Source of the DNA: Kappaphycus alvarezii
Taxonomy: Eukaryota > Rhodophyta > Florideophyceae > Gigartinales > Solieriaceae
DNA length: 64,000 nt
Direction of reading: 5' to 3'
Assembly: GCA_002205965.3 (NCBI GenBank)
Contig: NADL03000648.1
Coordinates: forward strand, 310,001-374,000
Under the pieces are notes generated by a model. It was not told the DNA's origin, did not search any database, and worked only from the letters and a program-made list of their open reading frames with translations. A program made the position numbers and the translations under genes. Positions 1 through 64,000 of the stretch are shown here, piece by piece (positions within the stretch are counted from its first letter, which is position 1; the number at the start of each line of letters is the position of its first letter).

Positions 1-90
1 CTGTGCTCCACCCTTCTCCCTGTACTACCGAACTCTGCTCTCCAATCTTAAACATCCGCACTTTGGGCGCACGATGAGTGGAAGACACAA

Positions 91-1197
91 GTGGAACCCA
101 AGAAGGTTGTCCAGTTCACGAGTATCGACTCAATGCAGCGGTTTGGGCAGAGACAACTCGCTCGCTCAGTTGAGGAAAAGGCCTTTGTGGCCACGAGGGC
201 AATGAAGAGCTTCTCGAGAGCCAAAATGGACCTCATGCATAGACACGCAGCGCAAGCTGTACTGTCTAATGCGGCATGCCGCCTCGCCTGTCTTGACCCG
301 TCGATGTAGTCACAGGGTCACGGAGGTGCAGACCCGTTTTTGTTTTCTCCTTTCCTTCTCTCCGAACTCCGTTTAGAGTCCCCCTGCTAGAAGTGTCAGA
401 CAACGAAGTAAACTACCCCACCATTCCCCTCCTTTGATGCTATGCGAAAGGGGGATGAGAGGACCGTGGCATCCCAAGCCTCGTTGTCAGTCGATGGTTG
501 CAAGGGCTGGCTTTCATGTCAACCGGCTCAAGGATTGAGTACTTACATCTCGAACCGCAATTATTAAAATGGGTTTGCAGTCCTGCTGCCGGGTACAACT
601 GTCCCTTCCCTCTTCAAAATCCCACAAGGGGGATGCACGACATATATGGATCAGTATGGTGACCAAGTGCTGAGCTGTGCCCATGGATCCACCAACGGGT
701 GGCGGCATAACTCTAAAACACAGCTTTTTGCCGCGAGTTTCTCCAAAGCCGCCCAGCGCCCTGTTATAGAGCCCCCTCAACGCGTACATGCAGTTGGCCA
801 GGACATCAAGGCCCTTGGAGAGAACGAAGGCACAGACCATTATGACGTAACCGTCATACATTCCTTGACCCCCGCCCGCCCCCCCTCCCTCGCGCGATGC
901 CCTCTCAAGCCCTTAAACCACGCTCACCTGGACACGGATATCGCTTTGCCGAATTGATACGTTCAAGGGTCCCTGGGCATCGCTTCACTGCCCTTCCACT
1001 CTCCACGTTGGGGGACTGGAACCCGACCCGACTGCTCGGGAATTCGACTACCGTACTGCGACTGGCATTGCCGCAAGTGCAGCTGTTCCGATTGCTGAGG
1101 GGCTGCAAAAAATGTGCGGTCTTCACGCGGTGAGACCCCTCGAGGGGCGTGTCAGCAGAGTAATTTCTACACTTGCTGTGCTGGCGTCCGATGGGTC
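91..1197 (+). pseudogene. LINE-like reverse transcriptase, C-terminal region (fragment, split by gypsy insertion)
   Basis: Decayed 3' part of a non-LTR-type ORF, read through several frames. Residues encoded at 150-250 (QRQLARSVEEKAF...) resemble the linker after the polymerase. At 646-957 there is a block with YGDQVLSCAHG and a following RHN, which looks like the Cys/His motif of these proteins, followed by DHYDVTVIHSL, like the Asp-x-Thr strand of a restriction-like endonuclease. At 1000-1025 the frame reads LSTLGDWNP, matching the F-x-PL-x-(S/F)-(T/D)-x-G block seen in the two other fragments in this window (13990-14915 and 21497-21914). The ORF appears to continue to the gypsy insertion at 1198. 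The family assignment comes from motif order only; the polymerase itself is absent. The first 90 bases hold nothing I recognise. Confidence 0.5.
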
Positions 1198-1805
1198 TGA
1201 TATGGGTAAATCGGCGGGGGAGGAGATCCTCAGAACCAATTACCCTGAGAAGGAGGTGTTGCGAGCGACAAAAGTGCTGCCGTGGTATTGTTGAACGAAC
1301 AAAAGGGAGTGTATATAGAAGAGAGTTGAGGAAGCTACAAGCAAGTATAAAAGGGGCAGGGTCTACCACCGACGCTCTGCGACTAGCGTAAGAAAAAGTT
1401 TTCTTGGGTCTGAAGTTGACTCTCAACTTCCTACTACTCGGGACTTGGCTTGAAGTTGTCTGCCAACTTCATTTATGCTTTGTGTTTGACTTAACTTGTT
1501 GAGCGCCCCGCTCGGGTATGCTGGCTCCCAAGTAGTCCTACCATTTCATGCAAACAGCCCCTTATATAGAGTTTTCAACCCTCACATTCTGTTGCACCTA
1601 TACAGTACCTATGTGCCAAATCTGCACCGCCACAGTACAGTGCAAAGCATCCCTCTGAAAATAATTAAAAATATAATTGTAAGTACAGTGACAGCTCAGC
1701 CAGCACAGCATGCCAACTCGGCCAGCACAGCATGCCAACTCGGCCAGCGCAGCCAACTCAGCCAGCGCAGCATGCCAAGGAATATCTACAATTTTCATTA
1801 TATCA
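1198..1805 (-). repeat. 3' LTR of the gypsy element
   Basis: 608 bp. Identical to the other LTR except for t/g near 1203, g/a near 1222 and an extra 22-bp unit in the region 1690-1760 (units built on agcacagcatgccaactcgg). Its outer end abuts target-site copy GGGTC at 1193-1197. Confidence 0.95.
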
Positions 1806-1818
1806 CGCCTCCTTGCTC
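1806..1818 (-). promoter_or_regulatory. Polypurine tract of the gypsy element
   Basis: Immediately upstream of the 3' LTR on the coding (minus) strand the sequence reads GAGCAAGGAGGCG, a purine-rich run placed where plus-strand DNA priming occurs in LTR elements. Confidence 0.6.
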
Positions 1819-1927
1819 AAGACGAACGTCCCGACTCGTCATCATTCTTCTTCTGTTTCTATTAATGTAAGTTGCCTTATTGTTAAAACATGAGGCCTTT
1901 CAAACGAATAGGGATGCAGTTGATTAC

Positions 1928-4450
1928 CTATAAAATACTCCAACAAGTAGGTGCGCGTTTGATAGTTCCAATCATCTTTTTGGCATTCCCGCTTGACATA
2001 AGAGCGTATTCGAGAACTGTCTTCAGCTGAATCCATTTCTCCTTCAAAACTCGAAGCAGTGAAGTTGCAGTAAAACAAAGGGCGTTATCCGAGATTATCC
2101 TTTTTGGAAAACCAAACGGTTCAATTATTTCTTTTTCGATGAATCTCAGGACCACTTCAGCATTGGTCTCCTCACATGCAACTGCTATTGGCCATCCAAT
2201 TAGATGTTTTCCGCTATAAGGAGATATTTGTTTCCGGAAGATGTTTCCTTGAATGGGCCGGCAAAGTCAATTGAGAATGTTTCAAAAAGACCGGAAACTG
2301 GAAAGCTTAGAGTTGTATTATACTTTCGTATCGGAGTGAATTTTTGACAGTTGCCGCAGCTTTTCACGAAATAATAGACGTCCTTATGGATACTGGGCCA
2401 CCAGAATCTCTCCGTTATGAACTTTTTGGTTGTTTCGAGATCCCAATGCCCTAAATCATCATGGAAAGTCCTCAAGATCTTCATTCTTTCTTTCAAAGGG
2501 GCCACTAGTCGGGGACCGGCTTTTGTGTGTCGGAAGAGTTTCCTATTCCACAGTGTAAAAGCATTTTGATTCCTGCGTACCCAATTTCTGTGTTCAAGAT
2601 CAACCTTTCTCATTTCTAGTCCACCGAGGAATTTGATCAGTCCGTGAATATTAGCTTCGTACTCTTTATCGTTCGGCAACTGCACCTCGGCGACTCCGAC
2701 GACGTACTCGGAAGCTTTTTCATTTGGAATCAGTGCTTCCCACAAGCGGGATAGGTAATCGGCAGGCTGATTATTGCGTCCGGGTCTATACACAATTTCA
2801 AACCGATATTCTGCGAAAATGTCGAGCCATCGGCCCAGACGGTGATGTACATCTTTCTTTTGGAATGCTGTCTTAAGTGCCTGGTGATCCGTTATCAAGA
2901 CAAATTTCTCGAGTGATAAAAGGTATACGCGAAACTTTTTCAGCGCGAAGACGACAGCTAGCGCTTCTTTCTCGCAGACTGAGTATCTCTTTTCCGCGTC
3001 ATTCAGAGTTCGGCTTGCGAATTGAACAGGGTGTAGTCTTCCGTTTTCATCTTTTTGGGACAAAACGGCACCCAAAGACCGTTCTGAGGCATCTGTCTCC
3101 ACAACGAATGGTCTCTTGAAATCTGGGTACATGAGAACTGGGGGGACACATAGCTTATCTTTAAGCTCCTGAAATGCAGTTTCCATTTCCTTGTTCCAGT
3201 AAAATTTTCCGTTCTTCGTAGTGCTGGCATGTAACGGTGCTGCAGTCTTGGCGAAATCTTTTATAAATCTTCTGTAATATGAGGCCAGTCCTAAGAAGCT
3301 TCGGACCTCCGTCTTTGAAGCGGGCCTTGGTGCCAACTTGATTTTTTTCGTTTTCTCTGGATCCACTCTAATTCCCTCTTGGTCGACGATATGACCGAGT
3401 AATTGGATAGAAGTTTTCGCAAAGAAGCATTTGCTCAACTTAATTTTCAAGCTATACTCCGATATCCTCTCCAAAACTGTCTTGACGTGCGAGATGTGCT
3501 GATCCAATGTTTCTGAGAATATGACGACATCATCGATATAGACTCTTGCGAATGGAAGTCCTTTCAAAACCTCGTTCATCATTCTTTGGAATGTAGCTGG
3601 TGCATTCATGAGACCAAAAGGCATCACTTCGAACCTGAACGTACCGGCTTTGCTGGTAAAGGTTGTTTTTTCCTTACATTTTTCATCCAATGGAATCTGC
3701 CAATAGCCAGTGTAAAGGTCAATTGAGGTGAAATATCTCCCGTCCTTCAGGTCTTCGAGGATCTCCTCCATGTTCGGAATCGGAAATCGATCTGGTATCA
3801 TTCTCTGGTTCAGTTGTCGGGAATCGACGCAAAAACGCAGCTTTCCATCCTTCTTTGGTGCGACCACAACTGGAAACGACCATGGGGATGAAACTGGTCG
3901 AATAATATCATTTTTCAGCATACTTGTAACATTTTCTGAGATAAATTGGTCATATTTTGGCGGTTGACGTCTAGGCTTGTGGTAAATCGACCACAACTGG
4001 AAACGACCATGGGGATGAAACTGGTCGAATAATATCATTTTTCAGCATACTTGTAACATTTTCTGAGATAAATTGGTCATATTTTGGCGGTTGACGTCTA
4101 GGCTTGTGGTAAATCGGTTGAGTGTCGGTAAGTTCGAACGAGTGAGTAACCGGTACACTTGCTTGTCTCAAATCTGAAACGCTCCATGCAATTACTTCGG
4201 AAGATGTTAACATGTCGGATATTTTCAGTGAGGCGGGGGCGGGAAGGTGCTGCACTTTTCCTTGGATTTCTGCCATTTGGCGCCCTTTTTCTTCTTGATC
4301 CTCAACCTCAATATTTTGAAGGACCTCTTCCGTCGTGCTCACATCTTCATATATGGAATTCGACGTATTCTTATTTTCTCTCCAAAAGTAATCTTCTTTC
4401 ATGCTCCGAATTCTGTCCTTTGATTCGATATCATCGCAAAAAAAACACAT
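1928..4450 (-). pseudogene. pol: Pol of the gypsy element: reverse transcriptase, RNase H, integrase (broken)
   Basis: The first part (4450-3971) runs into the polymerase N-terminus and stops because of a 127-bp duplication. The main ORF (4038-2200, 612 aa) carries the polymerase with RFEVMPFGLMNAPATFQ and the catalytic YIDD; RNase H with VETDASERSLGAVL, EKEALAVV and ITDHQAL; a zinc-binding integrase N-terminus (H-x4-H ... CGNC); and the first core aspartate in SIDFAGPF. A frameshift near 2203 moves the rest of integrase to the next frame, which carries the second aspartate in IISDNA. At the exact D35E position the expected glutamate is a lysine (GNAKKMIG). The element cannot make a complete active Pol from this copy. 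Confidence 0.95.
3861..4114. repeat. Perfect-looking 127-bp tandem duplication within pol
   Basis: Unit 3861-3987 is repeated at 3988-4114 with no difference that I can see. As 127 is not a multiple of three, it shifts the frame and splits pol at the start of the reverse transcriptase (the YHKPRRQPPKYDQF stretch occurs twice). Confidence 0.95.
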
Positions 4451-4529
4451 TCGGGTTTCAAACTTATCCTAGAATTCCAGTCGTCATCTGTTTCAAACCC
4501 AGAATCATAATCGTCCCATGCCATGTTCA

Positions 4530-5057
4530 TTACCCCCGAGGGTATCCTTTTCCACTTCCGAAAGTGTTAGTTGGTTCCGAATCTTCGCTGTCATAGGTAG
4601 AAGTGAAATCTTCACTGTCCGTTTCTTTTAAATCTTCAGGATGCGTGCTTTTGTCGAAATCCAGGGGCATCTTCACGGCTCTGCCGTCAATATTAACTGA
4701 AACCATTTGATTGCCCAAGTCAATGCATGTCCCTAGTCTTTCCATGGTAGGGCAGCCAATGATTGCATCAAAAGGGAGATCCGGCATGACAAGAAAGTCT
4801 ACATCAACTTTAGAGTCCCCAAAGAACACGGAAACCTTGTCAACAGTGCCCATGCATTTTGAGACGGTTCCATCCGCTACAGTTATTTTTCGAGTCGTTG
4901 GAGTAATGTCGAGACCTAGATCTGTCACCAAAGTTTCTGAAATGAGGTTTGGAACAGCACCCGAGTCGAAGAGAGCTTGGGTTTTCATACCCAATACTTT
5001 GACTGGTACCAGCTTAGACGTCTTGATGCTGTCGAGGCCGATTGAAGAAACAGTTTC
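4530..5057 (-). pseudogene. pro: Retropepsin-like aspartic protease of the gypsy element
   Basis: The frame is open from the codon after a TAA at 5058-5060. The catalytic loop reads ALFDSGA (D-S-G), and the second conserved block reads DAIIGCPTMERLG about 70 residues later. The C-terminal part is acidic and low in complexity. Between the end of gag (5146) and 5057 the coding-like signal (GDAEDARKELKKI) lies in the third frame, so two frame changes separate Gag from the protease catalytic domain. One may be programmed frameshifting and the other is probably decay. Confidence 0.85.
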
Positions 5058-5145
5058 TTACCCTTAGCGGACTTCTTAGACCTGATAATTTTTTTGAGTT
5101 CTTTTCTCGCATCCTCTGCGTCGCCCCTCAAAAGTTGACCAAACG

Positions 5146-6405
5146 TTATCCCAGTTGGGCCGATGCAAGCTCAGCCACCGAATTGTACCTCTTCACATAC
5201 TCTAGTACGTCCTTAGAGATACTCTTAACTTTCTTACTCTTTTTCGTCTTCTTGGCCGGAGTGACTCCCACTCCTGGAACAACTTGATCAGACCTCTTGG
5301 TTCGAGGAGGTACAGGTGCTGGGATATGCTCCAGCATTCCATACTCTAGCCTAGGTTTCTTCGATAAAATGTTCCCTTCCCCATCCCTTTTTGTCACATT
5401 GACTTGACTAATCTCTTCAGCGATGGATACGTTACCGGCATCCGTCAACCTTTTATCCCTTCTATTTTGTAAGATTTTCACCTCTGGTCCTGACTCACTC
5501 CTTGCTTCCGATAAATTTGCTCTTCTGTTGTCTTTAGACCAGCAGTTACTTTCATGATGCCCATATCGACCGCACTTTGCACAACGAGTGTTTCTATGTG
5601 GATTATCAGGACACCTGTTTGCAAAGTGTCCAGGCTTGTGACAGTAAGAACATACTTCTGCGGCCTTAGGGGCCCCAGACTGGTTCTTCTTAATGGTAAG
5701 AGTAAGGCTTTCCAACTGCGAGGTTATCATGTCAAGTCGATTATCGAATCGGGTTTCCAACCTTTCTTCCAAGTTTTTGACATCGCTCCTGACAGATTCT
5801 AATGCCGCTGCACTAGTAGCCGGCCTTTGATAATTCTTTTCAGGATGTACGATAGGCATCGATGTGCGGGTTTCCCTCGGTACCTCACTCAGTGACTGAA
5901 ACGTCTCCGAATTTTTGACAAATTCTACTATGGTACCCTTCAGTTCATCAAAAGTGTGAGGGCCCTTGATAAGGAGGAAATCGGAGAGCCGCTTATCCCC
6001 CATAGCCGCCTTACGCAGCATTCCGTACTTGGCTTGGGCGTTGAACCCAGCCTTTTCATAAAGATCACACAAGTACACCAATGAGCTTAACAAATCGTCG
6101 AAGTTGAGCCGGGCCTCTATGGCAGTACGAATCATCTCATCTGGTTCTACCTCCTTAGCATACTCTTTCACAAGCCACTCACATACCTCACCGAAGTTAC
6201 GCCCATTCCCGTTAAGAGACCACCCGTCGATAAACTTGGACTTATATTTGTGCTTTGCGTCACCATGAAGATAGGCGAAGATACTTGCGGCCTTCTCTTC
6301 ATCGCCCTTCTCTCGCATCACAACGTTGACATATGTGTAAAGAAACTCCTCAACGTCTTCAGTCTTGCCGCCTGTGAACGTTATACGAGCAGCGTTGAGA
6401 TCCAT
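5146..6405 (-). CDS. gag: Gag of the gypsy element (intact ORF, 419 aa)
   Basis: Intact ORF from ATG at 6405 to TAA at 5146. Residues 1-200 are the helical capsid-like part, followed by a likely coiled-coil segment (about residues 205-245, LEERLETRFDNRLD region). Two CCHC zinc knuckles follow at about residues 253-290: CSYCHKPGHFANRC and CAKCGRYGHHESNC. The tail is basic and lysine-rich (KKTKKSKKVK). Gag coats and packages the element RNA into cytoplasmic particles. The frame stops before protease, so a frame change is needed to make Gag-Pol. The start lies 89 bp inside the 5' LTR, a normal leader length for a gypsy element. Confidence 0.95.
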   Translation of the reverse strand: MDLNAARITFTGGKTEDVEEFLYTYVNVVMREKGDEEKAASIFAYLHGDAKHKYKSKFIDGWSLNGNGRNFGEVCEWLVKEYAKEVEPDEMIRTAIEARLNFDDLLSSLVYLCDLYEKAGFNAQAKYGMLRKAAMGDKRLSDFLLIKGPHTFDELKGTIVEFVKNSETFQSLSEVPRETRTSMPIVHPEKNYQRPATSAAALESVRSDVKNLEERLETRFDNRLDMITSQLESLTLTIKKNQSGAPKAAEVCSYCHKPGHFANRCPDNPHRNTRCAKCGRYGHHESNCWSKDNRRANLSEARSESGPEVKILQNRRDKRLTDAGNVSIAEEISQVNVTKRDGEGNILSKKPRLEYGMLEHIPAPVPPRTKRSDQVVPGVGVTPAKKTKKSKKVKSISKDVLEYVKRYNSVAELASAQLG

Positions 6406-6493
6406 GATTACCGAAAAGAAATCCCCCGAAGTGTTCCTTACTACTGCTCAACTCGAATACCTCGGGTGCAACCCCCTCCACAAGAGTACCAAA

Positions 6494-7079
6494 TGATAGG
6501 GGTAAATCGGCGGGGGAAGAGATCCTCAGAACCAATTACCCTGAGAAGGAGGTGTTGCGAGCGACAAAAGTGCTGCCGTGGTATTGTTGAACGAACAAAA
6601 GGGAGTGTATATAGAAGAGAGTTGAGGAAGCTACAAGCAAGTATAAAAGGGGCAGGGTCTACCACCGACGCTCTGCGACTAGCGTAAGAAAAAGTTTTCT
6701 TGGGTCTGAAGTTGACTCTCAACTTCCTACTACTCGGGACTTGGCTTGAAGTTGTCTGCCAACTTCATTTATGCTTTGTGTTTGACTTAACTTGTTGAGC
6801 GCCCCGCTCGGGTATGCTGGCTCCCAAGTAGTCCTACCATTTCATGCAAACAGCCCCTTATATAGAGTTTTCAACCCTCACATTCTGTTGCACCTATACA
6901 GTACCTATGTGCCAAATCTGCACCGCCACAGTACAGTGCAAAGCATCCCTCTGAAAATAATTAAAAATATAATTGTAAGTACAGTGACAGCTCAGCCAGC
7001 ACAGCATGCCAACTCGGCCAGCGCAGCCAACTCAGCCAGCGCAGCATGCCAAGGAATATCTACAATTTTCATTATATCA
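6494..7079 (-). repeat. 5' LTR of the gypsy element
   Basis: 586 bp, the upstream LTR for the minus-strand element. It carries TATA-like TCTATATAAG at 6866-6857, the likely promoter of the genomic RNA. It has one fewer 22-bp repeat unit than the other LTR. Its outer end abuts target-site copy GGGTC at 7080-7084. Confidence 0.95.
6857..6866 (-). promoter_or_regulatory. TATA box of the gypsy 5' LTR
   Basis: TCTATATAAG on the minus strand. The related solo LTR at 10107-10647 keeps the same box (GTATATAAGG near 10273-10282), which supports a functional role. Confidence 0.5.
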
Positions 7080-7289
7080 GGGTCTCCCTGATTTTGGATG
7101 GCTGGGATTTACTCGCTCGTGCATTCACTTTCCAACGGACTTGGGCGACCACTGACAAGCCACCAGTCCTCCATATGTGGTCGACACTTGTCCTTCGACC
7201 TACGTGTGGTTGAGGCTTCCGCATCGACATGCGCCGGTCCACATGGTCTAGTGTGTGGCTGAGAGTCGCTAGGACCTCGGCGCACACGT

Positions 7290-7977
7290 CTCCGCCACAC
7301 ACTAGACCATGTCCAACGGCGCATGTCGATGCGTGTCGCGTATTCTCCCTTGTGCACACGCGAGACTCGAACCGTACAATCAGTTCGTCGGGTAGTTTCG
7401 CGCGCGGGAACGGTAGAGTAAAGGATAGGGATAGTTGGAGCCGAGCTGAACGAACAGTGGTTGACAGAGGGGGCCGAGCTGAACGAACGGCAGAGAGTTC
7501 CAGCTACTTTACTCATAGAACTAGAACAATAACCCTCTATGTGCGGTCGGCCGGGTGGTGCCGAAGGCGACACCCGGCGGCGCAGCATTTATACTGTACG
7601 TTCCAACGACCGGAGCAGCCCCAACGGCGGCGACGGTTTTGACGAGTAATGACAGTAAGTAGTACTGTACCCTAGCTACTGTAATGACAATGCGGAAGCC
7701 TCAACCACATGCAGGTCGAAGGACAAAAGTCGACCACATATGGAGGACTGGTGGCTTGTCAGTGGTTGCATCGGCCTTGTTGTCGTTGGGCGCTATATAG
7801 CGCACCACGACGGTCTTGTCCTCGACAATCTCGCGGACAAAATAGTATGACTGAGGTTGAGTCCGATCAGGCCGAATAGATGAGAGATACGGGGGAGCTG
7901 GTGTGCTAACGTTACTTTCATTGCCGATAAGCTTGCTTAAATAGACTACTGTAATGGTCCAGCTTGTCGTTCTACTT
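7290..7977. other. Spacer between the inverted-repeat arms
   Basis: GC-rich, no convincing gene. It contains a partial inverted copy of the arm at 7689-7769 and a direct near-repeat around 7440-7500 (gagccgagctgaacgaac in two forms). The ORFs here are short and have no recognisable domain. Confidence 0.5.
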
Positions 7978-8235
7978 CGTGTGTGCAGAGGTTCTGGCGA
8001 CTCTCAGCCACACACTAGGCCATGTCGAACGGCGCATGTCGATGCAGAAGCCTTAACCACACACAGGTCGAAAAACAAGTTTCGACCACAGATGGACGAC
8101 TGTTGGCTTGTCAGTGGTCGCCCACGTCCGTTGGGAAGTAAATGCACGAGCGAGTAAATCCCAGCCATCCAAAAGCAGGGAGACCCATCGGACTCCAGCA
8201 AAGCAAGCGTAGAAATTACGCTGCTAACAGACTCG

Positions 8236-10101
8236 CCCAGAATAACGCCGTTTGTGTCGAATTACAGTACCGTATTGTCATGCGCACTGTAATTGAGAAT
8301 ACGGTGCGCCCGTCGTGCTACATATACACCGCTCAGCGCTCGCGCCCGCACCCTCGCCGACAGGAGGTACAATCGAGAAGTTTAGCAACGTCGACCTCCA
8401 GGTCCCTTGTCCAGCCGAGGTGTGCAGCCCCAGGCCCTTCTCCGTAAATAAAATTTATTCCATTATTTCTCCCTAGCCTACTCAAACTACCTATCCCTAT
8501 CCAAATATACCCGTGAGCTTTCAATAAATACCCCTGATTGTACACGGGTACGATAGCGAGCGCAGTCATCGTAGTAAACACGACAGTTTGCCCTCGGGAG
8601 GGAGTTTTGGGCGAATCTCAATGCCACAGCGAGTCAGTTTGAGGGAACCTCCATTTCACGGGTGTATCAGTCGCTAGGCAAAGTAGGCCTCTTCTCCTTA
8701 ATCTCCAGCCGAACCTCACCTACTGTACCATTGATCCCTGACAATAAAAGCCCATCTCACTATTGATCCTTGACATAAAAAAACCTCATACTGTATAGCC
8801 CCCACCACAACTGCGGGCACGAGTCGTCCTCACAAGTAGACACGCTAGGGCCGCAGTTTCGCCCAAAGGGGCGTGTCTTGTGGCTGGCCTTACAATAATC
8901 TTGTAAAGCGCATCCTACTGTTTTCGCGTGTATGTTTCCCTCCTTTCTCCCCAGCAACATCTATCAGTGTCCTCAGCAGTAAAGCTTCTATTCCCACAAA
9001 TATCAGGCGATGAAGAGATTTGCTAGTAAAAGCAAAAAAAAGTAGCCTGTTAGTGCATTGAATAGTGATTGTGGGGCTCTTATCCTTCCACCTCCCCGTC
9101 GGCAGAGTGTGAGGTGATGATTAGAGAAAATTGAGGCTACGCAAATTTTATTGCACTCTGATAATTTGCAATATGTCAATCCAGGGCCCTGCTAAAGGAG
9201 AACTGAAGATGATGGCAGTTGGTTTCAGAAAGTTAAGGGCAAATTGTCAATAGAGTGTAGCTAGATTCCCCCAAGACTCTAGATGATCCCCTTTTATAGC
9301 CGATAATATAGCTCTAGCATATTACAGGTAGATTCTAGCTCAGTAAAAACTATAGTAATAATTAGAAAATAGGTACTAATAAACTGTAACTGCGAAAAGA
9401 ATTACTCTTACAAACTTTAGCGGAACACAACGTCAAATAAATTGGTTACGCATAAGTAAAAAGACTAGGTATAAAGCACCTTAGGATTAACACCAATTCA
9501 TAGAACTATATTACTATACAAGTTATCTGTTACGCAACTGCGTAATAGAGAACTGGAATAACGACAGAGAGCAAATTTCTATTACACAGTGGTGTAACAG
9601 TGACATTGTTACATTATACAGCCCTGGGAATAGGCTGGATTGACGGTGTTAGCGTAACTAGGCGCGATAGCTTTGGAACTGATCTGCAGGTAGTAGTTTT
9701 GTGAGTACATTGACTTGGAGAACCGTTGATGGCGTTTTTCATATGAGGAAAAGGAGAAATCTTCTCTATCTCACATATGAAACCATCAAGTGGGAAAAAG
9801 AAGTCGCTTTCTTGATCTTTGCGGAAACCGACATCCATGTCGCTCTTTCTATCCCATACTTTTTGCATGCTGAAATCCCTATTTCACTTCTCTCATTTCC
9901 CTTTCTGTTTTCTTTATTTCTATCTATACTGTGCAGATATCTAAAACACCCTTCAAAATAAACAATGTAGTCAATTTATTCTCGAGATATTTCGCCTTGT
10001 ACAATAACAAATATTTTTGCCTACGACAAATGTTACTATGAATAATTTAAAGACAAACTCGGCTCTATGAACCCGGTTATGGCTATCTTGCGATCAAAAA
10101 A
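8236..10101. other. No gene recognised
   Basis: Contains a pair of about 32-bp direct near-repeats around 8732-8790 (attgatccctgacaataaaa type) and small hairpin-forming stretches at 9531-9546 (TTACGCAACTGCGTAA) and about 9580-9597. An ORF at 9701-9961 has no domain and looks incidental. Confidence 0.5.
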
Positions 10102-10106
10102 GGATT

Positions 10107-10647
10107 TGCTGTAATAAAATGTTTCTGAAAACCAATTTTGCATGCTGCGCTGGCACTGGAATGCAATTTTTATTTCCGATTGTTTTTAGATGGATGCTTT
10201 GCATTGTACTAGAGCGGTGCAGAGCTAGCAAAAGTACTGCGCAGGTTCCACAAATTTCGGCAGTTCGGAACTGTATATAAGGAGGGGTACGAGTGAAATT
10301 TTAGGAGCACATAGGGACCAGCAAGCCATAGAGGGACGCTCACCAAACTAAGTCACACAAAACATAGAGTACAAAGGAAGTTGGCAGACAACTTCAGATC
10401 CAGTCACGAATAGTTGGGAAGTTGAGGCTCAACTTCAGACCCAAGAACCTTTTTTTCGCCAGTGGCGGAGCATAGGTGGTATAGCCTGCCCCTTTAGATT
10501 TGGCTACTAGAGCAGTCACTAATCCTTCACCTTCACTCCTCTCCACAACTCATTAACGTCTACCGTAGCACTTTAGTCACTCGTAACGATTCTCACCTCG
10601 GGTAGTTAGTGGTACCCTCTTCCTTCGGCGCCGTTTTCACCCTATCA
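10107..10647 (+). repeat. Solo LTR, diverged relative of the gypsy LTR
   Basis: A 541-bp sequence starting TG and ending TATCA, flanked by the 5-bp duplication GGATT (10102-10106 and 10648-10652). Read in the opposite orientation it aligns along its length with the LTRs at 1198 and 6494: the leader near the TATA box, the paired gaagttg/caacttc block at 10378-10440 and the aaaggggcag block near 10485. Diverged and lacking internal sequence, it is the product of LTR-LTR recombination in an older relative. Confidence 0.9.
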
Positions 10648-10652
10648 GGATT

Positions 10653-11799
10653 TTCGCTCAATTTAGCATTCATAAAGCCTAACAATATATTGGATTGAGT
10701 ACTACTTGGACCCATCGAGGGCAATTAAATTTCATATCCTGCCCCGCAGCCAACGCACCAGCTTTCGACCTATCCACGGCCATCATAAACGGATTTCGCC
10801 CCTCCCGCAGTATCGAAGATGCCTCTATCACATCCAAAAATTTCGGAGGCTGAAGGATTCGTGCCTCAGACCATACAGAGTACGAATATAATTCAAAAAT
10901 AAATGGATTGCTCCCTTCGATTAGGTTGAGGTTACGATTCGTATAGTTCATTTTAATTCCGATCTTTTCGTTGAATATTTGTGATTCTGTACTGTTCAAA
11001 TGACGAGTAGGATTCTTGTCGAGAGAATTTCGACTATCCAGATCCAGAACACTTTAAGATATTTATAAACAGATAAATAATCATATTTTCAGTAAAATAC
11101 CTTAATACTTGGTTAAATAAGAGCAAGTTATACGATTAGTAGGGATTTAGGCTAACAAAAACACCACAGAAGCACTTTTACCATTCCATTACTCGTTACA
11201 TAGCGTTGAAGCTTGATTAAATCCATAAAAAACCTTCATTTGCCCCAGTGCTTCTTCTGGATTGTATATATTTAGAATTTAAGGCGGAAGAAAAAAATAA
11301 CTTCATCAACAGAGCAATGCAGTTCAGAAATCCATTTCGATAATTATTGGCCCGTTCTGAATCGCTGCAGATAGCATGATGAGAACGGAGTTAAAGTCGA
11401 CTACATGAAAGCACGTTTTTTAAATGTCACTCTGCATGACTCCAATGACTAAGAGACATTCCTCTGAGACTTGATATAGTCTTCTGCATTCAGCTTCCTT
11501 CTGAAAACAATCTTGATCTTCAAAGTTCTAAAATCAGCTAGGAGTGGCATTAAATTAAATTTACAGTGCTTTTCCAATTATTTTCGCTCCGAACGCACTT
11601 CTGCATACCAAATTAAAGCTTTACTCGAACTCATGGCTTCCTTTAAGTCATACGGCTTCAGAGATGCAATTGTTTGGACAGGCATAGCTGAGGTTTTGTA
11701 AACGTTGGGTTACTTGCGGTTTCGGCGTAGATGAATGCTGCATCCCTGACTCTCTTCAATTACCAGTCCTTTGTGAATTAAAATCTCGAACAGCCGCCG
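10653..11799. other. No gene recognised
   Basis: AT-rich. The longest ORF (10679-10999, minus, 106 aa) has no motif I know. Nothing else is supportable. Confidence 0.5.
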
Positions 11800-13020
11800 C
11801 TACCAGGTGTAAGTAGTACTTCTTTCCGGGGTTTGGAACTTTTTCACTGTCAAGCGTTCATAAGTATTGCACAATACAATCCTTCTTGTAATCATATAAC
11901 CTATTGCGCCATGCATATTTGATTTTCTGAATAACAAATGAATCTGCCGGTTGAATCTAATGCGTTGAGGTAGAAGGGAAATTTTCCACTGTCGTACGAA
12001 TATTTCTGAGCTTCTCTCTTTCCTCGTCATCAATAGTGTGCCCGGAACAGTCGTCAAGAAACAAAATGCGCTGATGACCACCTGCTAAGGCCTTTAATAC
12101 CGGCGGATTTGACAACCATTCCTTGAAAACTTTTCGGTCCATCCATTCTTTTGGGCCACTGCGATAAGTGACACCTGGTGTATTGTCAGGAACTATTTTT
12201 TTCGGGTATGACCTCTTGCCATTTTTAAAGATTAACATGGGAGTTTCCAAAATAGCATTCACGCCACCAGTGATTCTACTATCATTGTTATGGGTCACCA
12301 CTGGACACTACTTCAGCATATTTCACGTGAGCCTCTCCAGTGAATCCTAATGTTTTTCCATTGTCCATGTTAAAAACAAAATGGGTCTCTTCAGCCTTCT
12401 AAATGTGATTTTCATTCAGCAGACCCAATGCAAAGCCCCTTTTGAGAACTTCTACATGAAATTCGAAACTTTTTTCGATAAATGACAGCTTTTATGGACT
12501 CGTTAATAGTGATCCAGTTTGAGCTCTTACTTAGATATGATGAAAGCGCATAAATTACTGAATCCAACGGATGTTGAGCCTCTCAATAATGCGGACGCCA
12601 TCAATTCTTCTGTCAAAATGAAATCAATCCCCATTTGCTTCATTTTTGGCCAAAGGTACTGCAAGTGATAGAAGTGTGTGACATGCAATATTCACTCCAA
12701 GGGAGGGTCCTTACTCTATCAAACTACGAGAGAAGAACAACGTCTAGACTTTCAAACCACAATTATATCTTTCTTTCACGTCCTGAGAGAGCTTTGAAGT
12801 TCATCCGAGATATATTTCTCCCTGCCGTTCCGCAAAATGCTGAAAGTTTTCTTGTTGGGTCCTTTAAGAAGAGAATTTGAGCTCTTATTTTCCACAAAAC
12901 TCCTGCTTTGCTCAGGTTTGCCTTGGGGGTTCCTTTAAAGAATTCTGGAAATTGCTTAACCGTTTTGCTGAAAAGATTCTTTTTTCCGTTCACTTGAAAT
13001 TCTTGTTCCATCCATATTTC
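11800..13020 (-). pseudogene. Pogo/Tigger-type (DDE_1) transposase, decayed
   Basis: Read on the minus strand across frames and stops. From about 12420 the sequence shows ETHFVFNMDNGKTLGF, with the first catalytic-type Asp, then RITGGVNA, PMLIFKNGKR and WMDRKVFKEWL. FLDDCSGHT follows near 12050 with the second Asp, and after an in-frame stop, IQPADSFVIQKIKYAWR near 11930. This order is that of the DDE_1 superfamily, which cuts and pastes Tc1/mariner-pogo elements at TA. The N-terminal DNA-binding part upstream (to about 13020) is weak: RAQTGSLLTSP and a KSVAFH-like stretch only. Several stops and frame changes show it is dead. Element ends were not identified. Confidence 0.85.
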
Positions 13021-13434
13021 AACATTATAACGATCGGAGAGCTTGATTTCTTGAAGTTTGCGACTTGAACCTTCTGATATTGACGAGATTTCATTGATGA
13101 ATGTTTCGGAGGTTGTTATTGAAGGCGTTGTGAGTTTATTTTCGCGCGAGGAGATTGCATTCTGATTATATTGCTCAATTGGGCCTTCTATAGATATTGT
13201 TGATGAGTCACAATGACACTGCCGTCGGAAACTGTCGTGGTTCTAGCGAGGTCTACGAAAAAGGTTATATTTGTTTAATATGGTTTTTATAATTTTTGTG
13301 GTCTACTCAGTCAAAACTAAGTTCTCACGCTGTATTTGATTTTTGTTGAAAATAATTTCAAAACCGATATTTCGGTGTGTTAAAGAAACAGTTTGTGAAA
13401 CTAATTTCGGACTGAAACTAATTTTGCACACAAA

Positions 13435-13569
13435 CTAATAACTGTGGTCGGGTGTACTGTAGGCCACTGTAATTATTGATAAACCTAGTATCCGCGGGAT
13501 ACAGACAGTTGTCCCTGAGGGTTGCCGCTGCCGTGGCACTGTACGCAAACGGTTGGTTGGGATTGAGAC
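13435..13569 (+). repeat. Left part of a copia-LTR-like repeat, split by hAT-1
   Basis: Shares the blocks cctgagggttgc and ggttggttgggattgagac with the repeat at 30563-30810. The sequence resumes at 17926 after the hAT element. Position 13562-13569 is the left copy of the 8-bp target duplication. Confidence 0.7.
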
Positions 13570-13989
13570 CAGAGTTGGGGAGTACATGCAAAAAAACATG
13601 TACCTACAGTAGTACATGAAACATTACAGTATTTTTAAGCACCGCGGTAGATCAGTACAACGGTACATATAAATAAGACTAATTTGGAGAAAATATCGGT
13701 ACATATAACATATAAAGCAGTTTAAATAGAGGTGCAAGGGCATTAAAATAATGCCAAGGTACCAGGTACATGTCTTGAAAATTCATGTAAAAGCACGGCA
13801 CATGAGTACATCGTAACTTTATGGCATCAGTAAAACGCTGCAGGACCCGACTATATTGCTAGCTAAGCGCTAACCGGGTGGTACACGTTGGCCACGTGCA
13901 GCGACATGCGCGACAGAATAGATTATGCACTCGACGACCAGATTGTGTTACTAATGCGCCTTAAAATACGAGTACGGATAACTCCTGTT

Positions 13990-14915
13990 GACGTGTGGAA
14001 TTTTTCGGCAATGCGAGGCAACAGCTCCTCTATGAAGTGGACGGTTTAAACGGAAGAGGAATCCAAGGAATCAAAGGCCAGCGGTTGAAATTCGAAATCA
14101 GGTGCTTATGTAGTGTTATCGAAGGGCGGGGTGAGTCAACGCGAGAATTTTCGCTACAGGTCCGTCACTTTGTTGCGGTGTGCAATTGAAGCAGCGCCAC
14201 CCACTTCCGTTGTAGTTCTTGTTTTGGCATCTCTCTTCAATGGAGAGACTATGGTAACATCACAAGCGATCGGGCGGGCCCCAGTGCCTTCAGGGGCTGC
14301 TGGTGGATGAACCAGTATGTCGGCAGGTCGCCGGTCAGTGCCGGGCACGAGGAGTGGGACCTCGAGCTGGAAATCCAGTCCGGCGGCACGGGTGATACGG
14401 CCTTCGATGACGTTGAGAAGTGAGTTATGCCGGTGCTTGCGACCGATCCCATAAGGGCACAAGTATACAGGTGGTCTCCTAACCTGTCCATTTACAATGG
14501 TTGCAGTTACGAGGAAGCGAGTCATTATAAACGGGCAGTCACAAGTTATGACGAAGCATTATTTTCCAGTGAACCACAAATACGTCCGTGTCAGCCGAGG
14601 AATGTGCGTAGAGGAAGGAATAATCGGGGCCTTTGCGGAGCGCTAGACCGCTTATGCGTTTCCGTAGATCTGCGTTCGTGTGTCGGTCCGGGTTCGGGGA
14701 TCTGACCCGGTGGTCGTCGCTCCTGTGGACCTTGGCCAGCGCCTTCTGCTGCACTCGTTTGAGGTAGGTTTGGACGTGTGCATGTGCAACAACGAGAGAA
14801 AGTGGGTCGAAGGAACCCAAGTAGACGGGGTAGGCCATTCCAGGGACGGGTAGCAGGAAGTCTTGCATGTGACGGGCGGATTGACCGAGGAGGAAAGCTT
14901 TTTCATGGATGCCAA
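13990..14915 (-). pseudogene. LINE-like C-terminal endonuclease region, fragment inside hAT-1
   Basis: On the minus strand: a Cys/His-type block (GDHLYTCA with a following RKHRHN in the next frame), then RRPADILV and PIACDVTIVSPL, resembling the Asp strands of a restriction-like endonuclease, then AHRNKVTDL and FEFQPLAFDSL with EELLPRIAEKF. The blocks occur in the same order as in the fragments at 91-1197 and 21497-21914. Frame changes separate them. No polymerase domain was found, so it is a truncated remnant. It may have been carried or captured by the hAT element. Confidence 0.55.
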
Positions 14916-15376
14916 AGAGAGAAGTTTAATGCAATCAGTATCTACTGGGGACTGCGTATATTCTAACTATACGGCTAATATCGAAGCAGTAATAATATGT
15001 ACCAGAAACAACTATAAATTTGCCAAATTTCTTCGGACACTAGTACCTGACCAAGATCATGTGGTCAAATGGTAAAAATATGGTTGAACAATTGAGAGAA
15101 CGTGAATTAAATTCCAAAAAGGTTCATCGCTAAAACTGAACCAATGTGCAGGTCACAGAAAGGATGGGACTGTCGTTTGGAGTTTGATTCTAGTCTGAGG
15201 ACCAGCCTTGGTCTTATCTGGAGCTATATATTTCCCATCCTGACGATGAGAAATAGCTTTCATAGCCGAGGTTTCAAAAGCGAGGATTAGAAATTAAACG
15301 TCTCTCATTGTAAATAGGCAAATGGCAGTACCGAAAACTTTGCGATAGGAGGCTTTGTGGCGGCTAAGCACTTCTT

Positions 15377-17420
15377 TTAATCCGCACCAAAATTTTTCCC
15401 GTCAGAGTCATTGGCTTCTTTCTTCAACAGATAGTCACTAAATTCTTCCATTGACTTGACATGATTAAAGAAATAAACGTCATCATGAATGTTCTTTGCA
15501 GTTTCCACGACATCGTTAATGTTCTCCGCTAAAATTAGATTACGAAGAGGACTACAAATACGACCCACTAAGCTGAATATTTGCTCATTTTCGATCTATG
15601 TCACAGGAATACCTAAAAATAATTTGCACAAATTTGCCATTTTTGAAAAACGGGACATCTTTCGATAACCAACTGTATCTGTCATCTCCTTTCATGAAAG
15701 GCTCCGATCGGAACAAACGAAGTTCTGACCTCATCGCTTTAGCAACATCTTCAGTTTTGCTGGATTCTTCGCCTTGCAAAAAAACATCTTCAACCTTATC
15801 AGTTCCAAGAGACTCTGGAGGAAAGTTCTATAGAAGGTCTAAGTCCAGTAATGAATCAGAATGATTCTCGGCGTTCTCACTTATCATTAGTAGTATTTCA
15901 CCATATTTCCTTGACAATGATCCTGCGTAGCATAGGTCAGTCTGATTTAATCGCATTAAAGTGGACTTCAATTCATTAAAATCAAGATCAAAAACCACTG
16001 ACTGATAACGATGAACACATGTACCATCCACTGATCGAAATACAGAGAACGGGTGCAGCACATCCTTGAATAACTCAACCACGCAGGCAGCAATTTTAGC
16101 TTTAAGCATACCTAGTTTTTCATCAAAATCACCAGTAGCCACAAGCATCACAGTTTGACAATTACTCTCAAACATCAAGTACACGTCGACTATATGTGCG
16201 ACAGCTTCACTTACAGTTCATGTCTTCTTCTAGCTGAGTAGACATGAGAACACAAGCTGTTCAAGTCTTTCGACGGTGCATTATACAATTTCCCATGACT
16301 GCGGACTCTGAATGCGGTCTCGAAGATTGCTGTTAACCTGAGATACAAAGCACTTAGGAACAACTTTATTGTATGAGATATCTTCCGGAGCATCACAAGA
16401 ACACTTAAAAAACTCATCTTGACAGGTGTTGGAATTATCCTCGTGTTAATATTCATACTTCTTCAAGCATATATGCATTCCTTACGACCTTTAGCAGCTT
16501 TACTTGTCCAGGTAATGCATTTTTGCAGAGATGATGTTACCTTTGAAATTTCAATGAGAAGAAATCCGTTTGTGATAGTGTTTGATAATGCTGAATTACA
16601 TGCCCAGATATGATATGAGCGACACAAACTCTACTGAAACAACTTCCTTTGTCTGCTCTTTTAAATGCAGTTGATGACTTAATAATGTTGGTGTATGCAA
16701 TCAGGTTAGATACTCCATCCTTGACAAAACCGAAAATCTTCTCCTGAAGCCGAATTTTGTCCATTTGTTTGACCATGGTATCATGCAAAGATTCACCTTT
16801 TGCTATTTCTCTGAATCAGTTCTAAATGAACTCGTTCCTGCTTGAAGTCTCCGTCAAAAAAGTGTGCCGTCAAGTCTGAAATGTCCTCGCAGCCGCAGCT
16901 CATCCACAGATCAAACGAGATAGAAACTGATTCTAACTCTGCCAATTTCGGCATAACCATTTTTCCACAAGTTGATTCGTAAAAGCAAGGATATGCTTCA
17001 AAACAAAATTTTTTCGATCTAGAATCGAGACAAGAGGGTTGAGAAAGTGAAAATCTCTTCGGAAGTCCGGATGGTCAACAAATGCAAATGAAAGGCCTGC
17101 CTTTTCAATCAACAAAAGTAGTTTCTTGTTTGCCTCTTTGGCAGTAGCGGAAGTAAGATTGTACTTCTGGTGAGTGTCAAGATATGTATGAAGCTTCGGT
17201 TTTCTTTGGAGGCTCAGATGATGATGAAGAGGTTTCAAATTGGTTGAAAAGTTCCTGATGGTGTTCTTTCAGATGTCTGCGCAGTTTGTTTGTGCCCATG
17301 CTTCAATGAAACTTGAATAGACCTTTGCAATCTCTTCTGTTGTGTAGAGATGCTTCCGTAATGTCAGGTGCACAGACAATACAAGCATTTGTGTAGTTGT
17401 CATTTTTCTTGTGAAATCCC
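15377..17420 (-). pseudogene. hAT-1 transposase with BED zinc finger, decayed
   Basis: The BED finger is at about 17392-17258 (CIVC ... RRHLKEHH). The catalytic region is in fragments at 17238-16933 (contains DHPDFRRDFHFLNP), 16788-16537 (VKDGVSNLIAYTN) and 16184-15828 (VVFDLDFNELK). The C-terminal dimerisation region ends at 15377 (RICSPLRNLILAENINDVVETAK). The order matches hAT-2 (22742-24913). Stops and frameshifts between the blocks make it non-functional. Confidence 0.9.
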
Positions 17421-17925
17421 CTCAGGCTTGCCTTTTTTCCAGTTTTATGGTTGAATAAATACGTTGGTTGGGCGAGCTTAAGATCATCGGTTGCCGACCA
17501 TTGGTGAGCTGCAGTGTTAAGCTCACCATTAGCTGGTAGTTAATTTGATGATTGGGATGCAATGGACTGATGTAAATTGAGCGCTGAGTACGAAGGTTTT
17601 TGTAGCTGTTGAGGTAGGAGTTCTTTGAAGTTGTTCTTATGGCAGTTTGGACTTCGGCTAGTGCTTGTGATTATCCGAGAAGTGGGTACATGGACTTGTC
17701 AGAATAAGTAGTACATGAGATGATACGTTACAGTTGTATTCAATCTTTTGGGCGGCACATGGTTAGGTTACACTTTTTTCAGAATTTCATGTATCGCGGT
17801 ACCTGATACATACTGATTTAGAGAATTTTGGAAAACGTTTTGGACAGGTACATGCTTAATGTACCTGCACATGTATATTTACATGTGCCTCCCAATGAGA
17901 CGTTTCCCTCAACCCTGATTGAGAC

Positions 17926-18105
17926 GCTCAAGACCAATAACATTAGAGCCGCCCAGGGCCGTGGAATCGCATTTAGTCAACGCAGCTCATCGTTACGTTC
18001 GTCTAACTTTCAACTTCGTCTTTCAACACTTCCATTCCAATTGCATTACCCGTTCGCATCCTTCACTTTGTTTCGCATCTCATCTTGTATATTTCTTTCG
18101 CGATC
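17926..18105 (+). repeat. Right part of the copia-LTR-like repeat and leader of copia-A
   Basis: Continues the repeat interrupted by hAT-1 (gccgcccagggccgtgg, compare gccgccgagggcc at about 30767) and leads straight into the copia-A gag start at 18106. This placement is why I read the repeat as a copia 5' LTR plus leader. Confidence 0.55.
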
Positions 18106-21100
18106 ATGTCTAGTGGCCATGACTCCTTCAGCAAACTGCCGAATTTGAGTGGAAATAAGAATTAAATTCTTTGGAGACTCAGGATGAAAGAGTTTCCTCG
18201 AAGAGATGTCTTTGAACCTCTTTGTATAGAGCTAAGGCCCAACGATGCCCCAACGCTAACCGCATGCGATGAATCACGGCTAATACTCTGGAAAAATCTA
18301 CATAAATTCAAACTCTCACAACAGGATCCATGCCTCGAACAAGCAGTATCATTGAAGACAATGATGCACCAGAGAGGAATCTATGGGATGCTTTGGAGTG
18401 GCTCTATATTGCATCAAATGAACAGAAAGTCATTAATCGTATGCAAGAATTGGAAACACTCGAGTTCAAGGAAAGAAAAAACTGGGAAGAGCACCTTAAA
18501 AATTTCACGATACTCTCAGCAAGTTTTTATTGCTTGAAAAGAATACCACAGAAGAGAAAAAGAAATCTAAACTCAAACGTAACCTACCGTAGAACTTTGC
18601 TCCACTTGCAACGATCTCAGAAAAATTGAGCTAAGAGGAACTTGTAATACGATTGACACGAAAATATCAAGGTTTAAGTCCAAGAAGTTAGGCAAAGGGT
18701 TGGTCAACAACCCGAAATCGTCGATACCAATCATTGCAAGTAAAAAAATAGAAAAAGAAGTACAAAATCGGGCCGCACCGGGAAGTGTGGAAACAAAGAG
18801 CCAGAAACATGTTGGGTCTCTGGTCATGAAGTGCATCGGTCTAGAGACTTCTTTTAAAGGGCGGAAAAATGATCTGGATCTCCCTTCATGAACAGGGGAC
18901 CTGGGAATTTTCGAGGAAGAGAAGCAAGAATCGGCTATCTTAGTGGGCTTGGTCGCTTTGGAGAGGAAATTACACCAATTTCGTCCTCAAAAAATTCGTG
19001 TGTATGGTGCTGGCGAAAAAAATATCCGGTGCAATGAAGCATTTAGCTGTGATCAATGAAATCAGGCTTTAAAAAAGTCTCCCACATGCTCCTCAGAGCA
19101 ACGGTATAGCAGGGCGATTCATGAGAGAGCTTGGAAAGCGCACTAGAGTTCTTTTACATAGCGGTAACTTAACGAAAGAACATTATGCCGAGGCTATGAG
19201 CCATGGTAATCGCTTATGTAACCGTATTCCATCTGACCGTATTAATGAAACTATTCCCATTTTTCTTCGGGACAGTCGATCTCAAATTGACTTCAAAAAT
19301 CTTCCAGTTTTTTGAAGAGCTTGGATTCGCATTCATTTACCAAGCGGGCAATAGACCGAACTAAAAGATTTCGGCGTGCGCTCCTCATAGTCACTTCGCT
19401 GGCTTCGAAAGCGAGATTCCGGTCCTCCAAGCGAGTAATCATCAACCGACGTCAGGATTTTCGTATATGTTCTTCTGAACAACTACCAGGCGTCGTTTTC
19501 GATTTATATGGCCTATCAAGGCAAAGTGAAGTGGAATATTTTTTCAGCTAGGATGGTCTCGCGTAAGTTCTTTTGCTAAGCTTTCAATTTATCCCTCTTT
19601 TTCTTCTGACTTTGACAAGCACCTCTTACTATACACGCATCACGTCGAGGCGATCTCGCCTACCAATGTCATACAACAAGGCCACTCAAAAACGAGATTG
19701 GGGTGTCGCTATTGACAGGGAGTACGCTACCCTATGACAGCGCAATACATGGGCATATGTACCGTGCGATCCTCACTTGAACGTCTTGCCTATAACATAT
19801 GTGTACCTTTTGAAACTCTTGGACCATAGCGGGAACAGATTTCTTTACAGATCAAGATGTGTGCTTCATGAATATTTACGACAGCCTGGTATATACTTCT
19901 ACCGTGATATCTTCTATGCCCACGTTGCTGTTCGTGAATCAAAGCGCATGATTTTTGCTCCCGCTGCAAGTGAAGAGCTCGCTGTTGAGGGGGAGATTTA
20001 TGCCATGCCTATCTTTATGTCAGGATCGATAATGAGGTTTGCATTGGGAAAAATAAGGGCTCGACCAGCATTCCAGAGATAAAAGGGATTATTTGCTAGC
20101 TACTGCACTCAATATATAGGGTTTATGTCAAGCTGGTATGATTTGAGGTTAGATATTTTTCAAAACGATTCTGTCTTGGGCTTTCATCAAGTCAACTGTG
20201 GATGAACGCGTTTTCCCGAAACGATGTGGCGCGAATTCATTATATTAGTTTTTATCGTAGACAATATGAGTTTCGTCAGAAACTGCCAAGATCTGCTGAA
20301 GAATTTCAAGAGGAAAATAAGTGCGCAATTTTTTGTTAAGTTATTTGGTAAGGAGAAAAGCTTTGTTGAATGTGATGTTAATCAAGGTGGAAATGGAATC
20401 AAGATATCGAAAACCAGCTACACCGAGCAACTTCCGAGGAAAATGGCTTGCATAGAGCAAATGGAGCATTAATCCCAATTTCTTTCGACGCAGATCTCAG
20501 TTCGGCCAAAGCTTCCGACACCTTAATCAATAAAAGCGAGCACGCGAAGTACTAATCTGCAATTGGTGAGCTACTAAACCTATCAGTATGCACCGACCTG
20601 AAATATCCTTGGCAGTTGGGTTCCTCGCTAGCCAAGTCCATCCTCCAACACAATGTTTCCTTTGTTACTTCAAAAGGATACTTCAATACCTTTGCGGAAC
20701 CAGGATGTTTGGAATTGAATAGAAAACACTTGAAAAAGGATCCGATCTCCTTATGCAAGGCTATACTACTTTCGACTGGGCTGGATGCAAAGATAAACGG
20801 AAATCTACAAATGGCTTGCATTGAAGATCTTCCGTCTGCTGGAAGAGCAAACGGCAGACGAGTATATAGATTTTCATAAGTGCGCAAGAGAGATAATTTG
20901 GCTATGTAAGCTGCTAACAGAGCACAATAATGCATTACCATTTGATAGTCACATGGTCGATACCCCTACACTCCTCATGGTTGACAATACTGCGGCAATG
21001 CCTATCGCCCCAAATGGTCAGGCATCTGCCAAAAGGAAGCAAATTGAGGTTTAAATGCATCATGTCAAACATCATGTGCGTGCTAGTGATCTTACTCTAT

Positions 21101-21185
21101 ATCACATCTCTACAGAAAACCAAGTGGCTGAGAGACTCAAAAAAGCACTGAATTTCAAGACTTCCGTGTGTCCTCGTGATCAAAT
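18106..21185 (+). pseudogene. Copia-A: Ty1/copia gag-pol, heavily decayed
   Basis: Gag starts at ATG 18106. Gag helices are at 18330-18629 (LWDALEWLYIA ... MQELETLEFKERKNWEEHLKNF), and a possible zinc-knuckle remnant (Cys ... Trp-x3-Gly-His) is near 18790-18835. The integrase C-terminal part is at about 19083-19290 (HAPQSNGIAGRFMRELGKRTRVLLH cut here, ... HYAEAMSHG), with Gly where the catalytic Glu is expected. The reverse transcriptase remnant at 20224-20472 has VDN in place of VDD. The polymerase-RNase H linker is at 20556-20720 (LLNLSVCTDL). RNase H is at about 20848-21170 (CAREIIWLCKLL, LMVDNTAAM). Protease and most of integrase are missing or unrecognisable. No 3' LTR was found. Confidence 0.85.
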
Positions 21186-21496
21186 ACCGTGCTATTAGGA
21201 ACCTAAGAAAAAAACTTTACTGCAAGAAGAAATAGAAGGAAACTGCAGAAACAAAACTGCTAACCATTGCGGCCATTGACTACCCGTACAATGCTGCACG
21301 GGCCGTGTGTGCTTGCACAACGGAAAATTATGAGACATCCCTACTCCCCACCCAAAAGGGGTCCTCAATACCCTTTCTTTACGGCCTCATACCTGGATTT
21401 GCGCTCGGGTTGGGATCAGCTATGCAGTTGGAGACGGTGCAAACACGATATTTGTACCAGAAACGTTTGCAATCTTTCAGATTTTAGTTTACCTTA
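21186..21496. other. No gene recognised
   Basis: Transition between copia-A and the LINE-like fragment. I looked for a 3' LTR of copia-A and did not find one. Confidence 0.4.
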
Positions 21497-21914
21497 CCGT
21501 AGTCTCTCCTTTCAAACAAGGCGTACGCACAAGAGCAACTCAAATGGCCGGCAGCGCCGCCGAGATCACTCACCGAGACAAAGTCACAGACTTGGAGCGC
21601 AAATTTGTACGCCGCATCCCGTCCCTTCGCCTAAAGCCCTCCAGGAACCAAACTTCAAGTTTCAGCCCCTGGATTTCGATTCCTTGGGTGCCCCATCCCC
21701 CGCCTCTATTCTGTTCATCGAAGAGTACATCCCGTGCGTCGCTGAGAAGTTTAACATAAAAACAAGAGTGAGACACAGGCGTCCTTACCAGCGCATAAGT
21801 TGCACGCTGTGGTCATCTATTGCAATTTCGATTCAATCGAGAGCTCCACTGCACGTGATTGACGTAGAAAATCCGGCTCCTAGCCGTACAGTGAGACCTA
21901 ACTGTACACGATAG
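21497..21914 (+). pseudogene. LINE-like C-terminal endonuclease region, fragment
   Basis: Plus-strand blocks: VSPFKQGVRTRATQMAGSAAE, then THRDKVTDL; after a frame change, FKFQPLDFDSLGAPSPASI, then FIEEYIPCVAEKFN and a YQRISCTLWSSIAISIQSR tail. The tail resembles the last helix of this family (R-L-S-x-A-x-x-x-x-I-A-x-x-I-x-x-R). Same family as 13990-14915, in the opposite orientation. Confidence 0.55.
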
Positions 21915-22149
21915 GTACTCATCAAAGTAAAGATTCTCTAATTTGAATCAATGTTCTTGTTTAGAATTTTTCTTGAACATTGTTGTTCATCATGAGCAAA
22001 AGGTCGCCAGGTCAATTTCCACCAAAGTTTTCTTTGATTTGCTTTGTTTCGTTCTCTTTCATGTTTCTGCAAATTTGGTCCTTTTCACGTTTCAAAAGAA
22101 AATTTGTGATTGGTGTATCCGAGGAGGGATTTAGACTAACATCGGGGAG

Positions 22150-22405
22150 GGGTGAAAACGAACATTGTCATTCCTTGCGTGCACTGCTCAGTTGGACCTC
22201 GGCGGCCGTCTTTTATTGACCATCAGCGGATTCAACTTAGCCCTTCCAGTGCATGTACAGCAACACGGCGGCGGTTACACTACATTACAGTAAGCTACAA
22301 CTGTACTGTAGTCATTCTATTTGATGGTACCTTCAGCCGGACCCGGCCTGCCCCTCCTGGGCCACATTTGTACAGTACCTAGCGACGCACTAGAGCGGTC
22401 TCCAC
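22150..22405 (-). repeat. Inverted copy of the copia-LTR-like repeat
   Basis: Read on the minus strand it contains gccgggtccggctgaagg followed by ggtcaataaaa and a gccgccgag block, matching 30558-30800. This copy is not interrupted by copia-B and so shows the uninterrupted target. The region also holds tacagtac-type motifs. Confidence 0.65.
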
Positions 22406-22741
22406 CAAGGTTGCAGGAGACGTGTAGGTCCGGGGTACATCAAGAAGTACATGAACAGGTACTGCAGTATAATAAAAACAAAAAATCATATGCTCGGACT
22501 TGTGCCTATTATTTTAACATACATGCCCGGTTCATGTACCAACCAATAGGAAGAGAACACATGTACCAATGTACCAACCATCCGTAACGATACGTCCGAG
22601 ATGTTGTTGGGGAAAAACACCACCGACGGATCGTCATGCCTTGTGCAATCGAAGGAACAAACGGGTTACATCGAAAGCGCAACTCTTCTCGACAATTCAA
22701 AGGCAGCAGCTGGCCAAAGGATTCAGTAGATCGAAGGCACA

Positions 22742-24913
22742 ATGGCTCAGATCAACAAATATCAGTCGCCACCAACTCCGCAAGCAAAGGATGTTATCGA
22801 AATGGTTGCATTACAAGACCAAGATAGTACGACAAATATCCTTCGCCCCGCAACTGAACTATGGAAAAAAAAACAAGAACAACTGCAAAAATTCTCTACT
22901 TTGAGGATTCTTCAAAGCAGTTGGTGATTCCAAAGTTGCGTGTATTGTCTGTTCGGCAAATGGAGAAGCAATCGGGACACGTAATAAGAGAGATAGGAAG
23001 TGAATATTGACATTTAAGACCAATGCTGGAACAAACTAATTTCGCCGCCATCTGAAAGAGAACCACTCAGGTCTGATGACCTCATTTGAAAACATGCACA
23101 GCAAGGTCAAAGAACCACACAAAAGAAACAGAAGACTCTGCAGAAGCTGCTCGCAACACAAATGACGTACAATACATCCTCAAGCACTGCGAAGAATATC
23201 AACAGAAATCTCATCCTGATGATTTACAGAGCAGGTCTACCATTATCTTCTGTTGAACATCCTGATTTTCTCCGATTCGTGCACAAAATGAATCCTAGAG
23301 TTAGCATTCCGGACAGAACCATGTTTAGGGAGAAGATAATTCCTAATTTCACGAAGAATGTTGAGAATAGCGTGGTGAAGCCTCGATTATCTACTCTTGA
23401 TTCAGTGAGCATCTCCTTTGATCTTTGGAGGAGTAGAGCATGTCAAAATATATTTGATTTGATTGCTCATGGAATCGACAAGGATTACAAAAATGTGCAG
23501 GTTCATGTTTGTATTATCGAATGTGACAACACGAGGGGTCAGGATTTGATCATCTTGCTAATGGAACAGCTGGAAAAGTACGGCTTGACAAACAAGATTA
23601 TTGCTTGTGTCAAAGATGGAGGCACCAATCTGAGGGCATGCACAAATGCCCTTCAATTGATAATGCCATTCGATGCTGCACAGACCGGTGCCTGCTTCAG
23701 TGCTACTTGCTTCGCCCATAAGGTCTCTGGTGCTTGCAACGCAGCTTTTTCGAAAAAGATATGCGAAGGCCTACCACTTGTATCACTCGAAGAGATCAAG
23801 GCATTATTACAGAAGTGCATAACGTGGACAAAGAAATTATCAAAAGGAAAGAAGGCGTGATATGAAGCCTGCAAGCAGGAAGGGCTTCCTCCACGTTTGA
23901 TTCGAACGACTGTAAAAACGAGGTTCTTCAGTGTCGTGTTCTTGGTGCGGATGATATTGTAGTGAAATGATGTTGTACCGAAATGATTCGGCTCTCAACA
24001 AGACCAAAACCTTAGAAAAAGAGTTCCGAATCAGGAGACATGGGGTTTTGTTTGGTGCAAAGTGGAAACTCTTGAACCGCTGGTCTTTCTGAGCCTGTAA
24101 AGTCAAGGGATGTATTGGTTTGTAAGTGAGGCAATTGGTGAGGTTTTGAGTGTCTGTGAGAAGTTCTAGGCAAACTGCCAAAACAATCAACAAGCACCAA
24201 GCGATGATTTCGAGCAGAAACTTCAAATATTGAAGTCTGAGTTGTCTTAATCCGTCTGTGAATCTTTCGCGGACATTCTTTATCCATTTTTGGAGGTTCA
24301 GGATCTGCGAGGACTTTATTTTCACCATTACAATGCTGTTGTTTTTGATCTGGAGCTCAAAGATATGAATAAAATGTGGGTGGCTCTTTATAAGTCTAGT
24401 CAAGGTGAGGAAAGGTCAATAGCAAAGCGTTACGACGAAGAAATCATTCTTTCACTTTTGATAAGTGTTAAGAAGAAAAGAATTGTTCGCCCTGATAACG
24501 AGGTTGCTGATAGTAACCCACGTACACTCCCGTCCGCCAATGACCAAATCGAAGATTATTTTGTGGACATCCAATCTGATACTGGAGTAGTTAATATCCT
24601 AGAGTGTGTGAACGCAGAGCTCCGAATTTACAGAAGAAAAGTATTTGATGGAAGCAGCCTTGAAAAACTCAAATTGATCCAACAGAATGAATCTCTTTTT
24701 CCTACAGTTGCGGTTCTCTGTCGCTTCTTTTTGGGTATAACTGCCACCAAAATTGATAACGAACGTGTTTTCAGTCTTGCTGGAAGACTATGCAGTTCTC
24801 TCAGGAATCGCTTACTTACAACATCTATCAAAAACGTCGTTACTATTGCAAAAAATTATCCGTCGTTTGCAAATGGTAAGAACACTCTTAGCATCGTTGA
24901 GGATTTCAGTTAA
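22742..24913 (+). pseudogene. hAT-2 transposase with BED zinc finger, frameshifted
   Basis: Starts at ATG 22742 (MAQINKYQSP). After one frame change the BED finger lies at 22936-23069 (CIVC ... RRHLKENH). A long open block at 23162-23860 holds the RNase H-like core (ISFDLWRS, VKDGGTNLRACT, CFAHKVSGACN). The region 23860-24290 is disturbed and partly reads on the minus strand. The last block, 24290-24913, ends with the dimerisation domain (FPTVAVLCRFFLGI, ERVFSLAGRLCSSLRNRL). It is better preserved than hAT-1 but still not a single ORF. Confidence 0.92.
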
Positions 24914-25221
24914 TCTCTCATTTTGTGAGGAAAATGATCTCGAAAACGATTTAGTTGAAGAGTAATAAGTGTGCTTAGCCGCCAGAAGAATCCCTATCTC
25001 ATATTTCCCGGTACTTCCGATTGGCCATTGAAATCAATGAGTGACGCCTATATACTAGACCTCGCCTACTGATATCTCGGCTAAGAAAGCTATTCCCACT
25101 GCCAGGGTGGAGAAGATATAGCTCCAAGTAAAGCCGAGACTGGTTGTCAGTCTAGAACCAGACTCCAAACAACAGTCCCTTGTTTCCTCTGACCCACACG
25201 TGTATACGTACGGTTTTAGCG

Positions 25222-25289
25222 TGCACGCTCCGGAGTCGAACCCATGTCTTTTCCGATGATGTTCCTTGTACCCACTAGGCCGCAGGGCC
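25222..25289 (-). repeat. tRNA-Arg-like sequence, probable SINE head or tRNA relic
   Basis: On the minus strand: GGCCCTG start, A-box-like CGGCCTAGTGG and a perfect B box GGTTCGACTCC, spaced as in a tRNA. The 3' acceptor strand does not pair with the 5' one and the T stem is weak, so it is not a functional tRNA gene. The start resembles tRNA-Arg (GGCCCTGTGGCCTA type, from memory). It lies inside hAT-2 and is absent from the matching part of hAT-1. Confidence 0.5.
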
Positions 25290-25771
25290 TTGTGCGTCGG
25301 TACATGTACATGTAGGGTTTTTTACTTTATTTATATTCTGCTTGGTACATTTCTTGTTCAGTTTCGCTGCACGTGGCCGACGGGGACCACCAGGTTAGCA
25401 CTTAGCTAGCATTATAGTCGGATCCTGCAGCGGACACCCGTTTTACTGATGCCATAAAGTTACTACAGGGCGTTGTACTTGCCAAGATTATTTGTAATTG
25501 TTAATTGCTCTTGGTACATTTAAATTATTAAATGTTCATGCCCAGTTTTTTTGCCCAACACTTGTCGGGTTGTGCTTCGAAAAATAAATTAATTCTTTAC
25601 ATGTACCAATTACCTGCCCCTCTCTGACTTTTCTCGATTCACTTTGTTCCTGGTACTTGATACAAGTGTTTTTCACATGCTCATTGCAATCTTGGTCTCC
25701 ACCAAAATGGACAGCTTGTGTGGGACACTGGCATTGTACGGTAGTGGCCTATAGTAGGAGGGACAAGCCGG

Positions 25772-26185
25772 TGTCGCGAAAATTCAAGGGTTAGAGTAGA
25801 AAAAGCAAACGGGCGGCGTCATCGGCAAGTCTGAAAAAACGTTAGACGTTTTCGCTAGTCTAGAATAGTCGAGCAGGTTGAGAATAGAATTGTTGATGTC
25901 TTTTTACTTCAGTGCCCAAGGAGGTTACGCCTTTTATAGGCAGTATATGCCGTCGATTGTCTCGAGCACACCTAGTAACTACTTACTAGATTCACTAGCT
26001 GATAGTACTGCGGACGGCCGTAGTGACCCTTACACTACAACAGTCCTAGCAGGCATCGCTAACAGTACAATAGGATAGAGAAAATATAGACTACGTAAGA
26101 TAAAAAATATTGGTAAGGGCAAATAAGTACATTACAGGACTGCGAATAGAACATAAATAAATTATGTATATCCTTCATTTCAACA
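25772..26185 (-). repeat. 3' LTR of copia-B
   Basis: 414 bp, TGTTGAAAT at the start of the coding strand and ...GCGACA at its end. It differs from the other LTR at scattered positions. Confidence 0.92.
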
Positions 26186-26205
26186 CTTCCTCTCTTTGCC
26201 CTGAA
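26186..26205 (-). promoter_or_regulatory. Polypurine tract of copia-B
   Basis: The coding strand next to the 3' LTR reads GGGCAAAGAGAGGAAG, a purine run abutting the LTR start. Confidence 0.75.
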
Positions 26206-26507
26206 CTGTTGTTTTCTCCATCCTTATTGACGGATTAACCATTGTTGAACAGGTAGATCACACTTACATGTTGTGATGATGTAATACAGTGCATCACACT
26301 TTACAATCTTCGTGAAGGCGCCTGTGGAGTTTCCGCAGTCCATACAAGTTCAAAATGGTATATTTACGCTTTTGCATGTACATACTTTACAGAACTAATA
26401 TCAATCATGAGGCGGTTTTCCAAAGTGTAGGAACACTTGGTGAGAACATTAAATAGACTTTTGGAGTCCGTAAACATTGAGAGTGGACTTTTGATTCCAA
26501 GCAGGGA

Positions 26508-28886
26508 TTAAATGTCGTGCTTAATCATGTACTCAATATCGAATGCATCAGCGAAAGCAAAAACTTCGGCACCTAGTATATACCTAGTTATTATGGGACT
26601 TTTTTGACTGGAACAACTCAGCACATCATACGTTCCGGTCTTGTCAGTGACCAAAACAATGTATCCAAGTTCGAAAGTATTGTCTTCGTTGTTTGTGAAT
26701 AACGAGTCAGAATATTCTTTCAACTTCATATAGTTTTTGTCCAACTTGTAATACTTCAGCGACGAACTAGGTTGTTCTACACATGCTTTACAACTTTGTT
26801 CAACTGCTTTATTGATTCCACCTAGAATTTGGTTTCAGTCACTTGCGCGGCCATTTTAACGGCACGACAAATTTCATGCCTTGCATGCGGTAACCAACCC
26901 AGTCTATGCCTTAAAGATGTTCATTCAGAAAAGGAAGCGTCCACCGGCAGAATGCGTAACTTCTTCACGTACTGTTCCTGACTTAACTCAAATCCATAAT
27001 CAGTTCTCGTTACTTTGACACTTGCAAATCAGGTGTCATCGATCTCTCTCTCTCTCGATTCAAACTTATCAAGAGTCTTTTGGACACCTTAACGAATTCA
27101 TTGTTGCCACAAAGTAGAGAATCGTCCACATATGTTCCAACTAATCCCTGAAGTTCTCTGTTTGTATGCTTTGAGAAGAGTGCGAGATCTCCATCGGTTG
27201 GCGTCATGCCCAGACAATTCTTCAGCTGTGAATTCATAGAGCGATTCCAATAGTCTCTTGAATCAGATAATCCGTAGAGAAGTTTCAGTAATTCGAGTAA
27301 CTGTTTCTCAGGTAATCCAAAGCCACTGGTTGGTTAAAGGTAAAACTTGCGCATCTGATTTTGAGCTGACTGTAAATGAGCCTGTTTAACGTCTTGAGAT
27401 CAAATCCTCAAATCTTACATTGCAGCAATTTTTACCAAAAAGCCTGTATTACGCTGACGTATAGTCGTTGTGTCACGTACGAGGTAGTTCTTTTCTTTGT
27501 CCCTATGACCTGGTACTATAAACCGTGTTTTGTATATCTCTTTTTCAGTGTCCTTATTTCTGATTGAAAGAACGAATCTTCCAGAGAGTATATTAGCATT
27601 CCTTGGTATGTCGCCTCTAGCCACTATTTACGAGGTATTTATCTCAACGATTCCTTCTATTTCTTTCTGTTTCGCTTTCAGAAATTCAGCCGAATTGGAT
27701 CTGGGATCTCGTGGGTGTAAAACGTCATTGAGATTGACGTCAATTAGTTGAATATTTTTTGGAGTATACCATTTTAGTTGATAAATGCAAAGCTTCGACT
27801 AGTTTTTCATCTTGAAAATCAAAATACGGCTTTACTCGAGAGCGCGAATGTTGCACTTACTCGCCATGTTTATCAAAAAAGACTTTTTTGTCATTAATTT
27901 TTGTGATATTTTAAGGTCCTGTCCACTAAGGTTTGAACTTTGCACGATAGACTATAAATTTGCTTCCAACGTTAAGTTCATGCTAAGCGGTATTTGGAAG
28001 CTGCAAATTCAGAGCGGTTCTGAGTCTGAGTTCTAAAGTAATAGTTTCCCTCTCAGCTCTTTCCATTTGAAGCGCTCTCATTCGTTCCATTTGATTCGGA
28101 AGTTCGCTATTCATGGCTGGAAACCTCAGCAAAACTCCAAAGGCGAGTAACGATGGAACCAGTACTCTGGGTTCATAGTTTCTTCCATAATCTTAACGGT
28201 GAGACGTAGAGCGATTTATATTTCAACATCAGGCTCTGAATGACGAATCTTGTAGGAAATAAGGCGTAACGGATCATGGCAACCTTCACCGGAAGCAATA
28301 GAATTATGACTTTCAACTCCAGATAGGATGAGTTTGATTACATTCGATTTTACCAAATCTTTCCACGCTTTTGAAACGAATTGACTACCTTGGTCCACTT
28401 TCATTGTATCAAAAAATCCAGTGTAAATTGTAGCCCAGACCTCAAGGAAAGGGTTCCAAATAGATTCCGTACTTTGACTGTGTAAGAACATAGCGTTGCC
28501 AAAATGGTTTTGCGTATCCACGATTTGAAGTACGGGATTTTTGTCAAGAAACATAATATTAAGAGCTCATTCTTGATTGAATCTGATAACATTGTTTGGT
28601 TGAAATATGCATCAATTTGGTTTAATGCTTTGCTGCGGTCACCATTGCGGAGAACAGTTGATTCAAATGTCTTTGAAAGGACTGCAGATTCATGGCAGAC
28701 GGCTGGCACATTGTGGTACGCGCGAAACAAAATCAACTTTCGAATAATAGATGGATTACTCAAAATCTGTCCCGAGAAAAGCATTGGGGTGGGGAAGTCC
28801 TTAAGTAACCGAGCCTTTAATTCATCACATGCGAGGGAACTATCCTCAATATAAGCTTTGTCGCAGTCCAATAGAGACTGTTGCAA
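26508..28886 (-). pseudogene. pol: Copia-B Pol: integrase, reverse transcriptase, RNase H (broken)
   Basis: Integrase core at 28554-28216, with LQIVDTQNHF (first Asp), TMKVDQGSQF (second Asp) and LILSGVESHNS; a Glu in the following GEG is a candidate for the third acid. An unrecognised segment 28886-28554 lies upstream in another frame. Reverse transcriptase N-terminus at 27624-27415 (ILSGRFVLSIRN ... RFIVPGHRD), catalytic block at 27237-27010 (VGTYVDDSL), RNase H at 26744-26508 (LKEYSDSLFTNNED, RYILGAEVFAFADAFD). Frame changes and stops separate the blocks. Confidence 0.88.
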
Positions 28887-28889
28887 CTC

Positions 28890-29233
28890 TGTCGTCTGTC
28901 TAATACCTTGACCGAAAGCTATATCAACATACCCTTTTGCAAGTACAAATTAATGGTGATTTAATGCTTCGAAAATTTAGACCTTATTAGGTTTTTTTGC
29001 ACTACTGTACGTCCTCCTTTTTGTGGGTAGCCAATTATTTTTCGCCTTTTGCTTTTTTATCCCACTGTAAATCTTTTTTCCAATTTTTTTTGTTTGTCAA
29101 TTTGATTTTTTCATTTTGAGTTTTTTAATTTTATCTCTTTTCTTTTAGTTTCTTTTTTTAATGTTCAAGCAAAAATCACAAATAATTTGAAAATTCATTT
29201 TACTCAGAGCAAAAGGGGAGTTCCAGCTCTAAT
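28890..29233. other. T-rich gap between gag and pol of copia-B
   Basis: About 340 bp, strongly AT-rich with long T runs on the plus strand (29070-29160). The protease expected here is not recognisable. Confidence 0.5.
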
Positions 29234-29584
29234 TTAAACTAGCTCTAACTTATTACTGACAACCTTGAGATGATTTTTGCCAAATAGATGGCGCTGTAAA
29301 TGCGAATGACTGTCCAACTTGTGCTTACAGTCGGTACAGAAAGGAGGTATTTTGTTTTGGACGCGGTTGAGGTGTTCTTTGCTCCTGACGTGGTCAAAAA
29401 ACGTTTTTGACCTGTTGCGCTTGACGTTGTACAATTTACACGTGCGTTTCTTTGCGGCGGTGTGTTTCTTTTTATACTTAAAGACACCCCGCTCTGTCAG
29501 CCAGTTGGCCGTCGGCTTTGCAGCGCAGCCGTAGAGGACCCTTTTTTGACTGTCAGCAGCTGTAACGGCCGGGGGTCGGTAAGG
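29234..29584 (-). pseudogene. C2H2 (U1/Jaz-type) zinc-finger frame of copia-B
   Basis: Open frame of about 116 codons with no ATG of its own, overlapping the end of gag. It encodes a basic stretch (KYKKKHTAAKKRT), a degenerate finger (CKLY ... HVRSKEH, H-x5-H) and a complete finger, CTDCKHKLDSHSHLQRHLFG then KNH, which is C-x2-C-x12-H-x5-H. This spacing is typical of U1-like or Jaz-type fingers that bind structured RNA. It sits where a CCHC knuckle would normally be, so it may be the nucleocapsid part of Gag reached by a frameshift. A captured host domain is the alternative. Confidence 0.6.
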
Positions 29585-30098
29585 TCAATAGCTGGCAGTA
29601 GACGGCGAGGTAGAGTAGGTAGATCTGAAACATGAACTTGGGTAGGAACTGAAACGATGCCAGTGGAACCTGAATCTTAAACCGTAGGAATTGGTCGTCG
29701 AAGATGCCCTCGGACTGGTCTGCATCAGTGAGTTCTGGTTTCCACGTGTATAACTTTGATTGGTTATTGTCCACTTGGCAATATCTCGTCTCAGTAGACG
29801 GCATACTTGGTGAAATTGGTGTGGCTGGCGTATTTACAGGCCTGACAGTAGGGGTACGGGCGTACTGTACAGTACATGTCAGCTTACAGAGAGCTGATCT
29901 GGAATCAACTCCTGTTCTGGATCCGCTTATACCAGGCTGGCTACGCGGCACTTCAAGCCTATCGCAGTTCTTATTGGCCACTAGATAGTGTTCAAAAAGA
30001 ATTAAAAAATACGTATTGTTAGTATTTGCCGGCTTACACGTGCATCTAAACATGGTGGAAATAGAATAAATTGGTATTTTCTCACTATCGAATAGCAA
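29553..30098 (-). pseudogene. gag: Copia-B Gag, N-terminal frame
   Basis: A 181-codon ORF starting 45 bp inside the 5' LTR, where gag is expected. No classical gag motif is obvious; the C-terminal end is hydrophobic (FMFQIYLLYLAVYC). It stops at 29553 and overlaps the next frame, which carries a zinc finger. Assignment is by position. Confidence 0.55.
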
Positions 30099-30142
30099 AA
30101 AGAGTTACTTCTTCAATTCCCCCCAAAACAGTAAATCTGGTT

Positions 30143-30557
30143 TTTCGCGTAAATTCAAGGGTTAGAGTGGAAAAAGCAAACGGGCGGCATCATCGGCAAG
30201 TCTGAAAAAAACGTTAGAAGTTTTCGCTAGTCCAGAACAGTCGAGCAGGTTGAGAATAGAATTGTTGATGTCTTTTTACTTCAGTGCCTAAGGCGGTTAC
30301 GCCTTTTATAGGCAGTATATGCCGTCGATTGTCTCGAGCACACCTAGTAACTACTTACTAGATTCCCTAGCTGATAGTACTGCGGACGGCCGTAGTGACC
30401 CTTACACTACAACAGTCCTAGCAGGCATCGCTACCAGTACAATAGGATCGAGAAAATATAGACTACTTTGGATAAAAAATATTGGTAAGGGCAAATAAGT
30501 ACATTACAGGACTGCGAATAGAACATAAATAAATTATGTGTATCCTGTATTTCCACA
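30143..30557 (-). repeat. 5' LTR of copia-B
   Basis: About 415 bp, starting TGTGGAAAT on the coding strand. The inner end is set by alignment to the other LTR and is uncertain by a few bases. Confidence 0.9.
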
Positions 30558-30562
30558 GCCGG

Positions 30563-30810
30563 GTCCGGCTGAAGGGACATTGAATGGCGTGGCTACCTTG
30601 TACTGCACAGTACTGCAGGCTCTACTGTAGGGTACTATAAATATTGATAACCCCAGTATCCCAGGGATATTGGGCACCTGTCCCTGAGGGTTGCCTCATC
30701 TGTGGCCGTATACGTAACGTACATGGTTGGTTGGGATTGAGACCTCTGAAGGTCAATAAAATGAGGGCCGCCGAGGGCCAACTGATTAGTGCTCAAAGGT
30801 ACTACGACGG
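30563..30810 (+). repeat. Copia-LTR-like repeat, right part (left part 25703-25771)
   Basis: Joined to 25703-25771 across copia-B it reproduces the uninterrupted sequence seen on the minus strand at 22150-22405. It shares blocks with 13435-13569 and 17926-17970. It stands just before copia-C, so it may be that element's 5' LTR. Confidence 0.6.
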
Positions 30811-30819
30811 TCTTCTCTA

Positions 30820-31256
30820 GTGTCTATCCGACCAAGCACTTTCCTCATATGAGGCACACTTTGTCCTCATATGAGGACAGTTTTCGTTACATTTTGGAAA
30901 GGTAAATGTTTTGGAAGCCCGAAAGTTTTACTGCGAAAAAGATTTTTTTTGTTAAGTTACTGTACCGTCTTTCTTACTATACATGCGCCCTCGTTTCTAA
31001 AATTCCCACGATAATACGAACTATATTTCCTTACAAAATGAAGCCGTTTCGACAACTTCTTGCGAAGAGCGGAAGCTGGTTAGGAATAACTGCTCTAGCC
31101 TTCATCGAGGTCAACAATCTTGAAAAGTTTGTTTTGATCGGCCATCTACCCTCATGAACTAATGCGGAGGGACAAGAAATGCGCTGAGGTAAAAAAATTG
31201 TATTGAAGAAAAGTGCTAACAGTAGTCCTCATATGAGGAAACGGTCCAATAGACAC
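30820..31256. mobile_element. MITE with long inverted ends and TA duplication
   Basis: About 437 bp. Ends read GTGTCTATCCGACC (left) and, from the right on the opposite strand, GTGTCTATTGGACC, each followed by TTTCCTCATATGAGG-type sequence. TA flanks it at 30818-30819 and 31257-31258. The palindrome CCTCATATGAGG occurs three times (near 30844, 30866 and 31227). The short ORF inside (30906-31157) has no known domain. Tc1/mariner-like origin is inferred from the TA. Confidence 0.7.
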
Positions 31257-31261
31257 TAGGG

Positions 31262-31460
31262 ACAGTAGTGCATTACTACTTTACTGTACGTAGTGCCTAA
31301 GTATACGCAAGCTTTGTACAGTACAATACAGTAAAGTACAGTATTATGTACAACGTTCTGTACAGTTCTATACTTTACTGTACAGTACATTGCAGTACAC
31401 AGTATTTGTTGACAGCAGTATATTGTACTATACGTACAGTACTATATTTTTAGTAATGTC
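31262..31460. repeat. Cluster of GTACAGTAC/TACTGTAC motifs
   Basis: About 200 bp dominated by variants of tacagtac and tactgtac (for example tttactgtacagtac near 31374), with little other sequence. Function unknown. Confidence 0.8.
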
Positions 31461-31979
31461 AGAGATACCGTAAAGTAACTCGAATAGCACTACCATTCAC
31501 TACATAGCCTTCGACTCCCTCAGAATCGTCTTGGCGAGGTGTTCAAGGAGTAATTGTCTAGTAAACCGTGCTCGCTTTTTACTGGTATCCTTCACTACTA
31601 TCCTCTACCCTCTGACTAGCTCACTACCGTATTTTCATCAGTCTATAGTTTCTCCTACTATGACCTACTACACTTTTGAAAGGGCCCGGACCCTTTGTTC
31701 TTTTACGAGAAAATGCGTTGTGCCAAAGTCCAGATTGCGATACAACGCGGTGTCTCGTGAAGCTTCCTCCGTGTCTCATCGTTTTCAGCCGCCAGGTCTC
31801 TATTCTGGACACCATAGATCATGTGAAAGATGCCTGCTAATCCTTTCCGCAAGCCTGTCGTCCATACTCGAGATAAATCTGTCCTCTCGAGCATTTCAGT
31901 CAGGGCCATTATACGAATACGGGGTCTGCGTAGATACTGATGCACCCTAGTACTTTATTGGTATTAACGGAAACCACAA

Positions 31980-34958
31980 AATCTTCGCCAAGCTCCAAAG
32001 TCGTCTACCCGAACTGCGTCGGAGCTGCAAGTGATTTAGATTTGCAGATGATGTATTCGAATCAATTGGAATTATCAACATGAAGTTCAAAACACCAAGA
32101 AGAATACCGAAGTTGTTTATTACATTGGATGTGATCGCTGCTGATTTGCTCACCATACTAGGACTGAGAGACCTTGGTAATCAAAAACTCATAGCCAAAA
32201 ATGTTCTGAACAGGCTCTTTGAGAAGTCTCTCATCCACTTCATCTAAGAAAACCAGAAACTGCTTTGTTTGTTTGTGTTATGGAGTATACCGCTCAACTG
32301 CATCCATTCAAATCTTTATGGAGATATTTGCTTCCGGTTTATGACCTTATTTACGCCATTGCCGCTTCTCAAGCTTCACCACAAGTTTGGTCACCCGTCT
32401 GCTTCAAAACTATTCGCACTTCTCAAAAGAGCTCGCGCAGAGACTTGAGCCATGACACTTACAATTACTTGAAAAAGGATGTGACACATGTCAGCCCTTC
32501 CAGTACGATACCAGAAGATTACGCGTCTCATTCGTGATGGAGACCATACGATTTAACGAACGTGTTGTTATGGACGTCATGTACCTGCGATCCTGACCGG
32601 TGATTCATATCGTCGATGAGTTCGCTCATATCTCTTCAGCATGCTTCCTAACGTACAGTTACTCTAAGAAAATATGTGAAAACGCTACTGGAGTGCGTGG
32701 AATCTATTTACATGGGGCTTCTAGACAATACTTGAGTCGACTGAGATTCCTAGTTCAAGAAAACCTTCGCATCTATTGACCGCTCCGCTGGCGTCGAGAT
32801 TGACAAGTCTACAGCGGAAGATCTTAGTGCTTTGAGAGTAGGCGAGTGATACTATCGCCCCTTATGGAGCACCTTCCGCAAACTTCGCTCCGTCTAACCT
32901 GGCGCACCCCAGCACGTCCTTTTCGCCTTATTCTTTAAGGCAATGAATGAAACGCTTGTTACAGAGGGCCTTGTTTCTTCGGCTCTCTTCTTCGGGTAAT
33001 ACCCTTGCACTCGATTTTTTGGCGAGCCCGCAATGCGTAGATCCTCCCTCCAAGACCATTCTCGCGTCGCTAAAGCTGCGCTTCAAAAGATGGAGAAGGC
33101 AATTAAACGCATCTGCGTATAAATTGCTTAACGCCATAGGGTCTCCCTGTCAGCTGACATCACATTTGATGGTGGTAGTCAGGTTCTAGTGTGGCGAGAG
33201 AAGCAGGTCGATAGCTGCATTGGCGAATGGACTGGGCCGTAGAACGTGAATTCTGTCGACCACATTAAGAAACTGGCTTATATCACTGATGAATTACCAA
33301 GCCTGTACCCCTATCTATTTGGTTTTGCTCATGTCAAGCCCTATCACACTCCCGTTGATGCTTCCAGTTCTCTCTCTATGTACTTTAATCGTTCTCTTTA
33401 TCAGCATTAATCCCCAAGGGACCTGTTGGATGGCCAACCTAAGCTCTTTACACAAGTTTTCGACCCCCTTGACCCACGCTCCTCTCCCGAAATGAATGAG
33501 GCAAAAAGCAAAGTGATCAAAGGAGTTATTGACCGAGGGCCTTTCAAGGCCATTCTCAAAGAAGACGTGAAACCTGACGAAAAAATCCTACCTGGCCACT
33601 TTATCCTCGTGATAATGTATTCAGAAGATGGAATTGTTAACTTTAACGCACGGCATTTCATCGGGGTACATAGGTATGAGATGAAACTCATGATGGTGCA
33701 CAACTCGCAGAAGCTACAGCACGCTTCAATCAAGCTCACTATTGCTCTCGCTTCAGCTTATAAGTTCAGAGTATGGACTTCGAATGTCCGCCAGGCGTAC
33801 TTGCAATCTTCTATTCCCTTTCTGCGATATATGTGTATCACGAATATCGCGCCAGGGTTCTCCCTATCCCCTGAGCATTGCTTACAAATCCTGAATCCTC
33901 TCTATGGGCTTTGTGATGCAGGAGATTTATAATTTCAAACCGTTTACAATCACCATCGCAAAGACCTAGGAAAAACCAATGACATCTGATACTGCCCTTT
34001 ATGTCGCCACCAACGACAGGTTCCTGCAAGTTTTTCCGGCACTTACTTGGATGAAATGCTGAGAGCTAGAAAAAAGAATTCAAGAAGAAGTTCAAGCAGA
34101 CATCATACCACTTTGACATAGCTCAAGACAAAGAATCACCCGTAATCTTCACGTACTTCCACATTGCTCGCGATAAGAACTCTATCCTGGCGATTGAACA
34201 AAATGGTTACATCCAACGCATATAGCCACTGCAAACCGATGCCAACTTCATGGACTTCGCATAAATGCGTATGAAACTCGCTTGGTTCTCGCATACGCGT
34301 TCGGACCTCATATGCGAAGCTTCTCAACTGAGGCAGGTGACGGCAAACAATTTTCGAGAAGAAAGCCGCGCTATCATCAGACGCTTGAACTGCATTGTCG
34401 AATACGCCAAGAAAAAATCTGTTCAAATTACTTTCCGCCCTCTCAACCCTTGCCCTTTTCAGCCAACCAGATATTCGGATGCACCATCTGCTATGATCCA
34501 GGACTTAACCTCGCAACTTGTGTAATTTGTATTTCTACCGGATGATACTAGTACAGCAATTCCAATCATTGTTAAGTTGCCCAAGGCACAAAGAGTTTCC
34601 CGTTGTACACTGCTGCCGATCTTAGCGCATTTGCTAATATGTTTGATCAAGTTCATACTATTTCCAAAGAACTCCGCACATTGCAACCCGGCTCTAAAAT
34701 ACCAGTCAGGATCTACACGGACAACAAAGTTTGTGCGACGTTATCTCCAAAAGAAACACGCAATATTGCTGCCGTTGGCGAGGATCTCGGAATATCGAAA
34801 TTTCTGATATCGGCTTCGTCCGCAAAGTTGGAAAAATCGCTGAAGGACTGACGAAGACCATGACTCGAGCTGCACTGTGTGATATACTGCTACCTGGAAA
34901 GCCATGCTCCAGAGTTGAGCAATGGATAGTTCGCCACCTTCCACAGGAGGAAATTTAG
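31980..34958 (+). pseudogene. Copia-C: Ty1/copia pol, decayed
   Basis: Protease C-terminal part at about 32060-32220 (PRRIPKLFITLDVIAADLL, ILGLRDLG). Integrase zinc region near 32365 (LHHKFGHPSASKLF), core at about 32490-32720 (VVMDVMYL, HIVDEFAHIS), C-terminal part at 32935-33240 (FKAMNETLVTEGLV, VLVWREKQV). Reverse transcriptase at 33480-33932 (KILPGHFILVI, RQAYLQSS, NPLYGLCDAGDL); the YVDD block is damaged. RNase H at 34265-34958 (MKLAWFSHTRSDL, IYTDNKVCA, EGLTKTMTRAAL). It ends at a stop at 34958. Stops and frame changes occur throughout; gag is not recognisable. Confidence 0.88.
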
Positions 34959-35505
34959 GTGCAAGGCCGTTGAATTTTATGGCTTTCAGTTATCTGTTTT
35001 GATCATGGGCCTCTGGTTTATAGCCCGACCTTTTAGGTATTGATGTATCCTGCTTTGTCTTGCTCATTGCTTGAATTTCATGACTATTTCCTAGCGGTTA
35101 TACGCCATTCACCGCGTGTAGAATAACCTGCGACCCTGTTGTGACACAGAACAATACCATACTTTGATCGAGCTCGATTGTATAACAACCCCACTCCGGT
35201 TTCTCCAGTGCGTTTTGCCAGTAGCTTGAGGAAAAAAGCACCAACAGAGACGAGGGAGGGCGAAATCTACATGGATTCTTCCCCCCTTTCTCGCAAAATT
35301 TAGGACTTGTGAGTCTGAGGCAGCCTAGAACCGTAATGGCAGTGGGTGTTAGAGTATAGCTGCGGAAACCCGTCGGTTGCGTTGGCTGGATAATACAACC
35401 TCGGGTCGTAAATCCAATACACGGTCGTTTTCCGGGGTGTGAGTTGCGTGCAAACGTGTCTTATATATTTTCGAATTGAGATTTATCCGACTGTCACTTA
35501 AGAGG
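34959..35505. other. No gene recognised
   Basis: Follows the end of copia-C. It should contain that element's 3' LTR, but I could not match it to the copia-LTR-like repeat. Confidence 0.4.
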
Positions 35506-36650
35506 TTATTTCCTTTCATTCTCAAATTTTTCTAGCGTAGGTTTCGATTGAGGGGCTACCTCCTTTGGTGTTCGGGATAATACCAGCTCAAAGGGTGGTA
35601 TTTTAGTGGTCCTCTGGATTTGCGCGTTGTACGCGTAAGTACCGGCGTCGCTAAATATGCCCCAATCCGTATGATATTCACCTACATATTTTCTCAGCGC
35701 GGATAAGAGGGTCCGGTTGAACCTCTCGACTTGTCCGTTTGCCTGCGGATGATAGGTAGTGGTGAATATGTTCCATACCCTAAGATCCCGCAGAAATGTT
35801 TGAAAAATGTAGAGGTGAACTGGTTCCCGTTGTAAGAAAGCAGTTTTGTAGGAGGTCGTACTCGAAGACCCATTGGCGGACAAATGCCATCGCCACGTGA
35901 GCTGTGGATATCTTCTTCAGTGGAACTGTTCTGACCAGCTTGGAGTACCGGTCACTAGTCACGATGGGGTATTTGTTTCCTCCCTTGGTAGTTATAATTT
36001 CCCCTAAGATATAAATTAAAACAAACTCCAACGTATCCATTCGTGTGAACGAGTTTTGCCCTTAGCGTTCTTTCAGAGTCTCACTAGTTCTTGCCCGCGT
36101 TCGGTATAATTTTGGGCTACGGCATATAAATCTAACGTTATCATTGGTGAATACAACCATCATCTCAAGGTCTTATACATTTTTATTTTGCTTGGGTGTC
36201 CGGAAAGCTTGGCATAGTGCCTCATCCCCAGCAATAGCTCTCTGGGGTCTTGGTTACATCCACTTGAACATTCAAAGAGGATATGAGACAAAGGGCTTCC
36301 TCGCACTCAAGTGCTTCCGTCGAAAAAAGATTTTTTGTGCTTTCATTAATTTTACGGAATATATCTTGACACAAGTCATCGGTGGACTGTTTGCGCAGGA
36401 GCTCTTCAAGGCTGATAGCCTGATATTTTACAGTCTGAGGAACCTCAGGAGTCTCCCAGACACAATTAGAACGATTTTTGAGAGAGAGGGTGAAAAGGGC
36501 GGAGTGGGAGGTTCCATGGTTAACATCAAGGTGCCCAAAGTGTAACTGCCGTGAGGTAGCTAATACATAGTTTCTCGTTGTTTCAAGAAACGGAGACCAG
36601 CAATAGCATCCCGCGAAAATGGCGGGATCGAACCAGATGTACATACGCAA
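35506..36650 (-). pseudogene. Gypsy-B: Ty3/gypsy integrase fragment
   Basis: On the minus strand, 36650-36222 carries the linker between RNase H and integrase (ISLEELLRKQSTDDLCQDIF). The integrase core follows at 36040-35506: VTSDRYSKLVRTVPLKK with the first Asp, and TTTYHPQANGQVERFNRTLL with the catalytic Glu, then TYAYNAQIQRTTKIPPFELV. The second Asp region (expected near 35840-35880) is scrambled by a frameshift. Different family from the 1198-7079 element. No LTRs were found. Confidence 0.9.
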
Positions 36651-38530
36651 CGTTTCTGTACTACCCCTGGAGGATCTAGTCCAGCCAAAAAGAAAGAGAG
36701 AATGAAGGAGAAAAGAGTAAAGAAAAAGTGGCCAGTTGCCAAGAAGAAGAGTTTGATGTGAATTTCAGGATATATGAACCAATATTACGTTATTTAGCAT
36801 CCAGCGCATAGACATTCAGGGTTTAAATTGGGCCATTTGTTGAAAAGGGAAGATTAAGAGGCAGAAACATTACCGCAGCATATTTTCAGAAGCATCTAAA
36901 ACTGAGTCGTCAAGATGCAGTACGATTTTTTGAACCAGGAAGATCAGGGAAGAAATAAATGGGCCGAATCAAAGGGAGAGAGACTGGATACGAATTAAAA
37001 TCCTCCGAACGAGATCGGTGGTGTTTCAAAAAGGAGCGAAAGGGTCAAAGTGATCGATGCAATAAACTTTTTTTGGAAAGAAATCAACGGCATTGGTGGA
37101 TACGGGACCTTTGTACACCATACCGTCCTGAAATCTGTGTGTAGACCTACATCAATGTCCTTTGCCGACATCTCGCCGCATCACTGTAGCAGACAGAAGT
37201 ATTGCGACAAAATCGAACGGCAATGTATAGAGGATATGTAGAAAGTTTGGGAGGTTGCTGTAAAAGATACTGTAGAATTATGAGGCAGAAGTAGCTTGAA
37301 GCGATCTTCGGGTTGGTGTGGATTTATCGGGCGAGAAAATCAAAGGATGGGTACTCGAAATTCTAGCCAATGTTCGCCGGGGAATTCCAATAAAGTACAG
37401 TAGTTAGCCTCGTGAATCACAGGGATAGGTTGGGATCTCGAGAATTAAGGGCCACTCAGTTTTTCAGGACTGAAACCGCGAAGGTATAGAGAATTTTTGA
37501 GTGTATTTCGAGTGTTTACAAATTATTAGAAATGGGGGATCAGGTGTTGCTGCGTATTACACACAAAAGGAAATATCTTAATCCGAAGTGGGAAGTCCAT
37601 ATCTAGTAGAAAGGGCATCACATACAGCTTACCCATTAAAGAGAGCCTACCGGTGGGCGAACCGCAGCTCCGTACATAATATAAGAAGTTGCGGCTCGTC
37701 TCCCGATACTTGTGGACCCAACTCACATGATGTGAGTTGAATCCGTAAGTACCATGCACGGGGATTCTCGAGTACTAGGAAAGCATGGTGTCATTAGAGT
37801 GAGGGACAGATATAATTTGAGAAGTAAGGTTTTGATGGTTGGCGCGTGGATCTCGAGAAATGAAGTTGGCCATCTGAAACTGCAAAAATGAGTCGGCAGA
37901 TATGAAGGAGGAAGTTGGTCAGATTTGATTTGAGAAAAGACAATAGTGGGCGAGGATGCAAAGGACGCAGCGGCCTGGAATTGAGAAAGGGTTAGCCAGA
38001 GGTGGGAATGGGGATGAGCTTTAGAGGGGAAAAGTCGTCGGCCAATTAGACTCTAATCGTAGAGTAAAAGAAAGCTTTCGTTCCAATGGAGATTGAATGC
38101 AAAAATAGGAATCCAGGAAGATGGTCTCAAAGAATTTTTGTCTTACTCATTTTTGTTGTTCTTGTGTTATGTTATTTTCTGCAGTGTCTGTATTTTCTTG
38201 TATGAATATTTGTGCAGGCTTCTGCATATCGAATCAGATTTTGTATTCTTCCAGCTTATCAAGCCCTGCAGTCAGGTAACTGTGAGGCCACCATTCTTCC
38301 AAAAGGAGGAAGGGCCTCCTAAAAAGGGGACCCACCATCAACATGGCCAACTCAAACCATGTGCAGGGAGAACAATGTACCTTATTGAGGCCCTACATGG
38401 CCCCCGCTATGTCGCAGATGACTGGGAAAAGATGAAAATTAGAGGTATGAAACGAACGCGGGAATGGAACTTTAGCGAACTTTTCACCACGAGGTCGTCG
38501 TCTAAGCATTTTTGGGTTGAATAACGGATA
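36651..38530. other. Unassigned region, probably transposon debris
   Basis: Contains scattered ORFs with no certain domain. One (38093-38524, plus, 143 aa) has a hydrophobic segment near its start. Two near-repeats ggatctcgaga occur near 37434 and 37847. Confidence 0.4.
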
Positions 38531-41500
38531 AAATGCCTCATTTATTGTCGCTGCGCCACAGGAACATTACCGCAAGCTTTTGTAGTGTAAATGGCAAGGA
38601 GGTTGCCTATAACCCAATCGAGCATCGGTTCGAACGACCGCATTAAGACACATGTTTATTTGAGGATATGAAAAGATGGGAAGTAGTTATCCGCGGGTTG
38701 AAAACCGGGGAAGGAAAATTTAACGTTAATACGTAGAGTATAGCCTTCACCAGCTATTAATTAGAGCACATTTCAACTCAAAATTCTCAAATATCTGCCA
38801 GCATGTCTGTTGGGGTGAATAGACATCTTTTTCTCCCCACATATTGAGACTACTGAAGACATTTTATTATTCTTGAACAAAATAAACCAATAATATGATA
38901 CTAGACAGTCAAGTCCTTCTGCTACAATTATCACTTCACTTTAAGAACATGCCTGTAGGCAATACTTCATGCACGGTATTACACATCACACCTTGGATTA
39001 TTTTCACATCAACATGGAAGTATCCTGATCCCGGCGAAACCATTGCTCTCGCCGGTGCAAACTCTCGTGTACCACGACCTCAAGCAAAAGACTTTTCACA
39101 ATTTTCTTACTGAAAGCGTTCACTATCTTCTCAGGACCAGTTAGGTAGCCAATCAAACAACTCGTTAACAGGGAGGTTTTTGTTTTCAGCTGTCATAACG
39201 AGAAACTTAGCTTCTCTGGTTCATCCCAGCCATTTTAATATCTCCTAAATCGGAAATTCCTTGAGAAGGCGATAATATGTGCGCTTCGCGTCTTGAAACT
39301 ATCCATTTCCAGTCCTGTGACAACGAAAGTTCTCTAAAAAGCTCTTTATATGTCGTAGGGAAAACGCACAGGATACGTGATAGAAGCTTCTTCTTAGTGT
39401 CTTGCATTTAAAATTCACCCATCACTGCTGCTTGACAAAATTTTCTGCTTTTCTTTTTACAAACCGGTAGTAATTTACTTCCTTTAATTAAATTTTATCT
39501 TCTCGATAACCTTTAATAAATCTGTCATGGCGGAATAAATGCCGCTTAGTGCTCTGCGGATTTGTTCTATCAATCCCACAGAACACTGACAGTCTGTTGT
39601 CGTTTCTTCCGCCTTAAGTTCCTCCTTTGAAGCCACAATTGCCTCTTCCTGATAAAACGAATATCATTTCGGCGGTAAAATAGTTTCGAAGTCATCCTTT
39701 GGTATTTCATGGCTCTGGTTCGCTCTTGTTCCTGGTCGAACCATTTTTATTATTTTTAGGCAAAGTTTATTCTCTTTTCAGCAACTATATTTCGTTGTAT
39801 TATCTTTTCCTGAGGTCATCCGGTCTCTGTCGGGCGAAATTTTGCCCTTGGATCCACAATTTTTTGATTGAATCGCCTCCCAATGTTATTTAATAAAAAA
39901 ACTTGTTTAGCGTTCCTACGAGAAGTCAGAATACCGGGATTCTCTAAACTCCCCCAACAGACTCACTACAAATACATTCCTCCGGAAAAAACGGTGTTGC
40001 CTTGCTTAAACGACGAAATCACACCCCTAGGTTCCTACGAATTTCGTACCTTGATTTAATCCTCGCGATAACCAGCTTAGGTAGTCGTTTGGGTAAAATT
40101 TGTTTTACGCGGACCAAGGTACTCGATCATACAACTGCTCTTGGAGACCACAGAGGGGCACTTAATATAGACCACAGAGGGCTAATTGAAGATTAGGTAT
40201 GCTTCGAACAGTACACTACTGTACGTGTTACTGCACGCCGCAGAAAATACTCGTATATATGACACGTACTAATTGAAACCTAGCAGTGTTGATTTATCTT
40301 TCACTATTTTAATTAAAAATTAGCCAAATTTCAGTCATATCTTTTGAAATTTAATTACTTTACACGTTCTGGAGTTTTACTTTGTATTGCATATTTCACC
40401 CAGTCAGAATAAAATTCGTGATAATTTCTGTTCATTTATCGTTTTGGTATTCAATTCCATATTTTTAAAGTAAAGGATAGTTTGAATGAGGAAACCAGCC
40501 CTAAGTTTATCTCAATTATTGTCACAGAATTCGTAGTACAACATATTGGACTCAATTTCAGACAAAAACGAGGAAAAAGACTCAAAATTCCTCCGAGCGT
40601 GGGTAGTTAAGCTTACAATTTCTTTTTGTTAATCAAGATACAATTTTTAGTACTATAAATGGCTACAGCTCCACTATGCACTAAATTATCCCTGTGCGCC
40701 CAATCTGCATGTCAGCGAATGCTCTTGCTATGTTTGCAGCTACGAAATACACATATATATAATTATGAGTTCTTTATCCTTCAAATTAACGCTTAGAAAA
40801 TCTATAGAAACGTTTTGCACCGCTTAGGTATCATTAAACTGAATCGAATAGGAGTGTGCCTTAGATTTTCCCATTAGAAGTATTTCTCTTTATCGAAAAA
40901 GAGTCCTATCTCTACATATTCTATTTGAATCGTCAATCTAATTTTGGGAAGAGACTGTTACTCATATAAGTCCGAATAAGAGACTCGATTTTCGAAGCTC
41001 AATAACCAAATTTTCCTGAAATGGTACTATTGTACTTAATTTATCCTGTTTCTCTCTTCTTCATTGCATCTCCCAACTGCTCCAAAAAATGAGAAACTTT
41101 CAGAGTTAATACTATTCTATTTCTTCTTTCTTTGCGAAGAAACGCCTGGTTCTCTTCGTCATGTCATTAGTACTTCCATATATCAAAGACGACTTCACCT
41201 ATGGCTTTTCACAATCTTAATAGTCCTTACTGGGATGTATGAATATTAAAAACGGGAAAACCCATCATCTTGTTCAATTTTGGCGTGTGTGGCCCCTTTA
41301 AATCCGAACTTTGGCCTTTTCGCCCGTGATATCAGCCCTACTATTGTTCATCAAAACGTTCTGAAAGTCTCTATATTCATTTATCGTGTACTCTTTTTAT
41401 TTGTTCTCCTCAGAGAAGTTTCCCACAAAGTTCCTGAGCGTATTAGAAATTTTTACTGTATGAAGAACGACAAACGCATGTCACTACTACCATGTTTTTG

Positions 41501-44500
41501 AAAAATTTCAAATTTTGATATTGATTTAGCTCTGTCTAAACTCTTCAAATATAGGATGGTAACAACCCCATTGCATCACCTTAGCAACATTCGCCATCGA
41601 ATTTTCAGCCAAGATAGATCTAATGGAAGCCGGAATCAGTCTGAAATCATTATAGAGCACCAAGCTAAGAATAATGAGGAAGATAAACAGAACAATCTTC
41701 TGCTTATTAAGGTCACATCTTCTATGCTGACTATGCCGCCAACGCCATAATAATGATAAATTCGTAGGAAATTACCAGGTTCCTCAATGACTATTCGCAA
41801 CTTTGATTACGACCTTCCCCAGTCCAAATGTAAATAAAGGTGAATATGATACCCGCAGGGCTAGTTTAATATGGAAAATTTTCAAGAATATGAAGTTCAT
41901 CGGAAATATGCTGCAGTATTTTTATGAATCGCTGAAATTGAATCTCTTCAGTATGGACTCTATACGATTTAAAAGGGTTGTTTTTTATTCTTTTAATACA
42001 TCGGCATCGCTTCGCGTATGTTTTTTTCTCCGGGAATGAAAGTGATTTTATGTCGTACAAGGATATAATTTGTGTCAACTTCACCAAGTATCTAAGCGAC
42101 GACAGGCAACTAAAAGTCAAAACGATCTCCGGAATTCTTTTTAAAATATTTCTACAGGAAATATTTAAATCAGAAACTTTCTGGGCTTGACGAATTTATT
42201 GAATCATATCAATGACCTCGAACAGAAATCTCTAAAAAGTTTTCGCACCGATGCGCAGGAGACTGAACACCTCCGAAAGGTAGTTGAATAGTTCTATTAG
42301 GGTTTTTCATCTTGATTAAGAGCATAAAATGTCAAGAATATGCTTGAAGCTAATCAGCGAATACCTTTCATTAATTTATTGAAGAAAATCTACAGCTCTT
42401 ATATTTAACCAAGAGCAGGGAGAGGTGCACAGGAAAAGCGACAGTGATGATCACAAAAAATAGCTCCCAATTACGAATTATCTCTCAAACTGAATTCTAG
42501 TTCTCAATACATTAGAATCTCTTCCATTCTCTTTGTATGAGTACCCCTTATCAAAGACACTGTTAGGACAAACAAATGATAAAAAATCTTATTTTTTTCG
42601 AGCAAAAAGAAGTAAGATTCGCTACAGCTAATATTACAACTGTGTTACACCGAATTACAGCCCAAAAAATTGCTATTAATAAAGCGCAGTTTCAGTATTT
42701 GAAAGTAATATATGAAACCAGGAGTTATCACCGGTATACATCATCGCATACTCTAAAAAGAGTAAAAAAGACTTGAAGAAATGGAAGGAATAAACCGAAA
42801 GCAGAAAGGCGCTCCCTAGGCAACCCAAACATCGGATATTGAATCTCCGGACGTAAATTTTTCCCAGCAAAAGAATGATTTCAGTAGTAATTTAGACAAT
42901 TTAAAGCATTTAGATAATTAGGAACCTCTAGGAACTTCAGATTAAATTCTTTCCAGCGAAAAGTTTTGCACTGCTTTACATTTTAAATACCCATTCTTCT
43001 TCTTTCAAAAGCAGACCTCAAGATGCTCATAAATGACAACTTTACTGACTAGCTTAAAAAAATGATAAGAATCTCAAGATTCTTGGCTGTAATTCGCACT
43101 TATGGCCTCGACCAAGTCCGTCGTTTGGCTGTTGAGGCTGACTAAAATACTCACCTTACTATTTTTTCCCCAAAAGTAGAACACAATCCTCAGAAAACAA
43201 GTTCGGCTCGGCAGACGCTTCTTATTAATCCCTCGATTGTATTTCATTTCCGAAAAAATCCTTCTTTTTGTGCCCCAAGAGTGCCAGTAACCACTTATGT
43301 CTTCTACCATAACATTGTAACTCTCTTCAAAGGAATTTATTAATATCACAACGAGTAAACACATTAAATTTCCCTCTAACTCTTTATCTTGAGCTCACTT
43401 CATGTATAATCAGCTCGATGGATTTCTCCTAATATTAATTCATCTACCCTGAGGGAGGTATTAAACTTAATCTCCCACTCTAGCTTAAAAAAAAAACAGA
43501 AACACTGTGAACACTTCAGGAGATCTTGACTCGTTTTTGATTGCTGCCAGAGTATCAAGCAATCACCAACCCATTTCAATCTACCTTTCGGCTTTTGAGT
43601 AGTTAAATTTAAACAAAAAAAAATCAACTTCAGGCAATGTAAAAATTGGAAAAGATCTAGTGCTTAATATAATGGAAAAATTTCTGGCTTCAAAGCTATG
43701 AAATTTCTTTGCAATGTATCGGAGGGGAACATCTAACATAAATTAATGTATTACTGCGAAATCACATATAGAAAATTTCCCAACTAGATAAAACACTTTA
43801 TTTTTTCTGCTTTCAGGCGTAATTGGATCCGAATCGCCTCGACAATAGGTGTCAAAATCATCTGCACATATTTTGACGGTCATTTGAGCCTTTAATAAAT
43901 CAGGGAATGATACAAAAAAAATGCTTCTAACTACATTCATTGCCACACATTGGTATGCACAGAGCATCTAAATCTATGGACGATAACGCGCCCAGCTCGC
44001 GACGCAACAGCACCGAAAAAGATATATTTCATCCCTTAGGAGATACATCGAACATGTAGATCACCCATCACAATTATCAGCGACAATGATAGCCGTTTCT
44101 CTTCAGCTGCGCTCACTACTTTTGCAATACCATATGGTGCCGATAATGCCTTACTTTCCTCTGTCAAAAGATCGGGCCGAGAAGATGGTGCGGGCGCTGA
44201 AATCAGGAGTGGGTGAGATCGTTTTTGATTGAATTTGCTAGGGAGAGGTGTTATAAAAGCGCATCTTAGGCGATAATCTCGCCCTTGTCATTTCATTAAA
44301 GGCGATAACTAAACTCTTGGAACAGAAAGGCAAATGCTTTTTGCGCTACTTTTCGGAGAAATCTACCAGCTTCGCAATTCCTCTGAACAATATCGAAGTA
44401 GCGCGGCCGTGAAAGAGAATAATTTTTTTCAGAATAATGGCGCGAGGTTAAATAGCAAAGAAAACTGCCTTACTTCTTCAGAGTGCACTGAAGCAAGTGA

Positions 44501-46915
44501 AACCGACAGCATCCAATCCATAAAAGCCAAGAGACATAATTTATGTTTTAGCCTGAGAGGTTCGTTGCCAATTGCATCCGTTAGTGACTCGAGCCCTGCA
44601 CAAAAAAAATTACTTTGACCCAGAAAATAATTAGTCGTCATGCGCTACACAAACATCGATCCTGCACTGCTAATTAGCATCTCGCAAATCTATCCATTCT
44701 CCGGAACATGTATAATCCCCAAAAACATTTCAACTAAATCAAAGATAGTTTCCAAAAATTCAAGCTACCAAGTGGAGTCCAAATATTCGCCATCTAAGCG
44801 CTCGAACTGTACTGTAGTTCGCCTAAGGACCATCAATAAATAAGTAAGTAAAGGAAATTGTAGAAGTTTTACCAGGCCGTAATGCATTCAGGCTAGTGAT
44901 TATAGAAGAAGCCCACGATTCAAACGTCTCAGCTGAATTATTCTTGGTTTTCATCAGCTCAATTATTTTTGAATGGAAACGCTCAAATCAACACACCTTT
45001 TCATTGGAAACTGCGATAGAAATTATTCACAATTTGCCAACCCATCAACTATTTTCGACCCCAATCACTTCCCTCAGCACTTGATCTAATAGCCATGTTT
45101 GGTTCTAACGTTTGAAACACTGAAATCAGACGGCCATAATTTCAACCGACAGAACTTGTTGCGAGATACATATTGATTAAAGTCCTGTATTGTAATTAGA
45201 TCTAAATTACTGCCACCGATTGAATTGTCTCCGCCAGAATCATCGTCTACTTGATGCTGAAGACCTGTAGCTCAATAGGACAGAAAAGCATGATAAGGAA
45301 AAACCAAGCATCAGTACCCCATGAATTGATACAGAACAGCACCCTTTTTTCACCGAAAACGACCTTACTTGACTTATTAGAGTACTTAAAGACGACTAAA
45401 TCGGTTGTAAAGAATTTAATTTCAGAAAATTGTCATAAAAACGAGCGAAAATTTCTGAAATTATCCATACAAAGTAAATGTCGTGGAGCGCTTTTTCATG
45501 GTTAAAAAAGAAAACAGTTTGGTGTACATTTAACAGAACCATTGAATTCGGAAGCTCGAAAATATCCCACGGAAAGCTCTATTATCTCAATTCAGAACAA
45601 TTCAAAAGCTCTAAGCCCAGATCGCGAACATAAGGCCTCCTTTTATTCTGGAAAATTCCTAATTCGCGCAAAATTCAAAAACATGTACGAAATTGAGGGT
45701 CGATATATGGTATTCGAAATAGTGAAAAATCAAATAGTAAAAATGCTTATCACAATAAATTTTAATGGTTCAATGTGTGTGTCTGGTCTGTGGTTATCGA
45801 AAAGAAAAGTCCGAAGAGTCTGACCTTGACCCAATGCGAGCCAGTTTCTTTCCTCTGTATAAACCACACTGATTTAGCTCTCCTAAAAGTTCCTCTTCAC
45901 CAGGTCAAACGATATGAGGAAGGCGACACTTCAGGCTATCTCTAAGAGAAATGCCGTTTTCAGGAAAGAATTTCGTACCAAAAACAAGAGAAATTTTGCG
46001 GTTTTGATTTCGCTGCTAACAGTTGTTCTTGGATTCACCATTCAAGGATCAATGTCATCGAGCGACAGTCGACGGAACAGAAAAGGAAATCATCGAAGAC
46101 CCCTTTCTTAACGCAGGCGGAACGCATGACTCTGTTTTATTTCTGGTCAGTTTCTTGTTCGAGGCATTGCGTCTTAAGAACCTCCCGAGCAAGGCAATAA
46201 TTACCGCGGACGATGTTTACACAAACGGTTGATATGTACTGACTTCATACTGTGTTCAAAATCTATTGCAGAAAAAGTCTTCCTTTAACTACTACTTTTC
46301 ATCCTGCCCGATCAATGTTCGACAAGCCTTCGGAATGTTGATTTCCAGATTCGGACTATTTGCATCCCTCTCCGCTATAGTCTTGCCACCAATACTTTGA
46401 TCATAATGGCTGCCTGTAAACTGCACTATTTCATTATTAGTAGTCTACATGACACCAGTGACAGCCAATTAGATATCGCAGAAGACAGCATTGAGAAAGG
46501 TTCTTCCATATTATGTATACAGGACTATTTGCAATGGGGCAGGCCCTACAACGTTCTAGAAACCGGTAGCGAAAATATTTCTCTATTTGAAACAAATCTC
46601 CGGTCAGCTATAGATACTCGGGTTATTGATACCTAGATTCACAAGATCGGATGCTTCTACTAGATTTAAGAACTGGAGACACACATTTTCATCTCATTTC
46701 CATTTTTACATCGTACTACTGGAGATATCTCTCATAGTATTCCTCAATGTTGTATCCATCACCACCATTTTATGCTTTAGTCAAGCATACTTCACGCTTG
46801 TGCAATTGCAGAGAGGAGAGAATGCGCTGTTCTACCTTTAGCTTCGATCCCTTCGAATTTTGCTTTATCGCGTTCTGCTTCATTTATTTCTCCTAATAAT
46901 TGTTCTGATTGCGGT
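38531..46915. other. AT-rich region with no recognisable gene
   Basis: About 8.4 kb with only short ORFs, none with a known motif on either strand. No inverted ends, tandem arrays or element domains were found by eye. Confidence 0.55.
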
Positions 46916-47569
46916 TTAATGACATCCGAGATTTTCTCGAGATCCATAATTTTGATTTACTTCTGTTCCTTTCTTCTCTTGCGAGATTCCCCGTGGACAA
47001 GGAATATCGTTAATCGAAGCAACTGACTGTCCCGAGCGCTCCTTAACAGCCACTAAGGGACTCCACTCCATGGTGCAGAGAGATAGAGAGTAGGAAGTAT
47101 CATCTTCTTCCGATTTTGCGTGGTACACACCGGCCAGCTCGTTAATTTCTCCAGTAGAGAGCCAAATAAGCGAGACAACCCAGTCTGGGTCTTCACCGAG
47201 AGGTCCGTAGTCCTTTTCATGGTTGACTGACTCGAAGAGTCCGATCCCGGACTCTCCGACCCCGGTAAAACCATTCGAAAAGGTCAAAAAGGTGTTCCTT
47301 TTGCCTGACTTGGTCAGCTTCTCCTCGTCAGTGCGACCAAAGAGGTCCAACAGCCTTGATGTTATATGTCGATTCCGTAGGGTACGAAAACCGATCTCAT
47401 CGTTGGAAAAGGGGACTTGGGCAGAAAAATAGTGGATAGTCAAATCCCCCTTGTCGCGGCGAAGGATTTGCAAGCTACCTGCGGCCTTCCGTGTGGCAAA
47501 CGTCGCTAACAGATCGCGAGGGGCCTTACCCCCAGTCGATTTATTGGCCGACTGCTTTGACATAGCCAT
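46916..47569 (-). CDS. Protein with a histone H3-like N-terminal tail and no evident histone fold (217 aa)
   Basis: Intact ORF with an ATG at 47569. Residues 2-31 align with H3 positions 1-30 without gaps, 20 of 30 identical, including the equivalents of K4, K9, S10, K14 and K27; KSTGGKAPR is exact and LATFATRKAA matches the H3 20-29 region. H3 K18 and K23 are replaced (D, F). After residue 31 the sequence departs from H3: it is mixed charged and hydrophobic (LLDLFGRTDEEKL, FLTFSNGFTGVGESGIGLF, WVVSLIWLST) and runs to 217 residues against 135 for H3. I find no H3 core in other frames. It could be a nuclear histone-tail mimic, a rapidly diverged H3 derivative or a fusion. It lies at the border between AT-rich DNA and the gene-bearing segment, with distinctly higher GC than the DNA to its left. 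Function unknown. Confidence 0.7.
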   Translation of the reverse strand: MAMSKQSANKSTGGKAPRDLLATFATRKAAGSLQILRRDKGDLTIHYFSAQVPFSNDEIGFRTLRNRHITSRLLDLFGRTDEEKLTKSGKRNTFLTFSNGFTGVGESGIGLFESVNHEKDYGPLGEDPDWVVSLIWLSTGEINELAGVYHAKSEEDDTSYSLSLCTMEWSPLVAVKERSGQSVASINDIPCPRGISQEKKGTEVNQNYGSRENLGCH

Positions 47570-48767
47570 CTAGGGTCACCAAGCGGCCGAGACCGAACCG
47601 ATGCGACGTGAAGATTACCACCGATGAAGCAAGGGCGAAGCAAATGACAAGAAAGAAAGAGGGTAAGGCGCGCTAGGATAGAAGCGGGCGCCCATGTGAT
47701 GCGTCGTAGGGAGAGGGTGGCGCTGTGGTTGGCACAGCAATGAATTTTTGGCGTGCTGAGCAGCCGCGTGTGGAGCGCGGCTGTGAGAGGCAGGGGTGGA
47801 AGGAAGGGAAGTGGATGCGTGGGACGTCAGCGGAACAGGGAGCCAGGAGTGCCAAGAAAAATCGAGAGCTCAGGTACAATACTGTGCCCGGCCACACCTC
47901 GTGCTTTAGTGTAGTCCCTGTTGCCACCCCCCAGGCCTACACGTGGCTTCCAGAGGTTACGGAGGGATAGAGGTGGCGCACTGTATTGTAGGGTATTAAC
48001 ATTATTTATTGCCCACTTGTAGTGCCGCTACCTACAGGGGTGGATATACGACGCCAAGGAAAAGAAGGGGACACCTCTATTCTCATCACCGCCTCCCTTG
48101 CCAGCTAGCCCTCCATCGTCCTCTCCATCCCCCGTCACACCCCCTACCGACGCTCCTCCCTTCTCGATCTCGCGCGCAACGTAGACTGACACCCCCATTC
48201 TGCGCTCCCAACACACTACAGTAGACACACTGTACTGTACACTTCTGTAGTGTGTACTGTACGGTAGTGGGTGGCCAGATACATACTGCGCTTAAGTCCA
48301 TTGAGAGGAACCTTTTTTGGGTCATTGTGGAAGACTTTTCAAAAAAAATATGTACGCTTACAGTTTAAAAACGTATTCCACATTGCCAAACTTTGGGTTT
48401 TGTTGTTCTGTACGGTACCCCTCGAGTGGTACAGCTCGGTAATTGAAATCCCCCTCTGTACTGAATGTACAGTAAACTAAACAGAAAAAGAGTGGTAATC
48501 CTGCCATGCACCACTCCAAGCTAATGTGCTGTACTATCCACTCAAAGTGGCACCCAAACCGTAACAACAATGTCCTCTACTGTACAGTATTGTACAGTAT
48601 TGTACAGTACAATAGCTGTCCCGTTACCGAGTCACTCCGTCCCATTTCCTCCGTCCACCACTCAAGCGCATAAATAGAATATCATTACGGCACCACTCCC
48701 CTCCCAATCCATCCGACCTTAAACTCAAGCAAGTCACTCGCACCCCAACACACACAAAAACACCGTC
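47570..48767. promoter_or_regulatory. Intergenic region upstream of the H3-tail ORF and the first CBM48 gene
   Basis: Divergent promoter space. It holds a C/T-rich sense-strand tract at 48080-48175, two clusters of tactgtac motifs (48230-48262 and 48578-48612) and a TATA-like cataaatagaat at about 48669 upstream of the CBM48 start. No gene seen. Confidence 0.4.
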
Positions 48768-49295
48768 ATGTTTCGCGGCCACAGCAACAAGCAGTAAGTC
48801 ACATCCAGCCCCTCTTCCATTCCTCCCCACGTATCCCTCCTTGAACCAGTCAACACACTAACACCCCCACGACAAACCCAGAAAACCGACCGGATCCGAG
48901 GGCGTGAAAACAGAATTTGTATTTGCCGACGGTGCCAAGGACGATGTACAATTATCCGGAGACTGGAACGACTGGAAGGCCATTCAGATGTTTCACGAGG
49001 GCGCCGGCACCTGGTCTGTAGTGACGCCAGTGCCGCCGGGCCGCATGAGTTTAAGTTTATTGTGGATGGTGAATGGAAGCATTCGGAGCGTCATCCGACC
49101 ATTGGTATTGACGAGACTAGCTTGAATAATGTGCGGTATGTCTTACCAGAACCGGACTTGGGGGCTACGGAGGGTGGCGGGGCGGGGGGGAAGGGCGTTC
49201 GGCCGGCGCGAAGGGATTCCAGGGCGAGTTCGGCGAGTGTTGATTCGAGTGCCAGTCGGAGGAAGAAGGGCGGTGGATTGTTTTCCAAAAAGTGA
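48768..49295 (+). CDS. CBM48 (AMPK-beta-type glycogen-binding) protein 1, one frameshift
   Basis: Exon 1 starts at ATG 48768 (MFRGHSNK). An intron 48794-48881 is bounded by GTAAGT and CAG, with a ctaac branch-type site near 48858. Exon 2 encodes the carbohydrate-binding module: TEFVFADGAKDDVQLSGDWN, then DWKAI, and, in the next frame, HEFKFIVDGEWKHSERHP and LNNVRYV, as in AMPK-beta and Crp1/Mdg1-type proteins that bind glycogen or related glucans. The frame changes at about 49042, where one base is missing relative to the paralogue (ggccgcatgag against ggcacgcatgag). The C-terminus is Gly/Ser/Arg-rich and ends GGGLFSKK. Convergent with its paralogue at 49917-51182. Pseudogene or assembly error. 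Confidence 0.85.
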
Positions 49296-49916
49296 CCGCG
49301 CCCGGACCCTTATAGCGTAAGCGGGCTGGGGGCTATGCGTTTAGAGACAGGGTTGGTTGTCGGATTTGCGTATGTTGAGCAGCAAAAGTATCGGAAGGGT
49401 GGCACAGAGGCGACCGTAGAGCGGACATGGAATGACTTGATGTGTAAAATTTACTGGCACGTCCCGATTAAAAAGCTAGATTAGCGATACGTTGGATAAC
49501 TCGCCTCTCAAATCAAAAATAATGATCGGGTGTTGTCTCGTGACGAAGAAACGCATCAACGCTTGCATTCCACATTTGGCAAACAGGTTGGGTTGCCTTT
49601 GAGCTTTAGGTGAATCGGGATTGCAGCCGCATCCGACAAACCTACCGGTTGGGTCTCTGTGCTACTCATTAATACATCAAAGCACCGAAAATATACTTGT
49701 AATGGAAAACCTTTCCCAGCTGCCAAATCCGATTCCCGTTTGGGCATCCCTCCGCACCCGAAAGCCAGCCTGCGACTTGTGAAAAGTTCGCTCTGCGATA
49801 CATGCGCATCCTCTCCACATCGCTCCGCATTCCAGCTTTCGGTGCAAGCGTCGCAACAGTTTTCAAGCAGATACTCAACGATCCCAAACCAACCTCACAC
49901 AATCACAAATTCAGAA
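49296..49916. other. Intergenic region between convergent CBM48 genes
   Basis: About 620 bp shared 3' flank. No gene or clear terminator seen. Confidence 0.4.
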
Positions 49917-51182
49917 TCAAATCCAATAAAGCCTCCCTATTCCCTGTCCTACTCGACCAAAACACGCATTTCTAACAAACGATACAACAGGCCTTTTTCT
50001 GCCCCCACCGGCAACCTCGGGGGTTTCATCCTCCACATCCTTCTTAACTTCACTCTTCTTACTCTTCGGCGGCCCTCGAATCACCCGAATATTATTAATG
50101 GTAGCCGCATCATCACCCACAGTAGGATGCCTCGACGAATGTTTCCACTCTCCATCCACGACAAACTTGAATTCGTGCGTCCCAGCCGGGACCGGTGTAA
50201 CAACCGACCACATACCGCCGCCCTCATGATACATTTGAATTGTCATCCAACCATTCCACGATCCCGACAACTTGACATCATTCTGCGCACCATCCGCCCA
50301 TACAAACTCAGTCTTGACCATGACATCCTCCTCCTCTTCTTCTCCCTTCTCATACGTGCCTTGAACCACCGGTGTGTGCGGGCCAACGGTGAAGGATCAG
50401 ACTCACGAGCAGGCTGCATTTTGACTCACAAAAGCAAAAGACAAAAGCCAAGTGGCAACACAGCAGCACAATCGCAACAAACAATCCGGCAAGTAATGAA
50501 ATACAAGACGAGAGATCACCCACAAGTGAATAGCGTCACAGATAGTTTTCCAGCGTGACCAAACCCACACAAGCACACGAGACAATATCAAAACCAACAG
50601 ATTATGGGTTCCCCCACGCGGCCGCAGAATAAAAAAAACGGGAATGGCAAAAAAAGTTCAAATGGCCACCGAAAGTACGTAACATTCACAAAATAATACC
50701 CAACAAACAGTTGAAGCCCGCGACCCACACCCAGCAACCGCCAAACCGCCGCACCGCACCGCACCGCATCACAACCCAAACCCCACATAAAAAAACAAGC
50801 CAGTCAGTCCAAATCCTCAACTCTAAAAAAACAGAAAAAACCAATCAACAGCAACCGAGCTTGCAGCCCAACCCAGGCTTGTAGCCCCACTCTCCCCACA
50901 AACCATTCCAAACACACACCCCACAGGCACCACAGGCACCGCAATCCCCGACCACAACGAAAACAAAAACATGAACAAATCACGTACCGGCTCAAGGTCC
51001 GCACTCGGTTGCATTGGTTTCGAGTCTGCCACCTGAACGACATCGGGCACGGAATCGACCTTTGTAACGGCGTCACCGACGCCAACATCGTCGGGTCCTT
51101 CGAAACCATCCAGTTGTTCCACCTGTTCCACTTGTTCCACTTGCTCATGGAGCACTGGTTGCTTCACGCCGGCAGTGGGCAT
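49917..51182 (-). CDS. CBM48 (AMPK-beta-type glycogen-binding) protein 2, multi-exon
   Basis: The main exon, 50359-49917, encodes an intact module: TEFVWADGAQNDVKLSGSWN, GWMTIQMYHEGGG, HEFKFVVDGEWKHSSRHP and TINNIRVI, followed by a Lys/Glu-rich linker and a basic tail. Its 5' side is bounded by a probable 47-bp intron (50406-50360, GTGAGT to AAG). Upstream, 51182-50988 is a coding-like, acidic 65-codon exon (MPTAGVKQPV, an EQVEQVEQVEQ repeat) ending at a GTACGT donor. The two can be joined in frame only through a 7-base microexon (50413-50407); the alternative is a start at ATG 50419. The module is certain, the 5' structure is not. Paralogue of 48768-49295, about 1 kb away and facing it. Confidence 0.75.
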
Positions 51183-51570
51183 GTCATTGACGATACTTTG
51201 TGGTGGTGGGGGGGGTGGGGAGGGGGTGCCGCAGTTGTTGTTTGTGAAGTGGGGGATAAGGGAGGGGGTGGTGGTGGGGGTGGGGGTGTGTGGGTTGGTA
51301 GAGGCTGATGTTGGGGGCAGGGGTGGTGGGGGGCGGTGGCGGGGCATGGCTGGGGTGCTTGTGTTGGAGTGGGAGAGGTTGACGGTGAGGGGGTGGAGGT
51401 GGTGGGAGGGGTGGGTGGGATTGTTTTGTAGGGTATGGTGGAGTGTTACTGACAGTTGTTGGGGTGGAGGGGTGTTGGTGTTTTTTATGGTGGTGGTTTA
51501 GTGCATGGTGTCGATTGGTCGGGAAGTGGGCGGGTTGGGGGAGGTGGACGGGTTAATGTTTGCATTTTTT
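51183..51570. promoter_or_regulatory. G-rich (plus strand) tract upstream of CBM48 gene 2
   Basis: Repeated runs of three to eight G on the plus strand (for example near 51207-51230), so the sense strand of the minus-strand gene is C/T-rich. Many sets of four G runs within 30 bases could form G-quadruplexes. The open minus-strand frame here encodes only proline-rich low complexity. Confidence 0.6.
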
Positions 51571-52533
51571 TGTTTACACTCATTTGGGGTGGTGACGGGT
51601 GGAGATGGGAGCGATTACGTAGATTTGTTTGTGGCGGGGATGGGTGATGGATTGTGGCGGTGATTGGGGAGCGGCTGGGGGCAGGGTCGGGGATGGGGAA
51701 TTTGGGGAATAAGGCGACACGCCGGCGGGCGTATTTTGGCGCGTAAAGCGCGCCCCCTTGTTGCTCCCCTTCTCTGAGAGACCTAGAGGCGTTGCGAGTT
51801 GAAAACGTGTTGGAACGACAAGTCTCGATTTTGCATTAACACTATCTTTCAAAGGACGAGTGCAACTCGACACCAATGGGAAATCAACTTTTGATCCATA
51901 GCATAAACATGCATTACTGCATTGTACTGTGCAGTAAATTGCTGTAATTTATCCTGGTTACATTACAGAAAACAAACCGACAGTAAGCCTTCTGTAATGG
52001 ACCTTGCTTACAGTTGTCTTCTTACAGTAAATGAACACCTCGTCGGAATACTGTACTGCAGCGTTCTCCGTACAGCCATGCATATTCCATTGTTGCATCC
52101 ATAGTTGACTGAGCCTCTACCAATGGCACGGCATGCTGCCTATTTGATCCTTCTTGTTCTGACCACGTGCCCACCTATCATTGGCCAAATCTTCTAGTTC
52201 AACCACATCCACCCATACGGCACAATTCCGCTCGATCAATCTACTGTACGTACAGCACAGTACAGTACACCCTCAGGATCTACACGTCGATCCGTAGTAA
52301 AACTCATCTGACAGTACAGTAGTCATGCATCTGATATAATATGTTCAATATTGTACAGTACGGTGCTGTACTACTGTACAGTGCATGTACAGTAGATTCA
52401 TCTGGACCATGTGCTGGTACAGTATATCGACACGTCCTCTCGGCATCCTCCGCCACTGCAATCCTTACACCCACCTCCGTCCCCTTCCGCAACGCCATCC
52501 AAACCGTCTCTGCACTCTACATCGGCACCCATC
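51571..52533. other. Intergenic region with TACAGTAC motifs
   Basis: Upstream of the Canopy-like gene. Motif clusters occur at 51923-52065 and 52246-52400. A C/T-rich plus-strand tract runs through 52440-52533. Confidence 0.5.
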
Positions 52534-53480
52534 ATGCCCTCCGCACTCCCATCCTTCCAACCCTTCTCCTACTCCTACTCCTCCCCCCAACCGCCCTTTC
52601 AATTTCCCAAAAATCTCTGGATACCGGCGGCGTCCCCTCCGACATCCCCTACATCCGTTGCCAAGTCTGTTCACAAATCGCCATCACAGCTACCTCCATC
52701 ATCAATCTCCTCACCCCCCTCTCGACCTCCTCAAGGTCCTCGACAAGGTCGAAAACATATGCGACCCTTCCACAAAACAAGGCCGCTGGATGCGCACCAT
52801 CGATCTCGTCGAAAAGGCACGCCAGCTTCGCCTCGTTCCACAGGACGCCACCCAGAAATGCGCCCGCGAGTGTTTCACCATGTCCCTTGCATGCCGTAAT
52901 GTTATTGACGACCTGGAAACTGAGCTTGCCGAGCATTTGTACAAGTTCCGAAAGAATGGTGATCAAGTTGAGCATCTGCACATCGAAAATTGGTTATGTG
53001 CAAAGCGAACAGGACTATCTGATGCTTGCAGAAAGTCTCCTCCTTTCTTGCCCAAGGATCGCCCGTCGGTCCGCCATTTGTGCCAAAGGATAAGGAGTTG
53101 GAGACGGAGGAGTTGATGGAAAAGTTGAAAGACTCGGGTGTGGGGATGGCATGGATTTCAGCATGCTTAACCGCGATCAGGCTGCCAACATGCCTTCCCA
53201 TGATGATGACGATGATGATTTCGATGAGGACTTTTACGACGATGACGACATGGCAGCCTTTGACGACGACGACGACGAAGACGACGACATTGACGACGAA
53301 CATGTTCCGGAGGACGATGGAGACCTGGGTGACACCGCGCTGGGTGGTGCGTCATCGCTCAAGTTTGAGGCAGATCCCACTGTCATTGCTCATCCAGCTG
53401 GTAAAGCGCCGGTGTCGATATGGGAAAGGACGAATTATAGCAGTTTGACCACATACACCCTAATACTACAAACACCCTAA
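52534..53480 (+). CDS. Canopy/DUF3456 (saposin-like) secretory-pathway protein, frame broken
   Basis: ATG at 52534, followed (after a frame change) by a hydrophobic signal-peptide core (LPTLLLLLLLPPTAL) and PYIRCQVCSQIA, the first Cys pair. In the next frame come LDLLKVLDKVENICDPST, CARECFTMSLACRNVIDDLE and LCAKRTGLSDACRKSPP, the Cys pattern of DUF3456. Then PKDRP, then in the next frame GPPFVPKDKELETEELMEKL, then in another frame MDFSMLNRD and a long Asp/Glu tail (53195-53330). Family members act in the ER on folding of secreted and membrane proteins. Frame changes lie near 52550, 52722, 53063 and 53147, each explainable by one missing base. The protein signal is otherwise well kept. Confidence 0.75.
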
Positions 53481-54246
53481 AATAAAAAGGCCACATATTT
53501 TCAACCTCAAATCTCAATAGAGCTCCGCGCTAGCCTGGTCATGACATGTCCCGGCCACGCATCCCGATCACAACATCCTTGATTCTCTGCTTTACCGGTG
53601 CGTCGTCTCCGTCCGCTTACAACCCCACACCCTCGCAGACGCCTGTCTTTGAAAACCGTAAACTGAAAGAAATTTATTAGCTCGTCGATAAGTTGCGCTT
53701 TTCTCAGCGACTATTCAACACAGAGTACATCATGTGGCACAGACCTTCGACTCAAGTCTGTGCCTACTCCTATCCAATTGCGTCTCATTCTTGCTCGGGT
53801 TTTTAAAGTTTGTCTATTACGACTTGGCACCTATTACGATTGATATACGACGCAAACCCTCAAACGTCTAAAGCGCAAGGTAGGGTCAAAGAGGGCAAGG
53901 ACAAGATTTCAGAACATCCTCGGTGATTCTACGTCTTTCGCACCACTATCCTAAAGTTAATAAAGCGTCTTGCGTTGTCATCTTCGGAAAAAAGAGTAAG
54001 ACAGGCAATATCTCAGTTAGAACATCTTGGGCAGCAACGCCCTCACATGCCACCGACGAAGCACCTTGCCGGCTGTTGCGCCCTCCTCAAGCCGTTTCAT
54101 TTCAACGCACAATCCGCACCACTTGCCGCTTGGAAAATCGAAGGGCCTCGGTGAAAATCACCAAATGCACCCCCAGAGTGCTCATCCTGCGGATTCCTAT
54201 ACATACGTTCCCGTCTCCAATCTTATATCCTCTTCACAGACACTTC
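53481..54246. other. Intergenic region, no gene recognised
   Basis: Lies between the convergent Canopy-like and glycosyltransferase genes. Nothing supportable. Confidence 0.4.
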
Positions 54247-56595
54247 CTAGACGCCGAAGTCTTGTCCGGCGAGCTTGGCCTTGATGCCACCTATCCTCTC
54301 AGCGGCCTCGGTGAATGAACTCCAGTTTGATCCGTAAAGGTCCTTCACCTTGGACAGGGCGTACAAGTCGGCTAGTGCGTACGGACACATCTCCATCCCG
54401 ATCGTCACAGGATCGCTTGAAGGACAAGATACGATCGGGATACAGCTCCTCTAACTGAGCGATGACTTCAAATGTGTCAGTCGCCACAAAGAACTTAACA
54501 GTTGGCTTGTCCTTAATGATGGAGTCCATCAAAGTGATAAAGTTCCCGACTCCGCTCTTGTGGCGCCACATGTCCATCGTCTTTGTCGCCTCGCCTCCAT
54601 ACTCTTTGATAAAGTCCACATTCTTGATGTCCTTTTCAAGGGTCCTGTTCCTAACATGGAGACCAATTACATTATCAGTGCCAACGCCCTTGGCCTCAAT
54701 ATCCTTGACCATATCCTTGACGGCATTGATGGGCTCGAGGGATCGAAGCATGTTGTTGTCCTTGTCCCAATTTGTCAGCTCGGGTTTTCTGCCTCCATGA
54801 TGTATGCGCCTTTGTAGTACATGTGCTTGTTGGGGATGTCCACGATCGTCTCGCCCTTCACCGCGCCTTCGCCCTCCATTTCCATGTAGTTGTGGAATTT
54901 GAACTGCGACCAGACAGCATCAAATGATTCCACCTCAGCAAATGGCCACTGAACTGGCATCTTCTCCATGACAACCAACGCATTGCTAAACATGTCACGG
55001 AATTTGGCCTCAATATGGCTGTCAGGCTCCCATACAACAATCAACTCTCGACTCGACTCTTTCGCAAAGGACATGCAGCTACCTAAAGCGCGAAGCCTGT
55101 TACCCAAGCCATGCATGCAGTGGCACACAAGAACACGAGGAGTCGGCAAAGAATCAATGTCCACCATCTCTGAGTGCCTCCCTGCCGCATCCAGCTCCTC
55201 ACGCTTGGCTCGCTCGCGATTCTCAGTCCTCTGCATTAACCTCCTCAGCAGCATTCCTTTTCCTTAATCGGCAAGGCAGCAATAATGTCCCAGGGAACAA
55301 AGTAGCTGTCGTGCAGACGCCTTCCTAGAGCGGTATCCCACGCCTCATCATACTGCTCCTGGGTAACCAAATCGCGAAGGGATTTCGGACGAGAGTCAGC
55401 CTCAATGACAACGCTGTTCGGCAGGGACGGAGCATTCTCCGCAGTCTTGTACGAGGTAGCCATGTCCATATCCTTTTGCCACGGCTCCAGCTTCTCCAAC
55501 AGCAACGCATTGAGGTCAATTTCGACCGCAACAAATTTGACACCCGCCTGAGCGCGGCCGCTGTTTCCATGCTGACATGCGAGACATGGTCGTAAGAGAT
55601 GTTCATCTTTTCCAGGCCCGCCTTTTCTAACCTACCATACAGATCCTCATCATCCCAGCCATAGGTCTGAATCCTCTCGTCGTAGCCGCCAATCCGCAGG
55701 AAATCTTTTCTGCGAATAAAAACTGCGCCGTTGAGATGGACCTCGTTCTCATTTCTCGCCAGATTGTAGTTTCCAGCGTAATAATGCTTGCCCTCACAGC
55801 GTTGCCGTCCGTCGCCTCGCCACCAGTGGCGCTTGGGGCGTTACCAACTTGCGATGTGCCTCGACAAAGTTCTCGCCGACCTCATAATCGCAATCAGTAC
55901 GAATGACATGCTCATAGCCTGCCGCGTTCATAGCCAATTGTACGCCCTAGACAAAACCCATTTGTCCTCTCCGTTACGCGGATCACCTTTATGGCGTCTC
56001 CACCCTCAATCTCCCTGACACTAGGCTCTAGCGGGGGATCAGAACTCCAATCGACCAAGATAACCTCGTTGACATCCTTGACCTTCAACCAGGCTGGGGC
56101 CGTTTTCTTGACAGTGTCATGCCTGCCCATGCAAACAGCGACCAAACTGACACCCGGCCGGACATCCTCGTCAGGAACAGAAATTCTAACCACGCCCGAG
56201 GGGCGTGTCCATCGCCGCCTCCCAACGTCTCCGCAAACGCATTATCATAGCAACACCAGTGCCAACACCAATCGAATCTGCAAATGCCTTGACAGAGGAC
56301 CCAGCGACAGTGGGCGGAGCACCGACCGAAGTATCCGAGACCGGGGCGGGTTGGAAATGGACTGACTGGCAAGAATGAGGAACAGAATACCGAGGACAAT
56401 AACGACTTGCAGAAAAGCGGTGCGAGGGATCTGAAGAAACGAGGTGGAGGAGTAGGGCGGATTGCGACGGGCTTTGGGATGGTTGTAGAAGAGACCCTGA
56501 GTGGTTTGAAACTCGGGGAGACGTTTGATGGGGCGGCGGAGGGAGGCACCGGAAGTGCCATCATCGTAGAAACGACAGACTTGTGCGCGTGCCAT
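54247..56595 (-). CDS. Two-domain Golgi-type glycosyltransferase (galactosyltransferase-like + fucosyltransferase-like), frame broken
   Basis: ATG at 56595 (MARAQVCRFYDD). A cytoplasmic N-terminus of about 55 residues is followed by one membrane span (FLQVVIVLGILFLILA), a type II topology. Domain 1 (about 56170-55480): VSLVAVCMGRHDTVKK, NEVILVDWSSDPP, HVIRTDCDYE, LNGAVFIRRKDFLRIGGYDE and YGWDDEDLY, the GT-A fold and C-terminal galactosyltransferase motif. Domain 2 (about 55130-54250): MHGLGNRLRALGSCMSFAK, ELIVVWEPDSH, VIGLHVRN, KFFVATDT and GSNWSSFTEAAERIGG, as in GDP-fucose-dependent enzymes. Stop at 54247. The signal crosses at least eight frame changes (near 56355, 56195, 55975, 55945, 55835, 55585, 55256, 54780 and 54400). 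Likely builds surface or secreted glycans; donor and acceptor sugars are unknown. Confidence 0.85.
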
Positions 56596-57060
56596 CGTTG
56601 GGGCGATGAAGGTAGGTGGAGAGGAGGTCGGGGGGTTGACGGGTGAGTGAATTAGAAAGGAAGGGCAAAGGCAAATATATAAGCGGAGGATTGGAAAGTA
56701 TGAGATCAAGGTATGTGGATGGGAAAAGTGGAAGGTCGTTGGTTAGGTTAGTGCAGCGGTGTGGTGGGGATGGAGGGGAACCGCTGATGACGAGTAAGCT
56801 TGAAGCGAAGGGCGACGCGCCGTGGAAGGTTGGTGGTTTGGTTTGGATGGACGAGGTTGGGTGGAGATTGGAGATAATTAGGGAAATGGAGGGTAGGAGG
56901 TATGATGACGGGAAGGCGACGTGGGTGGGGGCGGTGGGGAGGGGATTGAGGGGAGGGGAGGTTGGGAAGAAGAGGGAATGCGGGTTGGAGGAAGGGGAGG
57001 GGGAGGGACGGACGGACGAAAGTGGAGGTGTGGTGTTTGTGTATTTGTCTTATTAGGAGG
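56596..57060. promoter_or_regulatory. Purine/G-rich tract upstream of the glycosyltransferase
   Basis: The plus strand is G/A-rich with many GGGG runs (56935-57010), so the gene's sense strand is C/T-rich. Probable promoter. Confidence 0.45.
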
Positions 57061-57990
57061 ATTGGAAGGGTGGCGGTTTATTCAGACGAGCTGGGCGGTA
57101 GGGGATAGAAGTCACGGGTTAAAGAACAGTAGTAAAGGTTTTGTTGGTCGGGTGGTCGGTGGTAATTTGGCCGGATGATGATGCGAAGCGAAAGAAAATA
57201 ATAATAAAAAAAACAAGACTGTTTTGGAATAGGCCGAATGGCGGAAGATTACGGTAGAGGGTCAGGTGAGGGAGGGGTGTGCACGGGCGGGTGAGGGGCT
57301 TTAGGTGTCACACAGGGTAAGGCCGCATTACCATTGGTGTTTTCCTGGGCCTCTATCCAAAATACTGTATCAAAATTTTCTGCCATTTTTGGGTATTTTT
57401 TCCTTCTTTTTGCTGGGTCGAGTTTGGTTCAGTTTGATTTGATTTTTGTGTCCTGTGGTGCTCGTTTTTTAATTTTTTTCAATTTTGACGAGTGTGACAA
57501 ACCGTGGTTCTTTTTTCAAGGGCAAAAGACGTGCCACGTGGGAGGACATGGGATGGCACGTTTTTTTTGAGTAAGGCGGCGAGTGAGGAAAATAAATAAA
57601 GACTAGTAATTTCATTAAAATCAGGGGCATGTGGGTTCTGCGCTGGTGTAAGTAAGATGGGTACCCAAAAGCAGGTAGCGGGCAGTATAATATTATTATC
57701 TTGTCCGTAGCGGGTAGCGAAATGATGCCCCAGTGTTTTTATTCGCAGCTGAGAAAATCATATTTTGATTCTCTTTGATTTTTCGCGCAGAACCATTTTT
57801 GATTCACTGGAAAGATGCATCCGTCCATATTTATCCCCGAATTTCAAAAAAATAACACAACAAAATAAAATTACCCTGTTCCCTGCAAAGACTGTCAGTA
57901 ATTCTCACCCCAATTGGTAATGGCACGAATAATTAATGTCCGTAATTCTAATGACAGTCGACTGATGATTTCCGAATTAAAATACATACG
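57061..57990. other. No gene recognised
   Basis: T-rich around 57400-57490. No supportable feature. Confidence 0.4.
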
Positions 57991-58514
57991 GCATGTACAG
58001 TACCGTCCTACCGTCATCCGTCATCATCATTCTCCCCAAATCATTCAGCACCACACCCTCCCCCGCATCGCACCCGTCCAAACCAACGATCAAAAAACAA
58101 CCAAAAAATACCCTCCTCCCACATTGCATCCAACCCCTCCCAAAAACCCCATCCATTTCCAATTCCCAACCTCCCCGAAAAAATCCCCGCATCAACATCA
58201 AGCCCCCATTAAAATCCTTCCCCCCCCGCCTTTCTCAATCATCGACCTCCAAAATTCACCGCAAACCCCACGGCCCCTCCCACCCCACCAATTCCCCCCA
58301 CCCCAACACACCGCTCCCAAAATCCCACCACCCACACTACCCACCAATCCGCCATACTCCGCGACCCCTACTCACTGTAAACCCCCACCCCCGCCAGCTC
58401 AATACAGCCATGCAAAAACAACATAGCACCCCAAAGTATCTCGCGTACGCCCCCCGAGACGGGGTAAGGCCGTGTGCCTTGTGCAAGAGGGGGAAAGCAA
58501 TGCGGATTGCGTGA
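57991..58514 (+). other. C/A-rich tract, possible promoter and first exon of an unidentified gene
   Basis: 58010-58380 is nearly free of G on the plus strand, like the tracts before the recognised genes. It is followed by a possible start at 58411 (MQKQHSTPKYLAYAPRDG) and a donor-like GGTAAGG at about 58463. The long ORF through the tract is compositional. No downstream exon was recognised. Confidence 0.25.
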
Positions 58515-61100
58515 CAAGGGGCGGGATATCAAGTGCGGGTCGGCGTGGCGCGACGTGCAGCGCATGATATGCCGCGGAGAAGGGGCTGGTGTTGGCGCGA
58601 TATGGGGTGCGGAAGGTACGATATAGGTTGCTGGGTTGTGTTGTGGTACTGTTTGCAAAGGGACGGTTTCATGAGGTTGCACAGTGGCGTGGTTTTGTCT
58701 GGACCTGGGTGAGAGGTAGCGGTTATGGTGCATATGGCATTTGTAACTGGCGTGGTAGTGGGCATTGCAGGGGCGCTGTAGTGCGGCGGTGCAGGCGGTG
58801 GTGGTAGTGGTGTCTGGTACGGCGGGCGTGGTAGGTGGGGAGGCTGGGAAGAGTTGGCGGTGGGGTGTTACTGTACATGCGATGCTATATTGTAGTGTAC
58901 TTTACTGTACAGTACATTACAGTACTGTGGTTGAATGGTACAGTAGTAAAGTACACGGTTGAGAGGGGTACAGTAGTACTGGGGGTGTAAAATAGGACAA
59001 ATATAGCAATAGCTCGTGAATGAATGAATCTTTACTCTTTACTTATCTTGAGTGTACACCGACTGACCGCTGGACTACGCTACGCTCACTTGAACGAAGG
59101 AGGACTGACGGGAAAAGTCATGAGGCGATTTTTTTGGTGCAATTGCAAGTTTTGACAAAAATTGCAAGTTTTGACAAAAATTGCATGGCAGTCGTGAGAG
59201 ATGGTTTCCATGAGGAAAGATTCTTGATATGAGTGTGTGATGGGCCATGTTTCAACAAAGGCGAATGACGTCAAGACATAACTGTATGTCATATTACCAT
59301 GGTGTGGTGAATGGTGGATATAGCCAAGCAGTGTTGAATATTGATGATACTCGAGTTGGAGCGCTTGCGAAGCCAGCTCGTGCCTCTACGTATTGACACT
59401 AGTTGTGGCAACGTTCAATACGCGGCGGTACATGAGGCTTCAAGCACCCTCCTTTTCCCCCTCTGTCGTAAAAGCGACAGGGAAAAGCGAAACGGGCAGG
59501 AGGCGGGAATTTGTGACAGCATTTCTAGATTCGCAAGTGGATTCAACTTGCAGGATAACCGGCGAGTGTACTGGAAAAGGGTGACGAAGCAAGGATGATT
59601 GAGAGTAGGGTAGTATTCCCGTTTGTCCCGAAAAACTTGACGTTGACCAACGCAAAGACGGCGTAGCAGAGCATTCCATGCAGCGCCTTGCAGCTTGCAC
59701 GGCGCACCGGGAAAACAAGTTGTGTAATATACTGTATTGTACGGGATTAGTAATAAGTTGCAAGGAGTCTGGTGCCGTTCAACTCGAGTTCACAGTACTG
59801 TACAAAGCTGTTCTGTAAAGGTAGGTAGATAAGCTGCTTTAAAGTGCAGGAGAGTTTAAAAATCAGCTTACAACCAAGGGATATTGGAGGGCGATGAATC
59901 GCGAGTTTGACATGATGGCGGTGTGACTCTGAAAATTGCTCGACATTGGGTAGGCTCAACATCGAACTTGTTTGTCCCTCCATATTGGCATTGTTGACCC
60001 AGGCGAGGGACGCGCTACATAACCATGCAGTCGCTTATTGGATGGGTGCATCATCAAATAGGGCCATGCACTCCAGGCCCATCACGCCATGCCCACCCTA
60101 TTCGCCAACTCGCTCTCGCTCTTACTTTTCTCGCGGTCTCCGCCTGGCGCAACTCAAGATGCACCAAACCGTGTAAGACTGCTTGTGTAACTTGCGCTAC
60201 TGTTTCAGCTGAAAACCGTTTTCAGAGTGCAACAGTTAACTGAACGTGACTGGAAACTACAGTTGTGCAGAGAAAAGTGCAACGGCTCAACTTTTTGGGT
60301 CGATTTCCGTCCAGCCAATGACTAGAAAAGACTGGAATCAGGCGGCATTCCACGCCCTATCTGGCGATAGTGTTGTCAAAAATGTATTTCGCTGTACAGT
60401 CCTACAGACTACGGTACTGTACCGTGCAAAGTTTTGGCAAGAAAGACTTTTGACTTGTGAATTACTTCATAAGCAGTAAGGTCCAGTGTGTTACAGTGAA
60501 GGAGACCCTCGGTCCCTTGCATCGTTTCTAGCCCTCTGTTTCAAGGCCCTCGAGACAAAGCGGTCCGCCACACAAATGTGATCATCATAATGAGAAGACT
60601 TTTGCCCCCTTAACAGCTACTTGCGCTATTTGCGGGGCCAACGAAATTATTCTGTAACGGTCAATTTTTACAAGCTTTAAAGGATTTGTTGTAAGCTGGA
60701 AACGTGTCTAGCCTTGTTTTTTCCGCGAGAAACCAGCCCCAATCCACGATTCTAAATTAGTTGTGCGCCACATTTGCCCTTTTGAAACACCCCCATGCTT
60801 TTATTGCAATTTTGATCTGTGAAGTTATTTAGAAGATGTGCAACGTTTTGATTTTGATTTAGTTCTAATTATACAACATTTATCCAATACGTTACAGTAT
60901 TAAACAACACAGTACTCCATACATCAAGGAATTATCCCAGTTGGACCAATAATGCAATTCGAATTTGATCCGATTCCCTGTGTTGCTCAGAGCCACATAC
61001 AGTACAGTACAGTACAGTATTCAAGTCAAGTACGGTACAGTGCTCTGCCACTTCTACCCTCCAGATAGTACTGTATCCATCGAGTGGAGTTTGAGGACCC
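58515..61100. repeat. Intergenic DNA with TACAGTAC clusters and a 19-bp tandem repeat
   Basis: Motif clusters occur at 58868-58980, 59725-59745, 60390-60425 and 60998-61045 (acagtacagtacagtacag). At 59142-59183 the unit attgcaagttttgacaaaa is repeated twice plus a partial third copy. No gene recognised. Confidence 0.6.
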
Positions 61101-64000
61101 TTTGCAGTGCTGTACTACCTCCTCAGTTTATCAACCACCAACGCAATTTTCTCTCCCATACACCAGCTTCAAGCTTCATCTCTCGATATCACTCCCGCTA
61201 CCCTTCCCCCACACGCGGCCAAAAATCCATACTTCAAGCGCCAAAGCTCCACCAGAACCCACCCGCAGTACCCAGAGTCGCTATACAACCTTGCCCCGCA
61301 AAGAATCATCCTCCTCCCCCAAGTCACACAACTCCAATTCAGTGTCCCGCCCCACATTCACACCCAACCGCTTCGCTTCAACCGCTGCAAACGCTTCTCA
61401 CCCTACTCCGCAGTTGCGCAAACTACCCCACCCAAACTACACAGCCTAACTTATCGCGCCCGAATTCACGCTACCATTATAAACCCCATCATTCCCCACC
61501 TTCTACCTGCACCGCAATCACACACCCGCTTCATGGCGCTTCGGGGGGTCGTTCACATCCCCCAAGCCCCGCAAACACTCACCGCCCCACCTTCTCCGTC
61601 GCATCATCCCATCCCTACGTGTTTTTCTGAGAAAGGCACCCTGTCAGGTAGTGCGTCGTGCCTAGTGGTCCGCTCCATGCACTGCCTATCTATTGCCGTC
61701 GATCCGTCTCACACTGCACCTACCTCCTCTTCGTATTCTCGTCAACCAAGCGAGTGTATGAAGGACCTTCATACGCGGCATGCAGTGCGTGTAGGTTTGG
61801 TGGGTGTGTTGTGTGAGTGAGGGCAACGGAACGGAACGTAACACACAGATGCCCCGTCGAGAACAACAACTTTCAGTCGCGTGTTGCGAGGGTGGAATCT
61901 GTCTGGGTTCACTCGTGAGATGTGCAGAGGCGGCATGCTGCCTCGCGTCCTTTCGCAGTTGCGCTGCGTTTTTTTTGATGGGTGATGTGTCTGGGTTGTA
62001 GAATGTGTGATATGGAGGTTTGCAGGCGTTTTGTTTGTATAATCCGTTTGAATAGGGCGGCTTGACATGCGTGGAGAGAGGAGTGGGGCAACTTTGGGTA
62101 GACGCTGGACGGAAGAGTCGCTCATTGCGCGTGTATCAATCGCCAGTCCTTTCCGTACTCAAGTACTGTACTCTGTTGCTCATTGTACGGACGGTCGTGG
62201 CATTGATATTTGGGCCGATTTCAATATCTACATCCATCGGCCTGTCTTGTGCAACTATTTCCCCCGGCACATGCAGTTTGCACAATAGTATGTGCAATAG
62301 TTGCGGTACCACGTCCGAAAACTGAAGCAATATGCGCGCTTGTGATACTGGAAATGACCCGCATCATTCCGACGCAACGCTTCACAGCCATCGCCCCCCG
62401 CCTTTGAAAAAAAACACGACCCACAAGTGCCCCATGGGCCACAGCAACCGGCCGCATTCGCAAACGCAGACAAGCTGGCAACAGAGCAGAGCAACCATTC
62501 CTACTCACGTCCTCATCCTCCACATCAATCCTAAATGCAACACACATCCCACATCCCTATGCACGCAAACACCATACCACCACAAGTGCAGCACACTCCA
62601 ACACCCAGCTCACCGCCAACAAACTTTGTCCCCTCCACACCCGCGTCACATGCGAAAATACATTTACCACGTCCCCGAAAACCGCCCAAATGGCCGAATA
62701 CCTTCCCACGTACAGCGTGACACCCCCCTTGACTTGCTCCTGTCAGTATAGAATCCGCCTCGCCGCAAACAACGCGCGTATCGCAAAACCTAGTGCCGCC
62801 ATTCCTTTCACGCACAACAAGGCGGCATGCAAGAGATGGCGCAGCGTGTGATAGTCTCGGTGACACTCCCCACGCGTCACTCGTGGGTGGGAATCGGAGG
62901 TTTGATGGATGTTGCGGAATGCGATGTGGTGGACGGGTGGGGGCGGATGGTCCGGGTTGGAATGTTGGGATATGATGGCGTTGCTGGGTGCGGTGGACGC
63001 TTTGAAAGGGGCGGGAGGCGGAAGGGTGTGCAATGTCGTGTGGATTTCCGTGCCTTTCGGGAGGGGAGATGTTGTGCGAGGGTGGGAGGAATGTGGGAGT
63101 AAACTGTTGTTCTCGCGACGCTTTTAATTGGGGATGATAGGTAAGGGATGGTTCTGATTCCCGAAGCGTCGCTTGTTAAAGGCACGGCGCTGTTTTTTTT
63201 TGGGTTGTATTGGGGAAGAATGTTGCTTGCATGAGGTGGTGTTGAATTATTGTCAAAGTGGGGTTTACGGACGGCAGTTTGTAAATTGGGGAATTTTGGG
63301 GGCTCGCAATGTAGTATGTTGTCAAGTGTTTTCCATTGAAATGCAGTGATTGCCAAATCAAAGAGGGAATTCGAGGTGCATTTCGCAACAATTTTTGTCA
63401 TTGACGCAGTGGAAATTGAAGAACCAATGCTGCCAAGTTTGGAGATTCTAGCGCCCGTTGGATGCGACATGAGGGATCTTGCGCTGGGTGCAGAATGAGA
63501 ACAGGTGGTAATGACGCAAAGACTTTCTGTTTTTATGTTACCGGAAAACTCTAACGTCACTAGTCATGGTTGGGAATGCAGCTAATGTACAGTTTACTGT
63601 ATAACCGTTTAAGGGTGTCTCTCCTTTGGAAATAGACTTGCGTGACAGAGATGAATTTTGGCTGGTGGAGCCGGTGGATATCCTGACCTGACTTTGATTA
63701 AGATTATTTTGAAAAGCGGCTCTGCAAATGCTCTACAAGTATCAATCTCGGTTCCGTAGTTGAGCTCTTGCCCCCAGATCAAACAACAGAAGATACTGAA
63801 CAGTACTAGAATTACCTTGTACAAACTGAATAGATCCATAAAGACGAACTGTACATCTTCTGCCACTGCCACTGTATTGTAACTGGTTAAAGCCGAAAGC
63901 ATTTTGAAAAAAGAACGGTTTTGCAGGCGCCCCGATCAACTGGCAGTGCAGAAAGAGGCCATTTTCATACTGTACCGCACGGCAGGATTTTACTGTACAG
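61101..64000. other. Base-skewed region without a convincing gene
   Basis: 61100-61640 and 62380-62720 are C-rich on the plus strand, while 62880-63110 is G-rich. The long ORFs (61107-61820 plus, 62877-63560 minus) are Pro/Ser/His-rich and match the base skew, with no domain. 63580-64000 shows scattered tactgtac motifs. Confidence 0.4.

Follow-up and report, generated by a model that had tools for sequence, protein, structure and literature searches.

In the window, by which we mean the whole stretch of 64,000 nucleotides analysed here, an open frame of 217 codons begins with a segment resembling the N-terminal tail of histone H3 (Table 1). The frame had been described before as intact with no strand given; it was confirmed to be open and lies on the minus strand, plus-strand reading of 46916–47569 giving 9 stops. 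The window also holds a separate Ty3/gypsy element whose open frames are long; the start of its reverse transcriptase (RT) region carries a 127-base stretch duplicated exactly in tandem (3861–4116). Further features were a hAT transposon remnant at 23162–24913 on the plus strand (Dimer_Tnp_hAT, E = 2e-7 in the frame 24290–24913; no match in 23162–23860), a weak copia-type RT piece at 33426–33932 on the plus strand (RVT_2, E = 0.0012, below cut-off), and an ORF with a glycogen-binding AMPK1_CBM domain at 49917–50369 on the minus strand (E = 1.4e-19), which is perhaps a host-gene exon. GC content rises from about 0.36–0.39 to 0.5 near 46–48 kb.

Table 1. Coordinates of the ORF, its parts, the surrounding repeat remnant and the separate element in the window
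Feature	Position	Strand	Remark
Open frame, 217 codons	46916..47569	-	ATG at 47569; decayed 5' part of the element's antisense gene
H3-tail-like segment	47477..47569	-	Residues 1–31
Middle region of the family protein	46984..47476	-	Residues 32 to about 195, homologous to other copies
In-frame loss of 84 bases (28 codons)	47243..47270	-	Relative to other copies, about residues 100–109
Last ORF codons	46916..46983	-	No family homology seen; copy cut here, Cys/His domain absent
Entire repeat remnant	46984..48213	-	LTR side at high coordinate
LTR-like stretch	47884..48016	.	71% alike to the LTR of the C759 element
Ty3/gypsy element of a separate, related lineage	1958..6405	-	gag, protease, RT, RNase H, integrase

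The H3-like tail and the repeat family

Residues 2–31 had been aligned with H3 1–30, and 20 of these 30 positions are identical by eye (19 of the first 28 by computed comparison); the equivalents of K4, K9, S10, K14 and K27 and the stretch KSTGGKAPR, all reported in the preliminary description, are present. When the ORF was compared with PDB chains by phmmer, residues 1–34 matched H3 with E = 6.5e-5, indicating that the likeness is more than chance, and a profile of the family copies matched H3 tails over positions 1–33 (E = 3.4e-7). In neither search did the best 60 matches (out of 128 for the ORF and 134 for the profile) reach further than residue 39, those of the ORF being confined to residues 1–39. 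The remainder of the protein, residues 32–217, matched no Pfam and no NCBIfam family up to E 10, in agreement with the earlier reading that it contains no H3 core; the motif LLDLFGRTDE, which had been taken as a faint echo of that core, was not borne out. Searched singly against 5.8 billion proteins, the window protein retrieved itself only (178 candidates). The protein collection contains it as predicted protein P0001, for which no close relative is listed; its contig measures 4081 bases at most.

That the ORF is a diverged histone H3, or that the resemblance arose by chance, is scarcely credible. Its first 31 residues are indeed H3-like, but no histone-family match or histone fold was found in the ORF or in 17 family rows compared with Pfam up to E 5 (0 matches), none of the 26 PF00125 places in the genome coincides with a place of the family, no histone appears among the structural matches of a relative's model, and the tail recurs in relatives (see below). 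A diverged H3 was thus rejected.

The window protein matched at least 135 stretches of its own genome at E <= 0.001 (336 Mb assembly, 884 contigs; 150 of 226 candidates were scored, so that 135 is a lower bound). Twenty copies were picked from these stretches, favouring places with two neighbouring pieces, and five of the 20 were read further downstream. Likeness between the copies of this dispersed family extends past the ORF on both sides, indicating that the unit is a repeat, and a retro-copied host gene was rejected because this likeness runs on into a repeat with LTR and pol.

Over a region reaching from the tail to some 1,400 bases downstream, substitutions between copies were most frequent at codon position 3, then 1 and then 2, as read on the strand of the H3-tail gene (for instance, rates of 0.50, 0.31 and 0.25 in L010, 1681–1800). 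The frame shifts at about 1081–1440 in L010 owing to indels in that copy, and L012 and L015 run for 394 and 453 codons, respectively, with no frame change (stops read as X). The coding frame covers about 470 codons and comprises the H3-like tail, a middle region and a C-terminal Cys/His domain, in which the copies of this genome have a Cys, then a His and then D-C-A-E; in many of them the Cys stands in DQC and the His in KHAV. As to the proposed comparison of dN/dS in tail and body, pN/pS between subfamilies was 0.46 in the tail and 0.49–0.59 elsewhere, a small difference.

When seven copies were aligned with four host H3 genes, 17–23 of 28 codons encoded the same residue and only 3–9 of these were identical codons, while two host H3 genes were 92% alike over the tail stretch. 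Amino acids have therefore outlasted silent sites in the tail, so that it is no recent capture from host H3, and the tail is under protein-level constraint. K4 is present in 13 of 18 readable copies; the R8–K9 pair is found in 0 of 20 (one with a stop at K9), most having N8–K9, so that K9 itself is retained there. Among five host H3 copies examined, two (L032 and L033) have tail and core in different frames and look like broken H3 copies, and the other three read through with no intron.

Measured against this family, the window ORF is an incomplete gene. Family homology stops near residue 195 (46984), and the copy lacks 28 internal residues as well as everything after residue 195, hence both the Cys and the His part; the element itself is reduced to an LTR stretch and a portion of the antisense gene. 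An intron between the two matched halves was rejected, since the gap corresponds to in-frame coding sequence absent from this copy. The preliminary description was right about the open frame, but had missed that it belongs to a truncated and deleted relic, and also the protease-like domain of the family protein and the antisense position.

Could the window copy, the sole stop-free one of 21, be a domesticated host gene? It has 0 stops over 195 aligned residues, against at least one in each of the 20 others within the first 225 residues (45 in total), where counts were taken from tblastn alignments, in which some stops in out-of-frame stretches mark frameshifts (e.g. L010, L014) and small frameshifts within a piece can be missed. 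Its dN/dS was 0.56 against L009 and 0.28–0.66 against four others, values that would also suit domestication. At 2.25 stops per copy, however, roughly one copy in ten is expected to be stop-free by chance (a Poisson estimate), so that its openness needs no function; the copy lacks the Cys/His domain and the 28 internal residues, and its dN/dS is explained by selection before insertion. We consider domestication highly improbable.

An antisense gene of Ty3/gypsy elements

Pieces of gag, aspartic protease, RT, RNase H and integrase follow one another in this order in two copies (C23 and C744), the H3-tail gene lying on the opposite strand; gag and protease were called by eye and by likeness to the Ty3/gypsy element in the window, whose protease matches Pfam. 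A third copy, C759, retains RT, RNase H and integrase together with a gag fragment (RVT_1, RT_RNaseH_2 and Integrase_H2C2 over the Pfam cut-off, rve below it), C530 has integrase only, and C99 no pol in the longer stretch, so that three of the five copies read further have RT and RNase H on the other strand. Integrase on the other strand faces the end of the gene in 12 of the 20 copies (11 short loci, and C759 after extension); the remaining 8 consist of C99 and of copies that were read to about the integrase point only or diverge from the family earlier. In C759, which is one of the five stretches read, gene and pol are enclosed by an LTR pair (357–811 versus 5399–5568 plus 7157–7453, 82–85% alike, one arm split by an insertion), and the order is LTR, gag, RT, RNase H, integrase, the backwards gene and LTR. 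The repeat is therefore a Ty3/gypsy LTR retrotransposon in which the gene lies antisense between integrase and the 3' LTR.

No chromodomain was found at the integrase end, the C530 piece there having no Pfam match. In the C23 element (L042 and L011 joined), the protease region contains a 370-base inverted repeat (oriented 5093–5462 and 5782–6151, 99% alike). Beside the element of the related lineage in the window, the homologue proteins described below detected no antisense gene.

Full-length relatives and the predicted protease fold

Homologues, which the preliminary description had proposed to look for, were found beyond the family in the own genome. An alignment of 17 rows (A1: 16 pieces from this genome and the window ORF) was used for a protein search in which the best 7,995 candidates were scored, and retrieved P0002, P0003 and P0004; a second, tail-masked alignment retrieved P0003–P0015. 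Twelve of these are full-length (P0003–P0014, 376–427 aa), and P0015 and P0002 are pieces. The 12 are predicted proteins from sets labelled ena, jgi and lgn, and all carry the tail at the N terminus. In profile-profile comparison the own family and the homologues matched along their length (98.9%, E = 1.7e-17), and still matched when any tail was left out (96.1%, E = 3.3e-9). The tail-free body profile of the homologues recovered 15 of the 20 own loci at E <= 0.1 and 9 at 0.001 (reversed controls: best 2.2), and the tail profile recovered 16 of the 20 at 0.001 together with true H3 genes.

In the tail, A1, T3, K4, Q5, T6, S10, T11, G12, P16, A24, A25 and R26 are present in all 12 relatives, G13 and A21 in 11 and K14 in 9, and residue 20 is L or I in all, whereas few or none have R2 (0/12), R8 (2/12), K9 (1/12), K18 (1/12), T22 (0/12), K23 (2/12) or K27 (2/12), and the R8–K9 pair occurs in none. 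Averaged over pairs, identity is highest in the tail (0.76), followed by the protease part (0.60), the N-terminal part (0.54) and the acidic linker (0.33). This linker consists of 36–56% D+E in all 12 relatives, and their C terminus is basic by eye; together the two features fit a nuclear, histone-handling protein.

Scans of viral contigs with P0004 and A5 (pattern-based) confirmed no relative, and BFVD gave weak matches only, the best being a phage C39 peptidase (E = 0.019); a viral origin was accordingly rejected. In contigs from genomes of prokaryote species, no relative was confirmed either.

The structure model of one relative was compared by VIA-align, and the best rows included Peptidase C39 domains, staphopains and other papain-like enzymes, several of them being C39-type domains, at 6–12% identity over the first 16 aligned rows. 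In the model, C222 lies at the start of the helix 222–231 and H312 adjoins the strand 313–317, followed by D325; the Cys, His and Asp are invariant in 13 of 13 rows of alignment A6, and their order is that of clan CA. No Pfam peptidase matched, and P0003 and P0004 showed no C39 match up to E 10. From the model and its structural matches the C-terminal domain is predicted, with good confidence, to have a papain-like cysteine-protease fold, and it is probably an active peptidase. A quite unlikely variant is that the domain would be a ubiquitin- or SUMO-type isopeptidase (Josephin- or USP-like), guided to chromatin by the tail and stripping ubiquitin-like silencing marks there.

Related genes also seem to occur with copia-type elements. 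P0012 found three further places in the own genome (L046–L048), in none of which the tail profile detected an H3 tail. At C481 (L047/L049) the related gene has one stop and is antisense to a copia-type pol (RVT_2 by Pfam, E = 2.8e-20; integrase and RNase H by eye), at C477 (L046/L050) it is antisense to a copia-type pol by eye, and C699 (L048) is a short piece with a gypsy-type, integrase-like sequence downstream on the other strand, by eye. An antisense protease-like gene thus seems to be common to the gypsy and copia classes, as judged for copia from C481 and C477, with the tail in one gypsy form and the full-length relatives.

Proposed role and known systems

We are highly confident of the anatomy of gene and element. 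The chromatin-directed, anti-silencing role of the product is put forward tentatively, and the whole reading, in which the window ORF is what remains, shortened and with an internal deletion, of an antisense accessory gene of the genome's Ty3/gypsy elements whose product, H3-tailed and protease-like, has such a role, is one to which we give nearly even weight. The earlier suggestion of an element-encoded histone-tail mimic or an H3-tail fusion stands in so far as pol, where it was found, places the family in LTR retrotransposons and the relatives keep the tail, mimicry as a function being the conjectural part. After removal of the first Met, the tail would present A-x-T-K-Q-T as H3 does. The protein might enter the nucleus by means of its basic C terminus, with the acidic linker handling histones, and the tail with its K4 might bring the enzyme to H3 readers, modifiers or chaperones. 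Cathepsin L, a papain-like enzyme, offers a cellular parallel for the next step. This cysteine protease is reported to cut H3 at A21 (PMC7826276). The relatives' tails conserve residues 20 and 21, and the element's protease would cut H3 tails or a silencing factor, by which the element would escape silencing.

In a bolder and rather unlikely version, gypsy and copia LTR retrotransposons share the antisense accessory gene, and one gypsy form of it would be a cysteine protease posing as H3, a decoy closed to the usual silencing mark that brings along an enzyme for its removal, as the first histone-mimic protease of a mobile element; its basis is that K4 (12/12) and K14 (9/12) are kept in the relatives and the R8–K9 pair of the H3K9 methylation site is absent.

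The tail may also face the enzyme rather than chromatin readers, acting as a substrate mimic for its own active site, either an inhibitory leader or a self-cleavage site, with H3 as the true target (H3 clipping). N-terminal segments often restrain papain-like enzymes, and the tail has a pLDDT of <50 in the model. Moreover, the L or I at residue 20 (12/12) and A21 (11/12) correspond to the reported cathepsin L site (PMC7826276). Against this, the best-conserved part of the tail (A1, T3–T6 and S10–G12, 12/12) is far from residue 21, and T22 and K23 occur in 0 and 2 of the 12 relatives, so that we regard self-recognition as unlikely. A slim chance is given to the tail serving to dock H3 chaperones or importins and so to take element proteins to the nucleus or to new nucleosomes, with silencing not the target: the H3-like N terminus, the acidic linker and the basic C terminus agree with it, but the conserved Cys/His/Asp domain would be left unexplained, and H3 chaperones bind mainly the fold.

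Transposable elements must outlast chromatin silencing, and few of their means to do so are known. A family of H3-tailed, protease-like proteins on LTR elements would tie histone mimicry directly to the silencing arms race; since sequences of complete relatives are available, the protein's activity and targets, and what the tail contributes, can be tested. Three kinds are known already, namely antisense genes ahead of the 3' LTR, histone mimics, and anti-silencing proteins encoded by elements; what is new to us is the content, an H3 tail and a protease-like domain in an antisense accessory gene. A search of one open-access literature collection found no H3-tail protease described, whether in elements or in any other setting.

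With C39 domains, staphopains and papain-like enzymes the family shares the predicted fold and the order of Cys, His and Asp, and it differs from them by the H3 tail, the acidic linker and the lack of a Pfam peptidase match. SNAG domains, which are bound by LSD1, likewise place a short H3-like N terminus on unrelated proteins; their likeness to H3 is, however, much shorter, and they belong to transcription repressors, neither mobile elements nor proteases. Cathepsin L differs from the family as a cellular enzyme that is not known to carry such a tail; common to both would be a cysteine protease acting on the H3 tail, which is reported for cathepsin L at A21 (PMC7826276). The VANC proteins of Arabidopsis VANDAL elements are sequence-specific anti-silencing proteins and thus an element-encoded counter to epigenetic silencing, a role that would apply to the family by analogy; as described in the cited reports they have neither an H3 tail nor a protease and use other means (PMC10398659, PMC5735166). 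In plant Retand Ty3/gypsy elements, additional antisense ORFs with a TRP28 domain (PF04195) have been described and a regulatory role suggested (PMC11963269). The domains named in that account include no histone tail or cysteine protease, and the hosts are plants; the 17 family rows, searched up to E 5, gave no match to TRP28 or any other Pfam family. In position the two agree, the Retand gene likewise being read against gag-pol from a place between pol and the 3' LTR (PMC11963269).
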